Source: Massilia sp. Root133
Lineage (GTDB): Bacteria; Pseudomonadota; Gammaproteobacteria; Burkholderiales; Burkholderiaceae_D
DNA: 64,000 nt
Reading direction: 5' to 3'
Assembly: GCF_001426525.1 (NCBI RefSeq)
Contig: NZ_LMEW01000023.1
Span: 1 to 64,000 of the forward strand
The position numbers and the translations under genes were made by a program. This document shows positions 1 to 64,000 of this stretch, piece by piece. The notes under the pieces are model-generated. The model ran no database searches and was not told the origin of the DNA. It saw nothing but the letters and a program-made list of their open reading frames with translations. Position 1 is the stretch's first letter, and each line of letters begins with the position of its first letter.

Positions 1-171
1 GCCGGGACTGCTGAACCCAGCAATCAAGTCACCCAGCATAGCCCTTGCACGAAACAAAGGCCAGCTACGACGAGGAAGATGATCGCACGAAACTAAACAG
101 CTAAGCGGGAAGGAAGGAAGATCGTCGGGGAAAATTCTCGGGAATCTGATTTTAAGAAGTTTTTAGTTAAT
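1..171. other. Leading stretch without an intact gene
   Basis: All three forward frames are closed here: frame 3 by stops at 12 and 39, frame 1 by a taa near 94, frame 2 by a tga near 80. The lipase-like ORF that follows therefore cannot be extended leftward in one frame. A short frame-3 run ending at a taa near 102 could be debris of the same effector, but it is too short to assign. The stretch is AT-richer than the rest of the window. Confidence 0.4.
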
Positions 172-624
172 ATGGATGATGCACGAAAGCTTCAGGATTT
201 TATTTTGAATAAATACCATCCTGAAACTTATGCATACTACGGTGCCGATGCAAAACAGTTGGCGTGGAACGAAGTGCACTGGAAGGCTACTAAGGCTGTT
301 GCTGGTGATCTCAAGCGTGCGCTATTGATGGCTGATGATTTAAATGGCTCCATCAAATTATCGTTTAATGAAAAAAATCAGCGCGGATTTGAAATTCAGA
401 AGGCGCAAGGGCCAGGTGACGGTACCGTTCCAGCCGAATCTGGGTCTGCACCGACCCCGTATGTCGTTCAGATCTTTCGACATGAAGGCAAAAGCAAGGG
501 TCATGAAAGCTACGATCACCAGGGTTCATATGAAGCGAAGCTTGCCCAGTCAGTTACCTTATATTCCATTGTAAAAATTGTCTCCAGTTCTAGCTGGCTA
601 AAGCAAAAATTACCTAAGACATGA
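172..624 (+). CDS. C-terminal fragment of a Tle-type (Tle4-like) T6SS lipase effector, probable remnant
   Basis: 150 aa, low GC compared with the window. Residues 83-88 read GDGTVP, the acid-loop motif of alpha/beta-hydrolase lipases, and a GHESYDHQGSY stretch near residue 110-120 can supply the catalytic His. The GxSxG nucleophile elbow and the whole N-terminal half are missing, and the 171 bp upstream has stops in every frame, so this is probably the 3' end of a larger effector left by recombination. The next gene overlaps its stop by 4 bp and resembles Tli4, the immunity protein of Tle4 phospholipases, which supports the Tle assignment. The start is uncertain because no good ribosome binding site is visible. 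Family assignment rests on motif and context. Confidence 0.55.
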   Translation: MDDARKLQDFILNKYHPETYAYYGADAKQLAWNEVHWKATKAVAGDLKRALLMADDLNGSIKLSFNEKNQRGFEIQKAQGPGDGTVPAESGSAPTPYVVQIFRHEGKSKGHESYDHQGSYEAKLAQSVTLYSIVKIVSSSSWLKQKLPKT

Positions 625-2027
625 AAACGTACGGTCTATTTCTTCTTGCTTTCGCGGCAGCCTTCTCTGTAAGCCCTAATGCTTGCGTTGCCGCTCAAAA
701 TCGCCCTCATCTATTCGTCATGGCAAATAATAACGTGAGCACGGCACCTTCATCACCTACATCCACTTTTTGCGTCGGTCGGTTTCTGATCGATATTCCT
801 TCTGGCTCTAAACTCACCGGAGGAAATTACAAGTACGACTTCCTTGCCATTGAGCCGGTAAAGACCATGTCACTTGAAGAATTCGAGAAGGAAACAACTG
901 CGCATGAATCTGTTTTAAAATCGTCCATCAATGGCCGGACAAAAAAGAGCATGTTACTTGAGTCTGTGCAGTCCGAGAAGACCACGCGAATATTTTCTTC
1001 ATGGAAGTCTGATGCTAGCACTGCCCAAGTTACCGTTTTTGGATACCGGTGGATTGGCGGCTATCGATTTCTTTTGAAGGATAGCGTCGACGACGATAAG
1101 CAGAAAATTGGAATGGAAAATATGGGCAAAGTACTTTCTCGTCTCCGCTCTCGCTCTGAAACAGAAATGCCCAGTGAGCCTGGATACTGCTTTGCCGGTG
1201 GTTTAATCGCAAATTCGGAATGGGAAAATGAAGAGGCAGGCGTGGACTTTCGCGTTGCCGACCATCCCGATACGATCCTATCGGTATGGTTTTACCCTCT
1301 TGCCAAATATAAGCATGACAAGCCTTTGCTTGAACGTATGGGGGGGATGACGCAGGTGCTCGGTAATCTTGCCACATCAATACATGTTCTACGTAAAGGC
1401 AACCGGCAGGTTGGACCGTACAAGGGACAGGAACATCTCGCGTCGGCGCCAAACGGTGGAGGTATGCGTGGACACGCGTTTGTCTGGGAAACTCAGGGCG
1501 AGGGCACGTTGGAGACACCCGCCATCAAGATCGAGTTATCGACAGGTCATGCGGATCGCAAAGGCAATCCCCAAAAAACAAGCCTGACTGACGACCAAGC
1601 CATGAAGCTGTGGGACGACATCCTCAACAGCTTCCGCTTGCGTCCTACAGGCGACACAGTGAAGACCAGTGACATCTCCCCTGAACCGCAACCGCGCCTT
1701 CCGCTCGGAGAACTTGCAGCGACCGGCCGCGCGTGTCCCCAAACGGGCTGGTGGCAAGCCAGCGAAGCCGGCGAGATTGAAGGCGGTGCGCGTCAGTACT
1801 TCACGGCGGGGGAAACGATGCCGCAGGTGACCATGTTGGGCGAGTCCTCGTTGTGGCAAAAGCTCAAGGGAGCGCGTCCTTCGTATCGTACGGCGACCGT
1901 GTGGAAACTGGTCGATTACGACGCCGAGGCGCCAAAGCAGCAGTCGATCGCGCAGGCCGCACCAGGCAACGCAAGTTCCGACGCTCATGGCTTGGGTGAC
2001 GGATCGTCGCATCAAGATAAGGGGTAA
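621..2027 (+). CDS. Tli4-like T6SS immunity protein, exported
   Basis: 468 aa with an N-terminal signal peptide (hydrophobic core about residues 4-24), so it should act in the periplasm. After residue 45 it has FCVGRFLIDIP and FLAIEPVKTMS blocks of the kind seen in Tli4-type proteins, which neutralise periplasmic Tle phospholipases. The C-terminal third carries CPQTGWWQA and TVWKLVDYD motifs. The start overlaps the lipase fragment by ATGA, and the PAAR gene begins 3 bp after its stop. Base composition is mosaic: AT-rich to about 1500, GC-rich after about 1560. That suggests the 5' part was replaced by recombination while a native 3' part was kept. Function is inferred from motifs and context. 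Confidence 0.7.
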   Translation: MKTYGLFLLAFAAAFSVSPNACVAAQNRPHLFVMANNNVSTAPSSPTSTFCVGRFLIDIPSGSKLTGGNYKYDFLAIEPVKTMSLEEFEKETTAHESVLKSSINGRTKKSMLLESVQSEKTTRIFSSWKSDASTAQVTVFGYRWIGGYRFLLKDSVDDDKQKIGMENMGKVLSRLRSRSETEMPSEPGYCFAGGLIANSEWENEEAGVDFRVADHPDTILSVWFYPLAKYKHDKPLLERMGGMTQVLGNLATSIHVLRKGNRQVGPYKGQEHLASAPNGGGMRGHAFVWETQGEGTLETPAIKIELSTGHADRKGNPQKTSLTDDQAMKLWDDILNSFRLRPTGDTVKTSDISPEPQPRLPLGELAATGRACPQTGWWQASEAGEIEGGARQYFTAGETMPQVTMLGESSLWQKLKGARPSYRTATVWKLVDYDAEAPKQQSIAQAAPGNASSDAHGLGDGSSHQDKG

Positions 2028-2030
2028 CCG

Positions 2031-2297
2031 ATGCCCAATGTGATTCGTCTTGGCGATCCCACGTCGCATGGTGGCAAGGTCGTGACCGTGAGTGCGCAAC
2101 ATTTCACGGTTGACGGCATCCCGGTGGCCCGCGTGGGCGACATGTGCAGTTGTCCGATCGCGGGGCACACCGTTTGCATCGTTGCCGAGGGCGACCCGCA
2201 CCACGTTATCGACGGTGTCCCGGTCGCTTACGAAGGGCACAAGACGACTTGCGGTGCGGCCCTGATTGCGACGATCGGGAACTTCAGCGGTCAATAG
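2031..2297 (+). CDS. PAAR-domain protein, T6SS spike tip
   Basis: 88 aa, a stand-alone PAAR protein with no effector extension. It begins MPNVIRLGDPTSHGGKV and has repeating PAAR-type turns (VDGIPVARVGDMCSCP, IDGVPVAYEGHKTTCG), with Cys and His residues placed to bind the tip metal. PAAR proteins cap the VgrG trimer and sharpen the injected spike; separately encoded effectors can bind them. It lies 3 bp after the Tli4-like immunity gene, completing an effector-immunity-PAAR cargo module. No vgrG or core T6SS gene is in the window, so the apparatus must be encoded elsewhere. Confidence 0.92.
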   Translation: MPNVIRLGDPTSHGGKVVTVSAQHFTVDGIPVARVGDMCSCPIAGHTVCIVAEGDPHHVIDGVPVAYEGHKTTCGAALIATIGNFSGQ

Positions 2298-2310
2298 ATC
2301 GGTCTCGTTC

Positions 2311-2690
2311 TTGTTGGCTGCGCTCGTGATGGCCACGTGCGCAGCGCTTGGCGCCTGCACGGCCGTATTCGGCAGTTCCAGCCCATCGGCCATGACACAC
2401 ACGGTGCCGCTACCACCTCCACATTCTGCATGGGACGCTTCCTGATCGATGTGCCTGCCGGGGCCACGCTCAGTGGAGGCAAGCGTAAGCAGGACTTCAT
2501 CCATATCGAGCCGGTCAAAGCCATGACCGATTCCTGTTGGATGGCGATATCGGCGGTAGCAAGCGGGAGAGCACCATGAATCGCATGTGAGAGGCACTCT
2601 CCCGTCTTCGCCCCGCGCTAGGCAGCAACGGGATGCGCGCACACGCGTTCGTATGGGAGACCAGGGCGGGCACGCTGACACGCCCGCCAC
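2311..2690 (+). pseudogene. Frameshifted remnant of a second Tli4-like immunity gene
   Basis: Three pieces in three frames match the intact Tli4-like protein at 621. From about 2329 frame 1 encodes a lipoprotein-like signal (MATCAALGACTAVFG). From about 2412 frame 3 encodes TSTFCMGRFLIDVPAGATL and FIHIEPVKAMT, matching FCVGRFLIDIP and FLAIEPVKTMS. From 2633 frame 2 encodes MRAHAFVWETRAGTL, matching MRGHAFVWETQGEGTL. Most of the middle is deleted. The remnant is GC-rich like the genome, unlike the 5' half of the intact gene, so it may be the older resident copy. It ends against the convergent hydrolase gene. Confidence 0.75.
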
Positions 2691-2703
2691 CTGGCGGGAT
2701 TTC

Positions 2704-3627
2704 TTATTTTCCGTCCGCAAACTTCTGGATCGCCGCCATCGTCGCCTCCGGCGCCTCTTCCATCAGCCAGTGCCCCGCATCCGGAATGACCACTTCGGTG
2801 ACGTTGGTGGCCGCATTGCGCATTACGACCGCCTCGTTGGCGCCGAACGATTTGGCGCCGCCGATCGCCAGCACTGGCATCGGCAGTTTATTCGCGACGA
2901 CTTTCTGGTTGACCTCGGCATCCTTGGGAAAGCTGAGGAATTGCGCGAAGGCCGAGTGCATGGCGCCGGGGCGGGCGTACAGCTTCGCATAATAAGACCG
3001 GGTCGCTTCGTCGACCTTCTTCGGATCGCCGGCGAATTCGTTCCAGAAGCGGTCCAGGTAGATGCGCTCGCGGCCGGCGACGAGGCGCTCGGCGTCCGGG
3101 CCGCCGAACGAGAAATGCCACAGCAGCGGATTACGCAGGATTTGTTCCCACGGCGGAATCCCGGGCACGGGCGCGTCCATGACGACGAGGCGGTCCGTCC
3201 TGTCGGGATAGCGGGAGGCGTAGGCGAAGGCGACCATCGTGCCGATGTCGTGGCCGACGACGACCGCGTGGTCGATGCCGAGCTTGTCGAGGACGGCGCG
3301 GACGTCGCCGGCCTGCGTCCATTTGTCGTAACCGCCGGCCGGGTGCGAGGACAGGCCCATGCCGCGCAGGTCCGGCACGACGACGGTGTGGCTGGCCGCC
3401 AGGCGGGCGGCAAGCGGCGACCACATCGCGCCCGTGTCGCCGAAGCCGTGCAGCAGCACGACGGCGGGGCCGTGGCCGCCGGTGACCACGTGCAGGGCCG
3501 CGTCGCCGGCCTGGATCGTCTGCGCCTTGAACGCCGGCGGGAAGGGCTGGACGGCGGCGGTGGCGGGATGGCTGAGCGCCAGAGACAGCGACAGTGCGGC
3601 GGCGGCCGTTGCGATGCGTGGGAACAT
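2704..3627 (-). CDS. Exported alpha/beta hydrolase, epoxide hydrolase / haloacid dehalogenase-like
   Basis: 307 aa. The start at 3627 is preceded by a good aggaga ribosome binding site; the frame is open further upstream but without one. Residues 1-24 form a signal peptide ending near ATA. The mature part has HGFGD (60-64, oxyanion hole), nucleophile Asp127 in GHDIG, and a catalytic His in DAGHWLMEE near residue 284. An Asp nucleophile points to epoxide-hydrolase or dehalogenase chemistry rather than an esterase. It is divergent from the LysR gene at 3751, which probably controls it. The substrate cannot be read from sequence. Confidence 0.85.
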   Translation of the reverse strand: MFPRIATAAAALSLSLALSHPATAAVQPFPPAFKAQTIQAGDAALHVVTGGHGPAVVLLHGFGDTGAMWSPLAARLAASHTVVVPDLRGMGLSSHPAGGYDKWTQAGDVRAVLDKLGIDHAVVVGHDIGTMVAFAYASRYPDRTDRLVVMDAPVPGIPPWEQILRNPLLWHFSFGGPDAERLVAGRERIYLDRFWNEFAGDPKKVDEATRSYYAKLYARPGAMHSAFAQFLSFPKDAEVNQKVVANKLPMPVLAIGGAKSFGANEAVVMRNAATNVTEVVIPDAGHWLMEEAPEATMAAIQKFADGK

Positions 3628-3717
3628 GAGGATCTCCTGGGTTGACGGGCGTTGGGGTGGAGGCCAGTATGGTTTAGGATGAGCAGCCGGACTAGTCGCC
3701 AAATACCGCAACAGCAA

Positions 3718-3732
3718 TTCGGAAACGCCGAA
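3718..3732. promoter_or_regulatory. Candidate LysR-type operator (T-N11-A)
   Basis: The dyad TTCGGAAACGCCGAA fits the T-N11-A pattern of LysR-family sites, with perfect 5-bp arms. It lies 18 bp upstream of the LysR start in the shared promoter region with the divergent hydrolase gene, where auto-repression plus divergent activation is usual for the family. Confidence 0.5.
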
Positions 3733-3750
3733 CAAACAGGGTGAACAGAC

Positions 3751-4659
3751 ATGAAACTGGAAGGCATCGCCACGTTCGTCACCGTGGCCGAAAGCGGTTC
3801 CCTGAGCGAGGCGGCGCGCCGCTTGCGCGTGTCGCGCTCCGTCGTCAGCGAGCGTCTCGTCGAGCTGGAGCGGTCGCTCGGCGCCAGCCTGCTGCAGCGG
3901 TCCACGCGCAAACTGTCGCTCACGGAGGACGGCGCCGCGTTCCTTGCGCGCGCCGCGCGCATCGTGCGCGACGTGCAGGAGGCCGCGGCCGACCTGGCCG
4001 AGCGGCGCGGACAGCTGAGCGGCCCGCTGCGCATCGCCGCGCCCGTGACGTTCGGCCGCATGCACCTGGGACCTGCGCTCTATCCCTTCCTGGCCGCCCA
4101 TCCCGACATCCAACTGACGCTGGACCTGGACGACCGCCGGGTCGACGCGACGTCGGACGGCTTCGATGCCGTCGTCCGCCACGGTCCGATCGCGGATACC
4201 TATCTCGTCGCATGGCAACTGGCGACGAGCCGGCGCGTGCTCGTCGCGGCGCCCGCGTACCTGGACCGGCACGGCACGCCCCGTTCAGCGGACGAACTCG
4301 AGGACCACCGCGGCATCTTCTACACGCACCGCGGCGCGGCCGACTGGCGCTTCGCGCAGCAGGGCGAGACCCGCATCGTGCGCGCGCGGCCCAGCCTGGT
4401 CCTGAACAACGGCGACATGATGCGCGACGCCGCACTCGCCGGGCTGGGCATCGCGCTGCTGCCGGTGTTCATCGTCAGCGGGGCGCTCAAGGCAGGGACG
4501 CTGTGCGTTGTCGACGTCGGCGTCGAGGCCGAACAGGAATACATCTATATGGCGCACGCGGACGGCCAGCATCCGTCCGCGAAGCTGCGCGCGCTCGGCG
4601 CCTGGTTACGCGCGGCGTTCGGCGAACCGCCGTATTGGGAGACCGAGGGTCGGGGCTAG
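3751..4659 (+). CDS. LysR-family transcriptional regulator
   Basis: 302 aa, normal family length. Residues 1-60 form the winged helix-turn-helix (FVTVAESGSLSEAARRL, then VVSERLVELERSLGASLLQR). Residues 90-290 are the LysR substrate-binding fold, with PLRIAAPVTFGR and VLNNGDMMRDAALAGLGIALLP. It resembles the subgroup whose members usually sit beside oxidoreductase or hydrolase genes. It is divergent from the alpha/beta hydrolase at 3627, its likely target. The inducer is unknown. Confidence 0.93.
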   Translation: MKLEGIATFVTVAESGSLSEAARRLRVSRSVVSERLVELERSLGASLLQRSTRKLSLTEDGAAFLARAARIVRDVQEAAADLAERRGQLSGPLRIAAPVTFGRMHLGPALYPFLAAHPDIQLTLDLDDRRVDATSDGFDAVVRHGPIADTYLVAWQLATSRRVLVAAPAYLDRHGTPRSADELEDHRGIFYTHRGAADWRFAQQGETRIVRARPSLVLNNGDMMRDAALAGLGIALLPVFIVSGALKAGTLCVVDVGVEAEQEYIYMAHADGQHPSAKLRALGAWLRAAFGEPPYWETEGRG

Positions 4660-4665
4660 CGACGC

Positions 4666-5379
4666 TCAGCCGGCGGCCATGCGCAGCTGGAAGAACGCAT
4701 TCGCCGTGAGGCGCCCCGTGCGCGGGTCGCCGACCATCAGCTCGGGCATGTGGATGTGTCCTGAGTGGAAGATCCCGCCGCTGTAGAAGATCGCCCGGTT
4801 GTAGCGCGGTTCGACCGTCAGCACCTTTTCGAACCAGCGGCTCGACGCGATCGCGAAGGTCGGCGGCACGTCCGGCATCGCCGCGCCGGCCCGTTCGTGG
4901 CGCCTCAGATCGTTTTCCAGGGCCGTGATCTCGGGCTCCGGCACCTTCGGCTTGAAGAAGCTGGTGCCGCCGAAGCGCTCGTCCCTGAACAGGTACAGCA
5001 CCATCGCGCCCACGCCGACGCCGGCCGGCAGGCCCGTGAAGTCGCGGTGCGGCAGGCGCTGGCCCGGCAGCAGGTCTTGCGGGCGGCGCGTCACGAGCGA
5101 CAGGCGGCTCTTCATGTCGAGGATGCGGCGCGCGCCCAGCGGCGCGCGCGCGTGCTGCAGGAAGCTGTCCTGGATGCGCGCCGCGAGCGCGCCGCCGAAC
5201 GGCAGTTCGGGACCCGGATAGTAGTTGCCCGCCAGGTCCTGGAAATTCATGTGGTTGTTCGCCGCGAAGTCGACCAGTGCCTCCGGCTCCAGCATGAAGT
5301 CGTCGATGATGACGCAGCGGTGGTCGTCGAAGATCGGTACCACGCCGACGCGCGGCTGCGGATTGAGCAGGGGGAGCAT
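4666..5379 (-). CDS. DUF6445-like protein, putative 2-oxoglutarate/Fe(II) oxygenase fold
   Basis: 237 aa from the start at 5379; an in-frame ATG at 5439 would add 20 aa, and neither start has a clear ribosome binding site. PHRDF gives an HxD pair (His111, Asp113), and FHSGHIHMPEL near residue 207 offers a distal His, the order of the 2-His-1-carboxylate iron triad of 2-oxoglutarate oxygenases. The repeated GG/FFKP and YNRAIFYSGGIFHSG blocks fit a jelly-roll core. Convergent with the LysR gene, 6 bp apart. Catalytic activity is inference and the substrate is unknown. Confidence 0.72.
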   Translation of the reverse strand: MLPLLNPQPRVGVVPIFDDHRCVIIDDFMLEPEALVDFAANNHMNFQDLAGNYYPGPELPFGGALAARIQDSFLQHARAPLGARRILDMKSRLSLVTRRPQDLLPGQRLPHRDFTGLPAGVGVGAMVLYLFRDERFGGTSFFKPKVPEPEITALENDLRRHERAGAAMPDVPPTFAIASSRWFEKVLTVEPRYNRAIFYSGGIFHSGHIHMPELMVGDPRTGRLTANAFFQLRMAAG

Positions 5380-5465
5380 GACGGTGGCGGCGTTGTGAAG
5401 GAGCGTCCATGGTACAACGCCATGCCATGCCGCCGCCACTTCGGCCTTGCCATCCGCAGTCCGTC

Positions 5466-5675
5466 ATGTTCACCAGCCCGCTCCTCGACCATCCCGCCAT
5501 CGTGCGCCGCCAGCGCGAACGTGCCGGCGTGGAGGCCGTGGCGGCACGGGACGAATGCACGATGTGCCACGCGCGCGCCGATGGACGCTGGACCTTCCAC
5601 ATCTACCGCCGCGACCGCGCAACGCACGCACCCGCGGTCGATGTGCCTTGGTGCGTACCTTCGACGATACGTTGA
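5466..5675 (+). CDS. Possible small hypothetical protein with a CxxC motif
   Basis: 69 aa if started at the ATG at 5466. It contains ECTMCHARADGRWTFHIYRR, which has a CxxC pair and looks protein-like rather than random high-GC frame. No ribosome binding site is evident. It is divergent from the DUF6445-like gene. It could equally be a chance ORF in a 420-bp gap, so confidence is low. Confidence 0.28.
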   Translation: MFTSPLLDHPAIVRRQRERAGVEAVAARDECTMCHARADGRWTFHIYRRDRATHAPAVDVPWCVPSTIR

Positions 5676-5803
5676 TGCCATCTAGCGTGGTCCAACGCAC
5701 GCATTCTTCACGATTTTGTACGTGCGTCGCGCCACGACGCGGAGTCTGAGGCTATCATGCGTTCAATTCCAACTTGTCGTCGTCGTCACGCGAACCGAAC
5801 GTC

Positions 5804-7072
5804 ATGACCCGAGTCCTCTTCATCCACCAGAATCTGCCGGGCCAGTTCCGCCGGCTGATGCGGTATCTGCAGACGCGGCCCGACTTCGACGTCGTCGCGA
5901 TCGGCGAAGAGACCGCGGTGCGGCGCGAGCCCTTGGGACCGAAGGTGCGGACGATCGGCTACGCCAGGCCGGACGGTCCGGGCGAGAAGACCCATCACTA
6001 CCTGCGCCACTTCGAAGGTTGCGTGCGCCGCGGCCAGGCCGTCGCGCGCGCGTGCGTGGCGCTGAAGCAGGAAGGCTTCGCGCCCGACGTCGTCGTGTGC
6101 CACCCCGGCTGGGGCGAGGCCCTGTTCGTCAAGGACGTGTTCCCGCAGGCGCGCCTCGTCGTGTTCTGCGAGTTCTGGTGGGCGGCAAGCGGGTTGGACG
6201 TCGGTTTCGATCCCGAGTATCCGGTGAGCTTCGACGACCGCCTGCGCATCCGCATCAAGAACTCCGTGCTGATGCAGTCGCTGCTCGCGGCCGACGACGG
6301 CGTCGCGCCCACGGCGTGGCAGCGCGGCGTGCACCCGCCCGAACTGCGCGGCAAGATCCGCGAAGTCCACGAGGGCATCGACACGCAGCAACTGAGCCCC
6401 GATCCGCATGCGCGGCTGGAACTGCCCGGCGGCGCCGTGCTCACGCGCGCGCAGCCGGTGCTGACGTTCGTCGCGCGCAACCTCGAACCCTACCGCGGCT
6501 TCCACGTCTTCATGCGCAGCCTGCCACGGCTGCTGGCCGGGAATCCGGAGCTGCAGGTCGTCGTCATCGGCGGCGACGGCGTCAGCTACGGCCGCCGTCC
6601 GCCGCCGGGCCATGCAAGCTACCGCGACGCGCTCAAGGCCGAGCTGGACGGCGGCGCCGAGACCGTCGACTGGTCGCGCGTGCACTTCCTCGGCAAGGTG
6701 CCGTACGCCACCTACCGCAGCGCGCTGCAGGTCTCGAGCCTGCACGTGTACCTGACGTATCCGTTCGTGCTGTCCTGGTCGATGCTGGAAGCGATGGCCG
6801 TCGGCGTGCCGGTGCTGGGCTCGGATACGGCGCCGGTGCGGGAAGTGATCCGCGACGGCGAGAACGGGTTCCTGACGCCGTTCTTCGACACGGCGCTGCT
6901 CGCCGACCGCGCGCTCGACCTCATCGCGCGCCGCCACGAGATCGCCCACGTCGGCCTGGCCGGACGCGAGACGGTGCGCACGCGCTACGATTTCGAAACG
7001 GTGGGCCTGCCGGTCTACCTCGACCTGCTCACGCCATTGGATGAGCGCGCGGACACGGAGGAGGTCGCATGA
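5804..7072 (+). CDS. GT4-family glycosyltransferase
   Basis: 422 aa from the ATG at 5804; a TTG at 5774 is an alternative. It begins MTRVLFIHQNLPGQFRRLMR, typical of the Glyco_trans_4_3 N-terminal domain (residues 1-170). The C-terminal GT-B domain has FVARNLEPYRGFHVFMRSLP, then LSWSMLEAMAVGVPVLGSDT, the nucleotide-sugar E-x7-E region. No signal peptide, so cytoplasmic or membrane-peripheral. It overlaps the next glycosyltransferase gene by ATGA, indicating co-translation. The glycan is unknown; no polysaccharide polymerase or flippase lies nearby. Confidence 0.88.
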   Translation: MTRVLFIHQNLPGQFRRLMRYLQTRPDFDVVAIGEETAVRREPLGPKVRTIGYARPDGPGEKTHHYLRHFEGCVRRGQAVARACVALKQEGFAPDVVVCHPGWGEALFVKDVFPQARLVVFCEFWWAASGLDVGFDPEYPVSFDDRLRIRIKNSVLMQSLLAADDGVAPTAWQRGVHPPELRGKIREVHEGIDTQQLSPDPHARLELPGGAVLTRAQPVLTFVARNLEPYRGFHVFMRSLPRLLAGNPELQVVVIGGDGVSYGRRPPPGHASYRDALKAELDGGAETVDWSRVHFLGKVPYATYRSALQVSSLHVYLTYPFVLSWSMLEAMAVGVPVLGSDTAPVREVIRDGENGFLTPFFDTALLADRALDLIARRHEIAHVGLAGRETVRTRYDFETVGLPVYLDLLTPLDERADTEEVA

Positions 7073-8724
7073 CGGACCGCTTCGCCTTCCACTACGCCCC
7101 CGACGGCTACTCGACATCGGGCCCGCGCCTGATGGGACGCCAGGCCGCCGGCGCCGGACTGCTGCGTGCGATCGCGACGGCGCCCGGTCTCGAGTCGGTC
7201 GGCTGCTTCGCCGGCGGCCAGGCCCACGCGGCCGAAGGCGAGCGCCTGCTGCGCGAGTCCGGCTACAAGGGCCAGGTCGACTGGATCGCGCAGGGCCGCC
7301 CGCAGGACCTGGAGCGCTACGGCACGCTGTACCACCCCGCGCCCGGCATCGAACGCCTCGCGTGGCGCCGCCAGGGACTCGGCGAGCGCCGCTACAGCCT
7401 GTGCGGCATCACGCACACGACGGCCAGCCACGCCGTGATGACGAGCCTCGCCAACCTGCTCGTGGCGCCCGTGCGCAGCTGGGATGCCGTGATCTGCACG
7501 TCGCGCGTCGTGCGCGACAGCGTGCGCCGCGTGCTGGAGCGCCAGGCCGAGTATTTGAGTGCGCGCCTCGGTGCCCAGCGCTTCGAACTGCCGCAGCTGC
7601 CCCTGATCCCGCTCGGCGTGCACGCGGCCGACTTCGACGTCGACGCATCCCGCCGCGCCACCGTGCGCCGGCGCCTGGGGTTGGAAATCGGCGACGTCGC
7701 GTTCCTGTTCCTCGGCCATTTGTCGTTCCACGCGAAGGCGCATCCGCAACAGATGTTCGCGGCGCTCGAAGCCGCGGCGCAGGGCGGTGGGCGCGTGCAC
7801 CTGGTGCTGTGCGGGTGGTTCGCCAACGAGGCCATCGACAAGGCTTTCCACGAGGCGGCCGCGCAACTGTGCCCGTCCGTGACGCTGTCGGTGCTGGACG
7901 GCCGCGTGGCCGCGAACCAGCTCGACGCCTGGGCCGCCGCCGACGTCTTCATCTCGCTCGCGGACAACGTGCAGGAGACCTTCGGCCTCACGCCGCTGGA
8001 AGCGATGGCGGCGGGCCTGCCGTGCATCGTCAGCGACTGGAACGGCTACCGCGACACCGTGCGCGACGGCGTGGACGGCTATCGCATCCCGACCGTGATG
8101 CCGGATGCGGGCGCGGGCCCCGATCTCGCGCAGCGTTACGACGATGGCGTGGACAGCTACGACGCGTACTGCGGCCATACGAGCCAGGCGGTCGCCGTGG
8201 ATGGACCGGCCCTCGCGCAGGCCTGCGCGCGCCTCGCCGGCGATGCCGCGCTGCGGCGCGAACTGGGCGAGAACGCACGCCGGCGTGCGCGCGCGGAATT
8301 CGATTGGGCCGTCGTGTTCGGACGCTACCGCGCGTTGTGGCGCGAGCTCGACGAACGGCGTCGCGCCGATGCGGCGCTCGGTCCCGCGCTGCCGGCGGTC
8401 GTGCCGGACCGGCTCGATCCGTTCGAGCTGTTCGCCACCTACCCGACGCTGCGGATCACGCCGGCGTCGATGGTGGAACTCGCGCCGGACGCATCGCTTG
8501 CGCTGCTGCGCCAGTATCGCGAGCTCGCGATCAACCGCTTCGCGCACGCGTCGCTGCCGACGCTGGAAGAGTTTGGACAGATCTTTGGATCGATCGAATC
8601 GCGGCCGATGCAGGTCGACGAGCTGCTCGACGCGCTCGGACCGTGCGACCGGCCGACTTTGCTGCGCGGACTCGCGTGGCTGTGCAAGATGGACTTGCTG
8701 CGTATCACCGCGGCGGAGGACTGA
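7069..8724 (+). CDS. GT4-family glycosyltransferase with a C-terminal extension
   Basis: 551 aa. A GT-B core spans roughly residues 1-430, with FLFLGHLSFHAKAHPQQMF, the acceptor/donor loop VQETFGLTPLEAMAAGLPC and SDWNGYRDTVRDGVDGYR. After the core, about 110 residues (from DPFELFATYPTLRITP) contain a helical block ending LLRGLAWLCKMDLLRITA that resembles a winged-helix-like appendage. It overlaps the upstream glycosyltransferase by 4 bp, so the two probably act in sequence on one glycan. Substrate unknown. Confidence 0.87.
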   Translation: MTDRFAFHYAPDGYSTSGPRLMGRQAAGAGLLRAIATAPGLESVGCFAGGQAHAAEGERLLRESGYKGQVDWIAQGRPQDLERYGTLYHPAPGIERLAWRRQGLGERRYSLCGITHTTASHAVMTSLANLLVAPVRSWDAVICTSRVVRDSVRRVLERQAEYLSARLGAQRFELPQLPLIPLGVHAADFDVDASRRATVRRRLGLEIGDVAFLFLGHLSFHAKAHPQQMFAALEAAAQGGGRVHLVLCGWFANEAIDKAFHEAAAQLCPSVTLSVLDGRVAANQLDAWAAADVFISLADNVQETFGLTPLEAMAAGLPCIVSDWNGYRDTVRDGVDGYRIPTVMPDAGAGPDLAQRYDDGVDSYDAYCGHTSQAVAVDGPALAQACARLAGDAALRRELGENARRRARAEFDWAVVFGRYRALWRELDERRRADAALGPALPAVVPDRLDPFELFATYPTLRITPASMVELAPDASLALLRQYRELAINRFAHASLPTLEEFGQIFGSIESRPMQVDELLDALGPCDRPTLLRGLAWLCKMDLLRITAAED

Positions 8725-8735
8725 TTTCGAATATC

Positions 8736-8755
8736 GCCTTTAAATAAAGGCTTTA
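8736..8755 (+). terminator. Hairpin terminator after the glycosyltransferase pair
   Basis: GCCTTTAAATAAAGGC forms a 7-bp stem with a 2-base loop and is followed by TTTAT, 11 bp after the stop codon. The T-run is short, so efficiency is uncertain. Confidence 0.5.
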
Positions 8756-9050
8756 TGCGGAATGGTAGTAACGTAATGCGCATTGTTTTGCGCGCTTGTT
8801 TTTGGAGACCAAGCAAGACGAGGAAGGAATCAAACGTTATCGCAGCGATCGTTTCGGTTGAGGTTATCGCTGGTTCACCTGTAAAAGACATGAAAAATAT
8901 TGTGTGCGGGTTGCGCACTGACAAGGTTTTCGTGTACTTTACGTGATTGAATTTGTCAAAACGTGAAGACGCCGATTTTCGAGGCGTTCAACGGGAAACA
9001 AACCGATCATAAATGGGACGCTGATTCATTCAGTATGCACGTAAGCTTAG
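8756..9050. other. AT-richer non-coding stretch
   Basis: No ORF with convincing coding character; a 63-codon frame from 8755 has no ribosome binding site and atypical composition. The stretch ends at the strong hairpin at 9051-9108, so it could be the body of an untranslated transcript running right, but no clear promoter was identified. Confidence 0.3.
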
Positions 9051-9232
9051 CGAAAAGAACAAGCCGCATTGCCTGATAAACGTCGGGTATGGCGGCTTTT
9101 TCTTTTCGCGGCCAGCGGGCTGCGATGTGGACAGCGCAGTGAGCCATCGGACTTTAGTCGTTTAGGTCGTCGGCGACGACGATTAGCCGAGGTGCCGCGG
9201 AGAGCGATTGAGCGACTACTGTATGAATACAC
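9047..9232 (-). CDS. Doubtful small Arg-rich ORF below the LexA box
   Basis: 61 codons with only one Met, at 9232, which falls inside the LexA box, so a transcript starting downstream of the box would lack this start. It is very rich in Arg and Ser and reads through the 9051-9108 hairpin. Noted because an SOS-controlled transcript could run this way; it is probably not a protein gene. Confidence 0.12.
   Translation of the reverse strand: MYSYSSRSIALRGTSANRRRRRPKRLKSDGSLRCPHRSPLAAKRKSRHTRRLSGNAACSFR
9051..9108 (+). terminator. Long hairpin with T-tract, rho-independent terminator-like
   Basis: Arms 9051-9067 and 9092-9108 pair over 17 bp with one mismatch (CGAAAAGAACAAGCCGC against GCGGCTTTTTCTTTTCG). 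The right arm contains T5CT4, the arrangement of a rightward intrinsic terminator whose A-tract lies on the left. No protein gene ends immediately upstream, so it may end a small RNA from the 8756-9050 stretch, or the leftward transcript starting at the LexA box. Confidence 0.55.
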
Positions 9233-9236
9233 AGTA
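9217..9236. promoter_or_regulatory. LexA (SOS) box
   Basis: TACTGTATGAATACACAGTA matches the proteobacterial LexA operator (CTGT-N8-ACAG with outer TA/TA), with 6-bp arms TACTGT/ACAGTA. It lies 196 bp upstream of the H1-like gene and just to the right of a non-coding stretch. Neither flanking ORF is a known SOS gene, so the regulated transcript is unidentified. Confidence 0.75.
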
Positions 9237-9321
9237 TAGCGTAAATCGGCGATGAATGCCCGGACGTTTTACGGGTTTTATCGAATCGCCGCGTCAGTTC
9301 GGCTGGTGCCGGATTCATTGA

Positions 9322-9340
9322 CGCAAACATAGCGTTTGCG
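9322..9340. promoter_or_regulatory. Dyad upstream of the H1-like gene
   Basis: CGCAAACATAGCGTTTGCG has perfect 7-bp arms around a 5-bp spacer, about 90 bp before the H1-like start. There is no T-run after it, so it looks more like an operator or 5'-UTR hairpin than a terminator. The binding protein is unknown. Confidence 0.4.
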
Positions 9341-9431
9341 CCGATGAATAATTCGCCCGACCAAGCAGACCGGGTTGGACGGGTTCAAACCATGTAGCGT
9401 AATTTCTCATCGCAGAGAAGGAGAACAGAAA

Positions 9432-10805
9432 ATGGCAACCGCCGCGAAAAAACCAGCAGCAAAGCCGGCCGCAAAAGCCGCCACCAAACCGGCCGCAAAG
9501 GCAGCAGCAGATAAACCAGCAACCAAAACCGTAGCCGCTAAAGCCGCTGCGAAGCCGGCTGCGAAAAAAGCCGCAGCGACCAAAGCTCCGGCTAAATCGG
9601 CAGCAACCAAAACCGCCGCCAAGTCGACCGCCGCCGCTAAACCCGCTGCAAAGAAAGCTGCAGCAACCAAGACCGCCGCCGCTAAACCGGCAGCAAAGAA
9701 AGCCGCTGCAACCAAGACTGCAGCAACCAAGTCGACCGCTACCAAGTCGGCTGCAACCAAGACCGCCGCCAAGTCGACCTCCGCCGCCAAACCGGCAGCG
9801 AAGAAGACTGCAGCCAAGTCGACCGCAACCAAAGCCGCCGCCAAACCGGCTGCGAAGAAAACCGCCGCCAAGTCGACCGCAACCAAAGCCGCCGCCAAAC
9901 CGGCTGCGAAGAAGACCGCTGCCAAGTCGGCCGCTGCTGCCAAACCGGCTGCCAAGAAAGCAGCAGGCAAGACCGCCGCCAAGTCGACCTCTGCTGCCAA
10001 ACCGGCCGCAAAGAAAGCAGCAGGCAAGACCGCTGCCAAGTCGACCGCCGCCGCTAAACCGGCTGCAAAGAAAGCAGCAGGCAAGACTGCCGCCAAGTCG
10101 ACCGCCGCCGCTAAACCGGCTGCGAAGAAAACTGCTGCCAAGTCGACCGCTGCCGCCAAACCGGCTGCCAAGAAAGCAGCAGGCAAGACCGCCGCCAAGT
10201 CGACCGCTGCCGCCAAACCGGCTGCCAAGAAAGCAGCAGGCAAGACTGCCGCCAAGTCGACCGCCGCCGCTAAACCGGCTGCGAAGAAAGCAGCAGGCAA
10301 GACCGCTGCCAAGTCGACCGCTGCCACCAAGCCGGCTGCAACCAAGACCGCCGCCAAGTCGACCACCGCCGCCAAGCCGGCTGCGAAGAAGACTGCAGCG
10401 ACCAAGACCGCAGCGACCAAGACCGCAGCGACCAAGACCGCAGCCACCAAGACCGCAGCCACCAAGGCCGCCGCTCCCGCCGCCAAAAGCGAAGCCAAGC
10501 CGGCAGTGAAGAAGGCCGCCGCCAAGCCGGCCGCCAAGGCTGAAGCGAAGCCGGAAGCTGCTGCTGCTGTTGCGAAGAAGCCGGCCGCCAAGAAGGCCGC
10601 AAGCAAGACCGCAACCAAGGCTGAAGCCAAGCCGGAAGCCAAGGCCGAGTCGAAAGCTGAAACCAAGGCCGACACCAAGGCCGAGACGAAAGCCGAAGCC
10701 AAGACCGACGGCAAGGACAGCGGCGCCGCTGCAGCCCCGGCCCCGGCCGCGAAGTCGGTGATCGCACCAGCAGCATGGCCGTTCCCGACCAGCAGCCGTC
10801 CGTAA
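9432..10805 (+). CDS. Histone H1-like, lysine/alanine-rich nucleoid protein (AlgP-like)
   Basis: 457 aa, almost entirely Ala, Lys, Pro, Thr and Ser. The start at 9432 follows a strong agaaggag site; the longer frame from 9375 lacks one. The body is built of KPAAKKAAGKTAAKSTAA-type repeats (roughly residues 60-330) and a charged KAEAKPEA segment follows, ending in the non-repetitive SVIAPAAWPFPTSSRP. Such proteins resemble the C-terminal tail of eukaryotic H1 and AlgP/Hc1-like bacterial proteins, bind DNA non-specifically and vary in length between strains through repeat slippage. A LexA box and a dyad lie upstream and a perfect terminator follows. Confidence 0.85.
   Translation: MATAAKKPAAKPAAKAATKPAAKAAADKPATKTVAAKAAAKPAAKKAAATKAPAKSAATKTAAKSTAAAKPAAKKAAATKTAAAKPAAKKAAATKTAATKSTATKSAATKTAAKSTSAAKPAAKKTAAKSTATKAAAKPAAKKTAAKSTATKAAAKPAAKKTAAKSAAAAKPAAKKAAGKTAAKSTSAAKPAAKKAAGKTAAKSTAAAKPAAKKAAGKTAAKSTAAAKPAAKKTAAKSTAAAKPAAKKAAGKTAAKSTAAAKPAAKKAAGKTAAKSTAAAKPAAKKAAGKTAAKSTAATKPAATKTAAKSTTAAKPAAKKTAATKTAATKTAATKTAATKTAATKAAAPAAKSEAKPAVKKAAAKPAAKAEAKPEAAAAVAKKPAAKKAASKTATKAEAKPEAKAESKAETKADTKAETKAEAKTDGKDSGAAAAPAPAAKSVIAPAAWPFPTSSRP
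9600..10480 (+). repeat. Tandem coding repeats in the H1-like gene
   Basis: Degenerate units of about 54 bp encode variants of AAKPAAKKAAGKTAAKST, with shorter ACCAAGACCGCAGC units near 10390-10465. Synonymous third-position differences show old duplication plus recent copying of some units. Copy number is likely to vary between strains and to be hard to assemble. Confidence 0.85.
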
Positions 10806-10832
10806 GCCATTCCTGCCTGGTTCAGGCAAAAT

Positions 10833-10868
10833 ACCGCTGTGTGAGCTTTCACACAGCGGTTTTTTTTT
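10833..10868 (+). terminator. Rho-independent terminator of the H1-like gene
   Basis: A perfect 12-bp stem (ACCGCTGTGTGA / TCACACAGCGGT) with a GCTT loop is followed directly by eight T residues, 27 bp after the stop codon. Confidence 0.93.
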
Positions 10869-10880
10869 CAAGGAGTCGTC

Positions 10881-11408
10881 GTGCTGCCCATTCTTAAATT
10901 GATCGTCGATACCGCGGCCGGTGTGCTGGGTGGCGTCTTGCTGCTGCGTTTCTGGATGCAGGTGACCCGCGTGCGTCCGCCGGCGTCCGTCGCGCAATTT
11001 ACGTTCACGTTGTCCGACTGGCTCGTGCGCCCGCTGCGCCGCATCGTGCCGGGCATGGGTGGTTACGACTGGGCCAGCCTGCTGGGCGCGTTCCTCGTCG
11101 TGCTGGCGGCATCGTCGATCCTGCTGCTGGCGGGGACGAGCGGCCAGGCCGTCGTGCTGATCGCCGTGGTCCGCCTGCTCGACTGGATCCTGTACGGTTT
11201 CATGGGCCTGTTGATCATCGAGGTGATCTTCAGCTGGGTCAATCCGCATGCGCCGCTGGCGCCGTTCGTCCACGCGCTCAACGACCCGCTGCTGCGCCCG
11301 TTGCGCCGCGTGATCCCGCCGGTCGGCGGCCTCGATCTGTCGGTGCTCGTGGCCTTCATCCTGATCCAGATCGCGCAATACCTGCTGCGCCAGGTGTTCT
11401 ACATCTGA
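10881..11408 (+). CDS. YggT-family membrane protein
   Basis: 175 aa with a GTG start; AAGGAG lies six bases upstream, just after the previous terminator. It has four hydrophobic helices in two repeats, each followed by the amphipathic motif PLRRIVPGMGGYD (near residue 50) and PLRRVIPPVGGLD (near residue 140), the duplicated YggT signature. It is an inner-membrane protein of poorly defined role, linked in other bacteria to cell division and osmotic tolerance. Confidence 0.9.
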   Translation: MLPILKLIVDTAAGVLGGVLLLRFWMQVTRVRPPASVAQFTFTLSDWLVRPLRRIVPGMGGYDWASLLGAFLVVLAASSILLLAGTSGQAVVLIAVVRLLDWILYGFMGLLIIEVIFSWVNPHAPLAPFVHALNDPLLRPLRRVIPPVGGLDLSVLVAFILIQIAQYLLRQVFYI

Positions 11409-11426
11409 CGCTGGCTACACCCAACA

Positions 11427-11463
11427 AAAAGCGCGCCGGTCCCGCGAGGGACGGCGCGCTTTT
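11427..11463. terminator. Bidirectional terminator between yggT and the PfkB kinase gene
   Basis: A-tract, long GC stem (AAAAGCGCGCC with GGCGCGCTTTT, plus an inner GTCCC/GGGAC) and T-tract. It lies between convergent genes and can serve both. Confidence 0.85.
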
Positions 11464-11478
11464 CATTGGCCCGACGCT

Positions 11479-12417
11479 TTAGAAGCGGTAGCCGAAGGCC
11501 GCTTCGAATTTATCCGCGATCTCCGAAGGCGTGAAGCCGTGGTTCTGGCCGCCCTGGTGGGCGATCTTGATGGAACCCAGCAGGCTCGCCAGGCGGCCCG
11601 TCGTGGGCCAGTCGAGGTCATTGGCGATGCCGAACAGCAGGCCGGCGCGGTAGGCGTCGCCGCAGCCCGTCGGATCGACGACGCTGGCCGCCGGCACGGC
11701 CGGGATCTTGTGATGCTCGCCGCCGGCGTAGATGTCCGAACCGGCTTCCCCGCGCGTGACGATGAGCGCGTCCAGGCGCGCGGCGATGTCCTGCAGGGGC
11801 AGGCCCGTGCGGTCCATCACCATCTCGAATTCGTAGTCGTTGCAGGCGAGGTAGCTGGCCTGGTCGATGAACGTCAGCAGCTCGTCGCCGCTGAACATCG
11901 GCAACTGCTGGCCCGGGTCGAAGATGAACGGCACGCCCCGTTCCGCGCAGTCGCGCGCGTGCTTGATCATGCCGTCGCGGCCGTCCGGCGCGACGATCGC
12001 GACGCGCAGCGGCAGGTAGTCGGCCAGGCTGTTCTCGTGCGAGAACTGCATGGCGCCCGGGTGGAAGGCGTTGATCTGGTTGCCGTCCAGGTCGGCCGTG
12101 ACGAAGCACTGGGCCGTGTACGCGTTCTCGATGGTGCGGATCGCGTTGGTGGCGAGGCCTTGCTGCTCCATGCGGTCGAGGTAGTCGCCGCCGTCCTGGC
12201 CGATGGTGCCCATGATGAGCGGCTCGCCGCCCAGCAGCTTCAGGTTGTAGGCGATGTTGACGGCGCAGCCGCCGTATTCCGTGCGCAGCGTCGGCACGAG
12301 GAACGAGACGTTCACGCGGTGCAGCTGGTCGGCCAGCAGGGTTTCGCCGAAACGGCCGTGGTATTGCATGATCTTGTCGAAGGCGATCGAGCCGCAGATC
12401 AGCGAGGTCTTGGTCAT
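11479..12417 (-). CDS. PfkB-family carbohydrate/nucleoside kinase
   Basis: 312 aa from the ATG at 12417, preceded by GAGG at proper spacing. A GGCAVNIAYNLKLLGG block near residue 50 is PfkB signature 1, and DPTGCGDAYRAGLL near residue 250 is signature 2 with the catalytic Asp. Family members phosphorylate ribose, adenosine or related substrates with ATP. The N-terminal ICGSIAFDKIM block is like adenosine-kinase-type members. It begins 8 bp after the DUF3426 gene and likely shares its transcript. The exact substrate is not readable. Confidence 0.85.
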   Translation of the reverse strand: MTKTSLICGSIAFDKIMQYHGRFGETLLADQLHRVNVSFLVPTLRTEYGGCAVNIAYNLKLLGGEPLIMGTIGQDGGDYLDRMEQQGLATNAIRTIENAYTAQCFVTADLDGNQINAFHPGAMQFSHENSLADYLPLRVAIVAPDGRDGMIKHARDCAERGVPFIFDPGQQLPMFSGDELLTFIDQASYLACNDYEFEMVMDRTGLPLQDIAARLDALIVTRGEAGSDIYAGGEHHKIPAVPAASVVDPTGCGDAYRAGLLFGIANDLDWPTTGRLASLLGSIKIAHQGGQNHGFTPSEIADKFEAAFGYRF

Positions 12418-12425
12418 TGGAAGCC

Positions 12426-13904
12426 TCAAGGATAGAAAACGAAAGTGTGATAACCGGACGGCTGCAGGCCGTCCAGCGTGAAATGCAGTGTGACCGGCTG
12501 TTCCGAGTGCGGGCCGAAACCGCCCGCCGGCGACGTGCCGCGCGGCAGGTAGTCGGCGGGCGCCAGCACCCGGCGCAGCACGGGCTTGTCGCTGGCGTCG
12601 GTCAACTCGAGCTCGATGCTGGGCCAGGCCAGCACGAGGCTGCCCTGGTTGCGCAGCAGCGTATTCAAGGCGTACGTGTTCGGGCCCAGCGTCGTCAGTT
12701 CACCCGTCTCGATGACGAGGTTCTCGGTCTGCGCGGGCAGCTCCACGCGGCAGCCCAGCAGGGCGCACGCGCCCGCCAGGGCCGGCTTCAGGCCCGGATG
12801 CTGCGCGGCCAGCGTGTTGCGGAAGCCCAGCACCGCCTGGGCCAGCAGCAGGAGCAGCAGCACGACGGCGCCCGCGGCCATCAGCATGCGCTGCGTGCGC
12901 CCCATGCGTTCCTGGCGGCGGCTGCGCTTGACGAATTCGGGCTCGTCGGCGTCGGCGTCGAGCGCGAGGCGCAGCTTCGGCGGTTCGATCTTCGTCGGCG
13001 TCAGCTTGGAGCGCCGCGCGCGCGCCTCGGACGTACGCGCGGCCTTGCTGCGCGCCGGCGCGATCACGGGCGGGATCATCGCCGGTGCCGGCGCGGGCGG
13101 TTCGCTCGCGGCCGATGCGCGCAGCGGCAGGAAGGGCGGGGCGTCGGATGCCGGCGCGCGCGCGGGCGGTTCCGGTGCGGGCTCGGGTTCGGGCTCCGGC
13201 TCCGGCTCGTAATCCGGCAGCGGCTGGGCGACGATTTCCTCGGTCACCGGCAGGTCGAAAACCGGTTCGATGCGGTCCGCGGGCGCGTAGGCGCTCGCTG
13301 GCGGCGGTTCGGCGACAGGGTCTTCGGCAGGCTCGGGCTCGGGCTCCGGTTCGGTGTCGGGCGCCGCGTGGACGACCGGTTCCAGTTGCGGTTCGACGCG
13401 GTCAGCGGGCGCGTAGGCGCTCGCTGGTGGCGGCGGTTCGGCGACAGGGCCTTCGGCAGGCTCGGACTCGGGCTCCGGTTCGGTGTCGGGCGCCGCGTGG
13501 ACGACCGGCTCCAGTTGCGGTTCGACGCGGTCGGCGGGGGCATAGTCCGCCGCGACCGGCGCCGCTTCCGGCCCTTCTTCGGCCTCGGGCGCGCGCCGCC
13601 ACACGTGCGCGCGCACCGGCTCGGGCTCCGGCTCCGGCTCCGGCTCGGGCACGTCGTCGGCAGGCTTCGGCAGGATGCCGAGCGGATCGAAGGTGTGGTC
13701 GAAGTCGAGGGTGTAGACGGGCAGCGCGTCGTCTTCCTGGACGGGCGCCGGCGCGGCCGGCTTGTCCAGGTCGATCAGGTGGGCGTTGCCGTCAAAGATG
13801 CGTTGGCAAGACCCGCAGCGGACGATGCCGCCGCGGAGCTTGAGCTGGTCCGCGGCGACGCGGAACGTGGTGTGGCAATGCGGGCACTGGGTGGCGAGCG
13901 CCAT
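12426..13904 (-). CDS. Zinc-ribbon (MJ0042) plus DUF3426 membrane protein
   Basis: 492 aa. The N-terminus has a zinc ribbon with Cys7/Cys10 and Cys30/Cys33. Residues about 60-290 are a Pro/Glu-rich linker with a tandem duplication. One transmembrane helix (MLMAAGAVVLLLLLLAQAVLGF) lies near residue 340, followed by the DUF3426 domain, predicted periplasmic. It follows prmA by 3 bp, the usual betaproteobacterial order. Function is unknown; the layout suggests a cytoplasmic zinc-bound head connected through the membrane to a periplasmic domain. Confidence 0.88.
   Translation of the reverse strand: MALATQCPHCHTTFRVAADQLKLRGGIVRCGSCQRIFDGNAHLIDLDKPAAPAPVQEDDALPVYTLDFDHTFDPLGILPKPADDVPEPEPEPEPEPVRAHVWRRAPEAEEGPEAAPVAADYAPADRVEPQLEPVVHAAPDTEPEPESEPAEGPVAEPPPPASAYAPADRVEPQLEPVVHAAPDTEPEPEPEPAEDPVAEPPPASAYAPADRIEPVFDLPVTEEIVAQPLPDYEPEPEPEPEPAPEPPARAPASDAPPFLPLRASAASEPPAPAPAMIPPVIAPARSKAARTSEARARRSKLTPTKIEPPKLRLALDADADEPEFVKRSRRQERMGRTQRMLMAAGAVVLLLLLLAQAVLGFRNTLAAQHPGLKPALAGACALLGCRVELPAQTENLVIETGELTTLGPNTYALNTLLRNQGSLVLAWPSIELELTDASDKPVLRRVLAPADYLPRGTSPAGGFGPHSEQPVTLHFTLDGLQPSGYHTFVFYP
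13262..13533 (-). repeat. Tandem 126-129 bp duplication in the DUF3426 linker
   Basis: Two near-identical units encode YAPADRVEPQLEPVVHAAPD followed by TEPEPE(S/P)EPAE(G/D)PVAEPP. They differ by a few bases and one added Pro codon, and a third partial copy starts YAPADRIEP. The high identity indicates recent duplication. Confidence 0.85.
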
Positions 13905-13907
13905 GCC

Positions 13908-14864
13908 TTATTTGCTGCCGTCGGCAGTCGCGCGCGGCTCCGGTGCACGTTCTGCGCCGAGCTGCCCGTGAAGAGCGACCCAGCCGTCCTGCTCGGCCCA
14001 GACGCCCAGCTTGATGAAAGGTGCGTACGCGGCGGCCACTTCCTCGGCCTGGCGCGCCAGCACGCCCGACAGAATCAGGTTACCGCCCTCGGCCACGCGG
14101 CTCGAAAGCATCGGCGCCATCAGCTTCAATGGGCTCGACAGGATGTTCGCGACGACGATGTCGAAGCGTTCTTCCCCGTGCTTCGACGCGACGAAGTCGT
14201 CCGGCACGTAGAAGTCGATCTCGCAGCGGTTGCGTTCGGCATTCAGCTTCGCCGATTCGATGGCCTGCTCGTCGATGTCGACGCCAGAGACGCCAGCCGC
14301 GCCGAGCTTCTTCGCGACCATCGCGAGGATGCCCGAGCCGCAGCCGTAGTCCAGCACCGATTTACCGGGTGCCGGGTGGGCTTCCAGCCATTCCATGCAC
14401 AGGCGCGTGGTCGGATGGCTGCCCGTGCCGAATGCGAGGCCCGGGTCGACTTCGAGGATCAGCGCGTCGGGATCCGGGGCTTCGTGCCAGCTCGGCACGA
14501 CCCAGATGTTCTTGCCGATGTGGATCGGCTCGAACTGCGATTGCGTGAGGCGCACCCAGTCGGCGTCCGCGACGGAACGGGTCGTGAATGCAGGCGCCTG
14601 CTGCAGGCCGATGGCGCTTGCTGCCTCGGCCACGATCGCGGCCTGGTCGGCATCCTCGTCCGTCAGCGCGACGACGCGGCTGTGGTCCCACGCGGCTTCC
14701 TTGGGCACCATGCCTGGTTCGCCGAACAGGGGCTTCTCGTCTTCCGTGCCTTCGTCCGCATCTTCCACCGAGACCGACAGCGCGCCCGCCTCCATCAGGG
14801 CATCAGAGAGCCCTTCGGCGTGCTCGCGTGCGATCTCGATGACAACTTCAGTCCAGCCCATCAT
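13908..14864 (-). CDS. prmA: Ribosomal protein L11 methyltransferase
   Basis: 318 aa, slightly longer than usual. The Rossmann methyltransferase domain has motif [14 protein letters not shown] near residue 170, [19 protein letters not shown] following, and [10 protein letters not shown] as the catalytic loop. It uses S-adenosylmethionine to trimethylate L11. The start overlaps the accC stop in an ATGATGG arrangement (either ATG is possible), so translation is probably coupled. Part of the accB-accC-prmA cluster typical of beta- and gammaproteobacteria. Confidence 0.95.
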
Positions 14865-16252
14865 TCAACCTCGGCTTTGGCGCCGATCGCGCCATCCTTC
14901 GGCAGGTCCGGCTTGTGGGCCAGCTTCTGCTCCAGGTAGTGGATGTTGGTGCCGCCTTCGATGAAGCGGGCGTCGACCATCAGTTCGCGGTGCAGCGGGA
15001 TGTTGGTCAGGATACCTTCGACGACCATTTCCGACAACGCGATCTGCATGCGGCGGATCGCCTGCTCGCGCGTGGCGCCGTAGGCGATGACCTTGCCGAT
15101 CATCGAGTCGTAGTGCGGCGGCACGTAATAGCCGGCGTACGAATGCGAATCGACGCGGATGCCGGGGCCGCCCGGCGGGTGCCAACTGGTGATGCGGCCC
15201 GGCGACGGGGTGAACTTGAACGGGTCTTCCGCGTTGATGCGGCACTCGATCGCGTGGCCCGACAGCATGATGTCGCGCTGGCGGAAGCGCAGGCGCTCGC
15301 CGCAGGCGATGCGGATCTGTTCCTGCACGATGTCGATGCCGGTGATCATTTCGGTGACCGGGTGTTCGACCTGCACGCGGGTGTTCATCTCGATGAAGTA
15401 GAACTCACCGTTCTCGTACAGGAATTCGAACGTGCCGGCACCGCGGTAGCCGATCTTGCGGCAGGCTTCGGCGCAGCGGTCGCCGATCTTTTCGATCAGC
15501 TTGCGCGGGATGCCCGGCGCCGGCGCTTCCTCGATGACCTTCTGGTGGCGGCGCTGCATCGAGCAGTCGCGCTCGCCCAGCCAGACGGCCTGCTTGTGCT
15601 CGTCGGCGAGGATCTGGATTTCCACGTGGCGCGGATTCTCCAGGTATTTCTCCATATAGACTTCCGGGTTGCCGAACGCGGTGCCGGCTTCCGTCTTGGT
15701 CATCGCGACGGCGTTCAGCAGTGCGGCTTCCGTGTGCACGACGCGCATGCCGCGGCCGCCACCGCCGCCCGCGGCCTTGATGATGACCGGGTAGCCGACG
15801 CGGCGCGCGGTCTGGATGATCTCTTTCGGGTCGTCGGGCAGGGCGCCGTCCGAGCCGGGCACGCACGGCACGCCGGCGCGGATCATGGCCTGCTTGGCCG
15901 AGACCTTGTCGCCCATCAGGCGGATCGATTCGGGACGGGGGCCGATGAAGACGAAGCCCGATTTTTCGACGCGTTCGGCGAAGTCGGCGTTTTCCGACAG
16001 GAAGCCGTAGCCGGGGTGGATCGCTTCGGCGTCCGTGACTTCCGCCGCGCTGATGATCGCCGGCATGCTCAGGTAGCTTTGCGCGGACGCCGCCGGACCG
16101 ATGCAAACGGACTCGTCGGCGAGCTTCACGTACTTGGCGTCCTTGTCCGCTTCGGAGTGCACGACGACCGTCTTGATGCCCATCTCGCGGCAGGCGCGCT
16201 GGATACGCAACGCGATTTCACCACGGTTGGCGATAAGAATTTTTTCAAACAT
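14861..16252 (-). CDS. accC: Acetyl-CoA carboxylase, biotin carboxylase subunit
   Basis: 463 aa; family members are about 450, and the extra residues are a C-terminal tail ([17 protein letters not shown]). It has the N-terminal [26 protein letters not shown] at 79-88, the ATP-grasp glycine loop GGGGGRGM at 162-169 with Lys159, and [14 protein letters not shown] near residue 300. It carboxylates the biotin on AccB with ATP and bicarbonate, the first half-reaction of malonyl-CoA synthesis. Downstream of accB in the same operon. Confidence 0.97.
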
Positions 16253-16277
16253 GGTAAGTTCGGTGTTTCTTTGAGTG

Positions 16278-16317
16278 CCGGCAGCGTGCCGGGAGGGCGC
16301 GGTCGGACGACCGCGCC
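16278..16317 (-). promoter_or_regulatory. Two hairpins in the accB-accC spacer
   Basis: CCGGCAGCGTGCCGG (16278-16292) and GGCGCGGTCGGACGACCGCGCC (16296-16317) each form a perfect stem-loop between accB and accC. There is no T-run on the leftward transcript, so mRNA processing or differential expression is more likely than termination. Confidence 0.4.
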
Positions 16318-16325
16318 GGAGACGT

Positions 16326-16790
16326 TTAGCCGATCACGAACAGCGGCTGGCCGAATTCGACAGGCTGGCCGTTTTCCACCAGGATCTTGGTGACGGTGCC
16401 GGAGAGGTCGGCATCGATTTCATTCAGGAGCTTCATCGCTTCGATGATGCACAGGGTATCGCCTTCCTTCACGGTAGCGCCCACTTCGACGAACGCCGGG
16501 GCGCCCGGTGCCGAGGAACGATAGAACGTGCCGACCATCGGCGACTTGACGACGTGGCCGGTCGGTTCGGCCGGTGCGGCCGGGGCTGCCGCGGGCGCGG
16601 CCGCCGGTGCCTGGACGGCCGGTGCCGAGTATTGCTGGACGCCTTGCTGCGGCACCATGACCATCTGATTCTGCGGGATTGCCGAGGACTTGACGATGCG
16701 GACCTTGCTTTCGCCTTCGGTCACTTCGAGTTCGGCGATATCCGACTCGGCGACGAGGTCGATCAGTGTCTTGAGTTTTCTTAGATCCAT
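16326..16790 (-). CDS. accB: Acetyl-CoA carboxylase, biotin carboxyl carrier protein
   Basis: 154 aa. The N-terminal helix region ([20 protein letters not shown]) is followed by an Ala/Pro-rich hinge at residues 56-77 and the biotinyl domain at 79-154. Lys120 in EAMKL is the biotinylation site, and the thumb-containing [19 protein letters not shown] is present. It carries carboxybiotin between AccC and the AccAD transferase. First gene of the accB-accC-prmA operon. Confidence 0.96.
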
Positions 16791-16876
16791 GTGAAACCCC
16801 TTGGAATTATTTGTTTAAGAGCATACGGCGCGTCGGCGGTAGGTACTTATGCGCGAATGCGTGAAGTTGACGTAGA

Positions 16877-17314
16877 TTAACGTTGTTTCAGCGCGAAGTC
16901 GATGGCAAAGCGATATCCATCCGCTCCCAGCCCGCAGATCGTGCCCAGCGCGATCGCCGACAGGAAAGAGTGGTGCCGGAATTCCTCGCGCTTGTAAATA
17001 TTAGAGATGTGCACTTCCACGAACGGAATGTCCACCCCGGCCAGCGCATCGCGCAGCGCCACGCTGGTATGGGTCAAACCGCCCGGGTTGATGACGATCG
17101 CGTCCACGCCTTCCTGGCGGGCGGCGTGAATGCGGTCGATCAGCGCGCCTTCATGGTTGCTTTGGAAACAGACGATCTCCGCCCCGGCTTCCCGTGCCTG
17201 GGCGGTGGCGGCCTGCTCGATGTCGGCCAGCGTCGTCGCGCCGTACACCGCAGGCTCACGCGTCCCCAGCAAATTCAAATTGGGGCCATTGAGCAGCAGT
17301 AGCTTTTTCGCCAT
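16877..17314 (-). CDS. aroQ: Type II 3-dehydroquinate dehydratase
   Basis: 145 aa from the ATG at 17314; 20 upstream codons in frame are not needed for the fold. It begins [20 protein letters not shown] with catalytic Tyr24 and has [15 protein letters not shown] and [14 protein letters not shown] with the catalytic His near 101. It catalyses the third step of the shikimate pathway. It lies 86 bp upstream of accB, a common arrangement, and has its own promoter. Confidence 0.95.
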
Positions 17315-17345
17315 ATTCAACCGTCTGTTTGCCCGAAAGACAGGC

Positions 17346-17374
17346 ATTTTGCCGCCAACGTTACGTGTTGGCAA
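17346..17374 (-). promoter_or_regulatory. Probable sigma-70 promoter of aroQ
   Basis: On the minus strand TTGCCA and CAAAAT are 17 bp apart, 32 bp before the aroQ start. The -35 and spacer hold a dyad GCCAAC-N7-GTTGGC that could be an operator. Confidence 0.55.
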
Positions 17375-17398
17375 GCGATATAAAGAAGTCGGAAAATA

Positions 17399-17416
17399 AG
17401 TGAACGACCGTTCACT
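17399..17416. promoter_or_regulatory. 18-bp perfect dyad between the tlpA-like gene and aroQ
   Basis: AGTGAACGACCGTTCACT has 8-bp arms and a 2-bp centre, the geometry of a TetR-type operator. It lies 4 bp after the TlpA-like stop and upstream of the aroQ promoter. On the minus strand TATTTT follows, so a weak terminator is the alternative. Confidence 0.45.
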
Positions 17417-17420
17417 GGAA

Positions 17421-17975
17421 CTACAACTTGGCCAGGTCGGCGCGCACCTGATCGAACTTCAGACGGCCCAGGTAAGTCTTGCGGACCTGCCCATCTGCGC
17501 CGATCAGCACCGTAAATGGCAGCCCGCCGTTCGCGTTGCCGAGGCCACGCGCGAGGTCGGTGCCACCCATGCCGCCTACGTACAATGGGTAGGAAATCTT
17601 GATTTTGCGGGCAAACTCGGCGAGGTTCGTAGGGGAATCGATGCCGATGCCGATCACATTGAAGGTCTTGCCGCCGTCCTTGGCCGCCAGTTCCGACAAT
17701 TCCGGCATCTCCGACACGCACGGCGCGCACCACGATGCCCAGAAGTTGACGAGCAGCGGCTTGCCCTTCCACTGGGCGAGCGGCTGCGGCTTGCCGGCCA
17801 GGTCGTTCAGCGAGGTCGCATACAGATTCGTCACCGCCGTGTGCGGGCGGCCGTCCGTGGGTGCATAGGTCGTGGTCAGCGGACCCTTGGCATCCTGCTT
17901 CACACCGGCGATGGCACCGAGAACCGTAAAGGCGGCGGCCAGGATCACATAACCGGCCAGGTGTTTCTTATTCAT
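17421..17975 (-). CDS. TlpA-like membrane-anchored thioredoxin-fold protein
   Basis: 184 aa. An N-terminal helix (residues 8-24) acts as signal anchor. The thioredoxin domain carries [16 protein letters not shown] with active-site Cys83 and Cys86, and a cis-Pro in GGLPFTVLI near residue 158. It is predicted to act as a periplasmic thiol-disulfide reductase, as in cytochrome c maturation or redox homeostasis. It overlaps the end of the upstream gene by 8 bp. Confidence 0.88.
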
Positions 17976-18609
17976 CGTGTTCGAGAGAGTCGTTGTTCAT
18001 CAGGGTGCGGAGCGTGGCAGCATCGGCGCGCTGCAGGCTGCCGTCCGCGCGGGTCTTCAGCGCACCGCGTAAATCGTTCATATCATAAAGCTCGGCGTGC
18101 ACCATTTCTTTTTGCCACGTGAAGCTTACCGTTTCTACCGGATCGTAGCGTCCCCCTTTGAAGTGGGGAGTTTCCGAAATCTCGATATTGACATTGCGAT
18201 TCAACAGCCAGATTTCGACTTCCTTGGCGCTGTCGGCAAATAATTGCAGGTGGATGTCGTCATGTTCGCCCGCCGTTCCGTTCAAAACCGCGCCGGTAAT
18301 ATACGGACGGAACTCGGCCAATTGGTCCATCACTTCCAACGCTGCGGCACGCAAATGGTGCAGGCGCGCGGCCTGCGCCGGGCCGAGGAACAATGCCTGG
18401 TAGCGGCGTACTTCGTCTTCGACTTGCAGATTATCCGGCAGGTAATTAGGAGAAGGGCGGTCGACGCCGAGCACCTGGCGCGCCGCCTTCGTCTTGGCCG
18501 TCGAGTAATCGGCCCCATCCTGGGCGATCATGCGGGCGGCCGTCGCAGCGATGCGTGCGCGCACCTGTTGGAGGTCGTCATTTGAATTGGGCATCATGTC
18601 CGAGATCAT
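17968..18609 (-). CDS. Conserved nucleotidyltransferase-like hypothetical protein
   Basis: 213 aa; ATGs at 18609, 18597 and 18594 are all possible starts. The segment YITGAVLNGTAGEHDDIHLQ resembles the core of the nucleotidyltransferase fold (glycine loop then acidic strand), with EIWLLNRNVNIEI after it. The remainder is helical. It is divergent from mpl and overlaps the TlpA-like gene. I know of no established function for this family. Confidence 0.7.
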   Translation of the reverse strand: MISDMMPNSNDDLQQVRARIAATAARMIAQDGADYSTAKTKAARQVLGVDRPSPNYLPDNLQVEDEVRRYQALFLGPAQAARLHHLRAAALEVMDQLAEFRPYITGAVLNGTAGEHDDIHLQLFADSAKEVEIWLLNRNVNIEISETPHFKGGRYDPVETVSFTWQKEMVHAELYDMNDLRGALKTRADGSLQRADAATLRTLMNNDSLEHDE

Positions 18610-18683
18610 ACTCTTGAAAGGAAAATGGCATCGCGTCGGGTAGAATCGCGTATTCGCTATTACAGAGATCCCTTCGGCACGTC

Positions 18684-20054
18684 ATGCACATCCATATCCT
18701 CGGCATCTGCGGCACCTTCATGGGCGGCCTCGCGGTGCTGGCCAAAGAGGCCGGCCATCGCGTCACCGGGTGCGACGCCAACGTCTACCCTCCGATGAGC
18801 ACCCAGCTCGAAGCCCAGGGCATCGAGCTGATCCAGGGTTACGGGCCCGAACAGGTGAACCTGAACCCGGATCTGTACGTCGTCGGCAACGTGATGACGC
18901 GCGGTAATCCGCTCGTCGAGGAAATCCTGAACCGCGGCTTGCCGTACGTATCTGGCCCGCAATGGATTGGCGACCACATTCTCCGTAATAAATGGGTGCT
19001 CGCCGTCGCGGGCACGCACGGCAAGACGACGACGACCTCGATGCTGGCGTGGATCCTGGAAGATGCCGGCTATTCGCCGGGCTTCCTGATCGGCGGCGTG
19101 CCGCTGAACTTCGGCGTGTCCGCGCGTCTGTCGGGCGAAACCGATTCCGACTTCTTCGTGATCGAGGCGGACGAATACGACACGGCCTTCTTCGACAAGC
19201 GCTCGAAGTTCGTGCACTACCACGCCAAGACGGCCGTGCTGAACAACCTGGAATACGATCACGCCGACATCTTCCCCGATATCGGCGCCATCGAGACCCA
19301 ATTCCACCACCTCGTGCGTACCGTGCCCGGCGTCGGGCGCATCGTCGTGAATGGCGACGAAGCGTCGCTGGCGCGCGTGCTGAAGCGCGGCTGCTGGAGC
19401 GAGAAGGAAAGTTTCGGCTCGTCCGAAGGCGTGGACTGGAGCCTCGTCGAACATCCGGGCGGGTCCAGCTTCGACGTGTTCTTCAAGGGCGACAAGCAGG
19501 GCACCGTCCACTGGGACCTGACCGGCCACCACAACCGCAGCAATGCGATGGCCGCCATCGCCGCCGCGCGCCACGTGGGCGTGCCGCCCGCGCAGGCGAT
19601 CGAGTCGCTGGCCCGCTTCCAGAACGTCAAGCGGCGCATGGAAGTGCGCGGCGTCGTCAACGGCGTGACCGTGTATGACGACTTCGCGCACCATCCGACC
19701 GCGATCGCGACGACGGTCGGCGGCCTGCGCCAGAAAATCGGGACGTCGGGAAGGATTCTCGCCGTGCTGGAGCCGCGCTCGAACACGATGAAGCTGGGCG
19801 CGATGAAGGATGCGCTGCCGGGCAGCCTGAAGGATGCGGACCTCGTGTTCGGCTTCGGCAGCCAGCAGGCGCTGGGCTGGTCGCTGGCCGATGCATTGAA
19901 GCCGCTGGGCGCCAACGCGCACAGCTTCGACCAGCTCGACTACATGGTGCAGGCGATCGTCCAGGCCGCGCAGCCGGGCGACCACATCCTCGTGATGAGC
20001 AATGGCGGCTTCGGCGGCGTGCACCAGAAGCTGCTGGAGGCGATGGCGGCATGA
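18684..20054 (+). CDS. mpl: UDP-MurNAc:L-Ala-gamma-D-Glu-meso-DAP ligase
   Basis: 456 aa, normal length. Mur-ligase architecture: N-terminal UDP-binding MHIHILGICGTFMGGLAVLA, ATP P-loop AGTHGKTTT at 109-117, EADEYDTAFFDKRSKF near 175, and C-terminal domain DDFAHHPTAI near 335. The FMGGLA opening and EYDTAFF separate Mpl from MurC. It reattaches recycled murein tripeptide to UDP-MurNAc. Followed by an overlapping esterase gene. Confidence 0.96.
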   Translation: MHIHILGICGTFMGGLAVLAKEAGHRVTGCDANVYPPMSTQLEAQGIELIQGYGPEQVNLNPDLYVVGNVMTRGNPLVEEILNRGLPYVSGPQWIGDHILRNKWVLAVAGTHGKTTTTSMLAWILEDAGYSPGFLIGGVPLNFGVSARLSGETDSDFFVIEADEYDTAFFDKRSKFVHYHAKTAVLNNLEYDHADIFPDIGAIETQFHHLVRTVPGVGRIVVNGDEASLARVLKRGCWSEKESFGSSEGVDWSLVEHPGGSSFDVFFKGDKQGTVHWDLTGHHNRSNAMAAIAAARHVGVPPAQAIESLARFQNVKRRMEVRGVVNGVTVYDDFAHHPTAIATTVGGLRQKIGTSGRILAVLEPRSNTMKLGAMKDALPGSLKDADLVFGFGSQQALGWSLADALKPLGANAHSFDQLDYMVQAIVQAAQPGDHILVMSNGGFGGVHQKLLEAMAA

Positions 20055-20671
20055 GCGGGGGCTCGCATCTGCTCTATCTGCACGGCTTCCGCTCGTCGCC
20101 GCGCTCGTTCAAGGCGAGGGTAGTGCAGCAGCGGATGGAAGCGGCCGGCCGCGCCGCCGACCTGATCTGCCCGCAACTGCCGGCGTCGCCGAAGGCCGCG
20201 ATGGACCTCGTCCTCACGTTGGTCGAACGCTATTCGGGCAATCTCGCCATCATCGGTTCCTCGCTGGGCGGCTTTTACGCGACCTGGCTGGCGGAACGCT
20301 TCGGCTGCCGCGCCGCGCTGATCAATCCGGCCGTCGATCCCCTGAAAGACCTGGACAAGCACGTCGGCATCACGACCGAGTGGCATACGGGCGAGCCGTT
20401 CGAATTCAAGCGCGACTACATCGACGAGCTGGCGGCGCTGAAGGTCGGCACCATCACCCGGCCGGCGCGTTATTTCCTGCTGGCCGCCACGGGCGACGAG
20501 GTGTTGGACTACCGCGACATGGTTGCGCATTACGCGGGCGCGCACCAGCACGTCATCCAGGGCAGCGACCACGCGGTGTCGGAATTCGAGCAGTATGTCG
20601 ATGAGGTGCTGGCGTTCTGCCTGACGGATAATCCAAACGAAGGCGACGCCGGATCGGACCAGCGCCAGTGA
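20051..20671 (+). CDS. YqiA/YcfP-like alpha/beta-fold esterase
   Basis: 206 aa. It opens LLYLHGFRSSPRSFKA, has nucleophile Ser71 in GSSLGG, an Asp in LLAATGDEVLDY and a His in QGSDHAVSEFE near residue 174, so the triad is complete. No signal peptide, hence cytoplasmic. It overlaps mpl by ATGA and ubiC by GTGA. Members hydrolyse short acyl esters in vitro; the natural substrate is unknown. Confidence 0.87.
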   Translation: MSGGSHLLYLHGFRSSPRSFKARVVQQRMEAAGRAADLICPQLPASPKAAMDLVLTLVERYSGNLAIIGSSLGGFYATWLAERFGCRAALINPAVDPLKDLDKHVGITTEWHTGEPFEFKRDYIDELAALKVGTITRPARYFLLAATGDEVLDYRDMVAHYAGAHQHVIQGSDHAVSEFEQYVDEVLAFCLTDNPNEGDAGSDQRQ

Positions 20672-21261
20672 GGCCCGCGTCGCTGCGCCGGGCCCGCTGG
20701 CTGGCGCATCCGGCCGGCGTGGGCGCGCCGGCCGTCATGCGCGACTGGCTGACGACGCCGGGTTCGCTGACGGCGCGCCTGATCGCGCACAGCCGGCAAT
20801 TCCGGGTACAGAAACTGCGCCAGGCGGGCAATGTCTGCCTGGCGGACGAGGCCGACGCGATCGGCCTGGCGCGGCCCCGGCGCGTGTGGGAACGCGATGT
20901 GCTGCTGCGTTGCGACGGGCAACCGGTCGTGTACGGCCACACCGTCGTGCCGATGAGTGCGAGCGCGAGCGACTGGCCCCTGTTTTCGGCGCTGGGCGAA
21001 CGTTCGCTCGGCACCACGCTGTTCTACGATCCGCGGGTCACGCGCGGGGCGCTCGAATTCGCGCGGCTGCGTCCCGGCCATCCGCTGGTGGCGCGCGTGC
21101 ATGCCGCGCTCGGCCGGAACGCGCCGGCGCGCGACACTTATTTTGCGCGGCGCTGCGTGTACCGCCGCCGCCAGGGACTGCTGCTGGTCACCGAGGTCTT
21201 CCTGCCCGAGGTGCTCGATCTCGAGGCGGCCGCATTTAATATGAATACGAATACAAAATGA
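20668..21261 (+). CDS. ubiC: Chorismate--pyruvate lyase
   Basis: 197 aa with a GTG start overlapping the upstream stop. It has the UbiC blocks VWERDVLLRCDGQPVVYGHT, LGTTLFYDPRVTR and a final RRCVYRRRQGLLLVTEVFLP with the product-binding Glu. It makes 4-hydroxybenzoate and pyruvate from chorismate, the first ubiquinone step. The match is less strict than for E. coli UbiC, as is usual in betaproteobacteria. The stop overlaps the RNase start. Confidence 0.85.
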   Translation: MRPASLRRARWLAHPAGVGAPAVMRDWLTTPGSLTARLIAHSRQFRVQKLRQAGNVCLADEADAIGLARPRRVWERDVLLRCDGQPVVYGHTVVPMSASASDWPLFSALGERSLGTTLFYDPRVTRGALEFARLRPGHPLVARVHAALGRNAPARDTYFARRCVYRRRQGLLLVTEVFLPEVLDLEAAAFNMNTNTK

Positions 21262-23303
21262 ACTTATTTTTCGAAGAGTCCGGCGATTTCAAGGTCGGCA
21301 CCGTGCTGTCGCAGGCGGGCGAGGCCTACCAGGTCGAAATGCCGAGCGGGAAGCGTACGAAGGTCAAGGCGCGCGACGTGATGCTGCAGTTCGACAAGCC
21401 GGACCCCGCCACCCTGCTGGAGCAGGCGAAGGCCGTCGCGGCGGACGTCGATCTGGAATTCCTGTGGGAAGTCGCGGGCCAGGAAGAATTCGGATTCACG
21501 GAACTGGGCGCCGAGTACTTCGGCCACGCGCCGCTGGCGTTCGAAGCGGCCGGCCTCGTGCTGGCGCTGCACGGCGCGCCGATCTATTTCTACAAGAAGG
21601 GCCGCGGCCGCTACAAGGCGGCGCCGGAACAATCGCTGCGCGCGGCGCTGGCCGGCATCGAAAAGAAGAAACAGCAGGCCATCGTGCAGGCCGCGTATGT
21701 CGAGGAACTGAAGGCCGGCACGCTGCCGCAGGCGATGCAGCCGCTCGTCCAGCAACTGCTGTTCAAGCCGGACAAGAACAGCATCGAATTCAAGGCGCTC
21801 GAGACGGCCGCCGACGAGCTGCAGACGACGGCGCCGCGCCTGATGCTGTCCACGGGCGGCATCGCGTCGGCGAAAGAGCTGCACATGGGCCGCTTCCTGT
21901 TCGAACACTTCCCGCGCGGCGCCGGCTTCCCGCCCGTCGCGGTGCCGACCCCACCGGCCGACCTGCCGCTGGCGAACGTGGCCGCGTTCTCGATCGACGA
22001 CGTGACGACGACCGAGATCGACGACGCGTTCTCCGTCGAGAAGCTGGATGACGGCACCGTGCGCGTGGGCATCCACATCGCGGCGCCGGGCCTGGGCATC
22101 CGTCCGGACGACGCGATCGACAAGATCGCCCGTGCGCGCATGTCGACCGTGTATATGCCGGGCGACAAGATCACGATGCTGCCTGACGACGTCGTCGACG
22201 CCTACACGCTGGCCGAGGGCAACGACTGCCCGGCGTTGTCGTTGTATGCCGTACTGGATCCGGCCACGTGGACCGTGCTCTCGACGACGACCCGCGCCGA
22301 GCGCGTGCCCATCAAGAACAACCTGCGCCACAACGATCTCGACGACGTCGTCAACGAGGAAACGCTGAACAAGGGCGAGGGCGACTACCCGCACAAGATG
22401 GAACTGGGCCTGCTGTGGCAGTGGGCGCTGCAGCTGGAAGCGGGCCGCATGAAGAAGCGCGAAGCGTTCGGCCTGAAGCCGGAACAGGCGAACCGCGTCG
22501 ACTTCAATTTCTACGTCGAGGACGACGTCGTCACGATCGTGCGCCGCAAGCGCGGCGCGCCGCTGGACAAGATCGTGGCCGAGCTGATGATCTTCGCGAA
22601 CAGCACGTGGGGCAAGCTGCTGCACGACTGCGGCGTGCCGGGCATCTACCGCTCGCAAGGGCCGGGCGCCGGCGGCTGGGCCGCCAAGATGCAGGTGCGC
22701 ATGGTCACGCACGCGGCGCCGCACCAGGGCCTCGGCGTCGATCAATATGCCTGGTCGACGTCGCCGCTGCGCCGCTATACGGACCTCGTGAACCAGTGGC
22801 AGATCCTCGCCTGCGCCAGCAATGGCGTGACGGCGCCGCTCGTCGCCCCGTTCAAGCACCGCGACGCGACGCTGTTCTCGATCGTCTCCGCGTTCGACGC
22901 CGCGTACTCGGCCTATAACGACTTCCAGCAGAACATGGAGCGTTACTGGTGCCTGCGCTGGCTGGCGCAGGAACATGCGAAGCAGGTCGAGGCCGTCGTG
23001 CTGAAGGACGAGGTGCTGCGCCTCGTCGAGATCCCGCTCGTGATCCGCCTGCCGGGCATGCCGCAGGCGGCGCGCGGCGCGCAGGTCCGCCTGGACATCG
23101 TGCGCTGGGACGAGGTCGACCTGTCGCTGGAGGCGCGCCTGCTCGAAGTCGCGGCCGTCGCACCGGAAGCGGCCGAGGAGCTGGGCCTGGACGAGGAAGA
23201 AGACACGGGCGAGGCGGCTGCGGCGGAAGCGGCCGAGGCCGAGGGTGCGGTCGCCGTTACCGATCCGGAAACGCAGACCGACGTGGCGGGTCAGCAGGCA
23301 TGA
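21258..23303 (+). CDS. RNase II/VacB-family (RNB domain) exoribonuclease
   Basis: 681 aa. The RNB catalytic domain spans about residues 240-560: FSIDDVTTTEIDDAFSVE holds the Asp cluster that binds Mg, and WSTSPLRRYTDLVNQWQI is the C-terminal RNB signature. The N-terminal 200 residues lack a clear cold-shock pair, and the C-terminus carries an acidic Ala/Glu-rich tail (from about 640). It is a 3'-to-5' exoribonuclease. The betaproteobacterial form differs from enterobacterial rnb/rnr, so no symbol is given. Confidence 0.9.
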   Translation: MNLFFEESGDFKVGTVLSQAGEAYQVEMPSGKRTKVKARDVMLQFDKPDPATLLEQAKAVAADVDLEFLWEVAGQEEFGFTELGAEYFGHAPLAFEAAGLVLALHGAPIYFYKKGRGRYKAAPEQSLRAALAGIEKKKQQAIVQAAYVEELKAGTLPQAMQPLVQQLLFKPDKNSIEFKALETAADELQTTAPRLMLSTGGIASAKELHMGRFLFEHFPRGAGFPPVAVPTPPADLPLANVAAFSIDDVTTTEIDDAFSVEKLDDGTVRVGIHIAAPGLGIRPDDAIDKIARARMSTVYMPGDKITMLPDDVVDAYTLAEGNDCPALSLYAVLDPATWTVLSTTTRAERVPIKNNLRHNDLDDVVNEETLNKGEGDYPHKMELGLLWQWALQLEAGRMKKREAFGLKPEQANRVDFNFYVEDDVVTIVRRKRGAPLDKIVAELMIFANSTWGKLLHDCGVPGIYRSQGPGAGGWAAKMQVRMVTHAAPHQGLGVDQYAWSTSPLRRYTDLVNQWQILACASNGVTAPLVAPFKHRDATLFSIVSAFDAAYSAYNDFQQNMERYWCLRWLAQEHAKQVEAVVLKDEVLRLVEIPLVIRLPGMPQAARGAQVRLDIVRWDEVDLSLEARLLEVAAVAPEAAEELGLDEEEDTGEAAAAEAAEAEGAVAVTDPETQTDVAGQQA

Positions 23304-23334
23304 TGCCGTAGTTGGGCTCTCATCAGCGTTAGAC

Positions 23335-23514
23335 TCAAAGCTTCGCCCTCCGTTCTCTCAACTGGCGGCGAAGCTTCACATTGTCCGCCACGGCGCACGC
23401 GAACCCGACAATTGCAAACACACAAAGGGCATCATTGCTGCCGTACTTCCAAAATGCCCATGAGGTCAGGGCCAGACCAAGTCCTGTAGCGAGCAACAAT
23501 AGCGAGTCTTTCAT
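23335..23514 (-). CDS. Small two-helix membrane protein, candidate immunity protein
   Basis: 59 aa, read directly from the minus strand. It begins MKDSLLLLATGLGLALTSWA and has two hydrophobic helices (residues 4-22 and 30-44), then a basic tail RRQLRERRAKL. Its start overlaps the stop of the glycine-zipper gene by ATGA, so the two are translationally coupled. Third gene of the hcp cassette; a small membrane protein here is what one expects of an immunity partner for a membrane-active toxin. Not recognised from any named family. Confidence 0.65.
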   Translation of the reverse strand: MKDSLLLLATGLGLALTSWAFWKYGSNDALCVFAIVGFACAVADNVKLRRQLRERRAKL

Positions 23515-23936
23515 TTGAAGTTCTCGTAGAGCTTGTGGTACTTCCTGCCCGGTACGCTTCGGTCGTAGATGCCCGGGTTACGGTGGAGAAGCGGCAATAG
23601 CCAATCCCGCTTCAAATTCCACCTGGATGCCTCGAAAAGCACATCGCTTAACGACGTGCCACCGGCGAGGGTTCGGCCTGTCGCTACTGCCAAACTGCCT
23701 ATTGCCGCCCCTATGTAATATGCGCCTTGCACTGCGCCCACAGTGGCAAGGCGCTCCAGGTTCGTTCCTGCGCCGATCATTTCCAGGACGGTTACTCTGG
23801 TCCCATACTTGTCAATATAGACGAGCATGCCTGATATGCTGGCCTGTGCGGTCGCAACGGATCCATAGAGATTTTCGGGCGCAGGTAAATCGAGCGCATC
23901 CATGTTCTCTTTGAAGTATTTGTAGAAGTCCGGCAT
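23511..23936 (-). CDS. Hcp-linked glycine-zipper protein, candidate T6SS effector
   Basis: 141 aa from the ATG at 23936, which has GGGAG upstream; the frame is open further but overlaps hcp. Residues 62-92 are hydrophobic with glycine-zipper spacing (Gly67-Gly71, Gly76-Gly80, then Gly87 and Gly92/93), a pattern found in membrane-inserting toxins such as the T6SS effector Tse4. The N-terminal 20 residues are charged and the C-terminal 35 basic. No signal peptide, as expected for Hcp-lumen cargo. It starts 25 bp after hcp and overlaps the small membrane gene. The effector role is inference. Confidence 0.6.
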   Translation of the reverse strand: MPDFYKYFKENMDALDLPAPENLYGSVATAQASISGMLVYIDKYGTRVTVLEMIGAGTNLERLATVGAVQGAYYIGAAIGSLAVATGRTLAGGTSLSDVLFEASRWNLKRDWLLPLLHRNPGIYDRSVPGRKYHKLYENFK

Positions 23937-23961
23937 TCGATGCTCCCGGTTGTGCTGACGG

Positions 23962-24456
23962 CTATGCAACGACCTTATTGGCCGACAAATCCCAACCTCC
24001 CGCAGTCGATCCACCAGCACCGCCAGAGATTTTTTGTTGCGAGTACTTCCACGTCATCCTGGCAAATTTCAGCTGAAAGTGTTCTTGCATCCCGCCTGTC
24101 GCCGACAGGCCCGGTTTTATGGAGCCGATTAACACGTGTTCGAGGTTCATCTCGAAATACCTGACCCGCTCGCCGTTACTGTCGGCCCGGAAGAATTCGA
24201 ACTTGGCCTTAGGTATCGTTTTGCCCATCGCACAATGTTGTAGCAAAAGCGGCGTAGAAAGATCGGCCAACTTGGCGACGATAACGTCATCGAAATCGGC
24301 ACGCGCCGATGTATGACCGCCGCTGGTCGAGGTCACGGGGCTGCGTGGCTGATCTATACCGAAGTGCACATTCAAGCATTCGATCCAATCTTTGTGGGCC
24401 GAGTCTTGGGACTCGCCTTTGATGCCTTCAATCTGAAGATAAGCGTCCACTGCCAT
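23962..24456 (-). CDS. hcp: Hcp-family T6SS tube protein
   Basis: 164 aa, the standard Hcp1 length. It opens MAVDAYLQIEGIKGESQD and has LQHCAMGKTIPKAKFEFFRA and the C-terminal KYSQQKISGGAGGSTAGGWD typical of the family. Hexameric rings stack into the secreted inner tube and chaperone small effectors in their lumen. No tssBC, vgrG or other core gene is nearby, so this is an orphan hcp, a type that commonly precedes its own effector and immunity genes. Confidence 0.95.
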   Translation of the reverse strand: MAVDAYLQIEGIKGESQDSAHKDWIECLNVHFGIDQPRSPVTSTSGGHTSARADFDDVIVAKLADLSTPLLLQHCAMGKTIPKAKFEFFRADSNGERVRYFEMNLEHVLIGSIKPGLSATGGMQEHFQLKFARMTWKYSQQKISGGAGGSTAGGWDLSANKVVA

Positions 24457-24788
24457 GATGCCTCCGATGTTGATTGAGCAAGTGGTGCATTCTGGCTCCG
24501 CTTCCTTTCGACGACGTTGGTTAGCGTCAGTGCATCAAAAGAGACGAATCAACAGCAGGGGCAAGGCAGGGCTGGCATGGAAGGTCAAGAACGGGCAAAT
24601 CGATTTGTCGAGATGTTTGACGGCTCTGACGGCTTTGCCAGAAGCATCCGATGGTGAGCAATTAGGTTAAAACCTCGACAATATCTTGTTGCTTCAGCGG
24701 TCGGGTCTTTCCACAAGGCTCGCAAAGCGGGCAGTCTGCACGGTAGAATGGGGAGTTCCATGACCCCAACCGTCCCACCCCGCAGCGC
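24457..24788. other. Intergenic region between divergent hcp and the TonB-family gene
   Basis: No convincing gene on either strand. A possible -10 element TAGAAT at 24744-24749 faces the TonB-family gene without a good -35. A ten-codon frame from an ATG at 24759 ends at the TGA overlapping the GTG start at 24789 and might couple its translation. Confidence 0.35.
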
Positions 24789-25670
24789 GTGAACACCCTC
24801 CGACACAACCGCCCCCTGATGATCGCCATCACCTGCTCGGTGCTGGCGCACGCCTCCCTGCTGGCGGTCCGTTTCGCCGCGCCGGACGCCTTCCGGCTGC
24901 AGCCGGCCGATCCGGGCCTGGAGGTCATCCTGGTCAACGCCAGGCATACGCGCGCCCCGGTCAAGGCGGACGCGCTGGCCCAGGCCAACCTGGACGGCGG
25001 CGGCAACGCCGACGCCGGCCGCGCCCAGTCGCCCCTGCCGGACCTGCGCAAGGTCGAGAATGGCGACAGCATCAAGGCCCTGCAGCGCCGCATCGCGGAA
25101 CTGGAACAGCAGCAGAAAAGCGTGCTGACGAAGATGCGCCAGTCGCAGTTCAACAGCGCGCCCGTGGCCGAGCAGACGAAGCCCGACCCCAGCCGCACGG
25201 GCGAGGACAACCTGGACTCCACCAGGGCCATCGCGCGCATGACGGCCGAGATCACCCAGCGCATCGCCGACGAGAACAAGCGCCCGAAAAAGACGTTCAT
25301 CAGCCCCAGCACGCGCGAAGTCGGCTACGCCATGTACTACAAGGCGATGCAGAAGCGCGTGGAGGAGGTCGGCACCTTGAACTTCCCGCAGCAGAACGGC
25401 AAGAAGCTGTACGGCGAACTGGTCGTCTACATCCCGATCTTCCAGGACGGCACGCTGTACGAAAAAGAAGGCGGACCGCGCATCGAACGCAGTTCCGGAA
25501 ATCCGGCGCTGGACAAGGCCGCGCTGGCGATCGTCCGCCGCGCCGCGCCGTTCGGCAAATTCCCGGCCAATATGCGCTCGACCGACAAGGACGATCTCTG
25601 GATCGTCGTCACCCGCTTCAAATTCACCCGCGAAGAAAAGCTGCAGGCCGAACTGCGCGGCGAAGGATAA
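24789..25670 (+). CDS. TonB-family energy-transducer-like protein
   Basis: 293 aa with a GTG start. One N-terminal membrane anchor (residues 10-28) is followed by a coiled-coil stretch SIKALQRRIAELEQQQKSVL near residue 95-115 and a long linker. The C-terminal domain (about 190-285) has YGELVVYIPIFQDGTLYEKE and PALDKAALAIVRRAAPFGKF, as in TonB/TolA C-terminal domains. It probably spans the periplasm and contacts an outer-membrane partner. It is not next to exbBD. Just upstream of aroE. Confidence 0.82.
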   Translation: MNTLRHNRPLMIAITCSVLAHASLLAVRFAAPDAFRLQPADPGLEVILVNARHTRAPVKADALAQANLDGGGNADAGRAQSPLPDLRKVENGDSIKALQRRIAELEQQQKSVLTKMRQSQFNSAPVAEQTKPDPSRTGEDNLDSTRAIARMTAEITQRIADENKRPKKTFISPSTREVGYAMYYKAMQKRVEEVGTLNFPQQNGKKLYGELVVYIPIFQDGTLYEKEGGPRIERSSGNPALDKAALAIVRRAAPFGKFPANMRSTDKDDLWIVVTRFKFTREEKLQAELRGEG

Positions 25671-25681
25671 CAGGAGACTCC

Positions 25682-26503
25682 ATGACCGATAAATATTGCG
25701 TGATCGGCAACCCGATCTCCCACAGCAAATCGCCGGACATCCACGCCGCGTTCGCGGCCGCGACCGGCCAGGACATCGCGTACGAACGCTGCCTGGCGCC
25801 GCTGGACGGTTTTGCGGACACCGTCCGCGACCTCGTGGCGCAGGGCTACCGCGGCGCCAACGTGACGCTCCCCTTCAAGCTGGAAGCGGCCGCGCTGGCC
25901 ACCCGGCTGGAAGCGCGGGCGCGCTTGGCCGGAGCCGTCAACACGCTGCGCTTCGAGGGTGGCGAGATCGTCGGCGACAACACGGACGGTCCGGGCCTCG
26001 TCGCCGACATCGTCAGGAACGCCGGCGTGCCGCTCACCGGCAAGCGCGTCCTGCTGCTGGGCGCGGGCGGCGCGGCGCGCGGCGTCATCCTGCCGTTCCT
26101 GAACGAGAAGCCGGAAGCGATCGTGATCGCCAACCGCACGCGCGCGACGGCCGATGCGCTCGTTGCCCACTTTGCCGATCACGTGGCGTACTCGGGGCAG
26201 ATCAGCGCCTGCGGGTTCGCCGACATCGAGGGTGCGTTCGACGTCGTCGTCAACGCGACGTCGGCCAGCCTGTCGGCCGACCTGCCGCCCGTGCCCGCGT
26301 CGGCCTTCCGCGCGGGGACGCTGGCGCTGGACATGATGTACGGGAAGGAGCCGACGCCGTTCATGGCGTTCGCCGCCTCCCACGGCGCGACCGTGCGCGA
26401 TGGCCTCGGCATGCTGGTCGAGCAGGCGGCGGAAGCGTTCTTGACGTGGCGCGGCGTGCGGCCGGAGACGTCGGCCCTGCTGGCCCGCATGCGCGCATCA
26501 TGA
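25682..26503 (+). CDS. aroE: Shikimate dehydrogenase (NADP+)
   Basis: 273 aa. Shikimate-binding SHSKSPDIH (13-21), catalytic Lys66 in NVTLPFK, NTDGPGL near residue 102, and the nucleotide-binding LLGAGGAARGV near 125-135 followed by NRTRA, the NADP phosphate-binding block. It reduces 3-dehydroshikimate. The stop overlaps the mtgA start by ATGA. Confidence 0.96.
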   Translation: MTDKYCVIGNPISHSKSPDIHAAFAAATGQDIAYERCLAPLDGFADTVRDLVAQGYRGANVTLPFKLEAAALATRLEARARLAGAVNTLRFEGGEIVGDNTDGPGLVADIVRNAGVPLTGKRVLLLGAGGAARGVILPFLNEKPEAIVIANRTRATADALVAHFADHVAYSGQISACGFADIEGAFDVVVNATSASLSADLPPVPASAFRAGTLALDMMYGKEPTPFMAFAASHGATVRDGLGMLVEQAAEAFLTWRGVRPETSALLARMRAS

Positions 26504-27240
26504 GCGGCATCGGCACGCTCAAGGCGGGAGCGTCCGCGCGCGCAAGAACCGGCGGGCGGCGCTGGCTGAAGTGGATCATCCTCGGGCCGCTGCTGTTCGT
26601 CGTCCTGCTGCAGCTGTATTTCTTTGCGATGGTGTGCTGGTGGACGCAGTTCAACCCGTCGTCCACGAGCATGATGCGCCAGCAGCTGTCGGCGCTGCGC
26701 GAGCAGAATCCGAATGCGAAGCTCGAACAGGTGTGGGTGCCGTACGCGCGCATCTCGAACAACCTCAAGCGCGCCGTGATCGCATCCGAGGACGCCAATT
26801 TCAGCGAGCACGACGGCGTTGACTGGGATGCGCTGGAAAAGGCGTACGAGCGCAACAACAAAAAGCACCGGGTCGTGGGCGGCGGCTCGACGATCACCCA
26901 GCAGCTGGCCAAGAATTTGTTTCTGTCCGGCTCGCGCAACTACCTGCGCAAGGGCCAGGAGCTGGTCATCGCCTACATGCTGGAAGCGGTGATGGACAAG
27001 GAACGCATCCTGGAGATCTACCTGAACGTGGTCGAATTCGGCCGCGGCGTGTTCGGCGCGGAGGCCGCGGCGCGCCATTATTTCCGCATCCCGGCCGCCA
27101 ACCTGAACGCCACCCAGGCCGCCCGCCTCGCGGTGATGCTGCCGAACCCGCGCTACTACGACCGTCACCGCGACACCAGCTACCTGGCACGCCGCACGGC
27201 AATCATCCAGCGCCGCATGAACGCCGCGGAATTGCCTTAA
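26500..27240 (+). CDS. mtgA: Monofunctional biosynthetic peptidoglycan transglycosylase
   Basis: 246 aa from the ATG overlapping the aroE stop; the much longer open frame upstream is a shadow of aroE. One N-terminal membrane helix (residues 24-48), then the GT51 domain with catalytic Glu in ASEDANFSEHDGVDW and GGGSTITQQLAKNLFLSGSR. It polymerises lipid II glycan strands on the periplasmic face. The aroE-mtgA pair is standard in betaproteobacteria. Confidence 0.95.
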   Translation: MSGIGTLKAGASARARTGGRRWLKWIILGPLLFVVLLQLYFFAMVCWWTQFNPSSTSMMRQQLSALREQNPNAKLEQVWVPYARISNNLKRAVIASEDANFSEHDGVDWDALEKAYERNNKKHRVVGGGSTITQQLAKNLFLSGSRNYLRKGQELVIAYMLEAVMDKERILEIYLNVVEFGRGVFGAEAAARHYFRIPAANLNATQAARLAVMLPNPRYYDRHRDTSYLARRTAIIQRRMNAAELP

Positions 27241-27353
27241 ACCGGGGTCAGAGCCCAGTTTTTGGCAATAGCTCAAGAACATGTTGAATCGGCTGGCGCA
27301 TCGCCGGCCAAGTTTGCTCAGGATATTTCCAAAAATCGGGCTCTGACCCCGGT
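27241..27353. repeat. Inverted repeat, REP-like element
   Basis: Arms 27241-27265 and 27329-27353 are near-perfect inverted copies (core ACCGGGGTCAGAGCCC) over 25 bp around a 63-bp AT-richer centre. It starts immediately after the mtgA stop. Its form suits a small mobile or REP-type intergenic repeat. Confidence 0.7.
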
Positions 27354-27433
27354 TTTGCCTGGTTTAGGCTGGCCGGTCTCAGGGCTTACAGGTACACTTG
27401 CGCTGTTTCCGAATCCGGCCGAGAAAGCAGCGC

Positions 27434-28399
27434 ATGATCAACGTATTTGTCCTACAAAATGGCCGACTGAACCAGATACCCATCGCGTCGCGCGCCGATC
27501 TGGAGAACGCGCCTGCCGTCTGGGTCGACCTGCTCGACCCGACCGACGAGGAGCGCGCCTGGGTCAAGACGACCTATGACGTGATCCTGCCCGGCGAGGA
27601 CGAAGTCCAGGACATCGAGGCGTCCGCGCGCTACTACGAAGCGGAAAACGGCGACCTGCACCTGCGCACCGACTTCCTGCGCGAGGAAGAGGACGGCCCG
27701 TCGCGCATCGTGACCGTCGCGTTCATCCTGGCCAAGAAGATCCTGTTCTCGGTCCACACGGACGACCTGCCCGTGTTCCGCCTCGTGCGCCTGCGCGCGC
27801 GCTCGCGGCCCGGGTCGATCGAGGACTACATGGACGTGCTGCTGGACCTGTACGCGACCGACGCCGAGTACTCGGCCGATGCGCTGGAAGGCATCTACGA
27901 GAGCCTGGAAGACGTCAGCCAGCGCGTGCTGCAAAAGGAATTCACCGACCAGGACGCGGCCTCCGCGCTGAATGCGATCGCCCACGAGGAAGACTTGAAC
28001 GGCCGCATCCGCCGCAACATGATGGACACGCGCCGCGCCGTCAGCTTCCTGATGCGGGGCCGATTGCTGAACGCGGAACAGTTCGAGGAGGCGCGTCAGA
28101 TCCTGCGCGACATCGAATCGCTCGACGGCCACACGTCGTTCCTGTTCGACAAGATCAACTTCCTGATGGACGCCACCGTCGGCTTCATCAACATCAACCA
28201 GAACAAGATCATCAAGATCTTCTCGGTGGCGTCGGTCGCCTTCCTGCCGCCGACACTGATCGCCAGCATCTACGGCATGAACTTCGACTTCCTGCCGGAG
28301 CTGCACTGGCACTTCGGCTACGGCTGGTCGCTGGGCCTGATGGTCGTCAGCGCGATCGCGCCGTTCATGTACTTCCGCCACCGCGGCTGGCTCAAGTAA
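27434..28399 (+). CDS. corA: CorA-family magnesium/cobalt transporter
   Basis: 321 aa from the ATG at 27434. The N-terminal 240 residues form the cytosolic funnel, then two C-terminal helices follow (about 258-279 and 298-316) separated by the selectivity signature Gly281-Met282-Asn283. The protein ends in a short basic RHRGWLK tail. It is an inner-membrane divalent-cation channel. Monocistronic by position, between the inverted repeat and the Fur-regulated receptor. Confidence 0.95.
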   Translation: MINVFVLQNGRLNQIPIASRADLENAPAVWVDLLDPTDEERAWVKTTYDVILPGEDEVQDIEASARYYEAENGDLHLRTDFLREEEDGPSRIVTVAFILAKKILFSVHTDDLPVFRLVRLRARSRPGSIEDYMDVLLDLYATDAEYSADALEGIYESLEDVSQRVLQKEFTDQDAASALNAIAHEEDLNGRIRRNMMDTRRAVSFLMRGRLLNAEQFEEARQILRDIESLDGHTSFLFDKINFLMDATVGFININQNKIIKIFSVASVAFLPPTLIASIYGMNFDFLPELHWHFGYGWSLGLMVVSAIAPFMYFRHRGWLK

Positions 28400-28420
28400 T
28401 TCCCGACATGCTCCCGTGAT

Positions 28421-28450
28421 CCCGTGCGCCGGCCCAGCCGGCAGCGCGGG
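28421..28450 (+). terminator. GC-rich hairpin after corA
   Basis: A stem CCCG.GCGCCGGC / GCCGGC.GCGCGGG with a CCA loop follows corA by 21 bp. It has no T-run, so intrinsic termination is uncertain. Confidence 0.35.
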
Positions 28451-28471
28451 CATGCGTTCGTCTCATTGTCG

Positions 28472-28501
28472 TTGACTCATTAAATGAGAATCATTATCAT
28501 T
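28472..28501 (+). promoter_or_regulatory. Fur-controlled promoter of the siderophore receptor
   Basis: TTGACT (28472-28477) and TATCAT (28495-28500) are 17 bp apart. A Fur box AATGAGAATCATTATCATT (28483-28501) covers the spacer and -10, so Fur-Fe2+ should block RNA polymerase. Both elements are close to consensus. Confidence 0.88.
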
Positions 28502-28535
28502 CGCGTTCAATATGAAATTCGGAACGGAGTCTTCG

Positions 28536-30755
28536 ATGGTCATGCATGCGCGCGCCGCCGCCCGGCGTCTTCCACTCAACCGCCTCGCGGCCGCCGTCAC
28601 GCTCGCCATCCCGCTGCTGGCCCAGGCCGCCGGGGCCGACGACCCTGCGGAGGCGCCGATCCAGCAGGTGCAGATCAGCGCCACGCGGCTCGGCGAAACG
28701 ACCGAGGGGACCGGTTCCTACACGACCGGCAAGGACCGGACGGCCGTGCCGCTGACCCTGTCGCTGCGCGAGACGCCGCAATCCGTCACGGTGGTAACGC
28801 AGCAGCGCATCGAGGACCAGGGCCTGCTCACCGTGACGGACGTCGTCAACAACGTGACGGGCGTGTCGGTAAACCAGTACGAGACGAGCCGCGCCGGCTT
28901 CACCGCGCGCGGGTTCGACATCGACAACCTGCAGATCGACGGCGTGCCGACGACGTGGGAACAGTCGTGGAGTGCGGGCGAGGTGCTGGGCAGCCTGGCG
29001 CTGTACGACCGCATCGACGTCGTGCGCGGCGCGACGGGGCTGATGACGGGCGCCGGCAACCCGTCCGCCGCCATCAACCTCGTGCGCAAGCATGCGACCG
29101 GCAAGACCCTGGCCGGCACGGTGGAGGCAGGCATCGGCGGCTGGAACCAGCGCCGGCTGCTGGGCGACGTGACGACGCCGCTGACGCGGGACGGCAGCGT
29201 GCGTGCCCGCTTCGTCGGCGAATACACGGATGGCGACAGTTGGGTGTCGCTGCTGTCGAACCGGAACAAGACCGCGTACGCGACGATCGACGCGGACCTG
29301 GGACGCTCGACCCTGCTGCAGGTCGGGATCAGCCGCCAGGAAACCCAGGCGAACGGCCCGATGTGGGGCGGCCTGCCGTACTGGTATTCGGACGGGTCGA
29401 AGACGGACTGGGACGTCTCGAAGACGTCGGCCGCCGGCTGGACCCGTTGGCCGACCTCGTACAACAGCGCCTTCGTCAACCTGGAACACGGCTTTGCCAA
29501 CGGCTGGAAGGTCAAGGCCACCGCGAGCCGCGGCGACCGCCGTTCCGATTCCTACCTGTTGTACCTGTCGGGCGTGCCGGACCGCGCGACGGGCGAGGGC
29601 CTCTCCGCCTTCGCCGGCTCGTACGCGACCCGCACGAAGCAGGACAACGCCGGCCTGCACGCGAGCGGTCCGTTCGAACTCGCCGGCCGCACGCACGAAG
29701 CGGCGTTCGGCGTGCTGCACCAGAAGCAGACCTTCGTCTCCGACAGCCGCGCGGCCGATTTCGGCACGGGCGCCGGCATGCCGGCCGTCGGCGACTTCAA
29801 CGCATGGACGGGGACCGCGTACCCGCAGCCCGCGTGGGGCGCGCCGACGTTCTACGAAAGCAGCGCGACGAAGCAGGACGCGCTGTACGGCGTGGCGCGC
29901 TTCTCGCTCGCCGATCCGCTCACCCTGATCGTGGGCGCCCGCGTGACCGACTATGAAAAGACGGGCCGCGGCCTGTACACGGCCGCGTACGACATCAAAC
30001 ACGACCGCGAAGTGACGCCGTACGCGGGCCTCGTCTACGACATCGACAGGACGTATTCCGTGTACGCGAGCTACACCGACATCTTCCAGCCGCAGAACCT
30101 GAAGGACATCGGCGGCAACATGCTCGACCCGATCGTCGGCAAGAGCTACGAGGCGGGCGTGAAAGCCGAATTCCTCGACGGCCGCCTGAACGGGTCGTTC
30201 GCCGTGTTCCGTGCGAAGCAGAACAACCTGGGCCAGGAAGCGGGCCTCGTCGACCGCGACGGCAGCGGCCCCCTGGCGCCGGAGACGTATTACCGCGCGG
30301 CCGCCGGCGCGACGAGCGAGGGCATCGAGTTCGATGCGTCCGGCGAACTGGCGAAAGGCTGGAACGTGACGGCCGGCTACACGCAGTACCGCGCGAAGGA
30401 TGCGGCCGGCGCGGACGTCAACAGCGTCTATCCGCGCCGCCTGTTCCGCGTCTTCACGACGTACCGCCTGCCGGATGCGTGGAGCGCGTTGAGCGTCGGC
30501 GGCGGCGTGAACTGGGAAGGCCGCACGTACACGGTCGACCCGAGCGCCCCCGCCGGCACGAATGGGCTGATCGAGCAGTCGCCGTTCAGCGTCGTCAACC
30601 TGATGGCGCGCTACGAAATCACGCGGCAGCTGTCGGCCCAGCTGAACATCAACAATGCGTTCGACCGCAAGCATTTCGGCATGTTCTCCGCGTACGGCGC
30701 GATCACGTACGCGGCCCCGCGCAGCACGACCCTGACGCTGAAGTACGCGTTCTGA
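28536..30755 (+). CDS. TonB-dependent siderophore receptor
   Basis: 739 aa from the ATG at 28536, chosen because GGAG precedes it at 6 bp; the in-frame ATG at 28512 lies at the expected transcript start. Signal peptide to about residue 32. Plug domain with ETPQSVTVVTQQRI, NVTGVSVNQYETSRAGFTAR and DRIDVVRGATGLMTGAGNPS; 22-strand barrel ending in aromatic KYAF. Closest in form to ferric hydroxamate or coprogen receptors (FhuE/FpvA type). No STN signalling domain is evident. Followed by a PepSY gene after 2 bp. Confidence 0.94.
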   Translation: MVMHARAAARRLPLNRLAAAVTLAIPLLAQAAGADDPAEAPIQQVQISATRLGETTEGTGSYTTGKDRTAVPLTLSLRETPQSVTVVTQQRIEDQGLLTVTDVVNNVTGVSVNQYETSRAGFTARGFDIDNLQIDGVPTTWEQSWSAGEVLGSLALYDRIDVVRGATGLMTGAGNPSAAINLVRKHATGKTLAGTVEAGIGGWNQRRLLGDVTTPLTRDGSVRARFVGEYTDGDSWVSLLSNRNKTAYATIDADLGRSTLLQVGISRQETQANGPMWGGLPYWYSDGSKTDWDVSKTSAAGWTRWPTSYNSAFVNLEHGFANGWKVKATASRGDRRSDSYLLYLSGVPDRATGEGLSAFAGSYATRTKQDNAGLHASGPFELAGRTHEAAFGVLHQKQTFVSDSRAADFGTGAGMPAVGDFNAWTGTAYPQPAWGAPTFYESSATKQDALYGVARFSLADPLTLIVGARVTDYEKTGRGLYTAAYDIKHDREVTPYAGLVYDIDRTYSVYASYTDIFQPQNLKDIGGNMLDPIVGKSYEAGVKAEFLDGRLNGSFAVFRAKQNNLGQEAGLVDRDGSGPLAPETYYRAAAGATSEGIEFDASGELAKGWNVTAGYTQYRAKDAAGADVNSVYPRRLFRVFTTYRLPDAWSALSVGGGVNWEGRTYTVDPSAPAGTNGLIEQSPFSVVNLMARYEITRQLSAQLNINNAFDRKHFGMFSAYGAITYAAPRSTTLTLKYAF

Positions 30756-30757
30756 CC

Positions 30758-31990
30758 ATGCGCGCGACCTGGACCCTCATCCACCGCTGGTGCGGCCTGC
30801 TCACGGCGGCCTTCCTGTTCGTCAGCGGGATCACGGGCGCCGTGATCTCGTGGGACCACGAGCTGGACGACCTGCTCAACCCGCACCTGATGGAAGCGCA
30901 TACGCCCGGCACGCCGCGGGATCCGCTGGCGCTGGCACGCCAGGTCGAGGCGCGCCATCCGGACGTGCGCGTGTCGTACGTGCCGCTGCACGCGCAAGCC
31001 GGGAAATCGCTGGCGCTGGGCGTGGCGCCGCGCATCGATCCCGCCACGGGCGCCTTGAGGTCGCCCGGCTTCAACCAGGTCTTCGTCGACCCCGTCAGCG
31101 GCGTCGAACTGGGACGGCGCGAGTGGGGCGCCGTGTGGCCGATCAGCCGCGAGACGTTCGTGTCCTTCCTGTACCGCCTGCATTATTCGCTGCATCTGCC
31201 GGACCGCTGGGGCATCTGGTTGATGGGCGCCATCGCGGTGGTGTGGACGCTCGACTGCTTCGTCGGCTTTTATTTGACCTTGCCGGTGCGGCGCCAAACC
31301 GCCAACCCCGGCAAGTCGTGGTGGCAGCGCTGGCGCCCGGCGTGGATGGTACGCTGGCGCGGCGGCGGCGCGAAACTGAATTTCGACCTGCACCGCGCGT
31401 TCAGCCTGTGGACGTGGATCGTGCTGTTCGTCCTCGCCTTCACGGCGTTTTCGCTGAACCTGTACCGCGAAGTGTTCTATCCCGTGATGCAGACGTTCAC
31501 GCGGGTCACGCCGTCGCCGTTCGACACCCGCGTGCCGGCCGACCTGCAACACCCGGTCGATCCGCGCGTCGCGTTCGGCGACGTCGTCGCGCACGCCGGC
31601 ACGGAAGCGCGCCGGCGCGGCTGGGATGCGCCCGTCGGCAGCCTCTATTATTCGCAGGAGTACGGCATCTTCATGGTGAGCCTGTTCGCGCCGGGCGACG
31701 ACCACGGCACGGGCGGCGTCGGCCCCGCGCTGCTGTATTACGACGGCCTGGATGGCCGCCTGCTGGGCGATCGCCAGCCGTGGAAGGGGACTGCGGCCGA
31801 CATCTTCGTGCAGGCCCAGTTCCCGCTGCACTCCGGCCGCATCCTCGGGCTGCCGGGGCGGATCCTGATCTCGTGCATGGGGCTCGTCGTCGCCATGCTG
31901 AGCGTGACCGGCGTGATCATCTGGTGGCGCAAGCGGGCGTCGCGCGCCGTGAGCGCGCGGCGCGTGAAGGCGGTGCCGGTCGAGACCTGA
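30758..31990 (+). CDS. PepSY-associated membrane protein, likely ferric-siderophore reductase type
   Basis: 410 aa with four membrane helices: near residues 12-32 (IHRWCGLLTAAFLFVSGITG), 148-170, 215-235 and 365-385. HRWCG and DLHRAFSLW carry paired His residues in helices, which in this family can bind heme. The two PepSY-like extracytoplasmic segments lie between helices. These proteins commonly follow TonB-dependent siderophore receptors and are thought to reduce ferric iron. It starts 2 bp after the receptor, so it shares the Fur promoter. Confidence 0.88.
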   Translation: MRATWTLIHRWCGLLTAAFLFVSGITGAVISWDHELDDLLNPHLMEAHTPGTPRDPLALARQVEARHPDVRVSYVPLHAQAGKSLALGVAPRIDPATGALRSPGFNQVFVDPVSGVELGRREWGAVWPISRETFVSFLYRLHYSLHLPDRWGIWLMGAIAVVWTLDCFVGFYLTLPVRRQTANPGKSWWQRWRPAWMVRWRGGGAKLNFDLHRAFSLWTWIVLFVLAFTAFSLNLYREVFYPVMQTFTRVTPSPFDTRVPADLQHPVDPRVAFGDVVAHAGTEARRRGWDAPVGSLYYSQEYGIFMVSLFAPGDDHGTGGVGPALLYYDGLDGRLLGDRQPWKGTAADIFVQAQFPLHSGRILGLPGRILISCMGLVVAMLSVTGVIIWWRKRASRAVSARRVKAVPVET

Positions 31991-31993
31991 TGC

Positions 31994-32593
31994 TTACAGC
32001 GCGACGTCGTCCGCCTTCAGATACCACTTCAGCGCGCGCACGACCATCGCATGGTCGTCCACGCCCGCGAGCCCCGACACGGTGATCGTGCCGACCTGGC
32101 CCGTCCCCTTGACGACGATGGGGAACGAGCCACCGTGCGCCGCGTAGTCCTTCGAGTCGAACGTGGGCAGGTTGTCGAAGTCGCGGCCCGCGTTGACGGC
32201 TTCCGTGTGCACGAAGAACGACGCGTGGCCGGTGCGGTTCACGAGGTTGCTCTTGCGGCGGATCCAGTCGACGTTGTTCGGGCTCGTGCCCGCCATCGCA
32301 TAAAAGAACAGCGGATTGCGGTTGATCGTGATGTCGATCGTGACGGCGACCTTGTCCGCTTTCGCCTGCTCGACGATCCTGTTGCCGATTGCGAGCGCCG
32401 CGTCGTTGTCGAAGGACGTGAACTGCAGCGCCTGCTCCTGGCGGCGGATGGTGTCGAGCGCTACGGTTTTCTTGTCCATGCTGGTTCCTGGGTTGGTCGT
32501 TGCGGCGCCGGCGGTGCCGGCGAACAGCGCGCTTGCCGCGATCAGTACGGCGCAGGAACAGGGAATAATGCGGCGGATGATACGCACAGCCAT
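31994..32593 (-). CDS. Exported HbpS/UPF0303-like heme-binding domain protein
   Basis: 199 aa. An N-terminal signal peptide (about residues 8-30) precedes an UPF0303/HbpS-type domain with LDTIRRQEQALQFTSFDND, IDITINRNPLFFYAMAGTSP and AAHGGSFPIVVKGTGQVGTI. Related proteins bind or degrade heme, or occur as small cytosolic proteins; the signal peptide here is a variation. Convergent with the PepSY gene, 3 bp apart, in an iron-related region. Start supported by GAGAGG. Confidence 0.82.
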   Translation of the reverse strand: MAVRIIRRIIPCSCAVLIAASALFAGTAGAATTNPGTSMDKKTVALDTIRRQEQALQFTSFDNDAALAIGNRIVEQAKADKVAVTIDITINRNPLFFYAMAGTSPNNVDWIRRKSNLVNRTGHASFFVHTEAVNAGRDFDNLPTFDSKDYAAHGGSFPIVVKGTGQVGTITVSGLAGVDDHAMVVRALKWYLKADDVAL

Positions 32594-32648
32594 GTCGTTG
32601 CCTCTCTCCGGTTTTGTTATCCGGAAAGTATAACCGGAGAGCGGCCCG

Positions 32649-33062
32649 TTATTGCTTGAGATTCAGGAACAGATTCGCGGCGAACGCGAGGATGGCCACC
32701 GATGCGATGATTTCCGCGATCACCAGGGCCGGCGCGAAAGCCATATGACCCAGCAGCAGCATGGAGAGCGCGACCATCATCACGGGCAATGCGAGGTTCA
32801 GCAGCCAGAAGTGCAGGCGCGCGAGACGGCTTTCGCCCGCCTTCGGGAACACGCTGTAGATCAGGCCGGCGAGGGCCATCGTCGTCCAGCCCAGCAGGTT
32901 GACGTGGGCGTGCACGGGGCGCAGGGTGAAGTTCTGGCTGGCGCCCATGGCGATGCCCAGCGAGATCCCGAAGATGAGGTAGAGGACGGCGAGCTTGATC
33001 CAGATGATGCCGGCGTGCGAGAACTGCGGTTGCGGCAGCGGATTGACGGTCGTGGTTTGCAT
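32649..33062 (-). CDS. Small COX1-like four-helix membrane protein
   Basis: 137 aa from the ATG at 33062, preceded by AGGAG; an open frame extends upstream. Four hydrophobic helices. RPVHAHVNLLGWTTMALAGL carries the HAHVNLLGW motif found in heme-copper oxidase subunit I-like proteins and in small stand-alone relatives. It is far too short to be a functional oxidase subunit. It may bind heme or copper through those His residues. Role unknown. Confidence 0.75.
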   Translation of the reverse strand: MQTTTVNPLPQPQFSHAGIIWIKLAVLYLIFGISLGIAMGASQNFTLRPVHAHVNLLGWTTMALAGLIYSVFPKAGESRLARLHFWLLNLALPVMMVALSMLLLGHMAFAPALVIAEIIASVAILAFAANLFLNLKQ

Positions 33063-33156
33063 GGTGCGGCTCCTGATGGATGGTCGATGTGGAACGCATC
33101 GTACATACGGTCGTCGCGCCGGTGCAGCCCCACGCGTGGGGGAGACGATCAACCCG

Positions 33157-34434
33157 TCACATCGTTGCAAACATGGCCACGACGGCCACCAGCATCACCG
33201 CCACGCCGATCCAGCCGATCACGGTATGGCGCGTCGACAAGGTGTAGCCGCCCATGATCTTGCGGTTATGCGCGAGCAGCATCATGACGGCCATGATCGG
33301 CACGGCGATGACGCCGTTGATCTGCGCGGACAGCACCAGCGCCGCGATCGGGTCGACCGGGGCGAAGTCGAGCGCGACGCCGCCCAGCGTGGCCAGCGCG
33401 ATGATGCCGTAGAACTCGCGCGCCTCGACGACCTTCAGGTCCATGCCGTTGCGCCAGCGGAAGCTCTCGGTGACGGCATACGCGGCCGACCCGGCCAGCA
33501 CGGGCACGGCCAGCATGCCCGTGCCGATGATGCCCAGCGCGAACGCGAGGAACGCGAACTCGCCCGCCACCGGGCGCAGCGCTTCGGCCGCCTGGGCCGA
33601 CGACTGGATGTCCGTAATGCCGTGCGCGCCCAGCGTGACCGCCGTCGTCAGCATGATGAAGAAGGCGACGAGGTTGGAAAAGCCCATGCCGATCAAGGTG
33701 TCCGACTTGATGCGCCTGAGTTGCGCGGCGGCGTCGCGCGGGCGCGTGCGCAGGGCGCGCGTGTGGTGGTCGTTGCGGATCTCCTCGACTTCCTGCGACG
33801 CCTGCCAGAAGAAGAGGTAGGGGCTGATCGTCGTGCCGAACACGGCGACGATGAGGGCGACGGCATCCTTCGTGAAGGTGAAATGGGGCCACACGGTGCG
33901 CGCGAAGACTTCCGTCCACGGCATGTGCACGGCGAAGGCCGTCGCGACGTAGGCCAGCAGGCCCAGGGTCAGCCATTTCAGGTAGCGCACGTAGGCGGCA
34001 TACGGCAAAAAGACCTGCAGCGCGAGGCACAGCAGGCCGAAGCCGAGCGCATACAGGTGGCTGGAGCCGGTGCCCGTCACGAGGCGCAGCGCCTCGCCCA
34101 TCGCGGCGATGTCGGCCGCGATGTTGATGACGTTCGCGACGAGCAGCAGCGCGACGATGGCGTACAGCAGCCAGGGCGGATACGCGCGGCGGATGTTGGC
34201 CGCGAGCCCGCGCCCCGTCACGCGCCCGATGCGCGCCGACACCAGCTGGATGCCGACCATGAACGGGTAGGTCAGCACGAGCGTCCACAGCGTGTTAAAG
34301 CCGAATTGCGCGCCGGCCTGCGAATACGTCGCGATGCCGGACGGGTCGTCGTCGGCCGCGCCCGTGATCAGGCCGGGGCCGAGCGATTTCAGCGTGGCGT
34401 TGTCGGTGAGGCGGCGGAACAGCTTCAGCGGCAT
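33157..34434 (-). CDS. NRAMP-related divalent metal transporter
   Basis: 425 aa, about 11 helices, from the ATG at 34434. The first helix has DDDPSGIATYSQAG (DPSG at 30-33) where classic MntH proteins have DPGN. The sixth helix reads GTTISPYLFFWQASQE instead of the metal-binding MPH, so the Met that favours Mn/Fe is absent. This places it in the divergent Nramp-related group with uncertain metal preference. It follows hemL by 16 bp on the same strand. Confidence 0.85.
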   Translation of the reverse strand: MPLKLFRRLTDNATLKSLGPGLITGAADDDPSGIATYSQAGAQFGFNTLWTLVLTYPFMVGIQLVSARIGRVTGRGLAANIRRAYPPWLLYAIVALLLVANVINIAADIAAMGEALRLVTGTGSSHLYALGFGLLCLALQVFLPYAAYVRYLKWLTLGLLAYVATAFAVHMPWTEVFARTVWPHFTFTKDAVALIVAVFGTTISPYLFFWQASQEVEEIRNDHHTRALRTRPRDAAAQLRRIKSDTLIGMGFSNLVAFFIMLTTAVTLGAHGITDIQSSAQAAEALRPVAGEFAFLAFALGIIGTGMLAVPVLAGSAAYAVTESFRWRNGMDLKVVEAREFYGIIALATLGGVALDFAPVDPIAALVLSAQINGVIAVPIMAVMMLLAHNRKIMGGYTLSTRHTVIGWIGVAVMLVAVVAMFATM

Positions 34435-34450
34435 GTCGGGCCGGGCGCGA

Positions 34451-35752
34451 TCACGCCAGGCGGGCAAACACGCGGCGGGCCGCTGCGACCGTCTCGGCGA
34501 TCACGGCATCGTCGTGCGTGGCCGAGACGAAGCCTGCTTCGAACATCGCGGGCGCGAAGTACACGCCTTCGTCCAGCATGCCGTGGAAGAAGCGGTTGAA
34601 GCGCTCCTTGTCGCCGGCCATCATCTGGCCGTAGCTGGACGGGATCGTGTCGGCGAAATACAGGCCGAACATGCCGCCGACGCTGTCCGCGCAGAACGCG
34701 ATACCGGCTTCCTGCGCGGCGGCCGTCAGGCCGTCGACCAGCTTCTTCGTCTGCGCCGTCAGGTGCTCGTAGAAGCCCGGCTGCTGGATCAGCTTCAGGG
34801 TCGTCATGCCGGCGGCGACGGCGACCGGGTTGCCGGACAGCGTGCCCGCCTGGTAGACGGGGCCGATCGGCGCCATCTTCTGCATCAGGTCAGCGCGGCC
34901 GCCGAACGCGGCGACCGGCATGCCGCCGCCGATCACTTTGCCGAGCGCGGTCAGGTCCGGCACGATGCCGTACAGCGCCTGCGCGCCGCCGATGCCGACG
35001 CGGAAGCCCGACATCACTTCGTCGAAGATCAGCACGGTGCCGTATTCCGTGCACAGTTCGCGCATGCGCTGCAGGAATTCCGGCGTCGCGCGGATCAGGT
35101 TCATGTTGCCGGCCACGGCTTCCACGATCACGCAGGCGATGGTGTCGCCCATCGACTGGAACGCGTCTTCCAGCTGCGGGATGTTGTTGTAGTCGAGGAC
35201 GATGGTGTGCTTGACGAAGTCTTCCGGCACGCCGGCCGACGTCGGGTTGCCGAACGTGAGCAGGCCCGAACCGGCTTTGACCAGCAGGGAATCGGCGTGG
35301 CCGTGGTAGCAGCCTTCGAACTTGACGATCTTGTCGCGGCCCGTGGCGCCGCGTGCGAGGCGCAGCGCGCTCATCGTCGCTTCCGTGCCGGACGAGACGA
35401 GGCGCACCTGTTCGATCGACGGCACGAGGCGGCAGATTTCCTCGGCGATCTCGATCTCGCCCTCGGTCGGCGCGCCGAACGACAGGCCGCGCGCGGCCGC
35501 GTCCTGCACGGCCTTCACGACGTCCGGATGGGTGTGGCCGACGATGGCCGGGCCCCAGGAGCCGATGTAGTCGATGTAGCGCTTGCCGTCCGCGTCCCAG
35601 AAATACGGCCCCTCGGCCCGCGTGATGAAGCGCGGCGTGCCGCCGACGGAGCGGAAGGCGCGCACGGGCGAGTTCACGCCGCCCGGCGTGGTCTGCTGGG
35701 CGCGGGCGAACAGGATGTCGTTTTTCGAAGTGGTGTCGGACGTAGCGGTCAT
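34451..35752 (-). CDS. hemL: Glutamate-1-semialdehyde 2,1-aminomutase
   Basis: 433 aa, full length. PLP-dependent class III aminotransferase fold: GVNSPVRAF near the N-terminus, [17 protein letters not shown] near residue 65, [10 protein letters not shown] near 245, and the Schiff-base Lys in [16 protein letters not shown] near 270. It makes 5-aminolevulinate, the tetrapyrrole precursor. It lies between thiD and the Nramp-like gene. Confidence 0.97.
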
Positions 35753-35791
35753 GGTTGTCTGGATGAATCCCGGGCGCAGGCGCCGGCGGGG

Positions 35792-36613
35792 TTAGCAGGC
35801 CGCGCCGGGAGCGCGGAAGATCTTGTTCGGAATCAGCCGGCCCATGCCGAAGCGGCAGGCGTTGGCGAGGGTGCCGGTGAGGTAGTCCTGGGCGCCGGGC
35901 AGGGCGTCCGCCGCATCGGCACCGCGCGCCATCCGCGCCACCAAAGCGGCCGACAGCGTGTTGCCGGCGCCGACGAACGGACCGGGCAGGAGCTGGGCCC
36001 AGGGCAAGGCGGTGGCCAGGCCGTCCGGCTCGTACAACTCGTTGCAGCGGCTGCCGTCGCCGCCGCCGACGCCCGTCACGAGCACGTGGCCGCAGCCGAG
36101 GCCCGTCAGCTCCGCCGCGTCCTCGGCGACGGTGGCGATGCTGCCCGGGTCGCGCCAGCAGTCGGCCAGGCGCGCCAGTTCCGGCTGCGACAGCATGAAC
36201 ACGCTGGCCTGCGGCACGAGCAGTTGATGAATAAGGGTCAGCATGTCATCGTCGCGCGGGCCGCAATCGGGCAGCGACGACGTAAACGGGTCGAGCACGA
36301 GCGGCACGTCGGCATAGTCGGACACGATCTCCGCCACCGCCGCGATCTGCTCCAGGCTGGCCAGGGTGCCGACCTTGATGGCGGCCACCGGCATGTCCTC
36401 GAGCAGCATGCGCGCCTGTTCCACGACGAGCGAGTGGTCGGTCGGCTGGATGTCGTCCACGCGCGCGGAATCCGCCACGAGCAGGCCCGTCACGACCGAG
36501 AGGGCGTGGCAGCCATGCATGGCGAAGACGGTCACGTCGGACTGGATGCCCAGCGCCCCGACCGGGTCGGCGGGCCCGAACGTGAGGATGAGTGGAGACG
36601 TTTGGTTTTGCAC
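35792..36613 (-). CDS. thiD: Hydroxymethylpyrimidine/phosphomethylpyrimidine kinase
   Basis: 273 aa. Ribokinase-fold ThiD: FGPADPVGALGIQSDVTVFA near the N-terminus, KVGTLASLEQ near residue 95, and the anion-hole region FVGAGNTLSAALVARMARG near 225. The usual catalytic Cys-type loop GTGCTLS is read here as GAGNTLS, so activity is likely but one conserved position differs. It phosphorylates HMP to HMP-PP for thiamine. Divergent from the rubredoxin gene. Confidence 0.85.
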   Translation of the reverse strand: MQNQTSPLILTFGPADPVGALGIQSDVTVFAMHGCHALSVVTGLLVADSARVDDIQPTDHSLVVEQARMLLEDMPVAAIKVGTLASLEQIAAVAEIVSDYADVPLVLDPFTSSLPDCGPRDDDMLTLIHQLLVPQASVFMLSQPELARLADCWRDPGSIATVAEDAAELTGLGCGHVLVTGVGGGDGSRCNELYEPDGLATALPWAQLLPGPFVGAGNTLSAALVARMARGADAADALPGAQDYLTGTLANACRFGMGRLIPNKIFRAPGAAC

Positions 36614-36674
36614 AGCGGGTAGAATACTATACCTTTCCCCCCCATTTTATCTGAACCGAAAAGAGGAAATCGAA

Positions 36675-36860
36675 GTGAGTACTGAAACACAGGTGTACCA
36701 GACGTGGATGTGCCTGATCTGCGGCTGGGTCTACGACGAAGCCGCCGGCGCACCGGACGACGGCATTGCGCCGGGCACCCGCTGGGCCGACGTGCCCATG
36801 AACTGGACGTGCCCGGAATGCGGCGCGCGCAAGGACGACTTCGAAATGACCGCGATCTGA
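36675..36860 (+). CDS. Rubredoxin
   Basis: 61 aa with a GTG start after GAGGA. Two CxxC pairs, Cys13/Cys16 (MCLICGWVYDEAAG) and Cys46/Cys49 (WTCPECGARKDDFEM), bind one Fe in the tetrathiolate knot. It is a small cytosolic electron carrier, partner unknown. It sits between thiD and pilG, a conserved order in Burkholderiales. Confidence 0.96.
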   Translation: MSTETQVYQTWMCLICGWVYDEAAGAPDDGIAPGTRWADVPMNWTCPECGARKDDFEMTAI

Positions 36861-37034
36861 GCGGCTCAGTGCTATCGATATTTGTCGGTTCATCAACGAG
36901 AAATAACGTCCCGCCAATGTTTCGTGTCATCCAGTCAATGAGTCGTCCTACGGCAAGTTGACGTATCGCAACACTTCATGCACAAGCCGCAGCCCCTATG
37001 CTATCTTGCGGGTTCATGCTGAAGTGAAACGAAT

Positions 37035-37436
37035 ATGACGACGCAACCGACAGGCCTGACGATCATGGTGATCGACGACAGCAGCACGATCCGTCGGTCC
37101 GCCGAAATCTTCCTGACGCAGGCCGGCTACCGCGTGGTGCTGGCCGAAGACGGCTTCGACGCGCTGGCCAAGATCAACGACCATCATCCGTCCCTGGTGT
37201 TCTGCGACATCCTGATGCCGCGCCTGGACGGCTACCAGACCTGCGCGCTGATCAAGAAGAGCGCGAAATTCCATGCCACGCCGGTCATCATGCTGTCCTC
37301 CAAGGACGGCCTGTTCGACCGTGCGCGCGGCGCGATGGTGGGCTCGAGCGCCTACCTGACCAAACCTTTTTCCAAGGACAGCCTGCTGGCGGCCGTGCGC
37401 GACCATGCGCAGGGCCGGACCGACGCGGCTGCCTGA
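37035..37436 (+). CDS. pilG: Twitching-motility response regulator PilG
   Basis: 133 aa, a single receiver domain. Phosphoacceptor Asp58 (VFCDILMPRLDGY), acidic pair DD at 14-15 and Lys near 110 (AYLTKPFSK). No output domain: it acts by protein contacts, promoting pilus extension through PilB and cAMP signalling. It heads the pilGHIJ-chpA operon 174 bp after the rubredoxin gene. Confidence 0.92.
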   Translation: MTTQPTGLTIMVIDDSSTIRRSAEIFLTQAGYRVVLAEDGFDALAKINDHHPSLVFCDILMPRLDGYQTCALIKKSAKFHATPVIMLSSKDGLFDRARGAMVGSSAYLTKPFSKDSLLAAVRDHAQGRTDAAA

Positions 37437-37458
37437 TTCCAACGTTGCGGAGCCCACC

Positions 37459-37827
37459 GTGGCCATACAAAAAATCCTGATCGTCGACGATTCCCCGACC
37501 GAACGTTACTACCTGACCGACATCCTCGTGCGCAACGGCTTCACCGTCACCACCGCCGACAACGGCGAGGAGGCGCTCGCCAAGATCCGCGCCGAGCGAC
37601 CGGAACTGATCCTGATGGACGTGGTGATGCCCGGCGCGAACGGCTTCCAGGTGACGCGCTCGATCGCACGCGATCCGGAGCTGGCGTCCGTCCCCGTCAT
37701 CATCTGCAGCAGCAAGAACCAGGAAACCGACCGCATCTGGGGCATGCGCCAGGGCGCGAAGGATTATTTCGTCAAGCCCGTCGATCCGGCGAAGCTGCTG
37801 GCCACGATCGCCACGCTCGGCGCCTGA
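37459..37827 (+). CDS. pilH: Twitching-motility response regulator PilH
   Basis: 122 aa with a GTG start; the frame opens earlier inside pilG. A receiver with Asp54 (LMDVVMPGANGFQ), VDDSP near 9-13 and KDYFVKPVDP at the C-terminal Lys. PilH is the second CheY-like protein of the Pil-Chp system and acts as phosphate sink or retraction regulator. It begins 22 bp after pilG. Confidence 0.92.
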   Translation: MAIQKILIVDDSPTERYYLTDILVRNGFTVTTADNGEEALAKIRAERPELILMDVVMPGANGFQVTRSIARDPELASVPVIICSSKNQETDRIWGMRQGAKDYFVKPVDPAKLLATIATLGA

Positions 37828-37828
37828 G

Positions 37829-38344
37829 ATGGACGTCAGCGACGCCGCCGGACAGAAGGGCGCGGCCAGGCGCGCGCGCCTGCGCCAGTACCAGGAACAG
37901 CTGCTCGAGCGCATGCAGGCCGCGCGCACGAGCAGCGGCGCGCGCGCGCACCAGCTGGGCGTGGAGATCGGCGGCGTGCGCTACCTGCTCGACCTCGTCG
38001 AAGCGGGCGAGATCGTGCCGCTGCCGCCGCTGGCCGCCGTGCCGCTCACGCAGCCGTGGTATCTCGGCCTCGCGAACGTGCGCGGCAACCTGCTGGGCGT
38101 CGTCGACCTGGCGCGCTATCTCGATGCGGAGGCGGCGCCAACGTCCGGCACGCGGCTCGTGACGTTCGGCCCCGCCCTCGGTTTTCCGTGCGCGCTGCTG
38201 GTGGCGAAGGTCGTCGGCCTGCGCCACGCGGGCGACATGCAACCTGCCGACGGCCGCCTGCGCGACGCCGACGGCCAGGAATGGACGCCGCTGTCGCTCG
38301 CCGCCCTCGCGCGCGCGGACCGCTTCCTGCAAGTGGCACGCTAA
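37829..38344 (+). CDS. pilI: CheW-like adaptor PilI
   Basis: 171 aa with a CheW domain at about 40-168 ([40 protein letters not shown]). It links the receptor PilJ to ChpA in the pilus chemosensory array. One base separates it from pilH, so translation is likely coupled. Confidence 0.92.
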
Positions 38345-38378
38345 TCATTTAAAAAACAGGTTCTGTACTGGAGCTGGC

Positions 38379-40718
38379 ATGGGATTCGTATCCAAACTGT
38401 CGATGAATTTCTTCCCCAAGGACGGGGGCGGCGACGCGCAGGCGTCCGGCACGGTGCTGGCGTCGCCCGACACGCAGTTCGGCCCCGGCACGGTGCCCGC
38501 CGGCCCGGTCAGCGGCAAGGCGCCGACGGGTTCCGCCGATGACGCCGCGCTGCGCCTCGGCCAGCTCGCCCGGCGCAAGCGCCGCCATGCGGAGGAAGCT
38601 GCCAGTGGAACGGGCGGCGACGACGACCTGCGCCTGCCGCTCATCGGCCATCTGTCCCTGCCGCGCCAGCTGCGCATCCTGCTCGTCGCCTTCGGCATCG
38701 GCATCCTGCTCACGCTGCTGTCGCTGTGGCGCAATGCCGGCAGCGGCGCGATCGCCAGCGGCCAGACCCAGATCGCCAGCGAAGCGCTGATGCACTCGCA
38801 GCGCGTGGGCAAGGCCGCGCCGAATGCGATGCAAGGCGTGCCGGACGCGTTCACGCAGCTGCAGGACAGCCGCATCGCCCTGGGGCACGACCTCGACCTG
38901 CTGGCCCGCGGCGGCGACTTCAACGGCAATGCGATTCCCGCGTCGACGGGCGACCTGGCCGCGCAGCTGGCCGCCGTGCGCAAGAAGTGGAACGTGTCCG
39001 ACGCGGCCGCCGCCAGCATCCTCAAGATGAAGCCGGAGCTGGTCGCCTTCGACAAGAACCTGAAGCAGCTCGACGTGCTGGCGCCGGACATGCTGGCGCT
39101 GACCGAAGACATCCTCACCGAACGCACGGCGCGCGGCGGCAGCGCGCGCGAACTGGCGGCGCTGGGCCGCATGATGATGCTGACGCAGCGCCTGTCGCGC
39201 AGCGCCAGCGAATTCCTCACGTCGGGCGGCATCCGTCCCGAGACCGCGTTCCAGATGGGCCGCGACACGACCACGTTCCGCGCCACCGTCGACGGCCTGC
39301 TGAACGGCAGCGCCGCGCTGGGCCTGGCCGCGCTGCGCGACCCGGCGCTGCGCGCCAAGCTGGAAGAAGTGCAGTCGAAATTCGACATCTGCCAGAAGCT
39401 GATCTCCACCTTCCTCGACAAACTGTCCGACATGACGGCCGCCAAGGCCGCCGAGCAGACGATCTTCCGCGACAACGAGACGCTGCGCCGCCAGCTGACC
39501 GGCCTGCAGGCGTCGTACCGCGCCGGCGAGGGCAGCACGGGTATGTGGCTGTGGGTGCTCGTGGCGGCATCGATCTTCACCCTCGTCACGGCGGGCAGCA
39601 TCTCGCGCGTGATGCTGCAGGATTCGCGCAACCGCACCCGCGGCGCCGACGCCCGCCGCCAGGAAGCGGAGGCGATGCACCTGCTGGCCCAGGCCAAGGA
39701 AGAGGAAGCCAAGGCCACCAACGACCAGAACCAGGCCGCGATCCTGCGCCTGATGAACGAATTGCAGGAAGTGGCGGACGGCGACCTGACGGTCTATGCC
39801 ACCGTCTCGGAAGACATCACGGGCGCCATCGCCGACTCCGTCAACTACACGGTGGAAGAACTGCGCGGCCTCGTCGTGCGCGTGATCGATACGGCGGAAA
39901 AGGTGACGCAGGCGTCGAACGATGCGCAGCAGGTGTCGAGCCGGCTGCTCGTCGCGGCGGGCCAGCAGGCGCGCGAGATCCAGGATACGTCGGCCACGAT
40001 GCTGCGCATGGCCGGCGAGATCACGGACGTGTCCAGCTCCGCGAAGGAGTCGGCCGAGGTGGCGCGCCAGTCGGTGGCGGCGGCGGAGCAGGGCGCGACG
40101 GCGGTGCAGAACGCCATCCGCGGCATGGGCGAGATCCGCGAGCAGATCCAGGAGACCTCCAAGCGCATCAAGCGCCTGGGCGAATCGTCGCAGGAGATCG
40201 GCGAGATCACCGAACTCATTTCCGACATCACGGAACAGACCAACGTGCTGGCGCTGAACGCCGCCATCCAGGCCGCGTCGGCCGGCGAGGCGGGGCGCGG
40301 CTTCTCGGTCGTGGCGGAAGAGGTGCAGCGGCTGGCGGAACGGTCGGCCGAAGCGGCCAAGCAGATCGGCGCGCTGGTGCGCACCATCCAGACCGACACG
40401 CACGACGCCGTGGCGGCGATGGAAAAGTCGACGCAGGGCGTCGTCGAGGGCGCGCGCACGACCGACGCGGCCGGCGCGGCGCTGGCCGACATCTCGCGCG
40501 TGTCGAACCGCCTGGCGGAGCTGATCCAGGGGATGGCGGTCGCCGCGGGCTTGCAGGCGACGTCCGCGAACGGCGTGGCGCATAATATGCAGCACATCCT
40601 CGCGATCACCGAACAGGCACAGGGCGGCACGCAGCAGACCGCGCAGTCGATCCGGCAGCTGGCGGAGCTCGCGCAGGAACTGAAGAATTCGGTGTCGCGC
40701 TTCCGCGTCGCCGCCTGA
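38379..40718 (+). CDS. pilJ: Pilus methyl-accepting chemoreceptor PilJ
   Basis: 779 aa, longer than Pseudomonas PilJ (682). An extra basic and low-complexity N-terminal region (1-95) precedes the first membrane helix ([20 protein letters not shown], about 97-116). A periplasmic sensor with two repeated helical halves follows to the second helix (about 388-408), then HAMP and the signalling hairpin tip [20 protein letters not shown] near 620-650. It senses pilus-surface contact and feeds ChpA. Confidence 0.93.
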
Positions 40719-40737
40719 GCATCTCACTTTTGCCCAC

Positions 40738-43700
40738 ATGACCCAGTTTTCGCACGCGTCTTCCGCACCGCCTTTCGACACCGGCCCCCTGTCCTGGGTC
40801 ATCGGTGAAATCCGCGACGCCCTCGGGCGTTCCGCCAAGGCGTTGCAGGATGCGGCCGGCCGCACGCCGGAAGCGCAGCCCACGCTGCTGCTGCATGCCA
40901 AGTCGCACCTGCACCAGGCCCACGGGGCCCTGCAGATGGTCGACGTCGCCGGCGTCGAACGCCTGAGCGAGGCGGCCGAACAGGTCATCGACCGCTTCAA
41001 GGACGGTACCCTGGCGCTCGACCCCGAGCGGGCCGGCGCCGTGGGCGAGGCGTACCGGGCGCTCGTCGAATACCTGGAAGAGCTGCTGGAAGGCGCGGCG
41101 CCGCAACCCGTGCGCCTGTTCCCGTACTACCGCGCGCTGCAGGAACTGCTGGGCGTGGAACGCGTCCACCCGGGCCAGATGCTCGTGCTGGACCTTGCGC
41201 CGGCCTTGCTGCCGGGCGGCGGCGCCGGCCCGACGCCGGACTACGCCGCGACCCGCGCCGCATTCGAGAAGGCGCTGCTGCTGTTCCTGCGCAGCCAGGA
41301 TGTCGACGCCCAGCGCGGCCAGGCGGCCGCCATGCGCGATGCATTGGCGAGCGTCGTCCACGGCCAGCCGCAGGCGGAGGCCCACGCGTTCTGGCTGGCG
41401 CTGCAGGCCGTCGCCGACCTCGTCGCGAACGGCCAGGTGGCGCCCGACCTGTACGTGAAGCAGCTGTTCGGCCAGATCAACCTGCAACTGCGCCGCGCGG
41501 TACAGGGACATACCGAACTGCCGGAAGCGCTGCTGCGCGACGCGCTGTTCTTCATCTCGGCCGCGCCCGAACCTACCCTTGATGCGCGCCAGCTGCGCGA
41601 CGCGTACCACGTCGGCGGCCAGGTGCCGGCCGATTACCTGGAACGCCGCTACGGCAAGGTCGATCCGGAGCTGCTGAAGGATGCCAAGGAAGCGCTGATC
41701 GAGACCAAGCAGGGCTGGGACCGCGTCGCCACGGAAGGCGGCGACGTGCTCGATGGTGGCTTCAACGACGCGCTGGCGAAGCTGGCGGGCGCCAGCGAGA
41801 AGCTGGGCGCACCGCAGCTCGCGCACCTGCTGCGCGAACTGGGGCAGGCCGCCAGCGAATCGATGGCGGGCGGCCGCAGCGACCAGTTCAGCCTCGAGAT
41901 GGCCGAGGCCATGCTGTTCGTCGAGCATGGCCTGGACCAGGTGCGCCAGTTGCCCGAGGACTTCGGCCAGCATGCGGAAGCCGTCGGCCAGCGCCTGCTC
42001 GCGCTGGCGCACGGCGCGACCCCGCCGGACGCGCCGGTGTGGCACGGCGAGATGGCGCGCGAGCTGCAGCAGGGCCAGACCGTCGCGGTGCTGGCGGGCG
42101 AGATCCGCACGGGCCTGCGCCAGGTCGAGAAACTCATCGACGACTACTACGAAGACGCGGCACGCATCGCGGCCCTGGAACAGGTCGATCCACTGCTGCA
42201 CCAGCTGCAGGGTGCGCTGGCCATCCTCGACCAGGAGCAGGCCACGCAGGCCGTCGACCACGTGCGCGCCCAGGTGCGCACGCTGATCGAGACGCCGCCG
42301 GATGCCGCGGCGCGCGGCGCCGTGCTGGACAACCTGGCCCGCAACATCGGCGCGCTCGGCTTCTTCACCGACGCGCTGGCGCAGAACGTCGACGGCGCGC
42401 GCCGGCGCTACCGCTTCGATGCGGCGGCGGGCCTGTTCCACGAGCTGCCGCTCGAAGCACCGGCACCTTCGGAGCCGCAGCCCGTGCCGGTGGCGGCACC
42501 GGACGCCCTCGACGCCGAACTGCTGGAGATCTTCATCGGCGAGGCCCGCGAAGTGCTGGACGTCGTCGGCACCGCATTGCCGGCCGCCGAAGCGAATCCG
42601 GCCGACCAGGACACGCTCACGCGCCTGCGCCGCGGCTTCCACACGCTCAAGGGCAGCAGCCGCATGGTGAACCTCGAACAGTTCGCCGCGGCGGCGGCGG
42701 CCATCGAGAAGGTCATGAACTTGTGGCTGGCCGAGGCGCGCGCCGCCACGCCGGACCTGCTGGCACTGCTCGCGCAGGCGCATGCGGAGCTGGGCGCGTG
42801 GGTCGATGAACTCGCGGCCGGCGGATCGCAGCGCGATGGCGCGGCGCTCGTGCAGGCAGCCCGGCGCGTTCAGGACGGTGGGCCGTTTGCGCCGGCGGAA
42901 GCGCCGGCGTCGCTCGTGTCGACGCCGGAGGTGCCGGCGGTCGATGCACCGGCCGAGCTGGCACCGGAAACGGTCGGCGCGCTCGATGCCGTGCCCGCCG
43001 CATCCGAGCCGTCACCGGAACCGGTCGAACCCGCCGCCGGCTTCGAGGTCGCGCCCGACGAGGCGCCCGCGCCGCTCCCGGCCCTGTCCACGGACGAGCT
43101 GCCGGACAACGTGCTCGCATTCCCCGTGTCGGAAGCGAACGTGCGGCACGTGGGCGACCTGGAGATTCCGCTCCCGCTGTACAACATCTACCTCGGCGAG
43201 ACCGAGGAACTGGTGCGCACGCTGGCCGACGACTTCGCCGGCTGGCGCGCGGAACCGCTGCGCGCCGTGTCCGCGCAGGCCCTGAAGGCGGCGCACACGC
43301 TGGGCGGCACGTCGGCCACCGTCGGCTTCAACGCGCTGCGCGAACTGGCCGTGGCGCTGGAAGAAGCGCTGCAGGTCGCCGTTCCGCCGCTGGACGGCGC
43401 CCAGTTCGACCTGCTGGACGAGACGGTCGAGCGCGTGCGCATCATGCTGCAGGTGTTCGCGCTGGGCGAACTGGCGCCCGCGCAGCCGGAACTGCTGGCG
43501 CGCCTGGAAGCGCTGCGCGATGCGCTGGGCCGCCAGCGCGCCGACGCCGTCATCGCCGACGCCGAGCCGGAACTGGCGCAGCGCCTGGACGCGCTGTTCG
43601 CCGCCACGTATGCGAGCATCCTTGCCGATCCGCCGCTCGCCACCGGCACGCCGTCGCTGCCCGCCAGCACGGAACTGGCGCCGCGCGCGCCGGCACCGCG

Positions 43701-46182
43701 CCTGGACGATCCGGCCGTGAGTGCCGTCGACGATCTGTTCGATGCGTACTTCGACGATCCGTTCGCCGCGCCCACGCTGGAGCAGGCCGAACCCGCGCCC
43801 GCACCGGTCGAAGCGGACGAGGTCATCGACATCGATGCGTTGTTCGACATCCCGGTGCCCCTACCCGAACCCGAGCCCGAACCCGAACCCGAACCCGAGC
43901 CCGAACCCGAACCCGAACCCGAGGCGCAGCCGGACCCCGTCGCCGAGCCGGAAGCGGACGCGGTGCTGGCCGCGGAGCCGGTATTCGTCGACGACCTCGA
44001 CGCGGACCTGCTGCCCGTCTTCATGGAAGAAGCGGCGGACCTGCTGCCGCAGATCGGCAACGGCCTGCGCCAGTGGCAGCAGAACCCGGCCGACGCGGCC
44101 GTCGCGCAAGGCCTGCTGCGCGCCCTGCACACGGTGAAGGGCAGCGCGCGCATGGCCGGCGCGATGCGCCTCGGCCAGCACACGCACGCGTTGGAAACCC
44201 AGATCGAGAACATGCTGCACGCCGGGACGACGAACCCGGCCGCGTTCGACGAACTGCTGGCCAACTACGACCAGGCGCAACTGCTGTTCGAGCAGTTGCA
44301 GCAGCCGGCAGCGCCGGTGCTCCAACCCGCTGCGGCACCGGAACCCGCGGCGCTGCCGGCAGCGCCCGCGGACGAGCAGGCCGCGCGCGCGCCGCTCGTG
44401 CGCGTGCGCGCCGACATCCTCGACCGCCTCGTCAACCAGGCCGGCGAGGTGTCGATCACGCGCTCGAAGCTGGAGACGCAGGTCGGCACGCTGAAGGGCA
44501 TGCTGGCCGAATTCTCCGACAACCTCGCCAACCTGCGGCGCCAGCTGCGCGAAGTGGAGATGCAGGCGGAATCGCAGATCGCGTCGCGCCTGTCGATCGC
44601 GGGCGAGCGCGAATTCGACCCGCTCGAATTCGACCGCTTCACGCGCCTGCAGGAACTCACGCGCATGATGGCCGAGAGCGTGAACGACGTCGGTTCGTTC
44701 CACGACGGCCTCGCGCGCACGGTGGAAACGGCGGCCGACGACCTGGCCGCGCAGTCGCGCCTCACGCGGGAGCTGCAGCGCGACCTGATGCGGGTGCGGA
44801 TGGTGCCGTTCGCGAGCCTGTCCGAGCGCCTGTTCCGCGTCGCCCGCCAGACCGCCAAGGAAATGGACAAGCGCGTCAACCTGGACATCCGCGGCGGCGG
44901 CGTCGAGATCGACCGCAGCGTGCTGGAACGCATGGCAGCGCCGTTCGAACACCTGCTGCGCAACGCCATCGTGCACGGCATCGAGCCGCGCGAGCAGCGC
45001 CTGGCCGCCGGCAAGCCGGAGACGGGCGAACTGCTCGTGCAGGTGAGCCAGCAGGGCAACGAAGTCGAGATCCGCTTCGCCGACGACGGCGCAGGCCTCG
45101 ACCTGGGCCGCATCCGCGCCAAGGCGGCATCGCTCGGACTGTTGGCCGACGGCGAGGACGTGTCCGACCAGGACGCGGCCGAGCTGGTGTTCGAGCCGGG
45201 CTTCTCGACGGCGGACACGCTGACGGAACTGGCCGGCCGCGGCGTCGGCATGGACGTCGTGCGCTCGGAAGCGCGCGCGCTGGGCGGCCGCGTCGACGTC
45301 GAGACGACGCCGGGCCGCGGCGCCGCCTTCGTCATCCACCTGCCGCTCACGCTGGCCGTCACGCAGGTCGTGCTGGTCGCCAGCGGCCCGCGCACGCATG
45401 CGCTGCCGGCCGTGCTGGTCGAGCAGGTGCTGCAGGTGCGCGAGGCGGAGCTCGATGCGGCCTTCGCCGCGGGGGCGATCAACGTCCACGGCGAGAGCGT
45501 CCCGCTGCATTACCTGCCCGCGCTGCTGCACGAACCCGGCGGCGCCGGTGGCCAGCGCTCGTCGTCGGTGCTGGTCCTCAGGAGCGGCAACACGCGCGTC
45601 GCCGTACGGGTGGACGAGGTGCTGGGCAACCGCGAGGTCGTCATCAAGAACATCGGGCCGCAGCTGGCGCGCATGCCGGGCATCGCCGGCGCCACGGTGC
45701 TCGGTTCGGGCGAGATCGTGCTGATCCTCGACCCGGTGCAGCTGGCGGGACAGGGCGCGCGCCCCGGCCGTGCCGTGGAGATGCCGGCACCGGCGCCGGC
45801 CGCGCGCATCGCGACCATCATGGTCGTGGACGATTCGCTCACCGTGCGCAAGGTCACCCAGCGCCTGCTGGAGCGCGAAGGCTATCGCGTGCTGCTGGCC
45901 AAGGACGGCGTCGATGCGCTCGAGCAGATGCAGGAGACGCGTCCGGACCTGATGCTGGTCGATATCGAGATGCCGCGCATGGACGGCTTCGACCTCACGC
46001 GCCACGTGCGCGGAGACGCTGCCACGGCGGCGCTGCCGATCATCATGATCACGTCGCGCACGGCGGACAAGCACCGCAACGTGGCGCTGGGGCTCGGGGT
46101 CGATGCGTATTTCGGGAAGCCGTACCAGGAAGATGCGTTGCTGGCGGCGATTACGGGATTGCTCGAAACTCGTAACACATGA
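40738..46182 (+). CDS. chpA: ChpA/PilL hybrid chemosensory histidine kinase
   Basis: 1814 aa. Hpt-like helical domains carry HTLKGSS (near residue 635), HTLGGTS (near 851) and HTVKGSAR (near 1130); an N-terminal AHGAL element near 57 looks degenerate. A proline/glutamate linker at about 1042-1075 precedes the last Hpt. Then come the dimerisation region near 1225, HATPase_c with HLLRNAIVHGIE (near 1405) and GRGVGMDVVRSE (near 1502), a CheW domain (about 1530-1670) and a C-terminal receiver with DDS (near 1697) and acceptor Asp near 1741. It phosphorylates PilG and PilH to control type IV pili. Confidence 0.94.
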   Translation: MTQFSHASSAPPFDTGPLSWVIGEIRDALGRSAKALQDAAGRTPEAQPTLLLHAKSHLHQAHGALQMVDVAGVERLSEAAEQVIDRFKDGTLALDPERAGAVGEAYRALVEYLEELLEGAAPQPVRLFPYYRALQELLGVERVHPGQMLVLDLAPALLPGGGAGPTPDYAATRAAFEKALLLFLRSQDVDAQRGQAAAMRDALASVVHGQPQAEAHAFWLALQAVADLVANGQVAPDLYVKQLFGQINLQLRRAVQGHTELPEALLRDALFFISAAPEPTLDARQLRDAYHVGGQVPADYLERRYGKVDPELLKDAKEALIETKQGWDRVATEGGDVLDGGFNDALAKLAGASEKLGAPQLAHLLRELGQAASESMAGGRSDQFSLEMAEAMLFVEHGLDQVRQLPEDFGQHAEAVGQRLLALAHGATPPDAPVWHGEMARELQQGQTVAVLAGEIRTGLRQVEKLIDDYYEDAARIAALEQVDPLLHQLQGALAILDQEQATQAVDHVRAQVRTLIETPPDAAARGAVLDNLARNIGALGFFTDALAQNVDGARRRYRFDAAAGLFHELPLEAPAPSEPQPVPVAAPDALDAELLEIFIGEAREVLDVVGTALPAAEANPADQDTLTRLRRGFHTLKGSSRMVNLEQFAAAAAAIEKVMNLWLAEARAATPDLLALLAQAHAELGAWVDELAAGGSQRDGAALVQAARRVQDGGPFAPAEAPASLVSTPEVPAVDAPAELAPETVGALDAVPAASEPSPEPVEPAAGFEVAPDEAPAPLPALSTDELPDNVLAFPVSEANVRHVGDLEIPLPLYNIYLGETEELVRTLADDFAGWRAEPLRAVSAQALKAAHTLGGTSATVGFNALRELAVALEEALQVAVPPLDGAQFDLLDETVERVRIMLQVFALGELAPAQPELLARLEALRDALGRQRADAVIADAEPELAQRLDALFAATYASILADPPLATGTPSLPASTELAPRAPAPRLDDPAVSAVDDLFDAYFDDPFAAPTLEQAEPAPAPVEADEVIDIDALFDIPVPLPEPEPEPEPEPEPEPEPEPEAQPDPVAEPEADAVLAAEPVFVDDLDADLLPVFMEEAADLLPQIGNGLRQWQQNPADAAVAQGLLRALHTVKGSARMAGAMRLGQHTHALETQIENMLHAGTTNPAAFDELLANYDQAQLLFEQLQQPAAPVLQPAAAPEPAALPAAPADEQAARAPLVRVRADILDRLVNQAGEVSITRSKLETQVGTLKGMLAEFSDNLANLRRQLREVEMQAESQIASRLSIAGEREFDPLEFDRFTRLQELTRMMAESVNDVGSFHDGLARTVETAADDLAAQSRLTRELQRDLMRVRMVPFASLSERLFRVARQTAKEMDKRVNLDIRGGGVEIDRSVLERMAAPFEHLLRNAIVHGIEPREQRLAAGKPETGELLVQVSQQGNEVEIRFADDGAGLDLGRIRAKAASLGLLADGEDVSDQDAAELVFEPGFSTADTLTELAGRGVGMDVVRSEARALGGRVDVETTPGRGAAFVIHLPLTLAVTQVVLVASGPRTHALPAVLVEQVLQVREAELDAAFAAGAINVHGESVPLHYLPALLHEPGGAGGQRSSSVLVLRSGNTRVAVRVDEVLGNREVVIKNIGPQLARMPGIAGATVLGSGEIVLILDPVQLAGQGARPGRAVEMPAPAPAARIATIMVVDDSLTVRKVTQRLLEREGYRVLLAKDGVDALEQMQETRPDLMLVDIEMPRMDGFDLTRHVRGDAATAALPIIMITSRTADKHRNVALGLGVDAYFGKPYQEDALLAAITGLLETRNT
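43861..43923 (+). repeat. Glu-Pro dipeptide repeat in the ChpA linker
   Basis: Tandem GAACCCGAGCCC-type hexamers encode about ten EP dipeptides between two Hpt domains. Such tracts are stiff, extended and prone to slippage. Confidence 0.85.
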
Positions 46183-46187
46183 ACGTC

Positions 46188-46266
46188 GCCCCCGCGGAGG
46201 CGGGGGCCCAATTTGCACGCGTTCCGGCCGCGCATGCAGAACTTGGATCCCCGCCTCCGCGGGGAT
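46188..46266. repeat. Inverted pair of GC-rich palindromes between chpA and the photolyase gene
   Basis: GCCCCCGCGGAGGCGGGGGC (46188-46207) and ATCCCCGCCTCCGCGGGGAT (46247-46266) are each palindromic and are inverted copies of one another with flanking CGTC/GACG. They fill the gap between convergent genes and resemble paired REP elements; they may also end both transcripts. Confidence 0.75.
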
Positions 46267-46271
46267 GACGT

Positions 46272-47720
46272 TTACATGTCGCGTATCGCCTTGAAGCGCG
46301 CGAGTGTTTTCTCTCTCGCTGCTTCGTGGTCCACCACCGGCACCGGATAATCCTTCCCGAGCACGACGCCGGCCTCCTGTAAAACCTCCGGCTTCGCCAG
46401 CCACGGCGCATGAATGGCCACCCCGTTCAGCCCTGCAAGCTGCGGCAGGTACTGCCGGATGAACGCCCCGTCCGGATCGAACCGCTTCGACTGCGTGACG
46501 GGATTGAAGATGCGGAACCACGGCTGCGCATCGCACCCCGTCGACGCCGCCCATTGCCAGCCGCCGTTGTTCGACGCCAGTTCGTAATCGTTCAGCTTCA
46601 GCGCGAACCACCGTTCGCCGCGGCGCCAATCGATGCCGAGGTCCTTGGTCAGGAAGCTGGCCGTCACCATGCGCAGGCGGTTGTGCATGAAACCCGTGCG
46701 TTCCAGCTGCAGCATCGCGGCGTCGACGAGCGGATAGCCCGTGCGGCCCGCGCACCACGCGTCGAACAGCGCGTCCGCCTCCGCACCGTCGTCCCACGCG
46801 ACGGCGTCGAAGGCGGGCTTGAACGATTGCGTGACGACGCGCGGATGGCGCGCCAGGATCATCATGTAGAACTCGCGCCAGATCAGTTCCGACAGCCACA
46901 CGGGCGCACCGGCACCGCCGCTGCCGTCGGCGATGCGTTCCTGCAGCAGCGCGATGAGGCGGCGCACGGACAGCGTACCGAAACGCAGGTGGATCGACAG
47001 GCGCGACGTGGCGTCCAGCGCCGGGAAGTCCCGGTCGTGGTCGTAGCGCGCGAGACGCTGCCCGAATTGCGCCAGCAGTGCCTCCGCACCCGTCATGCCG
47101 GGATGCGCGATGGGTGCGGCGTTCGGAACGAAACCGAGATCGGCCAGCGCGGGCAGGGCCTGGTCCGCGGGCGCCAGCGCGAGCGCGCCCGCGTGCGGGG
47201 CCGTCTCGTACGGCCGCAGCGCCTCCGGTTCGCGCGCGAGGCGTTTCAGCCACGCGTTCTTGTACGGCGTGAAGACCGAATAGGGGCCGCCGGCCAGCGT
47301 CAATACTTCGTCCTGCTCGAAGATGACCTGGTCCTTGAACGTCTGCAGGCTGCGGCCGGCCGCGCGCAGGGCGCCCTGCACGGCGCGGTCGCGGGCGATG
47401 GCCTGCGGCTCGTAATCCCGGTTGGCGAACACGGATTCCGCATCCAGTTCGGCCGCCAGCGCCGGGATCACCTGCGCGGCGCGCCCGTGCCGCACGATGA
47501 GGTAACCTCCCATTGCATGCAGGCGCGCATCCAGCTCGCGCACGCTGTCGAGCAGAAATTGAATGCGCCGGTCGTCGGACGGCAGACCGGCCAGGATGTC
47601 CGTATCGAACACGAACACGCCAACCACCCGGCGTGAGGAGAGCAGGGCGTGATGTAGCGCGGCATGGTCGTCCACGCGCAAATCGCGCCGGAACCAGACC
47701 AGCGAGTTTCTCAGAGTCAT
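46272..47720 (-). CDS. phrB: Deoxyribodipyrimidine photolyase
   Basis: 482 aa, CPD class I photolyase type. The N-terminal antenna domain opens LVWFRRDLRVDDHAALHHAL. The FAD-binding C-terminal half has LSIHLRFGTLSVRRL, ELIWREFYMMILARHP, RTGYPLVDAAMLQLERTGFM, HNRLRMVTASFLTKDLGIDW and NNGGWQWAASTGCD. It repairs cyclobutane pyrimidine dimers with blue light. Convergent with chpA; no LexA box is visible in its promoter. Confidence 0.95.
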   Translation of the reverse strand: MTLRNSLVWFRRDLRVDDHAALHHALLSSRRVVGVFVFDTDILAGLPSDDRRIQFLLDSVRELDARLHAMGGYLIVRHGRAAQVIPALAAELDAESVFANRDYEPQAIARDRAVQGALRAAGRSLQTFKDQVIFEQDEVLTLAGGPYSVFTPYKNAWLKRLAREPEALRPYETAPHAGALALAPADQALPALADLGFVPNAAPIAHPGMTGAEALLAQFGQRLARYDHDRDFPALDATSRLSIHLRFGTLSVRRLIALLQERIADGSGGAGAPVWLSELIWREFYMMILARHPRVVTQSFKPAFDAVAWDDGAEADALFDAWCAGRTGYPLVDAAMLQLERTGFMHNRLRMVTASFLTKDLGIDWRRGERWFALKLNDYELASNNGGWQWAASTGCDAQPWFRIFNPVTQSKRFDPDGAFIRQYLPQLAGLNGVAIHAPWLAKPEVLQEAGVVLGKDYPVPVVDHEAAREKTLARFKAIRDM

Positions 47721-47893
47721 CTTCTGTGTGTTGAGTCAATGCAGTCCAGAATTTTACTGTCTACCATCTCTCAGGTTTGCCCCGCCGACCGGCTTCCGTG
47801 GCCGGTCGGGCAATTCGGTGTAAACTAGCGAAAAGTCCAGCTTTTCAGCATAGCAATGCCGCGGTAACCCCAGAGAGTGAGCCAACAGAGAGT

Positions 47894-48556
47894 ATGAGCA
47901 TGAAAAAAAGTAAGGTCGGCAAGCCTCTAACCATGCCCGGGATGCCCCAGGAAGACACGCCTCTCCTCGGCACGTTGAGTGCATCCACGTCCCAGCTGAA
48001 CCTGGCTAATCATTTCCTGATTGCCATGCCGTCCATGAATGACCCGATCTTCGGCGGTACTGTCGTGTATATCTGCGAGCACAACGAGAAGGGCGTGCTC
48101 GGCGTCGTCATCAACAAGCCCACCGACATGACCATGGACGTGCTGTTCGACCGCATCGACCTGAAAGTGGCGGAAGGGCTGCGCGCCAGCGTCGAGGACG
48201 AGCCGATCATGTTCGGCGGCCCGGTCCAGGACGACCGCGGCTTCGTGCTGCATTCGCCCGGCGGCCGCTATTCCTCGTCGCTGAGCGTCACCGACGACGT
48301 CGCGTTCACGACGTCGATCGACGTGCTGGAAGCCGTCGCCAACGGCACCGGCCCGCACCGCATGCTCGTCTCGATCGGTTATGCAGGGTGGAGTCCGGGC
48401 CAGCTGGAAGAAGAGATCGCCCGCAACGGCTGGCTCACGGTGAGCGCCGACGCGCGCGTGCTGTTCGACCTGCCGATCGAGGAGCGCTACAACGCGGCCA
48501 TCAAGCTGCTGGGGATCGATCCCCTCATGCTGGCTTCCGAGGCCGGCCATGCTTGA
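47894..48556 (+). CDS. YqgE/AlgH-family protein
   Basis: 220 aa from the ATG at 47894; the frame opens further upstream without support. It has NHFLIAMPSMNDPIFGGTVV, GVVINKPTDMTMDVLF and GYAGWSPGQLEEEIARNGWL, the YqgE core. The N-terminal MKKSKVGKPLTMPGMPQEDT extension is non-conserved. Function is poorly defined. It is the first gene of the yqgE-ruvX-pyrR-pyrB cluster, a widespread order. A 9-bp-stem hairpin (47785-47809) lies upstream. Confidence 0.92.
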   Translation: MSMKKSKVGKPLTMPGMPQEDTPLLGTLSASTSQLNLANHFLIAMPSMNDPIFGGTVVYICEHNEKGVLGVVINKPTDMTMDVLFDRIDLKVAEGLRASVEDEPIMFGGPVQDDRGFVLHSPGGRYSSSLSVTDDVAFTTSIDVLEAVANGTGPHRMLVSIGYAGWSPGQLEEEIARNGWLTVSADARVLFDLPIEERYNAAIKLLGIDPLMLASEAGHA

Positions 48557-48589
48557 CGGGCGCTTTACAACCCGGAGTCGACGCAGGTA

Positions 48590-48985
48590 ATGGTCGACAT
48601 CGTTCTAGGCTTCGACTTCGGCATCAAGCGCATCGGCATCGCCATGGGAAATACGCTGACGGGACAGGCGCAACCGCTGTCCGTCATCAAGGCGGTCGAC
48701 AATACGACCCGCTTCAAGGTCATCGGCGACCTGATCGAACAATGGCGCCCCGCGCGCCTCGTCGTAGGCGAGCCGCGCCATCCGGACGGCGCGGAGCACG
48801 AGATGACCCTGCGCGCGCGCCGCTTCGCGAATCAGCTTAACGGCCGCTTCAACCTGCCCGTCGAACTCGTCGACGAGCGCTACTCGTCGGCCGTCATTCC
48901 CGCCAAGCGCGGCGAGATCATCGACGCCAAGGCCGCCGCCATCATTTTGCAACAATACTTTGACGATCATGCCAACTCATATTAA
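48590..48985 (+). CDS. ruvX: Putative pre-16S rRNA nuclease / Holliday junction resolvase-like YqgF
   Basis: 131 aa. RNase H-like fold with GFDFGIKRIGIAMGN near the N-terminus (catalytic Asp), VVGEPRHPDGAEHEM near residue 60, and VELVDERYSSAVI near 90. It is implicated in 16S rRNA 5' maturation. The pyrR start lies within its last codons. Confidence 0.94.
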   Translation: MVDIVLGFDFGIKRIGIAMGNTLTGQAQPLSVIKAVDNTTRFKVIGDLIEQWRPARLVVGEPRHPDGAEHEMTLRARRFANQLNGRFNLPVELVDERYSSAVIPAKRGEIIDAKAAAIILQQYFDDHANSY

Positions 48986-49496
48986 CGACGCGGATGGCCT
49001 GGATGCCGAGGCCCTGTACCGCGACCTGCTCGCGCAGGTGCGCGCGGGTCTCACGGGCGTGGCGGATGCCGCCATCGTCGGCATCCACTCGGGCGGCGCC
49101 TGGCTCGCGGAACGTCTCGCGGCCGACCTGGGCCTGCAATCGCGCCTGGGCTTCATCGACGTCTCGTTCTACCGCGACGACTTTGCCCGCAAGGGCCTGC
49201 ATCCGGACGTGAAGCCGACCCGGATCGAATTCAACGTCGACGGCGCGACCATCGTGCTCGTCGACGACGTGCTGTACACCGGCCGCACGGTGCGCGCGGC
49301 GATCAACGTGCTGTTCGACTACGGCCGTCCGCAGCGTATCATGCTGGCCGCGCTGGCGGACCGCGGCGGCCGCGAACTCCCGGTCGCCGCCGATTTCGTC
49401 GGCGCGCACGCACAGCTTGCCCCTGGCCGCTCGCTCGCGCTCGCGCGTGACCCGAACGGTCGACTCTCGCTCACGATCGAAGACGACAATGCATAA
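48969..49496 (+). CDS. pyrR: PyrR bifunctional regulator / uracil phosphoribosyltransferase
   Basis: 175 aa from the ATG at 48969, overlapping ruvX by 17 bp. The PRPP-binding motif [20 protein letters not shown] lies near residue 95-115. In Gram-positives PyrR also binds pyr mRNA; in betaproteobacteria the regulatory role is less clear, and no attenuator is visible ahead of it here. The stop overlaps the pyrB start. Confidence 0.92.
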
Positions 49497-50454
49497 CCCG
49501 CAACTGAACAAGAACGGCGAACTGCAGCACCTCCTTACCATCGAGGGACTGCCCAAGGCCATCATCAACCACATCCTCGACACCGCCTCGAGCTTCGTGA
49601 GCATCTCCGACCGCGAGGTCAAGAAGGTGCCGCTGATGCGCGGGAAAAGCGTCTTCAACCTGTTCTTCGAAAACTCGACGCGCACGCGCACGACGTTCGA
49701 GATCGCGTCGAAGCGCCTGTCGGCCGACGTCATCAACCTGAACATCGCCGCCTCGTCGACGAGCAAGGGCGAATCGCTGCTGGACACGATCGACAACCTG
49801 TCGGCCATGCACGCCGACATGTTCGTCGTGCGCCACGCGCAGTCGGGCGCGCCGTACCTGATCGCCAAGCACCTGAACGACACGCAGCAGAACCACGTGC
49901 ACGTGGTGAACGCGGGCGACGGCCGCCACGCGCACCCGACGCAGGGCCTGCTCGACATGTACACGATCCGCCACTACAAGAAGGATTTCACGAACTTGCG
50001 CGTGGCCATCGTCGGCGACATCCTGCACAGCCGCGTGGCCCGTTCGGACATCCACGCGCTGACGACGCTGGGCGTGCCGGAAGTGCGCGCCATCGGCCCG
50101 CACACGCTGCTGCCGGGCGGCCTGGAACAGATGGGCGTGCGCGTGTTCACGAACATGGACGAGGGTCTGAAGGACGTCGACGTGATCATCATGCTGCGCC
50201 TGCAGAACGAGCGCATGTCGGGCGCGCTGCTGCCGTCGGCCGGCGAGTATTTCAAGAGCTACGGCCTGACGCCGGAGCGCCTGGCGCTCGCGAAGCCGGA
50301 CGCCATCGTGATGCACCCGGGCCCGATGAACCGCGGCGTGGAGATCGATTCGGCCGTGGCGGACGGCGCCCAGGCCGTGATCCTGCCCCAGGTCACCTTC
50401 GGTATCGCGGTCCGCATGGCCGTCATGAGTATCTTAGCCGGTAGTCACACTTAA
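49489..50454 (+). CDS. pyrB: Aspartate carbamoyltransferase catalytic subunit
   Basis: 321 aa from the ATG at 49489, which overlaps the pyrR stop. The carbamoyl-phosphate loop [13 protein letters not shown] lies at about 59-71, with [12 protein letters not shown] near 145 and LRLQNERMS near 240. It makes carbamoyl-aspartate in pyrimidine synthesis. The following dihydroorotase-like gene lacks metal ligands, as in the pseudomonad class A ATCase where PyrB needs an inactive PyrC' partner. Confidence 0.96.
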
Positions 50455-50464
50455 ATTCGCACGT

Positions 50465-51751
50465 ATGAATAACTTGCACATCAAGAACGGGCGCCTGATC
50501 GACCCGGCGGCCGGCATCGACGCCGTCCAGGACCTCTACATCGCCGACGGCAAGATCGCCGGCATCGGCAACGCACCCGCCGGCTTCACGGCCGCGCGCA
50601 CGATCGACGCCGCGGGCCTCGTCGTCGCGCCGGGCCTCGTCGACCTTTCCGCCCGCCTGCGCGAGCCGGGCTACGAATACAAGGCGACGCTGGAATCGGA
50701 AATGCAGGCCGCGGTGCAGGGCGGTGTGACGACGCTCGTGTGCCCGCCCGACACCGACCCCGTGCTGGACGAGCCGGGCCTCGTCGAAATGCTCAAGCAC
50801 CGCGCGCGCCTGCTGAACCAGGCCAACGTGCATCCGCTGGGCGCGCTGACCGTCGGCCTGAAGGGCAAGGCGCTGACCGAGATGGCCGAGCTGACGGAAG
50901 CCGGCTGCATCGGCTTCGCGCAGGCCGAGGAACCGATCGAGGACACCACCGTGCTGCTGCGCGCCATGCAGTACGCGAAGACGTTCGGCTACACCGTGTG
51001 GCTGCGCCCGCAGGACCCGCACATCGGCCGCGGCGGCATCGCCCACAGCGGCCCGCTGGCGTCGCGCCTGGGCCTCTCTGGCGTGCCGGTGATGTCAGAG
51101 ACCATCGCGCTGCACACGATCTTCGAACTGATGCGCGCCTCCGGTGCGCGCGTGCACCTGTGCCGCATCTCGTCGGCCGCCGCGCTGGACCTGATCCGCG
51201 CCGCCAAGAAGGAAGGCTTGCCGGTCACGTGCGACGTCGGCGTGCACCACCTGCACATGACGGATGCCGACATCGGCTTCTTCGATTCCAACGCGCGCCT
51301 CACGCCGCCGCTGCGCAGCCAGCGCGACCGCGACGCGATCCGCGCGGCCGTCCAGGACGGCACCGTGGACGCCGTCTGCTCGGACCACACCCCGGTCGAC
51401 GACGACGAGAAGCTGCTGCCATTCGCCGAGGCCTCGCCCGGCGCCACCGGTCTGGAACTGCTACTGTCCTTGATGCTGAAATGGGCGGCCGAGCAAGGCA
51501 ACGATGGGAAGGCGTTGTCGACCGCGCTGGCCAGGATCACGAGCGATCCGGCGCGCACGGCGGGCCTGTCCGCCGGCACGCTGGCACAGGGCGCAAGCGC
51601 GGACGTCGTGCTGTTCGACCCGGACACGCGCTGGACCGTCAACGCGGCCGCCCTCGCGAGCCAGGGCAAGCACACGCCGTTCCTCGGCTACGAACTGGCG
51701 GGCCAGGTAAAGGCGACGATCGTCGCCGGCCACGTCGCGTTCGAACGCTGA
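50465..51751 (+). CDS. pyrX: Dihydroorotase-like protein, probably non-catalytic PyrC'
   Basis: 428 aa amidohydrolase-fold protein. Active dihydroorotases have D-x-H-x-H-x-R-E-P-G after the first strand; here the segment reads VDLSARLREPGYEY, with both metal-binding His replaced by Ser and Arg. A later SDHTPVDD keeps the acidic position. The protein is full length, so loss of the ligands looks fixed rather than decay. In Pseudomonas such a PyrC' is a structural partner of PyrB. It starts 10 bp after pyrB. A catalytic dihydroorotase should exist elsewhere. Confidence 0.88.
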   Translation: MNNLHIKNGRLIDPAAGIDAVQDLYIADGKIAGIGNAPAGFTAARTIDAAGLVVAPGLVDLSARLREPGYEYKATLESEMQAAVQGGVTTLVCPPDTDPVLDEPGLVEMLKHRARLLNQANVHPLGALTVGLKGKALTEMAELTEAGCIGFAQAEEPIEDTTVLLRAMQYAKTFGYTVWLRPQDPHIGRGGIAHSGPLASRLGLSGVPVMSETIALHTIFELMRASGARVHLCRISSAAALDLIRAAKKEGLPVTCDVGVHHLHMTDADIGFFDSNARLTPPLRSQRDRDAIRAAVQDGTVDAVCSDHTPVDDDEKLLPFAEASPGATGLELLLSLMLKWAAEQGNDGKALSTALARITSDPARTAGLSAGTLAQGASADVVLFDPDTRWTVNAAALASQGKHTPFLGYELAGQVKATIVAGHVAFER

Positions 51752-52486
51752 TTGAAGATCAAGCTCGCGTGGCGCCTCGCGCGCCTCGTCCTCCACGTGG
51801 TCCAGGGCCTGGTCACCTGCGCCCTCGTGTTCCCGTGGGCGGGCGATGCCCTGCGCGAGCGCCTGATCCAGCGCTGGTCGGTACGCCTGCTGGGCATCTG
51901 CCGCGTGCGCCTCGAGCGCGTGCCTGGCGAGGACTCGCTGGCGCACGCGCTCATCGTCGCGAACCACATCTCGTGGCTCGACATCTTCGTCATCAATGCC
52001 GTGCACCCGTGCCGCTTCGTGGCCAAGGCCGAGATCCGCGCCTGGCCCGTCGTCGGCTGGCTCGTCGCGCAGGCAGGCACGGTGTTCATCGCGCGCGGCA
52101 ACAGGCGCGACCTGCGCCACATCTTCAAGGGCCTCGTGGAAGCCCTCGGCCAGCACCGCCGCGTGGCGTTCTTCCCCGAGGGGACGACGGCCAGCCAGGG
52201 CACGGTGCTGCCGTTCCACGCCAATCTGTTCGAAGCCGCCATCGACGCCGCGGTGCCCGTGCAGCCGGTCGCGCTGGCCTATGTCGACGCGGACGGCGGC
52301 TGGCATCCGGCCGTCGACTACACGGGCGAGACGACGTTCGTCGACAGCATCGTGCGCATCCTCGGCGGTGAACCGGTGGTCGCGCGGCTGGCCTGCCTGG
52401 CGCCGATCCCGGCGGCGGGCGCGCACCGGCGCGAGCTGGCGCAGGCGGCGCATGATGCGATCGCGGGGGCGCTGGGGCAGGGCTAG
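51752..52486 (+). CDS. Lysophospholipid acyltransferase (PlsC-like)
   Basis: 244 aa with a TTG start immediately after the pyrC' stop. A membrane helix near residues 12-32, then acyltransferase motif NHISWLD (His72, Asp77) and FFPEGTTASQGT near 140, the glycerophosphate-binding block. It is likely a 1-acylglycerol-phosphate acyltransferase or ornithine-lipid type enzyme. A second PlsC-like gene is at 60582, so the two may have different acyl acceptors. Confidence 0.87.
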   Translation: MKIKLAWRLARLVLHVVQGLVTCALVFPWAGDALRERLIQRWSVRLLGICRVRLERVPGEDSLAHALIVANHISWLDIFVINAVHPCRFVAKAEIRAWPVVGWLVAQAGTVFIARGNRRDLRHIFKGLVEALGQHRRVAFFPEGTTASQGTVLPFHANLFEAAIDAAVPVQPVALAYVDADGGWHPAVDYTGETTFVDSIVRILGGEPVVARLACLAPIPAAGAHRRELAQAAHDAIAGALGQG

Positions 52487-52492
52487 TTGTCG

Positions 52493-52590
52493 TTCCCGGC
52501 ATTGCCGGAAACGGCTTCCCGCGAAAGCGGGAATCCATACTGAGCTACCAACTTCGGAAACTCAGCATGGGTCCCCGCGTGCGCGGGGAC
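52493..52590. repeat. Cluster of three palindromes between convergent genes
   Basis: TTCCCGGCATTGCCGGAA (52493-52510), TTCCCGCGAAAGCGGGAA (52516-52533) and GTCCCCGCGTGCGCGGGGAC (52571-52590) follow the acyltransferase stop. The last two are flanked by inverted ATACTGAG/CTCAGCAT. They belong to the same GTC-TTCCCGCG-type intergenic repeats as at 46188 and may end both transcripts. Confidence 0.7.
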
Positions 52591-52597
52591 GACGGCG

Positions 52598-53443
52598 TTA
52601 TCTCTTGCCGCTGTGCTCCCGATACTCGGGACAATCCACCTGCAACAGCGACCGGTCATCCAGGCACACGGCCGTCAGCTTGCCGCCCCACACGCAACCG
52701 CTGTCCAGCCCCACGAGATTCGGCCGCAGCACGAGCCCGAGCGCCGACCAGTGTCCGAACACGACGGTGACATCGAGCGTGCGGCGGTTGGGCAGGTCGA
52801 ACCAGGGCTGCAGGTCCGTGCCTTCCGGCCCCTTGTCGCTTTCCTTGTGATGGAAATCCATGCGGCCGTCCGGCCAGCACAGGCGCATGCGCGTGAGCGC
52901 GTTGACGATGCAGCGCAGGCGGGCGATGCCCGTGAGGCCGTCGTCCCAGCGGTCCGGCTCGTTGCCGTACATCTGGCCGAGGAAGTCGATCCAGTGGTCG
53001 CCGCGCAGCACAGCCTCCACTTCGGCCGCCAGCGCCATCGTCTGCGCGGCCGTCCACTGCGGCGCCACGCCGGCATGTACCAGCAGGTGGGCATCGACGA
53101 ACATCGCGAGCGGGCGGCGGCGCAGCCAGTCGATCAGTGCATCGCGATCGGGCGCGGCGAGGATCTCGTCCAGCGTATCGGACCGGCTCATTTTCTGGGC
53201 GCCGACGGCCACGGCCAGCAGGTGCAGGTCATGGTTGCCGAGCAGGGCGTCGACGCGGCCATCGCTCGCTTCCGCCAGCGCCTTCATGCGGCGCAGCGCG
53301 CCCAGCGAATCGGGGCCGCGGTTGATCAGGTCGCCGACGAACAGGATGCGCGTACCTGGTCCCGCCGTCGCGTCGATTCGTTCCAGCAGCAGGCCGGCTT
53401 CATGGGCGCACCCTTGCAGGTCGCCGATTACATAGGTTTTCAT
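52598..53443 (-). CDS. apaH: Symmetrical bis(5'-nucleosyl)-tetraphosphatase
   Basis: 281 aa from the ATG at 53443. Metallophosphatase motifs: GDLQGC (7-12), [10 protein letters not shown] near 36, [10 protein letters not shown] near 67 and HAGV near 115; [20 protein letters not shown] carries the last metal His. It hydrolyses Ap4A to ADP. The long open frame upstream (to 53860) is a shadow. Confidence 0.95.
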
Positions 53444-53675
53444 TTCGCTCACATTCGATTTTGCAGGATCGATACTAATCGATTCTTCCGGGTTTCGTAC
53501 GGCGGCCCCAGCCGAGGGAATTGCTGATTGTAAATTGTCTTGCCCATCAGTCAAAGTTCCGGTATTTCGTAATTCCTCAATCGGACGGCAGTCTGCGCGC
53601 GTACACTGCCGAGGTCCGGTTTGCCGACGACTAATCCGGTACAATCCCGCACGGTTGCATTTAAAAAATAATAAA

Positions 53676-54770
53676 ATGTTTTCCTTCATCGTAAGTTTTG
53701 TCGTGTCCGCGCTACTGACGCTCCTCGTCGTCAAGCATTCGAAATTGCACGGACCCGCACTCGACAATAATTTCGACGGCGTACAGAAGGTCCATCTCCA
53801 TGCGGTGGCGCGGATTGGCGGATTGCCGATCTTCCTCGCGGTGGCCCTGACCGCCGGCATTTCCGTATGGCGGGTGCCCGGCCTCGGTTATTGGCTGGTC
53901 TCGCTGCTGGGATGTGGGGGGATCGCATTCGCCGGCGGTATCGTCGAAGACTATACGGGGAAGGTGCGTCCCTCGCGCCGCCTGATATTGACGATGGTCG
54001 CCGCGTTCCTCGGCTATCTCGTGCTGGACGCGAAAATCGCGCGGCTCGATATGCCTTTCGTGAGCTGGCACCTCGATTCGCTGTGGCTGATATTGCCGCT
54101 GACCGTACTGGCCGTTGCGGGCATTGCGAACGCGGTGAATATCATCGACGGGTTCAATGGCCTGGCCAGTGTCGTCACGATCTTCATGCTGTTGTCGCTC
54201 GCTTACGTGGGCTGGCAGGTGGGCGACATGTTCGTGCTGGTGTCCGCGCTGACGGTCGCGGGCGCAACGGCCGGTTTCCTCATCTGGAATTATCCCGTCG
54301 GCCTCATCTTCCTCGGCGACGGCGGCGCTTATTTCATCGGATTCATGCTGGGCGAACTGGCCCTGCTGCTCGTGATGCGCAATCCCCAGGTATCGACGTG
54401 GTATGCCGTCTTGCTGCTGATTTATCCGGCATTCGAAACCATATTTTCCGTTTACCGCCGAATGTTTGTACGTGGGAAATCCCCTACCATGCCAGATGGA
54501 ATCCACCTGCACAGCCTGATTTTCCGGCGTATCGTGCAATGGACCGTCGGTCGCAAAGAAGCCCGTGCACTGATGAAAAGGAATGCGCGTACTTCGCCAT
54601 ACTTGTGGCTGTTTTCCCTCACCGCCGTTATCCCCGCAACCGTGTTCTGGCGGAATACGGGAATTTTGATATTCTTCTGTCTGTTGTTCATTATCAGCTA
54701 CGTATGGTTGTACGCGCGTATCGTGAGATTCAAGTCGCCGCGCTGGCTGATTTGGCACAAAAAACACTAA
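53676..54770 (+). CDS. WecA/MraY-type polyprenyl-phosphate GlcNAc-1-phosphate transferase
   Basis: 364 aa, about ten helices. Acidic catalytic motifs [16 protein letters not shown] near 90, [15 protein letters not shown] near 165 and [14 protein letters not shown] near 210, with the family HxH-like loop [12 protein letters not shown] near 275. It transfers a sugar-1-phosphate from UDP-sugar to undecaprenyl phosphate, starting O-antigen or exopolysaccharide synthesis. The 5' region is AT-rich. Sugar specificity is not determined. Confidence 0.9.
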
Positions 54771-54791
54771 AGAAATTTCAGTTGTAGTATA

Positions 54792-54820
54792 TTGCGAGCA
54801 TTGGTGATTATTCGATAAAA
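54792..54820 (+). promoter_or_regulatory. Promoter of the hns-like gene
   Basis: TTGCGA (54792-54797) and ATAAAA (54815-54820) are spaced 17 bp, 37 bp before the hns start. AAGGA precedes the start codon. Confidence 0.6.
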
Positions 54821-54856
54821 TCCCTTACACCTAGACTCTACATATAAGGAATCAAG

Positions 54857-55183
54857 ATGGATCTGTCTAATTTGTCCTTGGGCGATTTGCGCAACCTGCA
54901 AGAGCAGATCAAGCAGGAAATGAAGAAACGCGAGGTGCAGGAAGTGCAAAAGGCGCGTGAACAGATCATGGCCATCGCACAGAGCGTCGGCGTACCTTTG
55001 AAAGACCTGATCAGCGCCAGCGGCCGTGGCGGCAAATCGGCGGGTGCGAATGCCGGTTCCGTCGCCGTCCGTTATCGCAATCCGGACAATGCCTCGCAAC
55101 AGTGGACCGGTCGCGGCCGCCAGCCGAAATGGGTCAAGGAATGGGTCGAAGGCGGTAAATCGATGGACAAACTGCGCGTCTGA
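54857..55183 (+). CDS. hns: H-NS family nucleoid protein
   Basis: 108 aa. The N-terminal half is a charged coiled coil (LRNLQEQIKQEMKKREVQEV) for oligomerisation; the C-terminal half has the DNA-binding motif YRNPDNASQQWTGRGRQPKW. It silences AT-rich DNA, so the AT-rich T6SS cargo island here would be a natural target. Monocistronic, with its own promoter; a modest 6-bp-stem hairpin lies at 55207-55223. Confidence 0.93.
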   Translation: MDLSNLSLGDLRNLQEQIKQEMKKREVQEVQKAREQIMAIAQSVGVPLKDLISASGRGGKSAGANAGSVAVRYRNPDNASQQWTGRGRQPKWVKEWVEGGKSMDKLRV

Positions 55184-55381
55184 TTCCGTTTCATATCGTT
55201 CCGAGTGCGCACGTTCTGTGCGCCTCATCGCGCTTATTTGCGCATCCAGTACACCGGTAATCCGGCCCCGGCGGCCCTGCTTGCCGTTACAATATCCCTT
55301 TTTTCCAATCCCGACCCAACCGGCGTTCGTAATGCCCGTGCGCGTGCATTCCGGTGCCTCGTCCAGCAAGGTAGATAATCC

Positions 55382-56764
55382 ATGGTTTCTCTCTCGAAAA
55401 CGATCTTCAAGGCTTATGACATCCGCGGCGTCATCGGCAGCACGCTCGATGCGGGGATCGCACGCCGCATCGGCCAGGCGTTCGGCGCCGCCGCGCTGGC
55501 CAAGGGAGAACGCACCGTGATCATCGGCCGCGACGGCCGCCTGTCCGGCCCGGAGCTCGCCAGGGCGCTGGCCGAAGGCCTGCAGGCCGCGGGCGTGGAT
55601 GTTGTCGACCTGGGCATGGTCGCTACGCCGATGGTGTATTTCGCCACCAACGTGCTGGGTGCGCGTTCGGGCATCATGGTCACCGGCAGCCACAACCCGC
55701 CGGACTACAACGGCTTCAAGATGGTGCTGGCCGGCGAGGCGATCTATGGCGATGCGATCCAGGGCCTGTACCAGGCCATCGAACGCGACGACTTCCAGCC
55801 GGCCGCCCGGCAAGGTGGTTACTCGACGCACGACATCAAGGCCGCCTACGTCGAACGCATCGTCGGCGACGTCAGGATCGCGCGTCCGATCAAGATCGCA
55901 GTCGACTGCGGCAACGGCGTGGCCGGCATGGTCGCGGGCGATCTGTTCCGCGCGATGGGCTGCGACGTGATCGAACTGTTCTGCGACGTGGACGGCCACT
56001 TCCCGAACCACCACCCGGATCCGGCGCACCCGGAAAACCTGCAGGACCTGATCGAATGCCTGAAGACGACGGACGCCGAAATCGGCCTCGCGTTCGACGG
56101 CGACGGCGACCGCCTGGGCGTCGTCACGAAAGATGGCCAGATCATCTTCCCGGACCGCCAGATGATGCTGTTCTCGAAGGACGTCCTGTCGCGCAATCCG
56201 GGCGCCGAAATCCTGTACGACGTGAAGTGCACGCGCCACCTGGGGCCGTGGATCGAGCAGCATGGCGGCCGTCCGCTGATGTGGAAGACGGGGCACTCGC
56301 TCGTCAAGGCCAAGCTGAAGGAAACCGGTGCGCCGCTGGGCGGCGAGATGAGCGGCCATATCTTCTGGAAGGACCGCTGGTTCGGCTTCGACGACGGCCT
56401 GTACACGGGCGCACGCCTGCTCGAGATCCTCACGCGCGAAACCGACCCGTCGGCACTGCTGAATGCCCTGCCGATCGCGTCCAGCACGCCCGAGCTGCAC
56501 CTGCACCTGCAGGAAGGCGAGAACTTCGCGCTGATCGACAAGCTGCGTGCCGACGCGGAATTCCCGGGCGCGGATCGCATTGTCGACATCGACGGCCTGC
56601 GCGTGGAATACCCGGACGGCTTCGGCCTGGCGCGCGGCTCGAACACGACGCCCGTCGTCGTGCTGCGTTTCGAGGGCGAGAATCCGGCAGCGCTGGACCG
56701 CATCCAGAAGGAATTTGCGCGCGTGATCCTCGCCGCCAAGCCTGACGCCAAGCTGCCGTTCTGA
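55382..56764 (+). CDS. Phosphomannomutase/phosphoglucomutase (AlgC/ManB type)
   Basis: 460 aa, four-domain alpha-D-phosphohexomutase. Phosphoserine Ser103 in TGSHNPPDYNG, metal loop FDGDGDRLG near 240, sugar loop GGEMSGHIFW near 320 and phosphate-binding RGSNTTPVVVLRFEGE near 420. It interconverts hexose 1- and 6-phosphates for LPS and exopolysaccharide sugars. The waaC start overlaps its stop by 1 base. Confidence 0.94.
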   Translation: MVSLSKTIFKAYDIRGVIGSTLDAGIARRIGQAFGAAALAKGERTVIIGRDGRLSGPELARALAEGLQAAGVDVVDLGMVATPMVYFATNVLGARSGIMVTGSHNPPDYNGFKMVLAGEAIYGDAIQGLYQAIERDDFQPAARQGGYSTHDIKAAYVERIVGDVRIARPIKIAVDCGNGVAGMVAGDLFRAMGCDVIELFCDVDGHFPNHHPDPAHPENLQDLIECLKTTDAEIGLAFDGDGDRLGVVTKDGQIIFPDRQMMLFSKDVLSRNPGAEILYDVKCTRHLGPWIEQHGGRPLMWKTGHSLVKAKLKETGAPLGGEMSGHIFWKDRWFGFDDGLYTGARLLEILTRETDPSALLNALPIASSTPELHLHLQEGENFALIDKLRADAEFPGADRIVDIDGLRVEYPDGFGLARGSNTTPVVVLRFEGENPAALDRIQKEFARVILAAKPDAKLPF

Positions 56765-57735
56765 TGAAGATCCTGCTGGTGCGGGTGTCGTCGCTGGGCG
56801 ACGTCCTGCACAATCTCCCGATCGTGGCCGACATCCGGCGCCACTTTCCGGATGCCCAGGTCGACTGGGTGGTGGAAGAGGGCTACGTCAGCCTCGTGAA
56901 GCTCAACCCGCACGTGCGCAAGGTGATCCCGTTCGCGCTGCGGCGCTGGCGCAAGGGGCTCGGCCAGGCGGCCGTGCGCGCGGAGCTGCGCGGCTTTTTC
57001 CGCGACCTGCGCGCCGAGCAGTACGACTACGTGTTCGACACGCAGGGCCTGATCAAGACGGGCATCGTGATGGCCTGCGCCCGCGGCGGCCAGAAGATCG
57101 GTCTGGCCAACGGCACCGAGGATTCGGGCTATGAAGGCGTCTCGCGCATCTTCCACAGCCGCAGCATCCCCGTCGAGCCGCGTACGCATGCGGTGGCGCG
57201 CGGACGCCAGGTCGTGGCCGCGGCGCTCGGCTATGCCGTCGACACGCCGCCCGATTTCGGCCTGCCGGCACCCGAAAACAGCGCACGTCCCGCGTGGATG
57301 CCGCCGGATGATTACGCCGTGTTCTTCCACGGGACCGCGCGCGACGCGAAAAAATGGCCGACGGCGCACTGGATCGCGCTCGGCCAGGCGCTCGCGCCCA
57401 TGACGATCCTGCTGCCGTGGGGTTCGCCGCGCGAGAAAGAGGAGGCCGAGCGCCTGGCGGCCGGGCTGCCGAACGCGCGCGTGCTGCCGAAACTGTCGAT
57501 GATGGATGCGGTGGAACTGGCGCGCCACGCGACGCTCGCAGTGGGCGTCGACACGGGCCTCACGCACATCGCCGCCGCCTTCGTGCGGCCGACGGTCGAG
57601 ATCTATGCCGATTCGCCGCGCTGGAAGACCGAGGGCAACTGGTCGCCGCGCATCGTGAATCTCGGCGACACGGGTGCGCCGCCCTCGGTCGACGAGGTCG
57701 TGGCGGCCGCGCGGCGCCTGCTGGAGAGCCGCTGA
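56764..57735 (+). CDS. waaC: Lipopolysaccharide heptosyltransferase I
   Basis: 323 aa, GT9 family. It opens MKILLVRVSSLGDVLHNLPI and has GVDTGLTHIAAAFVRPTV near residue 265, the ADP-heptose binding block. It adds the first heptose to Kdo of the LPS inner core. Overlaps both neighbours; waaC-waaA next to gmhB fits a core-LPS set. Confidence 0.93.
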   Translation: MKILLVRVSSLGDVLHNLPIVADIRRHFPDAQVDWVVEEGYVSLVKLNPHVRKVIPFALRRWRKGLGQAAVRAELRGFFRDLRAEQYDYVFDTQGLIKTGIVMACARGGQKIGLANGTEDSGYEGVSRIFHSRSIPVEPRTHAVARGRQVVAAALGYAVDTPPDFGLPAPENSARPAWMPPDDYAVFFHGTARDAKKWPTAHWIALGQALAPMTILLPWGSPREKEEAERLAAGLPNARVLPKLSMMDAVELARHATLAVGVDTGLTHIAAAFVRPTVEIYADSPRWKTEGNWSPRIVNLGDTGAPPSVDEVVAAARRLLESR

Positions 57736-58997
57736 TGCGCGTGCTGTATTCGCTGATGTGGTGGCTGGCGCTGCCGCTCGTGCTGGGTCGCCTGTGGTGG
57801 CGTGGGCGCCGCGAGCCCGGCTACCGCACGCATCTGGGCGAGCGCCTGGGGTTCTACGGACGCCGGCTCGACAAGTGTCCGACCATCATGGTGCACGCCG
57901 TCTCCGTCGGCGAGACGCGCGCGGCGGAACCGCTGATCGAAGCCCTGCTGGCCGCGCGCCCCGATGCGCGCATCCTGCTCACGCACATGACCCCGACCGG
58001 CCGCGCCACCGGCAAGGCGCTGTTCGGCAAGCACGGCGACCGCGTGATCCAGTCGTTCCTGCCGTACGACACCGGCTTCATGGTCGGCCGCTTCCTGCGC
58101 CATTTCGAACCCGCGGTCTGCATCCTGATGGAGACGGAAGTGTGGCCGAACCTGATCCATGGCTGCGCGCGACACGGCGTGCCGGTGGCGCTCGTGAACG
58201 CACGCCTGTCCGAAAAATCGCTGCGCCGCGGCCGCAAGATCGGCGCGCTGATGACGGATGCCGCGCGCGCGATCACGCTGGTGGCCGCGCAGACGGATGC
58301 GGACGCCGAGCGCATCGCCTCGCTGGGCGCCGCGAAGGTCGCTGTCACGGGCAGCATCAAGTTCGACGTCGTGCCGCCGCAGGCCGCGCTGGACACGGGC
58401 GCCATGCTGCGCGCGCGCTTCGCGGACCGCCCCGTGCTGCTGTGCGCGTCCACCCGCGAAGGCGAAGAGGCGCTGATCCTCGACGCGTACAAGGCCCTGG
58501 ACCAACGTCCGGCGAACATGCTGCTCGTGCTTGTGCCCCGTCATCCGCAGCGCTTCGATGAGGTGGCGCGCATGGTCGAGGAACGCGGCTTGAGCCTCGC
58601 ACATCGATCAAAACTGCCGGAACACGTGGACACCGACGTGCTGCTGGGCGATTCGATGGGCGAGATGTTCGCCTATTACGCCGCATGCGACTGCGCCTTC
58701 ATCGGCGGCAGCCTGCTCCCGCTGGGCGGCCAGAACCTGATCGAAGCGTGCGCGCTGGGACGTCCGGTGCTGGTGGGCGAACACACTTTCAACTTCCTGC
58801 AGGCGACCGAGGAAGCCGTCGCCGCGGGCGCCGCGCTGCGCGTGTCCGATGCGCCGGCGCTGTTGCGCGCAGCCGCCGGCCTGCTCGATGACGACGGCCG
58901 CCGCGCCGCCATGGGCGCCCACGCACAGGCCTTCGCGGCCCGCCATCGCGGCGCGACAGTGCGCACTGTTGAACTCTTGCAACAAATTATCGCTTAG
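57735..58997 (+). CDS. waaA: 3-deoxy-D-manno-octulosonic acid (Kdo) transferase
   Basis: 420 aa from the ATG overlapping the waaC stop; a longer frame upstream is a shadow. N-terminal membrane helix (residues 4-22), then VHAVSVGETRAAEPLIEAL near 52, METEVWPNLI near 133 with the catalytic Glu region, and GGSLLPLGGQNLIEACALGR near 325. It transfers Kdo to lipid A precursor. Confidence 0.95.
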   Translation: MRVLYSLMWWLALPLVLGRLWWRGRREPGYRTHLGERLGFYGRRLDKCPTIMVHAVSVGETRAAEPLIEALLAARPDARILLTHMTPTGRATGKALFGKHGDRVIQSFLPYDTGFMVGRFLRHFEPAVCILMETEVWPNLIHGCARHGVPVALVNARLSEKSLRRGRKIGALMTDAARAITLVAAQTDADAERIASLGAAKVAVTGSIKFDVVPPQAALDTGAMLRARFADRPVLLCASTREGEEALILDAYKALDQRPANMLLVLVPRHPQRFDEVARMVEERGLSLAHRSKLPEHVDTDVLLGDSMGEMFAYYAACDCAFIGGSLLPLGGQNLIEACALGRPVLVGEHTFNFLQATEEAVAAGAALRVSDAPALLRAAAGLLDDDGRRAAMGAHAQAFAARHRGATVRTVELLQQIIA

Positions 58998-59043
58998 CTT
59001 TTGCTACCATTCTCTTTAGATTAGAAAACGAAAGGGGATGCAC

Positions 59044-59598
59044 ATGTTGTGGTCAAATCGCTCGCGAGCGGCCGGCCACTCGGATGGCGGGGCCGCGTTG
59101 CTGGACCAGCCTGACGCCGCGGATCTCGGTGCCGACGCGATGCCGGCGGCCACGATTCCGGTCGTGCATCCGCCGGCGGAACGTTACAGTCTTCATTTCT
59201 GGGTGCGCTACTCGTTCGCCGAGTACGTGCGTTTCATGTGGGAGCATGGCGGTTACCTGATCCGCCGGCGCCATATCCGCTGGCCGATGGGCGTCTACCT
59301 GCGCCTGAAAAGCACGCTGTCGGCGGCCACGCACTTCGTGCTGCTGCAGCGCGGGAAGCGCACCTACGAATTCCAGATCGACCAGCACGGCATCGTGCGC
59401 ACCAGCGACACGGGCGTGAGCCTGATCGACTGGAGCGACGTGGAGCGCATCCGCACGTATTCGAGCGGCTTCATGATGGTCTTGAAGCGGGGCACCCTGC
59501 CCATTCCGTTCCGGTGCCTGAACAAGGACGAAGTCAGCGCGATGCGCGGGATCGTCGAGGCGCGTGCGGCGGGCGAACTGCAGTTCCGCGCCTCGTAA
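59044..59598 (+). CDS. YcxB-like domain protein
   Basis: 184 aa from the ATG at 59044, chosen because AAAGGG lies six bases upstream; the ATG at 59038 is too close to it. No strong membrane helix except a weak one near residue 50-65 and 90-105. The C-terminal YEFQIDQHGIVRTSDTGVSL and GTLPIPFRCLN match the YcxB/YcxB-C type of domain. Role unknown. It stands between waaA and the convergent metallopeptidase gene. Confidence 0.72.
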   Translation: MLWSNRSRAAGHSDGGAALLDQPDAADLGADAMPAATIPVVHPPAERYSLHFWVRYSFAEYVRFMWEHGGYLIRRRHIRWPMGVYLRLKSTLSAATHFVLLQRGKRTYEFQIDQHGIVRTSDTGVSLIDWSDVERIRTYSSGFMMVLKRGTLPIPFRCLNKDEVSAMRGIVEARAAGELQFRAS

Positions 59599-59613
59599 CG
59601 ACCAGGTCGGTGG

Positions 59614-60537
59614 TCATTCGTCCGGGAACAGCACCGGCATCTCCACCGACCGCTTCTTGAGCGCCGCCTTGGCGCCATCGTAATCCGGGAACACCTCGCC
59701 CACGACGGCCCAGAAGGCCGGGCTGTGGTTCATCTCGCGCAGGTGCGCCAGTTCGTGCACGACCACGTAGTCCAGCAGCGCGAGCGGATAGTGCACCAGC
59801 TTCCAGTTCAACCGGATGTTCCCGGCCACGGTGCACGAGCCCCAGCGCGTGCCGGCCGACGAGATCGCGAACGCGTTGTACGTCACGCCCACGCGCGGCG
59901 CGTACAGGTCCAGGCGTTCGCCGAAGATCCGTTTCGCCTCGTCCTGGAACCACAGCTTCACGCGCTCGCGGACCTGCCACGTCGCCAGGCCCGGCGTCAC
60001 GCCGAGGTGCAGGGTGCGCGTATCGGCATCGTAGACGCAGCGGCTGCGCGTGGCCGGCTCCAGGCGCAATGTGATGTCGGCGCCGAGGTAGGGCAGTTGC
60101 GCGCCGTCGACCCATTCCAGGGGCGGACGTTCGGCGCGCTGCGCGCGGCGTTCGCCCCGCTCGAACAGCTTGGTGAGGATCCAGCGCTGCTTGGCGCGGA
60201 TGGCGCGCTCGATGTCGTCCAGCGGCGCGCGGTTCGGCGACGTCACGAACAGGCCATCGTCGCAGACCATGAAGCCGTGCGAGCGGCGCGCGGAGCGGCG
60301 CAGCACGTAATGCACGGTGTGCGATCCGAGCTGGATCTTGCGCAGCGGCGGGTCGTTCGGACCGACGGGTGGGATGGGCAGGACGCGGGTCGGCACCGGC
60401 GGTGCCTTGAACAGCGGGGCCGGCGCCACGGGTCTGGCCGCCGGCGTGGGCGCAGGTGTGGGCGAGGGCTTGAGCGCCGCGACGAGTTCCTGGGCAAACA
60501 GCTCCAGCTGGTTCGCGTCGATCTTGGGGGAGGTCAT
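59614..60537 (-). CDS. YgjP-like (DUF45) zinc metallopeptidase-domain protein
   Basis: 307 aa from the ATG at 60537. A Pro/Ala-rich N-terminus (residues 20-65) precedes the domain. The zinc site is HELAHLREMNHSPAFW near 260 (HExxH plus a third His). RSARRSHGFMVCDDGLFVTS and TRWGSCTVAGNIRLNWKLVH are typical of the family. Cytoplasmic; substrate unknown. Convergent with the YcxB-like gene. Confidence 0.9.
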   Translation of the reverse strand: MTSPKIDANQLELFAQELVAALKPSPTPAPTPAARPVAPAPLFKAPPVPTRVLPIPPVGPNDPPLRKIQLGSHTVHYVLRRSARRSHGFMVCDDGLFVTSPNRAPLDDIERAIRAKQRWILTKLFERGERRAQRAERPPLEWVDGAQLPYLGADITLRLEPATRSRCVYDADTRTLHLGVTPGLATWQVRERVKLWFQDEAKRIFGERLDLYAPRVGVTYNAFAISSAGTRWGSCTVAGNIRLNWKLVHYPLALLDYVVVHELAHLREMNHSPAFWAVVGEVFPDYDGAKAALKKRSVEMPVLFPDE

Positions 60538-60581
60538 GGTGGGCGGCTTCGATGATGCTGGGTTCTGCGCGCCCAATTCGT

Positions 60582-61364
60582 TCAAGTACCTGAATAGGCG
60601 TGGGGCGAAATGACGCGCATTTCCGATTCTATCCAATTTTCGACCTCTTGCATCAGACTGTCGGCAGTGTGGTTTTCCGGCGATATCGGCTTGCCGATCG
60701 AGACGGTGATGAGGCCCGGCCGCTTGATGAACGAGTTCTTGGGCCAGCACTCACCTGAATTATGCGCGATCGGCACGACCATCGCACGAGTTTCTATCGC
60801 GAGGCGCGTACCGCCGCTTTTGTACTGTCCTTTCTGGCCCACGGGGATGCGCGTCCCCTCGGGGAACATGATGATCGACTGGCCGTCCGCGAGGCGCGCC
60901 TTGCCGATCTTGACGACGTGGGCAAAGGCGCGCTTGCCCTTGCTGCGGTCGATCGGGATCATGCGCAGCAGCGCCATGCCCCAGCCGAAGAAGGGGATGT
61001 AGAGGATCTCCTTCTTGAAGACGTAGACGAGCGGCCGCTTCATGTTGGGCAGCATGAAGATGGTCTCCCATGCCGACTGGTGCTTCGACAGCAGGATCGC
61101 GGGTTGCGCCGGCAGGTTTTCGTAGCCTTTCACCTGGTAGCGGATGCCGCATATGACGCGCGCGCACCAGATGATGAAGACGTTCCAGCGCGAGGTGACC
61201 CAGAAACGCTTGTTGTACGGGAGCGGCGCCGCGAGGAAGCAGACGCACGCCCACACGACGGTGGCGACGAGCATGACGATCGCGAACAACAGGGAACGCA
61301 GGAACAGGGCGGCGGTACGCAAAGGCGTGGTCTCCAGGTCTGGGGTGGCGGTGGTAACGATCAT
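60582..61364 (-). CDS. plsC: 1-acyl-sn-glycerol-3-phosphate acyltransferase
   Basis: 260 aa from the ATG at 61364, overlapping the gmhB stop by ATGA. Membrane helix at about 20-45, acyltransferase motif SKHQSAWETIF (His95, Glu100 in place of the more common Asp), IMFPEGTRIPVGQKGQYKSG near 168. It makes phosphatidate. A different enzyme from the TTG-start paralogue at 51752. Confidence 0.92.
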   Translation of the reverse strand: MIVTTATPDLETTPLRTAALFLRSLLFAIVMLVATVVWACVCFLAAPLPYNKRFWVTSRWNVFIIWCARVICGIRYQVKGYENLPAQPAILLSKHQSAWETIFMLPNMKRPLVYVFKKEILYIPFFGWGMALLRMIPIDRSKGKRAFAHVVKIGKARLADGQSIIMFPEGTRIPVGQKGQYKSGGTRLAIETRAMVVPIAHNSGECWPKNSFIKRPGLITVSIGKPISPENHTADSLMQEVENWIESEMRVISPHAYSGT

Positions 61365-61918
61365 GCGTTGGCAGGCGCGGACGTGGTCTTGAGGAAGGCG
61401 TCGACCATGGCGGCGAGGTCGGGGAAGACCTGCGTGCCGGGCGGCAGGCCGCCCGTCTCCAGCGTCTTCTCGCCCTTGCCGGTCAGGACCAGGTAGGGCA
61501 CGCAGCCGCTGATGAAGCCGGCCTGCAGGTCGCGCAGCGAATCGCCGACGGTCGGCACGCCCTTCAGGCTGAGTTTGAAGCGCTTGCTGATCTCCTCGAA
61601 CATCCCGTTCTTCGGCTTGCGGCAGTCGCAGTTGTCGATGGCCGCGTGCGGACAGAAGAAGATGGCGTCGATGTCCGCGCCCACCAGCTGGGCGCTCGCA
61701 TGCATCTTCTGGTGGATCGCGTTCAGGGTCGCGATGTCGAACAGTTCGCGCGCGATGCCCGACTGGTTCGACGCGATGACGACGCGGTAGCCGGCCTGGT
61801 TCAGGCGCGCGATCGCTTCGAGCGACCCCGGGATCGGCATCCACTCGGCGGGCGACTTGATGAACTCGGGGGAGTCATGGTTGATGACCCCGTCCCGGTC
61901 GAGGATGATCAGCTTCAT
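61361..61918 (-). CDS. gmhB: D-glycero-beta-D-manno-heptose 1,7-bisphosphate 7-phosphatase
   Basis: 185 aa, HAD superfamily. Nucleophile Asp7 and general acid Asp9 in ILDRDGVINHDSPEF, a zinc-binding CPHAAIDNCDCRKPKNGM loop near 100, and VGDSLRDLQAG near 135. It dephosphorylates a precursor of ADP-heptose, the donor for WaaC. It follows glyS by 5 bp. Confidence 0.94.
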   Translation of the reverse strand: MKLIILDRDGVINHDSPEFIKSPAEWMPIPGSLEAIARLNQAGYRVVIASNQSGIARELFDIATLNAIHQKMHASAQLVGADIDAIFFCPHAAIDNCDCRKPKNGMFEEISKRFKLSLKGVPTVGDSLRDLQAGFISGCVPYLVLTGKGEKTLETGGLPPGTQVFPDLAAMVDAFLKTTSAPANA

Positions 61919-61923
61919 TGCAC

Positions 61924-64000
61924 TTACGCGGCCAGTTTCGAGATGTCGGCCACGCGGTTCATCATGCGGTGCAGGATGGACAGCAGGGCCAGGCGGTTGT
62001 TCCGCAGCGCGACGTCGTCGGCCATCACCATCACGTCGTTGAAGAACGCGTCGACGTCGTCACGCAGCTGCGCGAGCGTCTTCAGCGTGCCGGTGAAGTC
62101 GCCGCGCTCGAACGCTGCATCGACCTCCGGCTGCACGCGTTGCACGCTGGCGTACAGTGCCTTCTCGGCGGCATCCTGCAGCAGGGCTGCATCGACATTA
62201 CCGGCTTGTGCGAGCGCTTCCTCGTTCTTCTTGAGGATGTTCGAGATACGCTTGTTGGCGGCGGCCAGCGACGCGCTTTCGGGCAGCGCGGCGAAGGCCT
62301 GCACGGCCTCCAGGCGCTGCACGACGTCGTCCACGCGGTCCGGGTTCTGCGCCAGCACGGCTTCCACCTCGTTCGGCGCGAAGCCGCGGTCGCGCAGCAG
62401 GCCGCGCAGGCGGTCCAGCATGAACGCGGTGACGTCGGCCGTCGGGTCCTTGAACGTCGGCATGTAGTCGAACACGCCGGCGGCATCCTTCAACAGGTCG
62501 GACAGCGCGAGCGGCAGGCGCTTCTCGACCAGCATGCGCATCACGCCCAGCGCGTGGCGGCGCAGCGCGAACGGGTCCTTCTCGCCGGTCGGCTGCAGGC
62601 CGATCGACCAGATGCCGACGAGGGTTTCCAGTTTGTCGGCCAGCGCGACAGCCAGGCCCGTGTTCGTCGTCGGCAGCGCGTCGCCCGAGAAGCGCGGCTG
62701 GTAGTGCTCGGACGCGGCCAGCGCCACTTCCTCGTGCTCGCCGTCGTTGCGGGCGTAGTACGTGCCCATGATGCCTTGCAGTTCCGGGAACTCGCCGACC
62801 ATGTCGGTCAGCAGGTCGGCCTTCGCCAGCTGCGCGCCGCGTTCGGCCAGCAGCACGTCGTAGCCGAGGCGGCGGGCGATGGCACCGGCGAGGCGCGTGA
62901 CGCGCTGCGTGCGTTCGGCCTGTGTGCCGAGCTTGTTGTGGTAGACGACGTTCGCCAGCAGCGGCAGGCGCGATTCCAGCGACTTCTTCTTGTCCTGCTC
63001 GAAGAAGAATTTCGCATCCGACAGGCGCGGGCGCACGACGCGCTCGTTGCCGCCGATGATGGCGGACGGGTCGTCGGTCGCGAGGTTCGAGACGATCAGG
63101 AAGCGCGAGCGCAGCTTGCCGTTCGTATCCGTCAGGGCGAAGTACTTCTGGTTCGTCTGCATCGTCAGGATCAGGCATTCCTGCGGTACGGACAAGAACA
63201 CGTCTTCGAACTGGCATTCGTAGACGACGGGCCATTCGACCAGCGCCGCCACTTCATCCAGCAGCGATTCCGGCATCAGCACCTGGTCGCCGCCGGCCTT
63301 GGCCAGCAGCTGGGTGCGGATCGATTCCTTGCGTTCCTCGGCATTGGCGACGACCTTGCCGAAGACCTTGAGCAGTTCGTTGTAGGCGTCCGCATGGCCG
63401 ATATCGAAGGCGTGGCCGTTCGACAGGAAGCGGTGGCCGAGCGTGCTGCGGCCGGCCTTGAGGCCCAGCAGGGACAGCGGCACGATGGTCTCGCCGTGCA
63501 GCGCCAGCAGCGTGTGCACGGGGCGCACGAACTGCACGGTGGCGCCGTCCGGACGCTGGTAGCTCATCACCTTCGGGATCGGCAGCTTCGCGACCGTCTC
63601 TTCCAGCACCGGCTGCAGGCCTTCGGCCAGGCCGACGCCCGGCGCGGTGTAGGTGTAGAAGAAGCTTTCGGCCTTGCCGTCCTGGGCGCGTTCGAGGTCG
63701 CTGATCTTCAGGTCGGGGAAGCCGAGGGCGGCCAGTTTCTTGGCCAGCGGCGCGGTCGGGTTGCCGTCCTTGTCGAGGGCGACGGTCACCGGCAGGATCT
63801 TCTCGCGGATGGTCTTGTCGGCCGACGTGGCGCGCACGTTGGTGATCGAGACGGCCAGGCGGCGCGGCGTGGCGTAGGTGGTGACGACGCTGTCGGCGTC
63901 CAGGAAATCACGGGCCTTCAGGCCGTTCGCGATGCCGCCCGCGAAAGCGGCGCCCAGTTTCACCAGCGCCTTCGGTGGCAGCTCTTCGGTCTGCAGTTCG
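61924..64000 (-). CDS. glyS: Glycine--tRNA ligase beta subunit (partial, 5' end outside the window)
   Basis: At least 692 codons. The frame stays open to the window edge: beyond an internal Met at 63963 it continues as [20 protein letters not shown], the conserved N-terminal block of GlyS, so the true start lies past 64000. Features include [32 protein letters not shown] and a C-terminal anticodon-binding helical domain ([20 protein letters not shown]). With GlyQ (expected just beyond the edge) it charges tRNA-Gly. Confidence 0.96.

Follow-up and report, generated by a model that had tools for sequence, protein, structure and literature searches.

A probable LexA operator inside a predicted structured leader of a histone H1-like gene in one branch of Massilia

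Introduction

The LexA operators of beta-proteobacteria follow the palindrome CTGT-N8-ACAG. In its main text, a comparative SOS analysis that covers beta-proteobacteria describes splB and two hypothetical genes there, and names no H1-like gene, the word 'histone' being absent from that text (PMC3323433). Nucleoid proteins with K/A/P-rich repeats form a second group of described systems, including HC2 proteins and those with the C-terminal tail of AlgP or the tail of PhaF. Passages of one report on AlgP state that AlgP-type KPAA repeats bind DNA in vitro, and that the even spacing of polyphosphate granules needs AlgP (PMC9239181). A third group consists of structured cis-regulatory leaders, in which conserved helices precede one gene family, with a hairpin at the ribosome-binding site and covariation in the helices. 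Our searches found no literature on the SOS response and LexA in Massilia, and none linking histone H1-like proteins to DNA damage or the SOS regulon. The titles and abstract openings of the AlgP literature contained no link to damage or SOS, and the literature listings contained nothing to the point on the leader RNA described below.

Here we analyzed the first 64,000 nucleotides of contig NZ_LMEW01000023.1 from Massilia sp. Root133 (the window; all positions refer to it). A candidate LexA operator in the window was like the operators of beta-proteobacteria in sequence, score, and the company of other sites in the genome, but differed from them in that an H1-like gene was its likely target and that it lay inside a structured leader. 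The H1-like protein shared K/A/P-rich repeats with the HC2, AlgP, and PhaF systems, and its gene differed from them by its predicted control by damage. The leader showed the features of known structured leaders, and differed from them in lacking an Rfam 15 match.

Results

The candidate LexA operator (SOS box) was located at 9217-9236, read TACTGTATGAATACACAGTA with no strand assigned, and differed from TACTGTATN4ATACAGTA by one mismatch. A scoring matrix was built from 11 near-consensus sites of the same genome, with the site in the window omitted. On this matrix the box scored 31.8 bits, and the runner-up 20-mer within the window scored 6.0 bits. The leave-one-out scores of the 11 sites ranged from 23.2 to 34.8 bits, with the lexA site at 27.3. 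The matrix was narrow in that its sites were picked by their resemblance to the consensus; the uvrA/ssb and ruvC sites, which were kept out of it, scored 15.6 and 17.2 bits. With this narrowness reserved, the box is, as judged by its letters, among the best predicted LexA operators of the genome. At up to 3 mismatches its 20-mer had a single match in the window, the box itself, and 0 in 100 shuffles, and the exact 20-mer occurred once in the 7.15-Mb genome. The longer pattern TACTGTATN4ATACAGTA gave 18 genome sites at up to 3 mismatches versus 4 for the backwards control, and the window box was one of 10 sites at up to 2 mismatches and one of 6 at up to 1 mismatch.

The box was also the sole exact CTGTN8ACAG in the window. 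The loose motif was nevertheless rejected as evidence, with 8 matches at up to 1 mismatch in the window versus 13.0 expected, and 46 exact matches genome-wide versus 36 for the pattern read backwards. Sixteen of these 46 were copies of a palindrome close to GCTCGCTGTACN4GTACAGCTGCG (such as C1:76316, C5:175874, C23:73394, and C35:127345 of genome G000). These copies scored 1.3-15.2 bits on the LexA matrix and were not LexA-like, and many were apparently intergenic by rough ORF calls. The palindrome is a REP-like repeat and a mimic of the loose LexA motif.

The genome encoded LexA (TIGR00498, 244.7 bits; PF01726 and PF00717 also matched), and we inspected the neighbors of its other near-consensus sites. 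At up to 2 mismatches, these were lexA itself (TIGR00498), dinB (IMS domains), a PA0069-family radical SAM gene (NF033668), a UDG-linked radical SAM gene (TIGR03916), imuA (a partial ORF matching NF033429 at 146.3 bits, just under the cut-off of 150), parE (TIGR01055) and dnaE2 (error-prone polymerase model), both below the whole-protein cut-off with the ORF cut at the locus end, a Y-polymerase-like ORF 638 bp away with a weak match of 28.2 bits, and a tyrosine recombinase gene 15 bp away. Neighbors were looked at for 5 of the 8 three-mismatch sites. One adjoined uvrD and one nadK-recN, where the uvrD and recN matches were each below the whole-protein cut-off with the ORF cut at the locus end; another adjoined a FAN1/VRR-NUC nuclease gene, and two in tandem preceded a PAP2-type gene. 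The LexA-like site before nadK-recN differs from the comparative analysis, the main text of which reports no recN control in beta-proteobacteria (PMC3323433). SOS or repair genes adjoined most of the other near-consensus LexA sites, and the CTGT-N8-ACAG palindrome of the box agreed with these SOS sites of its own host. Because of its 31.8-bit score and the SOS and repair genes next to most of these other sites, we conclude that the sequence at 9217-9236 is very probably a LexA operator. The initial annotation had described a near-perfect LexA box without a recognized SOS gene; the box held up, and no classical SOS gene was found to adjoin it.

The site next to the tyrosine recombinase gene (G000:C32:39595-39614, 2 mismatches) sat, by eye, between that gene and a TetR-like ORF. 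Judging by the site, this recombinase is possibly under damage control.

To the right of the box was a histone H1-like gene (9432..10805, + strand) encoding 457 aa with K/A/P-rich repeats. It matched Pfam HC2 (PF07382) at 62.2 bits, over the cut-off of 40, and NCBIfam histone H1-like NF038053 at 68.1 bits, under its cut-off of 80, and was the only HC2-type gene found in a search of its own genome. The initial annotation had placed this gene 196 bp from the box; the gene was there, but its ATG at 9432 left a gap of 195 bp. Its proposed role as a target was supported in that the gene was the conserved right-hand neighbor of the box, and it appears to be the sole plausible conserved target.

To the left, a long inverted repeat at 9050..9109 (no strand assigned; 18-nt arms at 9050-9067 and 9092-9109, by eye) was terminator-like on both strands and formed the upstream border of the leader region, so that the strong hairpin reported there was real. 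The same repeat was present in genus members without the box. An Arg-rich ORF at 9047-9232 on the - strand, with its GTG start inside the box, had been called weak. It was present in the window, but was rejected as a gene, with its start codon found in 4 of 10 related genomes and its frame shifted in 5 of 10. In all ten, the frames were open for the ~60 codons covered, and openness alone does not exclude an ORF.

Across much of the genus, the stretch between the glycosyltransferase gene and the leader (8900-9109, ~200 bp) had about 72-87% identity, and a small RNA or a conserved 3' UTR could lie within it.

By the neighboring YggT gene, the nearest relatives of the window were named Massilia and Telluria, of the family Oxalobacteraceae. 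The genus survey comprised 62 genomes, 61 of which matched the region and 1 of which had no match. The box was found at 10 of the 61 genus loci, all in one Massilia branch, and the remaining 51 were without it. Box-bearing Massilia include M. kyonggiensis and M. phosphatilytica. The leader was recognized by anchor search in 55 of the 61, including all 10 box carriers; at the other 6 it was found by the RNA model, yet none of these had an exact CTGTN8ACAG. Among 70 named loci with a leader, 6 carried the box and 64 did not. These six fell with the window and L076 into one clade (support 1.0) of a YggT tree with 28 rows, made of 27 of the 80 named loci plus the window; the compared stretch of L076 takes in no leader. 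Another 8 genus loci and a further 5 named loci had forms of CTGTN8ACAG with one mismatch, none of them box-like. The layout of box and leader appeared in 1 of 294 family genomes, namely the own genome of the window, the other nine box-bearing genomes being outside this sample. Since the box was missing from the surveyed leaders outside the branch, the predicted SOS control of the H1-like gene is not ancestral.

Within the ten box genomes the commonest form of the box was TACTGTATGAAAATACAGTA, and the C of CTGTN8ACAG stood at -212 to -214 from the start codon. The alignment varied at 3 of 20 box columns and at 0 of the 8 columns of the CTGT/ACAG core. The flanks were more variable, with changes at 25 of 40 columns upstream, where a gap was scored as a change, and at 11 of 40 columns on the downstream side, and the leader behind the box varied at 10 of 145 columns. 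Fisher tests of box versus flank variability gave 0.0008 against the upstream flank and 0.02 against both flanks. Conservation in related genomes, a check proposed with the initial annotation, was thereby found within a single clade.

The H1-like gene was preceded by a predicted structured 5' leader (9184..9431, + strand). Its first helix, P1, has its 5' strand at 9184..9200, as seen in leader alignments A1 and A2, and its 3' strand at 9289..9305, which would pair with 9184-9200 across an insert. The predicted fold further contained P2 (9313-9349), P3 (about 9355-9383), and a hairpin at the ribosome-binding site (about 9404-9423), all on the + strand. The 145 bp ending at the H1-like start (9295-9439) were kept in 241 of 294 family genomes. 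Alignment A1, made of 49 leaders without the insert, gave a consensus with several helices, in which 97.4% of the counted cells paired versus 31-47% in slid controls. Two-sided changes were seen in 44 cells versus 7.8 in shuffles, and neither this count nor the covariation score was reached in any of 500 shuffles, although the A1 sequences are related and such counts lean high. Two stricter measures were weaker, with pairs showing a two-sided change at 7 versus 4.3 (27 of 500 shuffles as high) and further pair types at 35 versus 32.3 (40 of 500). Helix 5 (P3) and a single pair of helix 4 had the strongest covariation support, and the outer P2 stem (helix 3) was invariant in A1, hence uninformative. 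The leader thus had covarying helices above shuffled controls, among kin sequences and with the two stricter measures weaker.

A covariance model found the leader in 23 of 300 genomes of the order, 3 of these by short matches only, and the matches fell in families f1, f3, f4, and f31. The longer matches outside the family were weaker (E 2e-12 to 2e-5). An H1-like frame followed directly behind the leader match in 18 of the 20 loci with longer matches (L197-L216); of the other two, one was masked within the H1-like frame and one gave no clear frame. In f4 and f31, P1 had different letters and was again an inverted repeat (by eye). RNA model R1 matched 9273-9433 at 114.8 bits, a match that did not extend across the insert to the 5' strand of P1. 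In window 8500-11000 and in 12 loci, no match to an Rfam 15 family attained its gathering score. Independently of the box, the leader (window 9184-9431; loci L078-L150 and L197-L216) is a candidate for a new cis-regulatory RNA.

In the window, 88 nt (9201..9288, + strand) separated the two P1 strands, compared with a loop of ~11 nt in the family. This clade-specific expansion of the P1 tip contained a further hairpin (9258-9262/9272-9276) besides the box arm. At genus loci without the box, matches to the window ended at or before about 9201 and restarted at 9295, with the exception of L012 and L013. In the ten box genomes, 90.0% of the P1 cells paired. Compared to the family, three P1 pairs carried a change in each strand (two from U-A to C-G and one from A-U to G-C, found by hand in A1 and A2 and not in every member), and P1 covariation within the ten was no better than in shuffles. 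In 8 of 8 members folded, out of the 10, P1 closed over side arms, one of which was tipped by the box. The fold z values were -4.0 to -8.4, inflated by the SOS palindrome, which folds by itself on either strand. As RNA, the box was predicted to form the tip of an extra arm with the stem TACTGTAT/ATACAGTA, and the loop of this arm was GAAA in 9 of 10 genomes and GAAT in the window. By folding into its own side arms, the insert can, in the model, let the old P1 still close around it. A repeat as the source of the insert was rejected, as a second copy was absent from the genome. No consistent promoter emerged upstream of P1 from sigma-70 scans. Because of this, the placement of the box inside a transcript rests on the predicted fold, by which the box probably lies within the transcribed leader, rather than in an ordinary promoter.

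L012 and L013, nearer relatives without the box, carried unrelated hairpin-rich inserts at the same position of the leader (hairpins by eye). The loop at the P1 tip seems to accept extra arms repeatedly.

Discussion

From the quality of the box, its genome context, its conservation, the conservation of the leader, and the predicted fold, we infer binding by LexA and its regulatory outcome. We favor, with somewhat better than even confidence, the reading that a branch-specific LexA operator was added inside an existing leader, so that LexA would lower expression of the H1-like gene and DNA damage would lift it. One Massilia branch would have acquired the operator within the DNA that encodes the H1-like leader. 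In undamaged cells, LexA on the box would lower H1-like expression by one of two routes, either as a roadblock that halts RNA polymerase inside the leader or by occluding a start site located in the insert. Upon DNA damage, RecA would trigger the self-cleavage of LexA and the block would be lifted, and the H1-like nucleoid protein would thereby join the SOS response. Passages of one study describe polymerase paused by LexA in vitro, and indicate that roadblock sites can be introduced downstream of a promoter that is already present (PMC4132739).

Promoter candidates near the box were weak on both strands. In a second reading, LexA might control an internal rightward promoter in the insert, yielding an SOS transcript that lacks the P1 5' strand and has a differently folded leader. 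The sequence TATAGC (9235..9240, + strand), a possible -10 of such a start, overlaps the right end of the box with TATA in 10 of 10 genomes, resembling E. coli recA, where a LexA box serves as spacer and TATAAT follows. Just downstream of the box, the promoter-like ATGAAT-18-TTTTAT (9252..9281, + strand) has the best sigma-70-type + strand score in 9183-9320, at 9.1 bits. However, the + strand site overlapping the box (TTGAGC-18-CAGTAT) scored only 5.3 and TATAGC has no conserved -35, and the 9.1-bit site begins 15 bp beyond the box with a spacing of 16 to 20 among the ten genomes (by eye); we regard an internal promoter as rather unlikely. The initial annotation had also offered a short leftward RNA, about 150 nt long and terminating at the hairpin of 9050-9109. 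On the - strand, the sequence TATACT overlaps the box, the best promoter-like score is 8.1 (TTTACG-16-TACAGT), and the hairpin is terminator-like on this strand as well; moreover, of the two flanks of the box the right-hand one, which would contain a leftward -35, is better conserved (11 versus 25 of 40 columns variable). The hairpin is, however, terminator-like in both directions, the DNA left of the box is conserved also in relatives without it, no leftward ORF is conserved, and the form driven by the box would exist in this clade only. The leftward RNA is therefore unsupported, and we consider it very improbable.

It could also be argued that the box is nothing more than a hairpin in RNA, tipping an additional leader arm with a GAAA loop, and that its likeness to a LexA site arose by chance. 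The junction with the box arm in all eight folded members fits this, as do the other hairpin-rich inserts of L012 and L013, since the loop may take extra arms generally. On the other hand, the stem of the box has an A.C mismatch in 4 of 10 genomes and no two-sided change, and for a given hairpin an 8-bp arm would match the SOS consensus of the genome about 1 time in 65,000 (by arithmetic). CTGT/ACAG never varies, and variable columns number 2 of 16 in the box arms versus 9 of 17 in the P1 5' strand (p 0.026, columns by eye). Because of the invariant CTGT/ACAG, the A.C mismatches in the arm, and this difference between box arms and P1, the comparison favors the DNA site over an RNA arm as the object of selection, the numbers being small, and the hairpin-only reading is improbable. 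A site that binds LexA and affects no gene, as regulatory noise or a relic, would fit a single, lineage-restricted site far from the start codon. Against this, the core is invariant in 10 genomes while 25 of the adjacent 40 upstream columns vary (gaps counted), and we hold this reading to be quite improbable.

Returning to the favored reading, in which a LexA operator was placed within a leader that already existed, control may be no more than modest with one box lying 195 bp away from the start codon. As a further and speculative step, which we offer with considerable doubt, the same 20 bp could serve both as a DNA operator and as the tip of an RNA arm in a previously undescribed cis-regulatory RNA. 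Damage would then determine how much H1-like mRNA is made and which 5' form it has (with P1 or without it), and an SOS branch that remodels the nucleoid by way of an H1-like protein would have been added in one lineage with the older RNA control undisturbed. The LexA operator is of a known kind, and its target and its setting in a structured leader are new as far as our literature searches go. If true, these results would tie DNA-damage signaling to a bacterial histone H1-like protein. They show how a gene with a structured leader already in place could gain a repressor site, and point to a leader RNA, without an Rfam match, that four families of the order carry upstream of their H1-like genes.
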